A stretch of 38,690 nucleotides of DNA, taken from the NCBI GenBank assembly GCA_949527715.1, contig CATEWF010000003.1, positions 1 through 38,690 on the forward strand, read 5' to 3'. Shown here one piece after another: positions 1 to 38,690 of this stretch (the first letter of the stretch is position 1; each line of letters begins with the position of its first letter). Below the pieces are notes generated by a model. The model saw nothing but the letters and a program-made list of their open reading frames with translations. It did no database searches and was not told the origin of the DNA. Origin of the DNA: an uncultured Mycoplasmatota bacterium (GTDB lineage: Bacteria > Bacillota_I > Bacilli_A > Mycoplasmatales > Mycoplasmoidaceae). Both the position numbers and the translations under genes were made by a program.

Positions 1-41
1 AAAATATTAATATATATTAATAATCTTTATAATTAAAAAGT

Positions 42-3000
42 ATGTGAAACTTGTTGAAGAACGTCTTTCGTTCTCTAGCTAAGAACAAAATTGCTATTAT
101 TGGTTTAACATTTCTTATATTTTTGTCTGTTGGAATGTTTACCGTACTCCAAAGTACTACAACAAATATCAATAATACATATGATAAAGTTTCCACTCAA
201 GGAAACCAACATGATTTTACTGTGTCAGAAAAATATGATATTGGTAATATCAAGTTTTCTCCAGGTAGCAAAATAGAAGGAGAAGGTGTTGGATATTCTA
301 AAGAGGGAGATGAAGTTTATTGACCAAATCAACAAGAATTATCTACATCCATATACCTTAAAACATATTATTTAAAACTCGATGCTTCATTAGATGGAGA
401 TAGCGCTATAGATAAGTTTTATAAACAATATCATAATAATCCTGATTATCAGGAATATTTTTATAGAACAATTAAAGTTACAAATTCCAATAAACTAACA
501 TACATGGAAAACGCCCAACCAGGTAATAAATCTACATTTTCATCTGCTGATATCCATCAACAATTATCTGATGCTAAGCATTCTGGTGCCGATAGCGATA
601 TTGCAAAAATCAATGCTGCTCTTTCAGAATGATCTACTGATTTAAATAATTATTTATCAGAATACAATAGCCCTCTTAATGATTATTTATCTAATGATTT
701 AAAAAATCAAGTTTATTTTAGAAATTTCAGATCATTGAAAATAAACAATTCAACTGATACCGTTTATTATGATATGGTTGAGTCGTGCCCTGAAGATGAT
801 TTACATCCTTATGATTCAATTGTTGACCGTGAAATCATATTTAATACAAATCAATTTAACAATATTGGATGAAACAACTTTTCTGTCAATGATTGAAAAC
901 CTTCTGCAATGATTTCATCAAATGATGAAGTTAAAAAAGTTTTATCTCACGAATGTCCTACATGAGATATTTTAAAAATTGATGAAGTTGAACAACTATA
1001 TGTAAGAAAGTTCTTTGATATCTTAAATAAAGGAAAACTTAATAACAGTGATCCTTCAAAGGATTTTAAATCAAGAGTTTCTAAAATTGATGAATCATTA
1101 AAAAAATCTGAAGAACAATTCCCAATAGATGATGATTTTAAAAAACAATATGAAGATTTCAATAGTTTTTTCAAACTAACTGATGTTAATGATAAAAAAT
1201 ATGAATATGTGCTTTCATATGACAAAGTAGAAGCAGGGCAAACAATTCCTTTTACTTGAATGATTGAAAATTGAACTTCAAACTTTGCTATTTTTGCTCC
1301 ACAATATTTAGAAAAACACCAATATAAACCATTGGACATATCTAAACTTTTGCAAAAAGATGAAGATTATCAAAAATGGATACAAGATCACAGTGACATA
1401 CTTACAGAAAGAACAAGATTTATTTCGTGAATGAATTCTTTGTCAGAGGAACAAATTGAACAAAAAATTAGTTTATGACAAGAAACTTATAAACAAAACG
1501 TGATTAAAGTTGGTGGTGGTACACCTTTCTTTATTTTAGCTGCTGGTATAACTGGAGATTATGTTTATCCAGTTGTTTCCATTGAAAAGCCTATTCCTAA
1601 CCCAGACAAGGAATGTATTTGTTTTGGAAATAATTGCGCTTATGAAAGAGTGCAAATTGCCTTCCAAGGAAATCAAACAGAAAAATATGTGGTAGGAAAA
1701 TTCTACAACAAAAAAAATTCTGAAAAAATTCTTGCTCAAATAAATGAAAAATGTAACGATATAATGAATTGACCAGAAAACGTGCAAGCTGCATATATGG
1801 CAAATGACTTATCTTGCACATTAAATGCTTCTGCATTTAGAATTTCATATATCCCTCAACTTGTTGAAAAAGTAAATTTGATTTCTTACTTGTTAACTCT
1901 TTTCATATTAGTTGTAGGATTAATCATTTCCGGAATCATAGTTAGAAGATATGTGTCAAGCAATAGATCTACTATTGGTATCATGCAGGCTAATGGTATT
2001 AAAAAATGAAGTATTGCAATTTCGTTAACACCATTTGCTTTTATCCCTTCATTGCTTGGTGGAATAGCAGGTTATTTGCTAGGCACATTCTTACAATCAG
2101 CGGCTATAGGATTGTTTTCTTCGTATTGGACATTACCAACAAACTTACTTGCTTTTTCATGACCAGCATTACTACTATCTGTTTGCCTACCATTTTTAGT
2201 TTTTGTTTTAGTATCTGTATTTTCTACATATATCGTGTTGCGAGAGAAGACAACAGATTTAATGAAATCTGGAAGTGAATTTAAATCCAACTGATTATCA
2301 AGAGTTATTAAAAAACCATTTAAAAAATTTACAGTTTTAACTAAATTTAGAATATCTATTGCATTTAACTCATTATGAAAATTAACAATTTTATCGATAA
2401 TGAGTTCCCTTGCAATGTCAAGTTTAGTGTTCGGTATGACAATGAACGGTAAGTTTGATACGGCAATTACTAAAACATCTGATACTAGAGATTATTCATA
2501 CGCTATTGATTTATACTCTCCAACAACTCAAGGTGGTCAATACATTCCGATTTCTGCAGATGGATTTGGTCAAACTGGTTTTCAAAAATCCGCACACAAT
2601 GTTGGACATAATTTTTTACCTTCATTATTTTCAAGCAAAAAAGAAAATTGAACTTGGGACAATAGCTGAAATGGTATTTCTTCATCTGAAGAACAAACAA
2701 AGTTATTTTACAAACAATATTATGATGTTTCTTTTGAACTAATTAATCTAGCTCATATACAAAGCAATGATTGGATGTATAAATCTTTGTCTTTTGATGA
2801 TTCTATAAACTCTGTATCTCATCAAAATATGTTTATCCCGTTTTTGAGTGATTCTATAGGTCAAAAAACAGATTTACAATATTTAAAAAATAGAGTATCT
2901 TCCGAAATGACAATGAACTACTTAATCGGTATTTCATCATTTGGTTTAACTTCCAATCCTTGGGACATCGCTTCTTCTTTAATGCCAGAAAACTCAAGAA

Positions 3001-4673
3001 ATATTTGCAACCAAAAATATCAGAAAATTATAAACGAAATAGGATACAACATTTATCATTCGGAAGATACAATTAATTGAAATACACAAGAAAATAAGAG
3101 TTTTTTTACTCAAATTTCTGATGAAAGTTATGAAATAAATCAATCTAATGTCGTAGATTTTACCGGACTTGGTTTAAATCATGATTTTGTATCATTAATG
3201 GTTAGAGCTTATTCGGAAAAAGACTCAAACGGTTTGTTATTAATACCTTCATCAGGTGAAGATTTTGCAATAACTTATAACTCTATTCCGTTATCCGAAT
3301 TAGAAGAAACATATACATACTTAACTGTTGATGGAGTTAGAAATTCAGGTAATTCTTCATTGCCTAAAAATCAAAAAATAATTGGTATTGATAACAATAC
3401 TTCTTGTATTAAGTTGATTAATGATAATGGTACAAATTATATAAATTCTTTAAAGTATGAAGGCACACCAGGAATTAATACAATTTTCCCAATGGTTGTA
3501 AATGAATTAGTGGCAAAAAAATATAATGTCCATTCTGGTTCATACATGACTTTTAATGTTTTAAATAAAGCTGATAGATATATCCAACAAATACAAGGCA
3601 ACTCTAAACAAAACGAAGTAACATTCAAAATTGTTGGTGTAATGAAATCTCGTGAAAACGAGGAATATTACATTGATCAGCAAGTAGCTAATTACATATT
3701 AGGTTTAAAATCTACTCTTGCAAATGTTGATGATTTAGATGAAAGTTATATAAACTATAATGATGCCATTCGCTCTACAATGACAATTGATGATGGTTCA
3801 AGATCAAAAGCCTCATTAAATGACATAAGAGCTTTGAAAACAAATACCGGAGACGACTATAACATTGTCCCTTATGGTTTTAATGGATATTTCACAAAAG
3901 ACCCAAATGGAAGTAAAGCACTAACTCAAGGATATTCTTTCTATTGTCCATATGGTTTATATTTACCATCTTCTGATTTAAAATCTAACAGTTCATCTGA
4001 TGTACTAAAATATGGTGCTAATTTTGAATTAGCCAATAAAATAACAGGTCTAGAAAATACTGAATTAGGAAAAAAAATTACTAACGCATACAATTTGTGA
4101 GACCAAAACAGAACAAATGAAGGATTTGCAGAATGAAAACAATTTATAGACCTAAACATTGATGATTTCATTGATGCAGTTAGTCGTATTTGAGGCAATA
4201 CTACTTATATTTCGTTGGTTACAAATGCGGTTGATAAAAATTCAAATGATATGGTTTATAAAACAATGTCTAATACTATTTCTAATATAGAAATAGTGGT
4301 ATTGGTAATTATTGCATTCATGGTTTTCTTTATTGTTTTATTAATGTCATCAATCATTATTGCTGATTCAAAAAAACTAGCAGCAATACTAAGCTCATTA
4401 GGATATACAGATATGGAAAATGCTTTATCTTTTATGTCCATATATATACCAGTAATCATTTTGGGTTTATTGATTGCTATACCTTTAACAATGGGGTTCA
4501 CCGCAATGTTCCAACTGGCAATAATGAAAGGTATTGGATTATTAGTGGATGCAACCACTAAATGATATTTCTATTTAATAGGGGCTGGAGTAGTTGTATT
4601 TGAGTTGGTATGCTCAATAGTATCAAGTTGGATTTCGCTGAGACGAGGTTCATTAACACAAATGATTAAATAA
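42..4673 (+). CDS. Very large (1543 aa) FtsX/MacB-type ABC transporter permease
   Basis: ATG TGA(Trp) AAC TTG at 42 is in frame with ORFs at 51, 1500, 1782, 2400, 2775, 3198 and 4215 (4632 nt = 1544 codons). N-terminal TM segment, large polar ectodomains, internal TM block (LISYLLTLFILVVGLIISGIIVRRYV...IGIMQANGIKKWSIAISLTPFAFIPSLLGGIAGYLLG) and C-terminal TM block (IIADSKKLAAILSSLGYTDMENALSFMSIYIPVIILGLLIAIPLTMGF), as in FtsX permeases. Followed directly by its ATPase. Confidence 0.88.
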
Positions 4674-4682
4674 GGAGACAAC

Positions 4683-6029
4683 ATGAAAAAAAATAATGCA
4701 AATAAAAAAATTAATTTATATAAAAGTAAAAATGACCACTATTCAAAGTGCATTAATTTAATTGATAAAAAAATTGCTGTAGCTAAATCAATTATTGAAA
4801 AATCATCTGGTGTAAACAAAAGAACATACAAGCAAAAACGTAAGAATCTTAAAATTTTAAATAGGTTGTTAATTACTAAAAATAAATTAGAAGGAAAAAA
4901 AACTAAATACAACTACTTGTATGAGTGATCAAAGTCTCTAGTAAAACACAAAGTAAGTAAACCAAACGATTTAGTTTATCATGACTATATTGAATATATT
5001 GAATCAAATCAAAAGCATTCACAAATACCATATAACTTCCATAAAATTTTTTATTTAAATAGGTGAACAAAAAAACTTAATAAAGTTCTATTAAAAGTCT
5101 CATATTTAAAGTTTATTTTAGAAACAAAAAAACTTAATAAAGCAAAGAAATTATATTTTACTAAAAGAATAGAGTTTCTTGAAGATAATGCACTATCATT
5201 TGAAAGCTATATCAATGATACTAAATTAAATTTTTATTCAAAATTTCATTCAAAACAAGTCTCAAGATTAGAAAAACTTCCTAAATCTCACGGTGCTAAA
5301 AAGATTAAATCAAAATATGTAATTGATTTAAAAAATGCAGTCAAATATTATAACAACGGAATATTAGCTACAAAAGTATTAAAGGGTGTCAATTTACAAA
5401 TTCCATATGGTGAATTTGTTGTTATTCTTGGTCCGTCTGGTTCTGGTAAAACTACGTTATTAAATGTAATTTCTGGAATGGATACTGCAACTTATGGTAC
5501 TACTGTGGTATGCAACAATAATCTTATTAATTTAAAGAGTCCAGAATTAACTGATTTTAGAAGAAAAAACATTGGATATGTATTTCAGCAATATGGTTTA
5601 CTTCCTAATTTAACTATTAGAGAAAATGTAGAAGTTGGATCTAACCTTCAAACAAACAAAGATAAAAGAATTAATATAGACGAATTACTAAAAAATATTG
5701 GTATATATGAGCATAGAAACAAATTCCCTCATGAACTTTCTGGTGGTCAACAACAACGTGTTTCAATTGCTCGTAGTGTGGCAAAAAACCCAGATATTAT
5801 TTTTGGTGATGAACCAACAGGTGCAATTGACGAAGAAATGTCAAAACAAATAATGCAATTGTTTTTAGATGTTAATAAGAAATATAAAACCACAATTATT
5901 ATTGTTACACACAATCCAATATTTGCTGATTTAGCAACAATGGTCATAAAAGTGAAAGACGGAAATATTGCTGAAATTGTAAAAAATAAAAAACCTAAAA
6001 GAGTCGATCAATTAAATTGAACTAAATAA
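4683..6029 (+). CDS. ABC transporter ATP-binding protein with long basic N-terminal extension
   Basis: Walker A GPSGSGKTT, Q-loop YVFQQYGLLPNLT, signature LSGGQQQRVSIARSVA, Walker B DIIFGDEPTGAID. In frame from ATG 4683 through TGA=Trp codons (1347 nt). Strong SD aaggagacaacATG. Confidence 0.92.
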
Positions 6030-6030
6030 A

Positions 6031-7131
6031 ATGAAAAAAGCTTTAATCATTACCGTAAGTCCAAACCATACATATGGTGGAACTGAAATATATGCAGGAA
6101 AACTTGTTAATATTCTTAAATCAGAAGGTTGAGATATAACAGAATTTTCATATGATATTAGAAATGAGAAAAGCAAAATTAAATCTTCTCATAAAATAAT
6201 TTATCCAAAAAATAAATACATGCATAAGTCTTTGTTTTTAACATGGATAAATTTTATAAAAATAAAACATGAATTAAATAAATTTAAAAAAAATAATAAA
6301 TTTGACTTAATTATTAATGACACAATTCAAGGTTTTTGATGGGAATATGTTCCCGATAATGAAATTTTAATTCAGCACAATGACATTGATTTTTATAATT
6401 TTAAATTCGTTTGTCAAAACAAATTTATTGCTTGGTTAATAAGTTTTTTAGTAAAAATTTTTAGTGGTTATAAAGATCAGATTAAAACGCATAAAAGGAT
6501 TGTTTTTTATGACGAAACAAATAAAGAATATGCATCAAAATTTTATAAAAAAGATTTTCATGAATCTTGATGTATTAATCTTTCAAGATTTACAAAAGAT
6601 CAAATACAAAAAGTAAAATATGCAACTAGAAACAAAATAGTTTATGTTGGCAGACTGGATAAGTGCCAAAAAAATATTAATTTCCTTATTAAACTTTCTA
6701 AATATTTAGATCATCAAATTTGTGTTTATGGAAAGGGAAACTTAGAGAGAAAAATTAGAAAACAGAAAAACATGAAATATTGTGGGGTAGTAGATAATAA
6801 GGAAGTGCAAAACATTTTCTCTCAATATCTTTCATCAATATTGGTTTCTAACTTTGAGGGTGCTTCATTTAGTTCGATTGAATCACTTTCCTCTTCAACT
6901 CAATGTATTTTGAGAGACACTTTTTTGTGTGCCAAAACATTAACAGAGAATAATACAGGGTTGCTGCTTGACAAAAATATTTCTCCAAAAAAATGCGCAA
7001 AAAAGATCAATTCTTATTTATCAAATTGTAACATAAAAGAGCAATGTAATAAAGCTAAAAAATTAGCTATTAAATACTATACAGATGATCAATTTGAAAA
7101 AAAATGAAGACAATTAATTAGACAATTCTAA
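6031..7131 (+). CDS. Glycosyltransferase, GT4-like (GT-B fold)
   Basis: MKKALIITVSPNHTYGGTEIYAGKLVNILKSEGW N-terminus typical of GT4; C-terminal half has RNKIVYVGRLDKCQKNINFLIKL and NVEGAS-like 'SNFEGASFSSIESLSS'. 367 codons in code 4. Confidence 0.8.
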
Positions 7132-8133
7132 TTGTTTAATTCTTTTAAATTGTTTTCTATATGTAATTCTGAAAAATAAAGACAACATTCTTTTTCAGAC
7201 AGAATTATTAATTTTTAAATTGACTAAATTTAAATCCTCTATACCATATTTCTTTACTATTAAATATAAAAATTCCATTTTAGTTTTTGCATATATCATT
7301 TTTGATTCCTTTCCTTCTGGAATATTAAAAAACAATATAAATCCCATGGGCGCATATAACGAAGAAGCAACAATTTCTCTGTTTTTCTTATTCTCTAATA
7401 ATTTATTTTGCTTAAATACATTTAATAAATAATTAATTTGAGCTAATATGTCGTTTACTTGCTCAAAATTATTTCCTTCAAGTTTAGAAGCAGAATTCTT
7501 TCTTCTAAAATAGAAATAAATTATTTTGTGAATAGTCAAAAATCTTTTTGCTTTAAAAAAGATAAATGGCATTAAACCTAAATCTTCAAATTTTTTTGCT
7601 CCTCTTTCATTAAAAGAAACTTTTAATGAATTTCAAAAAAATCTATTAATGAAGCAACCCCAGCAAAGCAAAATATTCTTTTTAATATATTCGAAATTTG
7701 TTGTGTGTTTTCTAAAAGAAGATGTCGGGAAAAACTTAATTTTAAAAGCTGGAAACTTTTCAAAAACTGTTCTTGCCTTACCAACTACTAAATCGTAATC
7801 TTTACCTTTTGTATATTTTAAAAGATATTGACATGCTTTCTTATTCATCCAATCATCCGAATCAAGAAAAAAGAAATATTCACCATGAGATACACTAATT
7901 AAAAAATTCCTATTGAATGCGATTCCTTTGTTTGTTGAGTTCTTATATATTGATATTCTTTTGTCTTTTTTTTGAAATCTTTTCATTATTTTAAAAGTAT
8001 TATCTGAACTATTGTCATCAACACATATGATTTCAATATTTTTATAAGTTTGTGAAATAACACTCTTTAAGCATCTTTCAATATACTTACCAGAGTTATA
8101 TGCACAAATTAATATCGAAACTTTTGGAATCAT
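7114..8133 (-). CDS. Family 2 (GT-A) glycosyltransferase
   Basis: MIPKVSILICAYNSGKYIERCLKSVISQTYKNIEIICVDDNSSDNT and FFLDSDDW. ORFs 7633-8145 and 7195-7572 joined through TGA=Trp, extending to TAA at 7114-7116. Confidence 0.88.
7116..7141. terminator. Candidate bidirectional terminator / hairpin in convergent overlap
   Basis: AATTAGACAATT-CT-AATTGTTTAATT: 12-nt inverted arms, one mismatch pair, followed by T-rich tract. Confidence 0.45.
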
Positions 8134-8134
8134 A

Positions 8135-8995
8135 TTATTTATCAAGAAATAATAATTCTTTTCAAAGAATATTACTATATTTTATATCAATAGTCAGAAT
8201 ATGATGACCATTATTTAACAATAATACTTTATTCAAATCAGATTGCTTTGGAATAATTTTTTCTAATATTTTTTTGTTTTTAGAATAATAAAATTCCTTC
8301 TTTGTGTCTATTAATAAAATAGATGGCCTTAAATTTTTATTAAAGTGATTAATTAATGCTCTTCTTGCTTTTACCATAGAAAATCATGCAGCAAGGTTCA
8401 CTTTTGTATCTTGCATTTTGGTACTAGAATACATTTTTCAAACTCGAATAAATATTTGATTGTCAGTTAATTGGTTAATCCCTTTTGGAATTGAATAAGT
8501 ATTAATGTTTGTTAGTAAAGTAATAATATATTTTAATGCTAATCTTAGAGTATTATCTGCATTAACTTCATCTTGAGATTTTTTAGGATTTTTTAATTTC
8601 AATGGTGGATTAATTGCAATTACTTTATTTACAATATTAGGACATTTTTTTACCAATAATATTCCTAAGTTTGCACCAAAAGATTCGCCTACTATGTAAA
8701 ATTTTTCTAAATTTTTATTATCTTTTTTTATTTTAAGAATAATACTTTGTATTATTTTGATAAATCATTTTACATTTTTTCTAGCTCTAATATAACATTC
8801 ACCATGTCCTGGTAAATCAAATATATAGTAACATGAATTTTTAAATTCAGGAATACTAAAAAATTTACATATATCTTTTGTTCCGTTTGATATATTTAAA
8901 TGGATAAAAATGTTGTTTGCCTTTTTAATATCTCCACAAACAAGACCAGGAATTTCTCCTTGTTTGATTAAAATATTATATTTATTAAAAATCAT
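8135..8995 (-). CDS. Alpha/beta hydrolase (lipase/esterase-like)
   Basis: FDLPGHGE, nucleophile elbow GESFG, late H (NNGHHI). Three ORF pieces join in one frame (861 nt). Confidence 0.75.
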
Positions 8996-8996
8996 A

Positions 8997-10167
8997 TTAT
9001 CTTTTTATTTTAGAAGTTTTAGAAGGTCTACTATACTTTCTTACTTGGATTATTGTTAATCATATAAATGACCCAATTCCAACTAATGAAGGTAGGTATG
9101 AAGTAAAGAATCTATTAATTAAAATCGAATTGTTAACAACATTAGTTAAATCGCTGATATTTTTTGGTAGTTTTCCGCAAACATTTAATGTAGTTTTTAA
9201 AGTTCATTCTAATGAAACTTGTGATCCAGGTAGCGGAATCATTTTATTTGCTGTAACGGCAACATTGGCACAATTAAAAATACTAATAAAACTTAATTTT
9301 TCTCCAACTGGTACAATTCACTGAATACAAGCAAACATAAAAGAATATGTAATAAACTCTACAACTAATTGAATAAGAAAGACCAGTGTAGTACACTTCC
9401 AATCTTTTAATAATTCAATAGCTTCTCTAGATACTTGTTTTTGATTTAAATATCTTTCTTTCACTTGTTCATTTGTGTGATATTTTAAATGAAAAAATTT
9501 CTTAATCTTGTTAAAGATTAACGATAACAAATAAGAAAGATTTTTTGAAAAACTAATTGCACAAAAAAATACAATACTTAATGTATCAATACATAGTCCA
9601 ATTACCATTAATCAAAAAACTGAAATTGCTTCAGTTCCAGCTGCAATAAAAGCGTGATATGACATACAAACAACTATAAATGAAGGAATTGTAATTATGA
9701 CTTGTGCGGCTTGACAAATCATTCCATTTGAGCACACTAGTACAAAAGATTTAGAATTTGAAACACCATGAGATTTTATTCAAAATAATGAATAAGGATC
9801 TGCAACTAAATTTGCAGGTGTTATTGTTCATAAAAAAACCATGGTGAAATCATATAAAACGTTTTGTAAAAAACTAGATTTAAAACCCATTTTTTTTAAT
9901 CTTACAAGGATAGTTAGTGAATTTAATAAAGGTCTTAAAAACGTAAAAAGTATTAAAAAAGTTAATAAAAATGGTTTTATATTAGCATTGTGTGTAATAT
10001 CATTTCACAAACTAGTTCAATCAATTTTCAAAACACACAGTATGGTCAAAGCAAAAAAACCAAAACTCAATAAAAAACCAATAACAAGAATAAAAATTCT
10101 TTTCCTATTAAGAAATGATTCAGATTCTTGAATTTCTGTGAATTCTTTCTTATTGTTTTGCTCCATC
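8997..10167 (-). pseudogene. Polytopic membrane protein, UPF0104/LPG_synthase_TM (flippase-like) family; reading frame of the body does not connect to the nearest upstream ATG
   Basis: Body frame (incl. ORF 9318-9608) encodes many TM helices plus IPLPGSQVSLEWTL, resembling the PxPGGxGxxE motif of UPF0104. ATG at 10165-10167 is +1 relative to the body frame; first ATG in the body frame is at 9890. Whether truly disrupted is undetermined. Confidence 0.55.
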
Positions 10168-10190
10168 CTATTTTTTAATATTTTATTTTT

Positions 10191-10220
10191 CTTATTATAC
10201 TTATAATAAGTAATTACTTA
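10191..10220. promoter_or_regulatory. Overlapping palindromes and divergent -10 elements between secA and the membrane-protein operon
   Basis: CTTATTATA-CT-TATAATAAG (10191-10210) gives TATAAT on both strands; it overlaps a perfect 14-bp palindrome TAAGTAATTACTTA (10207-10220). Confidence 0.5.
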
Positions 10221-10237
10221 ATATATTAAAAACCCTT

Positions 10238-12811
10238 ATGGAAATTACAAGAGCAAGTATCTTCGCACCTAGAAAAAGAATTCTAAAAAAAGCAAAAGTT
10301 ATTGCTAATCGTGTTGAAGAATATAAAGAACATTTTAGAAAAATGCCAAATGACAAGCTTTCTAATATGACAGATATATTTTTAAAACGTTTGGAAAAAG
10401 GTGAAAATTTAAATGACATTATGCCTGAAGCATTTGCTGTCGCACGTGAAGCAATTTATCGTGTTACTGGAATGTTTGCTTTTAAAGTACAAATAATTGG
10501 TGCGGTTGTCGCTCATTGAGGTGATTTTGCCGAAATGTATACAGGTGAAGGTAAAACTTTAACTGTTGTAATTGTTGCTTATTTAAATGCTCTTGTTAAA
10601 AAAGGTGTTCATGTTGTTACTGTTAATGAATACTTAGTTCAACGTGATGCAAAGTTTTGTGCAGAATGTTTAAACCCACTAGGAATTACGGTTGGATACA
10701 ACATCTCTTCATTCCAACCCGCTGAAAAAAAGAAGATGTTTGCTTGTGATATTACTTATACAACTAACTCTGAATTAGGATTTGATTATCTTCGTGATAA
10801 CATGGTAAGAAAGTATGATGAAAAAGTAATTCGTGAACTTTTTTTTGCCATTATTGATGAAGCAGATTCTGTGTTAATTGATGAAGCAAGAACCCCTTTA
10901 ATTATTTCTGGTCAACCTAAAAAAGATGTTTCGATGTATGTACAAGTTGATGAATTTGTTAAAACATTAAAGAAAGACGATTACAAAATCGAACCAGAAT
11001 CAAACTCAATTTCACTAACTGAAAAGGGTGCCGAAAAAATTCAAGAGCATTACAGAATTAAGAATTTGTTTGACTTCCAAAATTCTGAACTTCTTCATAA
11101 AGTAAAAAATGCTTTAATGGCTAACTTTGTTTTCCAAAATGGAGTTGAATATGTTGTAAAAGATAACAAGATAATGTTAGTTGATCATTTTACTGGTCGT
11201 ATTCTTGAAGGTCGTAGTTACAATGCTGGTTTACAACAAGCTATCCAAGCTAAAGAATATGTAAAAATTGAACCAGAAAATGTAACTGTCGCTACAATTA
11301 CATACCAATCTTTCTTTAGACAATACCAAAAAATTGCTGGTTTTTCAGGTACTGCTTTAACTGAAGAAGAAGAATTTTTGAAAATATATAACATGATTGT
11401 TGTTCCTATTCCAACAAACAAACCAGTTATTAGAAAAGATATGAATGATTATGTTTTTTCTAATAAAGTTAGTAAATGACACCATGTTATGGCTGAAATA
11501 GAGCGTGTCCACAAAACAGGACAACCAATTTTAGTTGGTACTGCATCAGTTGAAGATTCAGAAGAATTGTCACATTATTTAAGAAACAAAGGTCTAAAAT
11601 ACGAATTACTTAATGCTAAAAATAATGCACGTGAAGCAGAAATTGTAAAAAATGCCGGCCAAAAAGGTGCAATTACAATTTCTACAAACATGGCTGGTCG
11701 TGGTACTGATATTAAGCTAGGTGAGGGCGTTGCGGCACTTGGTGGTTTATATGTAATTGGTACTGAAAGAAATGAATCTAGACGTATTGACAATCAATTA
11801 AGAGGTCGTTCAGGACGTCAAGGCGACCCTGGTATTACAAGATTCTTTATTTCATTAGATGATACATTATTTAAACGTTTTGCTACTGAAAAATTTGATA
11901 AAGCAAGTGACAAAATAATTGATGAAGATTACTATGATTCATGATTCTTTACCAGATTATTGAATTCAACTCAAAAAAAAGTTGAGGGCCTAAATTTTGA
12001 TACACGTAAAAACCTTATTGATTACGATAGCGTTTTAAGTAATCAAAGAGAGCTTGTTTATACTCAAAGAGATCAAATGCTTTTAGGAAAAGAAAATCTT
12101 GAAATTTTAAAAGGAATGACAAATACTGTTGCTCATGATATTGCAAGATTGTATAAAAATCCTGATAATGAAGTTCATATTAATGCAAACAAAGTTGCTG
12201 AAATCATTAATACAAAGGTGTTCGGAACCCCAATTATCACATATCATTTCTTTGAAAACAAAACTATTGAACAAGGTGAAAAAATTATCTTTGAAATTTT
12301 ATGATTGAGTATTCAAAACAGGATTAAAATGTTGAAAGAAGATGTCGCTAAAAATATTATTCGTGACATTATGATTCAATGTTTGGATTTTCAATGAACA
12401 AATCATCTTGATAAGATTACTAAAATTCGTGAAGGTGTTCAATTGCGTTCTCTTGAACAACGTTCTCCATTAAATATTTATGTAGAAGAAGCTGACTGAA
12501 ATTTTAACGAAATGAAGAAAAACGTTGCTCATCAAGTAGTTATTTCAATTCACCGTATATTCATTCCGAAAGTAAATGACCAATTAAGAGAGGAGCTAAC
12601 GAAAATACTCCCTAAATTAAATTTAACTTCTGAAGCACTTGTAGAAAACCCTAAAGTTGATAATATTAAAATTGAAGAAGTTTTTGCACAAAAGCCTAAT
12701 CTAAAAATTAACACTAAACCAAAATTACCAAAAGATGCTCCAAAACCATCTAACGCTAAAGAAGAATTGCTAAAGAAAGTTACTGAACAAAAGAAACAGC
12801 AATCTAAATAA
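10238..12811 (+). CDS. secA: Preprotein translocase ATPase SecA
   Basis: [69 protein letters not shown]; 857 aa across in-frame TGA codons. Confidence 0.96.
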
Positions 12812-12812
12812 T

Positions 12813-13799
12813 ATGCCTAAAAAAGTTTCAACTTTTTCTATAATTACCCCTGCTTATAATTCTGGGAAATATATTCAAAAATGTATTGATTCTGTTGCTA
12901 ATTCTGAATATGATTTATCAAAAGTTGAACATATTATTGTTAATGATGGATCAATAGATAACACTGAAGAAATTGTTTTAAAAAATAAAAAGAAATTTTC
13001 TCATATTAAATATTACAAAAAGCAAAATGGTAATTGAGGAAGCGTTATTAATTTTGTTAAACATAATCATTTAGCACAAAATGAATATATTTTAATATTG
13101 GATTCTGATGATAGAATTACGCCTCAAGCATTAAAAACAGTAAATAAAAAATGTAAAGACTCTGATATTTTTTACGGTTCTTTTGTAATGACTGATTTTA
13201 AAACCAAATTTTTTACTGTTCAACCATATTATTATGTTTTTAAAAGAAATCTAACAGTTACTGATAAGAAAAAGAAATCTGTAATTTATACTCCTTTATC
13301 TATTCCTTGTAATACATATTTTAAAAACAAATTATTTTATAAATCTATGGATTTAAAAGAAAAAATAAGTTACCAGGATGGAATACTTTATGCTAATTTG
13401 TCGTTTTTAGCTAAAACAAGTCGCTTTACAACAGAATGTGTTGCCCAATATTGAAAATATAGACCCGGAAATACAATGTCAAACTTTAATAATGATAAGA
13501 CATTTAAGTCTATTATGCCAAAATTTGAATATATTTTAAAAAATGGAAATTTTGAACCAGCTGTATTGCAAATTTTAGGATCTCCAGAATTTAGAAAATA
13601 TTTAAAAAAGAATAACTACAAATTCCATTTAAAAGAAAAAGCGAAGTTTCAATGATTGCCTTTTTACACTAAACCTTTTCTATGGATGCTATATGGTTTT
13701 TTTATAAAAAACTATTTTGTGAATGATAAAAAAATAATCAAAAAATATTCTCATGTTGCCGAAAATAAAAGAAAACAACTTTTAAAAAAACAAAAATAG
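12813..13799 (+). CDS. Family 2 glycosyltransferase
   Basis: FSIITPAYNSGKYIQKCIDSVANSEYDLSKVEHIIVNDGSIDNT...EYILILDSDDRITPQ; 329 codons in code 4. Confidence 0.87.
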
Positions 13800-13801
13800 A
13801 T

Positions 13802-14803
13802 TTATTTCTTTAAAATTTGGTTGATTTTTTTGTTTTGTTGCTTGTATTCTCTATTTTGAAATAAAACATCAATTTTTTTCCATCAAATGTTGTGTTTTAA
13901 ATTTGTTGGAATTTTATATTTTATATGCATTAAATACTTGTATTCCATCTTAATTTTTTCGTATATTAATTTTTCACTATATTTTTTGCTAGGTTTAAAA
14001 TGACCAATATAACATCCTATAGATTGTTCAATATTAGACCAAATAATTCTTAAAAATTTCTTTCTATTTAAAAACCCTTTTTTCTTAAAAATGGTTAGTA
14101 ATCTATCAACTTGATAAATTTCATCAGATAAAATTGTTGCATTTTGATTGTTATATGAAGATAGTCTTCCATGAGAATTATCTTTGTAGTAATTGTAGCC
14201 TGTTTTGTTGAGAGGCATAAACTCTTTAGCACAAAAATACACATATGGCATAAGACCTACATCCTCAAATCTTCTAGTTTTTTCATTAAATGGCGTATTT
14301 AAAGAATTAAAATATTTTTTATTTATAAAACAACCCCATGGTGGGCATAAACTACTATTTACATATTCATATTGATTTGTTTTTTTATTTATTTTTGATG
14401 TGCAAAATCAAGGCATAACAAAAAAACTATAGAAAATTATTCTTGCTTTGAAAGGAGCTATATCAATTTTTCTTGTTCCTAATTTACTAATAAATTCTTT
14501 ACAAATGTGTTTAGTTAATGTATCGTCATCATCTAAAAATGTGAAATACTCACCTGTAGCATAATTTATAAGAAGATTTCTGTTTCTTGCGATTCCTAAA
14601 TTTGTTTTGTTTTTAAAAACCTTAATTCTTTTATCTATTCTTTGCAATTCAAGTAAAATTTTATATGTGTTATCTGTGCTACAATCGTCCAAGCAAATAA
14701 TTTCTATGTTTTCATATGTTTGCCTTAAGGCACTAAAAACTGCTCTTTTAACTTTTTTCTCACCATTATATGTAGATATTAAAATTGATATTTTGGGTAG
14801 CAT
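13802..14803 (-). CDS. Family 2 glycosyltransferase, paralogue of 7114-8133
   Basis: MLPKISILISTYNGEKKVKRAVFSALRQTYENIEIICLDDCSTDNT...FTFLDDDDT; joined across TGA=Trp (334 codons). Confidence 0.88.
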
Positions 14804-14856
14804 AAATAATGATATTAAGTGATTAATTATGTAAAATTATACAATAAATATATTGT

Positions 14857-16836
14857 ATGGGTTGTTTCAAACTAACTACACAAATGTCACCAAAAGGTGA
14901 CCAAAAAAATGCCATTGATCAGTTAACAAAAAATATTAATAATGGGATTAAATCTCAGGTATTGCTTGGAGCTACTGGTACTGGTAAGACTTTTACTATT
15001 GCAAACGTTATCAAAAACACTCAAAAAAATACATTAGTTATTGTCCATAATAAAACATTAGCAGCTCAACTGTATTCTGAATTTAAAGAATTATTTAAAG
15101 AAAACAAGGTTGAGTATTATGTTTCTTACTTTGATTTTTATCAACCAGAGGCATATATTCCAAGAACAGACACATATATTGAAAAAACTGCAAAACAAAA
15201 TCAGGAAATTGAAATGTTGAGATTATCAACAATTAATTCTTTGGCTACTGAAAAAAATGTTATTGTTGTGGCATCTGTTGCAGCTATTTATGCTTCAGTT
15301 GCTCCTGAAGATTTCAATACATTTAGAATTATTCTTGCAAAAAATCAAAAAATGAATTTAAAACAATTTACATATGATTTAGTAAGACTTCAATATCATA
15401 GAAATAATATTGATTTATCTCCTGGTACATTTAGAAAAAAAGGTGATGTTATAGAAATTGCCCCCGGTTATGCAGATAACTACTATTTAAGAATATCTTT
15501 TTTCGGTGATGAAATAGAAGATATTGTCAAAATAGATGTTTTAACTGGTAATGTAATTGAAAAATTAAAACTGTGTGTAATTGCGCCTGCAAATGAATAT
15601 ATTATGAATCACGATAGACTAGAAGAATCTATTGCAAGAATAAAATCTGAGTTAATTGAAACTGAAAAAAAATTCAAGTTAAATAACCAATTGCTTGAAG
15701 CCCAAAGAATTCATGAAAGAACAATGAGAGACATTGAATCTATGCAAGAACTTGGATATTGTAGTGGTATTGAAAATTATTCAAGACACTTAGAACTTCG
15801 TAATGCCGGTGAAACTCCATATACATTATTTGATTATTTTAAAAATAACTGATTGCTAGTGATTGACGAATGCCACATGACTATTCCTCAAATAAGAGGT
15901 ATGTACAATACAGATAAATCTAGAAAAGAAACATTAGTAAAATATGGATTTAGATTGCCATCAGCATTAGATAATAGGCCTTTAAATTTTGAAGAATTTA
16001 ACTCAAAATTAGACAATGTTATTTACGTTTCAGCAACTCCAAATGAATATGAAATAAATAAATCACATAATAAAATTATTGAACAAATAGTTAGACCTAC
16101 AGGATTGTTAGATCCAAAAATTGAAATTCATTCTTCAAAATATCAAGTTGATGATTTGGTAATTGAATTACAAAAACAAGTTGAGAAAAAAGAAAGAACA
16201 TTTATTACTGTCTTAACAATCAAGATGGCTGAAAGTTTAACTGAGTACTTAAAAAATCAAAAATTTAAAGTTGCATATTTGCATAATGAATTAAAAACAC
16301 TTGATCGTGCAAAAATCATTAATGATTTAAGGCGTGGTAAATATGATGTAATTGTTGGAATCAATTTATTACGTGAAGGATTGGATGTTCCCGAAGTTTC
16401 TTTAGTTGCGATTTTTGATGCGGATAAACCAGGTTTCTTTAGAAATGATAAAGCATTATTGCAAACATTTGGTAGGGCTGCAAGAAACGCAAATGGGCGA
16501 GTTATTTTGTATGCAGATACTACAACTGAGGCAATGAAAATAGCAATCGATGAAACAAATAGACGTAGAAAAATTCAAGAGGCATACAATAAAAAGCACA
16601 AAATTACTCCTAAGACTATTGTTAAACCTATTTTTGAAGATTTAAAATCAAAAGATGATCAAAAAATAGTTGAAGCGATATTTCATAGTAGAAATAAGCC
16701 TAACACTGAAAAAACTACAAAAGCAATTAATATATTGAAAAAAGAAATGCTTACTGCAGCAAAGAATCAAGAATATGAACGTGCTGCTTATTTAAGAGAT
16801 TTAATTATTGATTTAGAATCTCAAATAAAAAAATAA
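14857..16836 (+). CDS. uvrB: Excinuclease ABC subunit UvrB
   Basis: [71 protein letters not shown]-terminal UVR motif ([12 protein letters not shown]). Confidence 0.96.
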
Positions 16837-17601
16837 TTATTTATTAATATCAAAAAAGTGAATTGAATTTTTAAATATTTGTGTACTAAGAGTTGTTTCG
16901 TCTATTTGTAACTCTCTTTGAATCATTTGAAACGTTTCTCTAACATAATATGGCATACATTCTTTACCTCTATATGGCACAGGAGCTAAATATGGAGAAT
17001 CAGTTTCAATTAATAATTTATCTTTTGGAATTAAATGAATCATCTCTCTTAATTCATTAGATTTTTTAAATGTGATTATTCCTGATATAGAAATATAACA
17101 ACCAATTGATAGATAGTTCATTAATTCGTTCTTATTGCCACTAAAACAATGAATTAATATTTTTTGATTTTTTGCATTCTCTTTTAAAATTTTATATGTA
17201 TCTTCTGCAGCATCTCTAGTATGAACAACAAGAGGAAGTTTTATTTTCTTAGATAAATTAATGTGATTAATAAAAGATTTGATTTGTTTTTCTTTATCAT
17301 AAGGAGAATAATGGTAGTCCAACCCTGTTTCACCAATACCAACAACTCTTTTATTTTTACAAAGCATCTCTATTTGCTTAATTTCATTATTAGGATCAAC
17401 AACATCAGATGGATGTACACCAATAATTGCATAGCAATTTTCATAATTATTTGCTTGTTCAACACATATTTTTGATGTTTTAAGATCTACACCAACATTA
17501 TTAATCAATATATTTTGCTTAATGCATTCATTAATTATTTCATCTGCTTTTTCTAATAACGGTGAACAGCATAAATGACAATGAGTATCATATAACTTCA
17601 T
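16837..17601 (-). CDS. tatD: TatD-family metal-dependent DNase
   Basis: YDTHCHL, VGIGETGLDYHYS, VVHTRDA, LIHCFSG, LLIETDSPYLAP. Confidence 0.93.
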   Translation of the reverse strand: MKLYDTHCHLCCSPLLEKADEIINECIKQNILINNVGVDLKTSKICVEQANNYENCYAIIGVHPSDVVDPNNEIKQIEMLCKNKRVVGIGETGLDYHYSPYDKEKQIKSFINHINLSKKIKLPLVVHTRDAAEDTYKILKENAKNQKILIHCFSGNKNELMNYLSIGCYISISGIITFKKSNELREMIHLIPKDKLLIETDSPYLAPVPYRGKECMPYYVRETFQMIQRELQIDETTLSTQIFKNSIHFFDINK

Positions 17602-17603
17602 AT

Positions 17604-18929
17604 TTATTTACCTACACAAAATTTACTAAATAATTCATCAACAAAAGACACGTTGTTTGAAATACCAAGAATTTGTTCTAATTTATTTATAGCATTATGT
17701 AAGTAATTTGCAGATATTTCAAATTCTTTATTTGATAAATAAATTTTTTGTGCTAATTTAATATTTAATAATGCAGACTCTAACAGGTTAATAGATTGCT
17801 GACTTTGCATTAAAATTTCATTTTTGAAATCAATTGATTGTAAATTATTAAAGTTAGATAACTTTTTTATTAATGCACTAATATTGTTTGTTTTTGCAGA
17901 AATTTTAATTCCAGAAATGGAGTTAGCTTTTGACTTATCTGATTTATTTAAAACCACAATTCTATTTAATTTATTTGTTTTAGATAACAAACTCTTATCT
18001 TGCTCTGTAATTTTTTTTGAATTGTCTATCACTAAAAGGATTAAATCTGCATTTTTATAAGCATTTTTTGCTTTTGTGATGCCAATTTTTTCTATTGAAT
18101 TATTTGATTTTCTTATTCCTGCTGTATCAACAAAATCAAATTTAATTCCATCAATCACACATGATGCTTCAATAACATCTCTTGTGGTTCCTGGTATAGT
18201 TGAAACAATTGCCTTATCTTCTTTTAACAAGGCATTTAAAAGAGATGACTTACCAACATTTGGTTTACCAATAATAGCTACTCGAATACCATCTTTAATT
18301 TTTATTAATTTATTAGATGATTTGATAATTTTATTAATTAAAACAATTGATTTTTTAAAAATATTTAATATTTCTTTTTTTGAAACATCGGGAGTAGATT
18401 CATATTCTGGATAATCAATATCTACTTCAACTTGACCTAAAACTTTAAATATATTATCTCTGATTTGTTTTATAGCCTTGTTTGTTTTACCATCCAAACC
18501 ATTTAAAGACATTTTTATGCCAATGTCGCTTGATGAATTTACCAAATTATTTATAGCTTCTGATTGAATTAAAGAAATTTTATTATTCAAAAAAGCTCTT
18601 TTTGTAAATTCACCATTTTTGGCCATAATGCAACCATTTTTAATTAATAATGAAATTATTTTGTTTGCAATATACAAGCTCCCATGACAATTAATTTCAA
18701 CAAGATTCTCACCCGTGTAAGATTTTGGTGCAACAAACTTGTTTAAAAGCACTTCATCTATTTTTTGTGAATTATCAAATAAATCTACTTTTTGAATAGA
18801 ATATCCTTCTTTTTTTATTTTTGTTTTAGAAATTTTTTGCAAAATTTCATAAGTCTTATCACCTGAGATTCTAATAATGTGAATCGCAGATTTAAATTTT
18901 GGTGTAGATAAAGCAACAATTGTTTTCAT
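17604..18929 (-). CDS. mnmE: tRNA uridine-5-carboxymethylaminomethyl GTPase MnmE (TrmE)
   Basis: MKTIVALSTPKFKSAIHIIRISG start, GKPNVGKSSLLNALL, DTAGIR, NKSD, C-terminal FCVGK. Start at 18929 preferred over 18950 because of canonical N-terminus. Confidence 0.94.
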   Translation of the reverse strand: MKTIVALSTPKFKSAIHIIRISGDKTYEILQKISKTKIKKEGYSIQKVDLFDNSQKIDEVLLNKFVAPKSYTGENLVEINCHGSLYIANKIISLLIKNGCIMAKNGEFTKRAFLNNKISLIQSEAINNLVNSSSDIGIKMSLNGLDGKTNKAIKQIRDNIFKVLGQVEVDIDYPEYESTPDVSKKEILNIFKKSIVLINKIIKSSNKLIKIKDGIRVAIIGKPNVGKSSLLNALLKEDKAIVSTIPGTTRDVIEASCVIDGIKFDFVDTAGIRKSNNSIEKIGITKAKNAYKNADLILLVIDNSKKITEQDKSLLSKTNKLNRIVVLNKSDKSKANSISGIKISAKTNNISALIKKLSNFNNLQSIDFKNEILMQSQQSINLLESALLNIKLAQKIYLSNKEFEISANYLHNAINKLEQILGISNNVSFVDELFSKFCVGK

Positions 18930-18931
18930 AT

Positions 18932-19741
18932 TTACTGTATTATTGAACAAATTTTATTAAAAAACAAGACTTTATTAGGATTAAATTTTAAATCATTTTT
19001 AAGAACATTTGTTTTGGTTTCATTTTGTGGGAATAAACAACTAATAATATCTAATATTTTTTTTATTTCTAAATAAGAAAATTTCTTAAATGTCTCTAAA
19101 GATTCTTTAAAAATTTTAACATCGTCTTTTGAATTAATAATATTGTTAGTAAAACTATACAATTCTGTGAAAGAACCATTATCCAGATCAGACGATAATT
19201 CATCTAAAGATAAATAATTTGATGCTATAGAAATTTCTTTGGGATTGGTTAATTTATTATGCTTGATAATTTTCTCAAGTTCTTTTTTATCAGGAAAAAG
19301 GTTAAATGATTGGCATCTACTTTTAATAGTTTCTAAAATAGAGTTTGGTGATTTAGTCACAAAAATTGCATATGTGTTTTTTGGTGGTTCTTCCAAAAAT
19401 TTTAATAATGAATTTGCTGCTTGTTTTGTAATGTTTTCAATTCCATAAATTACATATATTTTTTTATTAATGTTTTCAATTCCTGGATAAGAAAAAACAT
19501 TTTGAATATTTAAAATATCTTCTTTTTTAATTGTTGAACTAAACCCATCAATAACAAGTAAATCTGCATATGCAGACTTATCTATTTTTGAACTATATAA
19601 TTCTTTTTCATCTTCTGACAAATCAGCACATACTATAGATTTAATATAATTATTTAATGTTTTTCTAACATTAACAGATACAGTGATATTAAAAATCACA
19701 GCATGAGGCTTTTTTTGTGAATCAATAAAATCGTTTAACAT
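18932..19741 (-). CDS. holB: DNA polymerase III subunit delta' (HolB-like)
   Basis: NKKIYVIYGIENITKQAANSLLKFLEEPPKNTYAIFVT...ILETIKSRCQSF; syntenic with tmk and mnmE. Confidence 0.88.
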   Translation of the reverse strand: MLNDFIDSQKKPHAVIFNITVSVNVRKTLNNYIKSIVCADLSEDEKELYSSKIDKSAYADLLVIDGFSSTIKKEDILNIQNVFSYPGIENINKKIYVIYGIENITKQAANSLLKFLEEPPKNTYAIFVTKSPNSILETIKSRCQSFNLFPDKKELEKIIKHNKLTNPKEISIASNYLSLDELSSDLDNGSFTELYSFTNNIINSKDDVKIFKESLETFKKFSYLEIKKILDIISCLFPQNETKTNVLKNDLKFNPNKVLFFNKICSIIQ

Positions 19742-19742
19742 A

Positions 19743-20389
19743 CTATTTGTTTATCTTTTTTAAAATTGCCTTTATTGTATCTTTATGAACTCGCTCAATA
19801 GTGTTGTTAGCATCTATTTGCACAATTTTGTTTTTGTATAAATTTGCAATTTTTTTGTATCCTAAATACACTTGTTTATGCAAATCTAAAGTTTCTCTAT
19901 CAAGGCGGTTGACATCTCTATTTTTGTTTGCTTGTATTCTTGCTAACCCTTGTTCTGGTTTTAACATTAACAAAATCGTAAAATCAGGCATGGTGTTGTT
20001 TATTGCAAAATTGTTTATATCTCACACTTCTTTAATACCAAGTTTTCTTGCATATCCTTGATAAACTAAAGATGAATGTATATATCTATCGCATAAAACT
20101 ATTTTCTTTTTTTTCAGATTAGGAATAATAAAATCTTTTACATGTTGGGCACGTGAAGCTGCAAATAGTAAAGCTTCTGCTCTATCTGAAATCTTGTAAT
20201 CTAATTTATTTAACAAAATATTTCTAATGTCTTCTGCAATGACATTGTTCTTACCGCCGGGTTCTCTTGTCAAAACAACATTATCTTTACCAAATTTTTT
20301 TTGCAAATCTTTATATATTAAATTAATGATTGTGGTTTTACCACAACCATCTGGACCTTCAAATGTAATGAAAATTCCTTTTTTAGTCA

Positions 20390-20390
<1 letters not shown>
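19743..20390 (-). CDS. tmk: Thymidylate kinase
   Basis: GIFITFEGPDGCGKTT, TREPGG, DRYIHSSLVYQGYAR; two ORFs joined by TGA=Trp (216 codons). Confidence 0.95.
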
Positions 20391-21661
<1,271 letters not shown>

Positions 21662-21680
21662 AAAAACCTCTATGATAAAT

Positions 21681-21708
21681 ATAATTATTATAATTAAATA
21701 ATAATTAT
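21681..21708. repeat. Inverted repeat in divergent promoter region serS / 21710
   Basis: ATAATTATTA (21681-21690) and TAATAATTAT (21699-21708), 8-nt spacer. Confidence 0.5.
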
Positions 21709-21709
21709 T

Positions 21710-22030
21710 ATGGGCAAAACAAAGATTACTATTGAACTAGATGATGAAATAGTTGAAAAAATTAAAGATCTACAAAAGAAATTCAATGATAACCCTATGT
21801 TCACTGAAAAATTTGCAGATATTCCTTCATACATTTCACATGTAATAACTTCACAAATTAAAAGCGCTGACAAAATGTCTGAAAAATTAGAAGAAAGTTT
21901 AAAAAAATTCACTGAAAAATTAGGTAGTTTAGATTTTGGTGATATGGATTTCTCAAACTTGTTTGGTACTAAAGAATCAAAAAAAGAAAAGAAGAAAGAA
22001 CAAACTCCTGATAAAAACATAAAGAACTAA
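21710..22030 (+). CDS. Small hypothetical protein, amphipathic/charged
   Basis: MGKTKITIELDDEIVEKIKDLQKKF...; N-terminus superficially ribbon-helix-helix-like, Lys/Glu-rich tail. No TGA interruptions. Confidence 0.7.
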   Translation: MGKTKITIELDDEIVEKIKDLQKKFNDNPMFTEKFADIPSYISHVITSQIKSADKMSEKLEESLKKFTEKLGSLDFGDMDFSNLFGTKESKKEKKKEQTPDKNIKN

Positions 22031-22031
22031 T

Positions 22032-22988
22032 ATGAATATATCTTTAATCTATCACATTAACTCAAATTACGAAACGCTTAAACAATCATTAAAATCGATT
22101 TTTGATCAGTCTTCACATGATTTTGAATTTATTTTAATTGATGATAATTCTACTGATCAAGTTAAAAGTTGTGTCAATGAATTTAATTTTAGTAAATTAA
22201 AAAATTTTACTTATATAAATAGTAACCAAAAATTGGGTCACTCTTTTTCGTTTAATGTTGGTTTAGATAATACGAAGAGTAAGTATGTCTATTATTTAGG
22301 TAGCAATGTAATTTTGGAAAAAGATTTCATTAAAAAAATGAATTCCGTTATTAAAGAAGCTGACTCGCCTGATTTTATAGTCTTAACTAATTCAAAAAAA
22401 CAAAAAGACATAGTTAAAACTTACAAATGTGTTAACAAAAATTTATTTAAGGTTTTAAAACCATCAATAAAAGATAAAATTTTTAATGTTAATTTTTTAA
22501 AGAAAAATAAAATTTATTTTGAAAATTTTCAATATTATCCGATTATCTATTTATACAAATGTTTAAATGTTATGAAAAACATAATAAGTGTAGATGCACA
22601 TTTAGTTAATTTTTCTACAAACAGAAAATATACATACAATTTATATGACACATTTGAACAGTCAGACTACTTAATTAACCATAAGTCAGATTTTAATTTC
22701 TTAAAAACTAAAGAAAATAAAGACTTGTATGATTTTATGATTATTTATTCAATCATATATACATTCTTGTACAAAATAGATTACACATATTGAAGCAAAA
22801 CTAATCTTCATTCACCAAAAATTATTGGTAAAGCACTTCACTATTCTAATAAATGGTTATCTGAAAACATTCCTAATTGAAGAGAAAATCCCATATTGGT
22901 AAATAACGAATTAGAATTTGATGAAAAAACTTTTGATTATTTAAAAAATTTTAGATTTAAACTGCTTTACGTTCATAGAAAAATTAGA
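22032..22988 (+). CDS. Divergent family 2 glycosyltransferase
   Basis: MNISLIYHINSNYETLKQSLKSIFDQSSHDFEFILIDDNSTD...GHSFSFNVGLDNTKSKYVYYLGSNVILE; GT2-like N-terminal pattern; TAG at 22986-22988. Confidence 0.7.
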
Positions 22989-22992
22989 TAAC

Positions 22993-23730
22993 ATGACAAC
23001 TTCTGAAACTAATAATAAAATTAGATATTTTTTAGCCTCTGCAAGTTCAAGGTTTTTTGCACGTTTTATTGATTATGCGATTGTGCTAATATTTAGCTTT
23101 CTTTTTGCATTATTAATTTTTGGAATTGGAAATAATTTATCTGAACTATTTTCTGTATCTGGTATAGAGAAAATTCAATCTTGAAAATATTTTCTATTTG
23201 GTTTTGCAAACTTAATTTTATTTTTTGTGTATTTTATTTGTTTACCATGTTGATGAAGAGGTAAAACTGTAGGTTTATTTTTATTCAAATTAATGATTAT
23301 TAATACACATATATCAAGAAAAACGTTCATATCCTTAATAAGGAGAGAAGTTTTTTTGTGAGAAGCATTAATATTAATCTCATTTGTATTAGGAATTGTT
23401 TTATTTAGTCTTGGCAATACAAATGCTTGCTTGTTTGTTAAATCAATGTTGAATTTGGAATCAAATAAATATGATAATATTTCAATAATATTTGATGCTT
23501 TTTATTATGTTTGTGGTATCTCTCTATTTGTTTTAATATTGTGAATGTTCGTCAAATCAAAAAAACGTTGTATACAAGATTTTATGAGCGATACAGTTGT
23601 AATTAAAATAAGTTCTGAATCAGATAAAACTAATAGTAAATCAAACATTAAAAAAACACCAACCAAAAGGAACTACAGTTTACCTGCAGAAGTCGAATCA
23701 ATTGATCTTGGTGAAATTGATAAGTTTTAG
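22993..23730 (+). CDS. RDD-family membrane protein
   Basis: SSRFFARFIDYAIVLIFSFLFALLIFG with later WRGKTVGLFLFKLMI; TM-rich, charged C-terminus; 246 codons. Confidence 0.7.
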
Positions 23731-23732
23731 TT

Positions 23733-25895
23733 ATGTTGAATTTAAATGAACTTAACGTTAATCAACTTAAAGCTGTAACTGTATCTAACGGACCAATATT
23801 AGTTGTTGCAGGAGCAGGTACAGGTAAAACTAAAGTTTTGACAACACGAATTGCTTATTTAATCGAACATGAACATTACAAACCTTCATCAATTCTTGCT
23901 ATTACTTTTACAAACAAAGCAGCAAATGAAATGAAATATAGAATCAACAAACTTGTTGGTACAAAATCTCTATCTTGAATAGGAACTTATCACTCAATTT
24001 GTTTACGTATTTTAAAAGAAGATATTGACAAAATAAATAGACGAAATGACTTTGGTGTAATAGATGATGAAGACCAAATGTCATTGATCAGAGAAATCTA
24101 TCGTGTAAATCAAATTACTAAAAACATTTGTTCAACAATAAAATTTAAAAAAGCACTCCAATTAATTGAAACTATTAAATTTCAAAAAATAAATATTAAT
24201 GATTTTAATATTGGAACAAATTTTTTAAAACAATTTCAAATGTATTCTATTGATGAATATAAAGCAATAAAAATTATTTTCAATGAATATCAAAGAAAAT
24301 TATTATTGAACAATCTACTAGACTTCAATGATTTATTAATTTATGCAGAACAATTATTATCAAAAAAAGAAGTTCAAGTAAAGTGAAAAAATAGATTTAA
24401 ATATATTCTTGTTGATGAATTTCAAGACACTAATGAAACACAATTTAATATATTGAAGATGTTGATTGACCCATTACATAACAATATCTTTGTTGTTGGC
24501 GATCCAGATCAATCTATATATAAATGACGTGGTGCTTATGAATTAATATTTAAGGATTTTAGAGAAACATATCCGAAAGCAAAATTAATAATTTTAGATA
24601 CAAATTATCGTTCTACTAAAAACATTCTTTTAGGTTCAAATGCTCTTATTAAAAATAATTATGGTAGAATCGAAAAATCATTGATAACCGAAAATAATAT
24701 TGGAGAAAAGATTCAATATTTTTATGCTGATAGTCAATCTAATGAAGGATTGTTTGTAGCCAAAAAAATAATTGATCTTATAAAACAAGGATACAAATAT
24801 TCAGATATTGGAATTTTATATCGTAGTAATTATTTATCTCGTTTTTGTGAAGATTATTTGATGACAAATAGTATTCCATATAAAATATTTGGTGGAATAA
24901 AGTTCTATCAAAGAAAAGAAATCAAAGATTTGCTAGCTTATCTAAAAATAATGGTTGGCGAGGATGAATTGTCATTAAAAAGAATAATTAACGTGCCAAC
25001 AAGAGGAATTGGTGAAAGAACTATTCAGAAAATTGAAGAATACTCTTTAAAAAATGACATTAGTTTTTTTGAATGTTTAATTTTAAAAGAAAATGTTGAT
25101 TGAAATACAAAATTAACTAATAATTTTTATGAAGAAATAATAAAACTTAGACAAACTATTAAAGATCTGTCTCCATCAAAATCTTTGGTAAAAATAATTG
25201 AAAAAATTTCGTATAGAGAATATTTAAAAACATTAGATTTAGAAGAAAAAAATGAAAATATAGATGAATTAATAAATGCTATTACAATTTTTGAATCTGA
25301 ACACGAAAACGCTAATATACAATCATATCTTCAAGAAATAAGTTTATATACTGATACATCTGAGCAAAAAGTAACTAATGATAATTCTGTTTCTTTGATG
25401 ACTGTCCATGTAGCCAAGGGTTCAGAATATAAAATAATTTTTTTAATAGGTTTTAGTAACGGAATATTTCCTCCAGCTAAATCTTTTGATTTTCAAGAAG
25501 AACGACGTATTGCTTATGTTGGTTTAACAAGAGCAAAAGAATTGCTGTTTATAACTTGTTCAGATGGATATTCATATAGTGGTGGTGCAATGGGACCAAG
25601 TATGTTCTTGAGAGAAATAGGTGATAAAAACTTAAATGAAATTAAACAAGAATTTAAAACAATAAGTAATGCTGATTTAGATTGATATAACTCTAAACAA
25701 TCAAAAAATTATGAAAATAATTATCAAATAAACAATATTAATTTTAACATTGGTGATATTATTTCACATACTATATTTGGTTCTGGAGTTGTGATAGATG
25801 TGAAAGGAGATATATTAACAATTGCTTTTAAGGCTCCTTATGGAGTTAAAAGTATTATAAAAACACACAAAAGTCTTAAAAGAATAAAAAATTAA
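23733..25895 (+). CDS. pcrA: UvrD/PcrA-type superfamily I DNA helicase
   Basis: LNVNQLKAVTVSNGPILVVAGAGTGKTKVLTTRIAYLI, ITFTNKAANEMK, VDEFQDTNETQF, VVGDPDQSIYKWRGA, SLMTVHVAKGSEYKIIFLIG, RRIAYVGLTRAKELLFITC. Confidence 0.94.
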
Positions 25896-25896
25896 T

Positions 25897-26430
25897 ATGA
25901 TAAACAAGGAAATAAGAGCAAAAATTTTAAAAATAAGATGAAATTTAGAAAATAAGAAAAAGGAAAAATATGACTCTTTAATTTTTAAAAAAATAAGTAA
26001 TATTATTTCAAAAAAAATAAAAACTAAATATATCGGTCTATATTGACCTATTGAAAATGAAGTTGATACAATACGACTAGCTGAATGGTTATTAAAAAAT
26101 AATTTTAAAATTTGTATTCCTAAAATTAAAAAATCAAAAATGAATTTTATAGAAATTGATAGTGTTGATTTTAAATATGAATTTTGACATTCAATGAAAC
26201 AACCTATATCTAATCAAATTATTAAACCAGATGATATTCAATTATTAATAGTTCCGTTAATAGGTTTTAATAAAGATAACTATAGAATGGGGTATGGAAT
26301 GAATTTCTATAATAACTTTTTAGAAAACCAACATATACAAACAATAGGATTAGCTTATTCATTTCAACAAACAAATCAGATTATCATTACTAATAAAGAT
26401 ATAAAATTAGATAAAATTATTACAGAATAA
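25897..26430 (+). CDS. 5-formyltetrahydrofolate cyclo-ligase
   Basis: MINKEIRAKILKIRWNLENKKKEKYDSLIFKKI... LLIVPLIGFNKDNYRMGYGMNFYNNFL; 5-FCL pattern. Confidence 0.82.
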
Positions 26431-26435
26431 TAAAT

Positions 26436-27233
26436 ATGAAATTATTTTTTATAGGTGATATTTTTGGTGAAAAAGGAAAAGAAGCTATCCAAAAAGAGTT
26501 GTCAAACATTATTAAAAAAAATAAAATAGATTTAGTTATTGCAAATGCAGAAAATTGCACTAATGGTAGATCTTTATCTATTTCAGATTATGAATTTTTA
26601 TTGAAATGAGGAATTCAATATTTTACTTTTGGTAATCATACATGATATTTAGATGAAATTAAAGAAGTTTTAAAAAATAAGAATACTATTAGACCTGCAA
26701 ATTTAAAACCACTATCAGAAGAATCTAAATATGGAGTTGGTTCATTAGAATTTACTTACAAGAATAAAAAAATAAGAATTACAAATTTGTTAGGAAATAC
26801 TGTTTTTTGTCATGAAATACAAACAAACCCGTTTACAAAACTTGATGAAATATTAAATATTGATAATTCAGACATACATATTGTTGATTTTCATGCAGAA
26901 ACCACAAGCGAAAAGAATGCATTTTTACAATATTTTGCTAGTAAAGTTTCAGCTATTTTAGGAACTCATACGCACATTCAAAGTGCTGATGAAAGAATTT
27001 ATAAGAATACAGCATATATAACAGATGTTGGTATGACTGGACCAAGTGAAGGAGTTATCGGAGCTAATCCTAAAACAATAATTAAAATGTTTAGAGGAGA
27101 AAGTGAAAGATTTAGATTATCTCCTGATATTTCTAATTATCAACTTAATGGTGTAATTATTGAATTTGATGATTTAACAAATAAACCAATAAAAATTAAA
27201 AGAATTTTTATTAGAGAATTAGAAGGGGTTTAG
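26436..27233 (+). CDS. ymdB: YmdB-type metallophosphoesterase (TIGR00282-like)
   Basis: MKLFFIGDIFGEKGKEA, IVDFHAETTSEKNAFLQYFASKVSAILGTHTHIQSADERI, YITDVGMTGPSEGVIG; 266 codons. Confidence 0.9.
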
Positions 27234-27297
27234 TTTAATGGCAAAACTAAGGTCTCCAAAACCTTTGATGTGAGTTCGATTCTTACAACCCCTGCCA
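27224..27297 (+). tRNA. tRNA-Trp (anticodon CCA), CCA end encoded
   Basis: AGGGGTT/AACCCCT acceptor, GTTT/AAAC D-stem with GG in loop, AAGGT-CTCCAAA-ACCTT anticodon arm (CCA at 34-36), GTGAG-TTCGATT-CTTAC T-arm, G73 + CCA. Confidence 0.95.
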
Positions 27298-27307
27298 ATA
27301 AAAATAA

Positions 27308-27335
27308 AAAGATGGAACTAAGCCATCTTTTTTTA
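27308..27335. terminator. Rho-independent-type terminator between tRNA-Trp and dnaN (convergent)
   Basis: AAAGATGG-AACTAAG-CCATCTTT followed by TTTT. Confidence 0.8.
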
Positions 27336-28406
27336 AATATTTTTTCTAGGTACAATTAACGATATGAATTCTTGATCTTTTAAATCTTTTAAAATAATTG
27401 GTGAAGTAGCATTTATAAAATTAAATTCAATTTCGTTAGAATTAATATTTTTAATTAAATCTAATAAATATTTTGCATTTAAATAAAATTTAATTTCTGG
27501 ACCATTATAATTTTTAATTTCTATATCTTCATAACATGAACCTGATTCAATATTTTTAAAAGTTGTAATTATTTTTTCTTTTTCAATATTTAATTGAAGA
27601 ATGGGTTTTTTATCAGAGTTTAATAAAACAATACCACGATTAATTGATTCAAATAATGCTTTTTTATTTAATAAAAAAGAATAATTATATTTTTCATTAA
27701 ATATTTTAGTAATAGAAGGATATTGACCATCAATTACTCTTGATAAAATAGTAATATCTTCTATTTGAAATAATATTTCATTTTTATTTAAATAAGTATT
27801 TATATTATTTTTAGATTCTTGAATAATTAAATTTAAAATCTTAATATCATTTAAAGAAAGAATAAAGGGAGTTTTTTCTCCTTTATAAGGGTGTTTTAAA
27901 TAACTTAAATGGAATGAATCTGTAGAGGTAACTTCAATAAAATTTTCTAATCTTTCACTATTAAAATAAATACCCGTTAAAACATTACTCTGATCAAAAG
28001 ACTGTAATGTTGTAGAAGTTAATTTTGTATAAATTTTATTAATAAATTCTTTTTCTAAAATAAATTCTTTTCAACCAATGTGATTAAATTTAATCATAGG
28101 GTATGTAAAATCTTCTAATAAATTTAAATCAGAAGTAAACTTATCTGTAGAAATTCTAACTATTGAGTTGTCAATTAAATTAAAAGTAATTTTATTTTCT
28201 GATATTTTAGAAATAATATTAAATAATAAACTTCCTTTAATTAATATTTTTCCAGTTGAAAAAATATTTATATTATTATTTATTTCAATTTCTTCTACAA
28301 TTATTAAAATTCCAGATAAAGAAGGAATAGTTGTTAAATCTAAAATTATTTCATTACAAAATTTTAATTTCTTAACTAATAAATTTTTATCAATAGTGAA
28401 TTTCAT
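27333..28406 (-). CDS. dnaN: DNA polymerase III beta sliding clamp
   Basis: MKFTIDKNLLVKKLKFCNEIIL...IPSLSGILI start; C-terminus SPIILKDLKDQEFISLIVPRKNI; 358 codons; adjacent to dnaA. Confidence 0.92.
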
Positions 28407-28448
28407 AATTTGTTTTTTATTTATATTTTATTTATATATTATTATATA

Positions 28449-28530
28449 GAAGTTGGAATGTAGGAAAAATACATTTTCTTTATAATATATTTAATTTTTA
28501 AATATAAATTTCCAACATTTTTCCAACATT
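28449..28530. promoter_or_regulatory. Candidate oriC element: repeated TTCC(A/T)ACAT motifs between dnaA and dnaN
   Basis: Exact tandem TTTCCAACATT at 28509-28519 and 28520-28530; reverse-strand TTTTTCCTACATTCCAAC within 28451-28470. Confidence 0.5.
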
Positions 28531-29912
28531 TAAATCTTTTTATATAAATTAACTATAAACTCTTCTAATTTATTATCTTTTTTAATTTTTTTAGTTATAC
28601 TCTCAATACTTTCTATTACTGTTGAATGATCTCTACCAGAGAAAAAACTCCCTATTTGAGAATAATTCATATTAAATTTTTGTCTTAATACATACATACA
28701 CACTTGTCTTACTAATGAGATTTGTTTCGTTCTATTTTTAGATCTAACCAGATCAGGGTTAATAGAATAAGCTGCACAAATTTGATTAATAACTATTTCA
28801 GGATTAACATCAAATCCATATTTCATTAAATTATCATGATTATCAGTTTCATTAATTTTTTTAATAATATCTAAATTAATAATTGCATTTGGCGGTAAAT
28901 TATTATTAATTACATAAAATAAAATTCGATGTAAAAATCCTTCTAATTCTCTAATATCATTACAATATCTTCTACTAATATAATTAATTACATCACTTGT
29001 TAAAATAAAACTTTCATTACTTTCTTTTAATTTTTCTTCAAGAATTTTTTTAATTGAATTTAAATCTGGTTTAGTAATTTTTATATATAACCCAGAGTGG
29101 AATCTAGATTTCATTCTAGACTCGAGATTTTGTAATAAACTAGGTTCTTTATCTGATGTCATTATAATAATTTTTCCAGTGCTAACATTTTTATTGAAAA
29201 TATTAAAAAATATTTCATTAATTTTTTCTTTTTTTTCTAAAAATTGGATGTCATCCAATAATAAAAGATCATATGATTCATATTTTTCTTTTAATTGTTC
29301 TACAGAGTTACCGCCTACAGAAAAACTGTTATAAACTTCTCGAACAAAGTCATCTGTAGAAATATATTTAACAATTTTATTAGGAAAGTGATTAATATAT
29401 TCATTACCGATTGCATGTAATAGATGTGTTTTTCCTAAACCAACACCACCACTTATAAAAATTGGGTTCCAAAATTTATCTTTAAATATTGTTTGAGCAG
29501 CATTATATGCTAATTTATTAAATTCACTAACAATAAAATTATCAAAACGATAATTACTATTAATTCCGGTAGATTTATTGTTTTGATTAACAATAAAATT
29601 ATTTTCTACTTTTTTAGGATCAGGCAACTGATTGATTATTGTAGATTCACTTTCGGTGATAAATTCTAAAACATAATTACTATTATTAATTTTGTTTAAT
29701 TCTTTTTCTAAATCTAATTTGTAATCTATTTTTAAAGTTTGCTTTGCAAAAATGTTTTTTACTTTTATATAAATTACATTATCTTTTACATTACAAACAG
29801 AAATTGGTTCAATAAATTCATTATAAAAAACTACATTTCCACAACTGTTTTTAATTTTTTCTTTAGCTAATGTTAACAAGTTATTTAAATTTTTTTGTAA
29901 TGTACGTTCCAT
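28530..29912 (-). CDS. dnaA: Chromosomal replication initiator DnaA
   Basis: [45 protein letters not shown]-terminal [22 protein letters not shown]. Confidence 0.97.
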
Positions 29913-29975
29913 AGAATAGTAAAAAATATTATATTAATTATTAATAATTTTGATATTATTAATATTACATATATT

Positions 29976-30122
29976 ATGAAAAGAACATATCAACCAAACA
30001 AGAAAAAAAGAGCTAAAACACATGGTTTTTTAGCTAGAAAATCTTCTGCAAACGGAAGAAAAGTTTTAAAAAGAAGAAGAGCAAAAAGTCGTAAAAGATT
30101 AACTGTTTCTGATGAAAAATAG
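29976..30122 (+). CDS. rpmH: 50S ribosomal protein L34
   Basis: [48 protein letters not shown] (48 aa); missed by the ORF track because of its length. Confidence 0.97.
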
Positions 30123-30435
30123 GAAATTTGAGTCAATTAGTAAAAAAGATGAGATTTCTAAAATTTTTTCAAAAGGTAGAGTAGTTAGTGATTCAATTTA
30201 TCTATTAAAATACTTACCTAATAAAAAATTTCGTTTAGGATTATCAGTTGCTAAAAAAAACTTCAAACATTCTATTGTTAGAAATAAAATTAGAAGGCAA
30301 TTAAGAAATATTTTTTATTCTTTTAAGTCATTGCCAAATGTGGATTTATTTGTTGTAGTTAAAAACACTTATAAACCTACAGAATATCACGCAATGACCA
30401 AAAAATTAGAAACACTTTGTAAAAAAATCAAATAA
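30112..30435 (+). CDS. rnpA: Ribonuclease P protein component
   Basis: [29 protein letters not shown]; overlaps rpmH 3' end by 11 nt. Confidence 0.92.
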
Positions 30436-31583
30436 TGTCACAAAAAACAGCTTTATCATTTAAAAACTTTAATCAAAATTCATCTAGTATTAATACTGCT
30501 AGTCCTTTTTGATCTAAACCACAAACTAAGAAAAATAAAGCAAAGAACATTTTTAAAGGTATTTGAAAATGATTCAAAATGTTGTTATTTGCTTTTTTTA
30601 TGTTGATGGGATTATGGGGTTGTTTTCAAACAATGGCTGATAACACTGTTGCTACAGATGTAAATATTGGTTCTGGATTAGAATTTGGTTTTGATTTCGG
30701 TCATACAGGTAACTGACTATATGATCTTTCTGCTGGTGGTTTGTATACACAATTTCATAGTTTTTCAACATGAACATTAGATTACGGCCCTTTTTATGCT
30801 TTCTTTGTTTGACCTGGTTCTTGATTAGTGTTAAATTTAATGTGAGCTTGTCACACATGAATAGGTGGATTAAATGCTTTATTAGGCATTTTTATATTAC
30901 TATTGATTATTCGTACTTTTTCAATATTAGTTTCTTTAAGATCTACTTTACAAAATGAAAAAATGAGTGAAGTTCAAGGAAAAATTTCAGAAATTAATGC
31001 TAAATATAAAGGTGTTACAGATCAAGTTGGTAAACAAAAAAAACAACAAGAAATAATGGATATTTACAAAAAGAATAATGTAAAACCATTTGCAGCATTT
31101 GAACAAATGTTTATCACACTACCTATTTTCTTAATTATTTATCGTGTAGTTACAATAGTTAGACCATTAAAGAGTACTATTTTATTTGGTATTTGAAACT
31201 TCTCTTACACTCCAATGTCTCAGATATTTGGAAGTTTTGTAAATGGTGGTTGGGTATATTTGTTTTTTGTTCTTTTAGTTATTCCAGTACAATTTTTATC
31301 TATGAAATTACCACAAAGATGAGCAAGAAAACGTAATAGAAATGCTTCAACTGTTTCTAATAAAGGTGGAAAACAGATGAAGAAAATGAATATGACTCAA
31401 AATATTTTTGCTGGTGTTATGTCATTAATAGTTGTTTTCTCTGCAACAGGTGTTGGTGTATATTGATTCTTGAATGCATTATTTGCCATTGCTCAATCTT
31501 ATATAATGCATAGAGTTATTCTACATAGTAGAAAGAAAAACTCTTCTCTTGAATCTAAATTGGATAGTTTAATTCTTGAGTAA
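30435..31583 (+). CDS. yidC: Membrane protein insertase YidC/OxaI
   Basis: [64 protein letters not shown]; 383 codons in code 4; classic rnpA-yidC order. Confidence 0.94.
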
Positions 31584-32390
31584 TGAATTTAAATAATACT
31601 CGTGAATATTTGACATCAAGACAATTTAACCCATCAAAAAAAATGGGGCAAAATTTTTTAATCAATGAAAACATCTCAAAAAATATAGTTACTTCAATAA
31701 ATTTTAAAGATGTTGATTTAGTTCTTGAAATCGGCCCTGGTCTTGCTGCTTTAACAGATTACTTAGTAGATCAAAAATTTGATTTAACTTTAATTGAATT
31801 AGACAAAAGATTAAATGAATTTTTGGTAAAAAGATTTAAAAATAAAAAAGTTAAAATTATCAATCAAGATGTTTTAAGAATAAATTTTCATGAAATTATT
31901 AATGGATACAAGAACCCTATAATTGTGTCTAATCTTCCTTATTCCATTAGTTCATTGGTTATTTTAAAATTTTTAAAAACAGCAAAAATAAATTCATTTT
32001 ATTGTATGCTTCAACAAGAAATGGTTGATAGAATTTGTGCACCAGTCAGAACAAAAAAATACAATGCATTTACAGCTTTAATATCTTATTATTGCGATGT
32101 AAAAAAGACTTTAAACATATCAGCGAATAACTTTTTTCCTGCTCCTGATGTAGATTCTTGTTTTATTTCTATTCAAAAAAACGATAGAGAATATGATGAA
32201 GAATTTGATAAGTTTTTAAGATTATGTTTTTTGAATAGAAGAAAAACAATTGTTAATAATTTAAAAACTAAATATAGTAATAAAATTATTATTAATTTAT
32301 TAAATAAACTTGCTATAAATTTAACAACAAGAAGCGAAGAACTTTCCCCTGAAGAATTATTTGAATTATTTATTGAGCTAAAATCGAAAA

Positions 32391-32398
<8 letters not shown>
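31583..32398 (+). CDS. rsmA: 16S rRNA dimethyladenosine transferase RsmA/KsgA
   Basis: KKMGQNFLINENI, VLEIGPGLAALT, IVSNLPYSISS, FFPAPDVDSCFI. Confidence 0.95.
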
Positions 32399-34597
<2,199 letters not shown>

Positions 34598-34598
34598 T

Positions 34599-35813
34599 AT
34601 GAGATTGCAAAAAACTTCTTCTTTCATAAAAGATCCAATACACAGTGAAATTAATTTTTCCAGTCAAGATGCTTGGCTAAAAGAATTAATTGAGACTAAA
34701 GAGTTTCAAAGATTAAATAGAATTAGACAGCTAGGAATGTCATATTTAATTTTCCCTTCGGCTACCCATACTAGATTTTCCCATTCATTGGGTACTTATG
34801 AAACTACAAGAAAATTTATCGATAATTTAAATATTAAAAACTTAACTCCTAAAAAAAGAAAAACAATTCTTGCTGCGGCACTTTTACATGATATAGGACA
34901 CGGACCTAATTCACATGCTTTTGAAAAATATACAAATATCTCTCACGAAACATACACTAAAGCAATAATTGGGACTAAAGGTACAAACATTTATAAAATT
35001 TTAGTTAAGAACGGTGTTAACCCAAAAGATGTTGTTGCTGTTTTAGATAAGAAAAACAAAAATGAATGAATGAATAGCTTAGTAAGTAGTCAGATAGATG
35101 CTGATAGAATTGATTATTTACAAAGAGACTCTCATTATACAGGCGCAACATATGGTGAAATCGATGCATCCATGATTGCAAAACGAGCAATGTTTATGAA
35201 CAATCAAATAGTTTTTTCAACAAAAGCTATTTCCACTATTGAAAACTTATTAGTAGGTAGATTTCATATGTATGAACAAGTTTATGAAAATGTTCATACT
35301 ATTGCAAATGAATGGATTATTCAACAAGTTATGTCTAGAGTTAAAGAACTATATAAACTTGGATACAAGTTTATTGATTACAATAATATGTTAGAGTTCT
35401 TTAAATCTTGATTAGATGACAAAGATTTTACAATTGAAGAGTTTTTGAAATTAGATGATTGAAACTTTAGTTGTCTACTAGATTCATTAAAACATGAAGT
35501 AGATCCTATTTTAAGACTTCTTTTAGCTGAAAGAGACACAAAAGACAAATTTATTTGTCTAGATTATACAAAAAAAGCTCATCAAAAAGCTCTTGCAAAA
35601 GCAAAGGCTTTACACTTACCAGTTAAGTACAATGTAGATGTAATTAAACATAAAGCAATCTGTTTGTATCATCCTAACAAACAACCAATTAAAATTTATA
35701 ACTCATTAACAGGTAAAATTCAAAACTTTGATGAGTTAAGCAATTTGGTTCAAAAAGACCAATTTATTAAGAAAGAAAGAACATTATTAATACTAAATAT
35801 TAAATTAATGTAA
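34599..35813 (+). CDS. HD-domain phosphohydrolase (dNTPase-like)
   Basis: KDPIHSEINF, RLNRIRQLGMSYLIFPSATHTRFSHSLGTYE, LLHDIGHGPNSHAFE, SSQIDADRIDYLQRDSHYTGATYG. Confidence 0.9.
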
Positions 35814-35872
35814 AAATATATAATTTTAATACTATAAATATATTAATTTATTTTAGAAAGCGAATTTAAAAG

Positions 35873-36298
35873 ATGGACAAACACATTAATGAAATTGCTT
35901 ATGAAATTGCTAAAGAAGAATACAAAGATCAAGTATTTTCTTTTGACAATTTGTGAAGCAAATTAGTAAAACACATTAAAGTTCCTTTAAAAGAACAAGC
36001 AACTCTTAAAGGTGAATTGTATTCTGAAATCATTCAAGACACAAATTTCTTATATTCAGGAAAACAAAATTGAAGATTAAGAGAATTTGTTACTCAAGAT
36101 GAATTGAAGAAAACATTAGCAAATTCTTTATATGATTTTGACAAATCATTAACTGAAGAAGATTATGAAGAAATCGATTCACTAGCTGAACGTTTTGATG
36201 AAGAAACAGGAATGTATTATGATGAAGACGAAGAAGAAGCATTCCAAAATGTTAAAGATGCTGTTGAAGCAGAAGTTGATGAAGACGAAATTGAATAA
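35873..36298 (+). CDS. rpoE: DNA-directed RNA polymerase delta subunit-like protein
   Basis: N-terminal HARE-HTH-like domain (LWSKLVKHIKVPLKEQATLKGELYSEIIQDTNFLYSGKQNWRLREFV) and acidic C-terminal tail. Confidence 0.85.
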
Positions 36299-36317
36299 TT
36301 TATAAGGAGAAAACACA

Positions 36318-37193
36318 ATGAGAAAAACTGTAAATATTAAATCAATGTTAAAAGATGCTGCTGCAGGACACTATGCAATAGCTCACATTAATATTAACAA
36401 CTTAGAATGAATTAAAGGTGCTTTAGCAGCTGCTAAGGAAACAAACACTCCAATTATTTTAGGTGTATCTGAAGGTGCCGCTAAATACATGTGTGGTTTT
36501 AAAAACATCGTTGATATGGTTAACAATGTAATTGTTGCTATGGATATAACTCAACCAGTTGCTGTTCATTTAGATCATGGATCATATGAAGGAGCTATGG
36601 CTGCATTAAAAGCAGGATTTAGTTCAGTAATGTTTGATGGTTCACACTTACCATTTAATGAAAATATCAAGAAACTTAAGAAAGTTTTGTCTGCTGCTAA
36701 AAGACGAGGTGCATCTGTTGAAGCAGAAGTTGGTGCAATTGGCGGTCAAGAAGATGGAGTTGTTGGTAATGGTGAATTGGCTGATGTAAGTCAATGTGAA
36801 ATTATTTCTAAATTACCAATCAGTTGTTTAGCTGCTGGTATTGGAAACATTCACGGTATTTATCCATCTAACTGAAAAGGGTTAAACTTTAAACGTTTAA
36901 GTGAAATTACAAGAGTATGTAAAAATAAACCATTAGTTTTACATGGTGGAACAGGAATTCCAACAGATCAAATTAAACAAGCTATTTCTTTAGGTGTTGC
37001 TAAGATTAATGTAAACACTGAATGTCAATTAGCTTTTGCAAAAGCAACAAGAGAATATATTGAACAAAAGAAAGATCTTGATACTAAAGCAAAGGGATTT
37101 GATCCTCGTAAATTATTAAAACCAGGTACTGAAGCAATCAAAAACATGGTTATCGAAAAATTTGAAATCTTTGGTTGCAAAGGAAAAGCTTAA
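36318..37193 (+). CDS. fba: Class II fructose-bisphosphate aldolase
   Basis: AVHLDHGSYEGAMAALKAGFSSVMFDGSHLPF, VEAEVGAIGGQEDG, LVLHGGTGIP; SD aaggagaaaacacaATG. Confidence 0.95.
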
Positions 37194-37196
37194 GAC

Positions 37197-37230
37197 AAAT
37201 AAATCAGGCATTTGCTTGATTTATTTTTTT
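37197..37230. terminator. Strong bidirectional terminator between fba and LRR gene
   Basis: AAATAAATCAGGC-ATTT-GCTTGATTTATTT, 13-bp stem (one G-T pair) then T-tract; T/A flanks allow both directions. Confidence 0.85.
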
Positions 37231-38474
37231 ATTTTAATGTTTCATAAAGATAAACCACAAGATATCAAGAGGTGTTTATCTATGCTATTCCTGTTACCTA
37301 TAAAAATTGTTCCTGAACTATTGCAAAAACTGAAAGCATCTCAGTTTATTTCTTTTGGTAGTGAATAAAAATGCATCCTCTTGATATCATGACACATATA
37401 AAAAGCACCAGCAGAAATATTTTGCAAGCTCTTAGAAAAAAATATCTCTTTAATTTTTACACAACCAAAAAAAGAGCAAACACCTATAGAATTTAGAGAT
37501 TCGAATTTTGAAAAATCTAATTTTTCTATTCCTGTACAATATTGGAAAGCAAAGTCAGAGATAGATAGTAAGTTTTTTATACTTTTTTTATGCCAAATAA
37601 TTTTTTTTAACGAAACACATGAATAAAACGCGATTGAATCTATAATTGAAATATCAGGCAAACAGACTTGTTTTAAAGATATACATTTATAAAATGTTTT
37701 TTTTGGTAACATTTTGTAATCTACTGATACATTAGATAAATTAATTGATGATAACGAACAACAATTTGCAAAAGCACCACTTTGCATTTTATTAATTTTT
37801 ATTTTGTTAGAAATATCACCAGAAATTAAAATTGGAGAATTATATGCAAGATAATAATCTTCATTATCAACCTGATATATAGCGCATCCCAATACCGTAT
37901 TTTTTTTAACATTTTCAACATATGATAGTTTATTAGAAATGTTTTTTTTCATACAAGCAATATTCTTAGTTTGAAGACACGAACAATCCATAAATGCTTG
38001 AGCATAAATATTAGATATTATTCCTTTAGATTTTAGGTCAAATCCTCGTAATGATTTGCAGCCAGCAAAAGCACCATCACCAATTGTTAATTGTGTCTTG
38101 TTTCCTATAAAAATGTGCAATAATGATGTACAGATATTAAAAGAATAAAGTTTAGTAATAAAATGGCCGTTGATTTCAATCACGATTTTTTGAATACCAT
38201 CACAATTTCAAAAAGCATTATACCCAATGAATATTTGCTGATTTTGCTCGTTTGATTTTCAAATAATAGTCTTAATATTAGATGTTTTTTTAAATTCATT
38301 GCAATTATAAAAAGCTTTATCAGCAATTGAGAATATACCAAAATTAATTGAGTCAAAATTTAAGTGATTAAAAGTATTTTTAAAACCAATTATTACATGT
38401 TTGTTGGTGTAAAAATATTTATTGACATTGATAGAAGTAATATTTAAAATTTTATTCATATATTTTGTATTCAT
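37221..38474 (-). CDS. BspA-like / LRR_5-type leucine-rich-repeat protein
   Basis: At least 11 (A/T/S)FxxCxx(L/I) repeat units (AFYNCNEF, AFWNCDGI, AFAGCKSL, AFMDCSCL, AFANCCSL, TFYKCISL, AFYSCVSL, AFQYCTGI, SFFGCVKI, AFYMCHDI, AFSFCNSS). Supplied ORFs join through TGA=Trp and extend to TAA at 37221-37223. Alternate start 38459. Confidence 0.82.
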
Positions 38475-38688
38475 TAGCCATCATAAATCAAGTTTTAAAA
38501 TAAATAAAAAAACTTAACTCATATATTCGTGTTTTTGTGGAAAATGGGGAAAAATAACTTCTGTATATAATCCCTAATTCAATCATTTTTTTATTATCAT
38601 TATCATTTATTTCAAAATCACGATCAATTAATGGGTTATATAAAAGTAATCAAAAATACCAAAAATAAAACAGTAAAATATGAAACGA
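38452..38688 (-). CDS. Partial hypothetical ORF running off the window edge
   Basis: Open in code 4: ...LLYNPLIDRDFEINDNDNKKMIELGIIYRSYFSPFSTKTRIYELSFFIYFKTWFMMANEYKIYE*; stop overlaps the LRR start region (ATGAATAA). Confidence 0.45.
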
Positions 38689-38690
38689 TT

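Follow-up and report, generated by a model that had tools for sequence, protein, structure and literature searches.

A putative BUS-type chromosomal origin with variant DnaA boxes between dnaA and dnaN in a Mycoplasmataceae genome

The segment at 28437-28528 of the DNA analysed here (a stretch of 38,690 nucleotides, the window) is very probably the chromosomal oriC of a Mycoplasmataceae genome and appears to be of the BUS (Basal Unwinding System) type. The assignment uses sequence, conservation, position, unique occurrence and spacing, and from these we infer DnaA binding, unwinding and looping. It is an ordinary type of origin with a new box variant, accompanied by a natural series of initiator and box specificities. 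The surprise is the family-wide turnover of the box and the recognition helix, not the 11-bp repeat at the centre of a first-pass annotation. That annotation had proposed a cluster of non-canonical DnaA boxes forming an oriC, a reading supported by a conserved array in relatives and by a turn of the GC skew at dnaA in a sister species.

The 1.2-Mb genome is assembled in 153 contigs, one of which is the window. The nearest public relative by DnaA is an uncultured Mycoplasmataceae MAG, 85% identical in that protein. Genetic code 4 (TGA = Trp) is needed for several genes to read through. The only Rfam match is a tRNA at 27224-27294. The gene order is rpmH-dnaA-dnaN, as commonly seen at bacterial origins, with a dnaA-dnaN gap of 123 bp. 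The features of the region are as follows.

27333-28406, - strand: dnaN, DNA polymerase III sliding clamp (code 4; Pfam and PDB comparison)
28407-28450, no strand: presumed unwinding region and dnaN leader, AT-rich (from sequence, by inference)
28437-28445, - strand: three DnaA-trio-like triplets, ATAATAATA (3'-TAT-5' three times on the other strand), kept in nearly all relatives
28451-28459, - strand: second tandem DnaA-box candidate, ATTCCAACT, 8-bp period; TTTCCAACA in the same slot of the sister species
28459-28467, - strand: first tandem DnaA-box candidate, TTTCCTACA; sister species TTTCCCACT
28468-28508, no strand: AT-rich spacer separating the inverted pair from the tandem pair
28509-28517, + strand: distal inverted DnaA-box candidate, TTTCCAACA, 11 bp from the next; sister species ATTCCCACA
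28520-28528, + strand: distal inverted DnaA-box candidate, TTTCCAACA; sister species TTCCCCACA
28530-29912, - strand: dnaA, initiator, with the domain IV recognition motif GRDHSTV and R399 retained (Pfam and PDB comparison)
from 29978, + strand: rpmH

The tandem 11-bp repeat is present as annotated: the two copies of TTTCCAACATT, at 28509-28519 and 28520-28530 on the + strand, abut without a gap, and the final base of the second overlaps the dnaA stop codon (28530-28532). The inverted relative that had been described also exists, as a relative of TTTTTCCTACATTCCAAC at 28452-28469 on the - strand, some 40 bp away. The 11-bp period holds for the + strand pair but not for the - strand pair, which reads TTTCCTACATTCCAACT at 28451-28467 with its 9-mers overlapping by 1 bp and has a period of 8 bp. 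The intervening segment, called AT-only, is so from 28480 to 28508 but contains two C's, at 28472 and 28478. The box register TTTTCCAAC was dropped, because relatives have TTTCCCACA and TTATCCACA at these slots, shifted by one base; the correct register is TTTCCAACA, laid on TTATCCACA. Read in this way, the candidate boxes depart from TTATCCACA at T4>C and C6>A/T, plus a common A3>T, and from the sequences compared the deviation at positions 4 and 6 is common to the lineage.

The - strand tandem pair beside the trio-like ATAATAATA is probably the functional core, with the 11-bp repeat forming the distal inverted pair. Domain IV of DnaA would bind the tandem variant boxes TTTCCTACA/ATTCCAACT on the - strand, and from there DnaA-ATP would oligomerise onto ATAATAATA, 5 bp further on. 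The oligomer would then open the AT-rich DNA ahead of dnaN. The inverted TTTCCAACA pair, about five helical turns upstream, probably binds extra DnaA, which would be brought into the complex by looping.

The repeat is genuine, and chance does not account for it. The 1.2-Mb genome contains just two instances of the pattern TTCCNAC-N0-6-TTCCNAC, both at the array, and none of its reversed control; all three occurrences of TTTCCNACA in the 38.7-kb window lie within 70 bp. A genome-wide count, one of the checks proposed, is informative for this paired arrangement (2 versus 0) but not for the single 11-mer, TTTCCAACATT being unspecific (9 in the genome versus 5 for the reversed control). The canonical TTWTNCACA is absent from 14.4 to 37.4 kb of the window, in agreement with the claim that neither the surroundings of the repeat nor the dnaA-rpmH gap holds a canonical box, and it is not enriched genome-wide (139 versus 172 for the reversed control).

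The GC skew was taken from the sister species because the genome's own assembly is too fragmented. On a 367-kb contig of that species, which has dnaA at 312.8 kb, the cumulative GC-skew minimum is a 20-kb plateau (288-308 kb), 5-25 kb off dnaA, and the coding strand switches at about 280 kb. Skew and gene-strand switch thus both fall in the dnaA region, the outcome expected of an origin there.

The dnaA-dnaN gaps of about 20 members of the same genus were gathered by DnaA searches. These genomes have the same module in the gap or upstream of a relocated dnaN: tandem CCNAC(A) boxes with a period of 8-10 bp, a short spacer (about 6 bp), ATAATAATA or similar triplets, and then dnaN. Many relatives also have one to three inverted boxes just past dnaA, followed by an AT-rich stretch before the tandem pair. 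The array is conserved in position and architecture. The four sister-species boxes listed above occupy the slots of the four window boxes, where close relatives carry canonical or near-canonical TTATCCACA, TTTCCCACA and TTCCCCACA. The trio core combined with two GTNGG gave a single site in each of 13 genomes and two sites in another, which holds two dnaA loci; every site but one is at dnaA-dnaN, and a reversed control gave 1 match in 36 genomes. Some genus members have no recognisable module. In one gap (L044) about 500 bp extra lie between dnaA and the box module, and the module beside dnaN is intact. At six loci (L090, L091, L099, L101, L102 and L106) dnaN is away from dnaA on the contig, and the box and trio motifs are directly upstream of dnaN, not with dnaA.

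Other origins of the Mycoplasma/Spiroplasma type (L030-L037, L151-L167) share a box pair and triplet run between dnaA and dnaN, but their boxes are mostly TTATCCACA, TTTTCCACA or TTATCAACA. In family f7 (L135-L139, L157 and L038) dnaA and dnaN are only 9-20 bp apart with no boxes, and DnaA has QAH, QSH or QTH where others have RDH; these genomes must have their origin somewhere else.

A BUS is defined by DnaA boxes followed within 16 bp by three or more 3'-NAN-5' trios, and the corresponding program asks for a DnaA box with no more than two mismatches to TTATCCACA (PMC8287927). The window has its tandem boxes 5 bp from the trios, provided that the lineage-specific box is accepted, and exactly three trios, ATAATAATA on the box strand. 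It also has the dnaA-dnaN location and, approximately and by way of the sister species, the turn of GC skew. The window boxes, at about three mismatches each (A3>T, T4>C, C6>A/T), fall outside the limit of the program, whereas those of close relatives fall within it (the genus member L014 has the canonical TTATCCACA). Location, tandem boxes, short spacer and trios are shared with the incC/BUS origin of Bacillus subtilis (PMC6669920, PMC8287927, PMC10721633). The window differs from it in having TTTCCAACA/TTTCCTACA in place of TTATCCACA, an 8-bp period, 3'-TAT-5' trios and a total length below 100 bp.

Across loci the boxes and trios are separated by a nearly constant 5-8 bp, and 93% of loci have three or more trios, versus 49% of shuffled sequences. 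The commonest trio is 3'-GAT-5'; those of the window are 3'-TAT-5', which counts against the assignment, as do the box mismatches, the offset plateau of the sister-species skew and the genus members that lack the module. The trio-like run at 28437-28445 overlaps a TATAAT -10-like hexamer at 28441-28446, and the sites could be only a promoter and operator of dnaN, with TTTCCA as a -35-like box and DnaA or another repressor as the regulator, the origin being elsewhere. We consider this very unlikely. In most loci TATAAT does stand 4-7 bp past the tandem boxes. It lies some 16 bp from the first box and roughly 40 bp ahead of dnaN, as a promoter might. However, five loci (L026, L027, L028, L046 and L047) retain CTAATAATA-like triplets with no TATAAT, and in other mycoplasma families this slot holds longer runs of trios. 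Retention of the triplet core in such relatives, together with the 93% versus 49%, speaks for trios rather than just a -10 element. An origin also accounts better for the inverted, phased distal pair and for the turn of skew at dnaA. A promoter-only explanation is thus disfavoured; dual use is possible, and the trio and -10 roles may both be served at one site.

The distal boxes of B. subtilis show helical phasing and work in either orientation (PMC6669920). The distance from the inner distal inverted box to the tandem pair is 30, 40-41 or 49-52 bp across loci, and in the window the distance from the first tandem box to the start of the inner inverted box is 50 bp. A simulation of spacing in helical-turn steps, from which L016 (48 bp) and L027 (53 bp) were left out for want of a clear tandem pair, gave p = 0.0006 for 11 loci and 0.11 for the six distinct values. 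Phasing of the distal boxes shared with the relatives, at 30, 40 and 50 bp, is suggestive only.

The proposed origin would be served by a single intact DnaA of normal family. It matches PF00308 and PF08299 well above the curated cut-offs and aligns over its length with the B. subtilis DnaA of the BUS structure 8btg. R399 and the base-contacting residues of GRDHST are present, and the position of P423 is S; the standard recognition motif ascribed to it is indeed there, as GRDHSTV in domain IV. Residue 433 (E. coli numbering) varies among D, H, N and S within the genus, and it takes 10 steps on a domain-III tree of a wider set. This residue is reported to be highly conserved among bacterial classes, and D433 has been assigned to box base 7, not 6 (PMC8235120). 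In domain IV of L010-L050 and L115-L121 the variation at 433 is often accompanied by a changed residue 431 and a one-residue deletion before it.

Base 7 adjoins the base that covaries with residue 433. Across the family, position 6 is C or A with D/H433, mostly A with N433 and A, G or T with S433, with exceptions that include the window. C6 boxes are found in 15 of 16 D/H433 family genomes versus 1 of 15 with N/S433 (p ~1e-6 ignoring relatedness), and G6 or T6 boxes in 6 of 7 S433 genomes versus 1 of 24 others (relatedness again ignored); the boxes in these counts were partly hand-curated. These figures are what would be seen if the oriC boxes had co-evolved with the recognition helix and residue 433 set the base at position 6. 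We give this extension of the origin reading nearly an even chance. An independent fit comes from Thermotoga maritima, aligned as RSH, whose box ACCTACCAC has a CCTAC core like several S433 relatives (PMC10316083).

Several points stand against co-evolution. The window has D433 and only A6/T6 boxes, other mycoplasma families have TTATCAACA with D433, and the published assignment of D433 is to base 7. L121, from the same-family genus g13, has N433 with the C6 boxes TTTTCCACA and TTCCCACA, and its two nearest N433 relatives have CCAAC boxes. The tree yields only two supported independent pairs (five in all), too few for any test to reach significance. L121 (N433 with C6) and the window (D433 without C6) led us to reject a strict one-to-one code linking residue 433 to position 6. 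The co-variation is a lead, not a result.

The same origin could instead have boxes that loosened neutrally in an AT-rich reduced genome, DnaA reading mainly CNAC and the link to residue 433 reflecting shared ancestry. We give this reading somewhat less than an even chance. A6 boxes accompany D433 in other families, the window boxes changed relative to the sister species with no change at residue 433, and most background YCNAC sites on the sister contig have A6. Yet S433 genomes have T6 or G6 and not the A6 that the background favours, and C6 is absent from all N/S433 genomes of the genus.

Lineage-specific boxes are known elsewhere. The T. maritima oriC shares the non-canonical ACCTACCAC and its CCTAC core with one window box and several S433 relatives, and its altered helix, RSH, resembles the S433 members, whereas the window DnaA itself keeps GRDH (PMC10316083). 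That origin has five boxes and is not related by descent at such a level. Epsilonproteobacterial origins (H. pylori box TCATTCACN) likewise combine a lineage-specific consensus with recognition-helix differences, but their mark is T at position 5, not 6, and two box clusters flank dnaA (PMC5043019).

Tentatively, and at somewhat under an even chance, the initiator-origin code may have been rewritten repeatedly within one family, residue 433 passing among D, H, N and S and position 6 following (C/A, C, A and A/G/T, respectively). The window would then be transitional, its boxes having moved off C6 while D433 stays. Origin-finding programs keyed to TTATCCACA would miss such boxes. The DnaA proteins of the family and their matching origins form a natural series for testing a joint change of specificity in an essential initiator and its several sites; these natural origins are only about 60-130 bp long.
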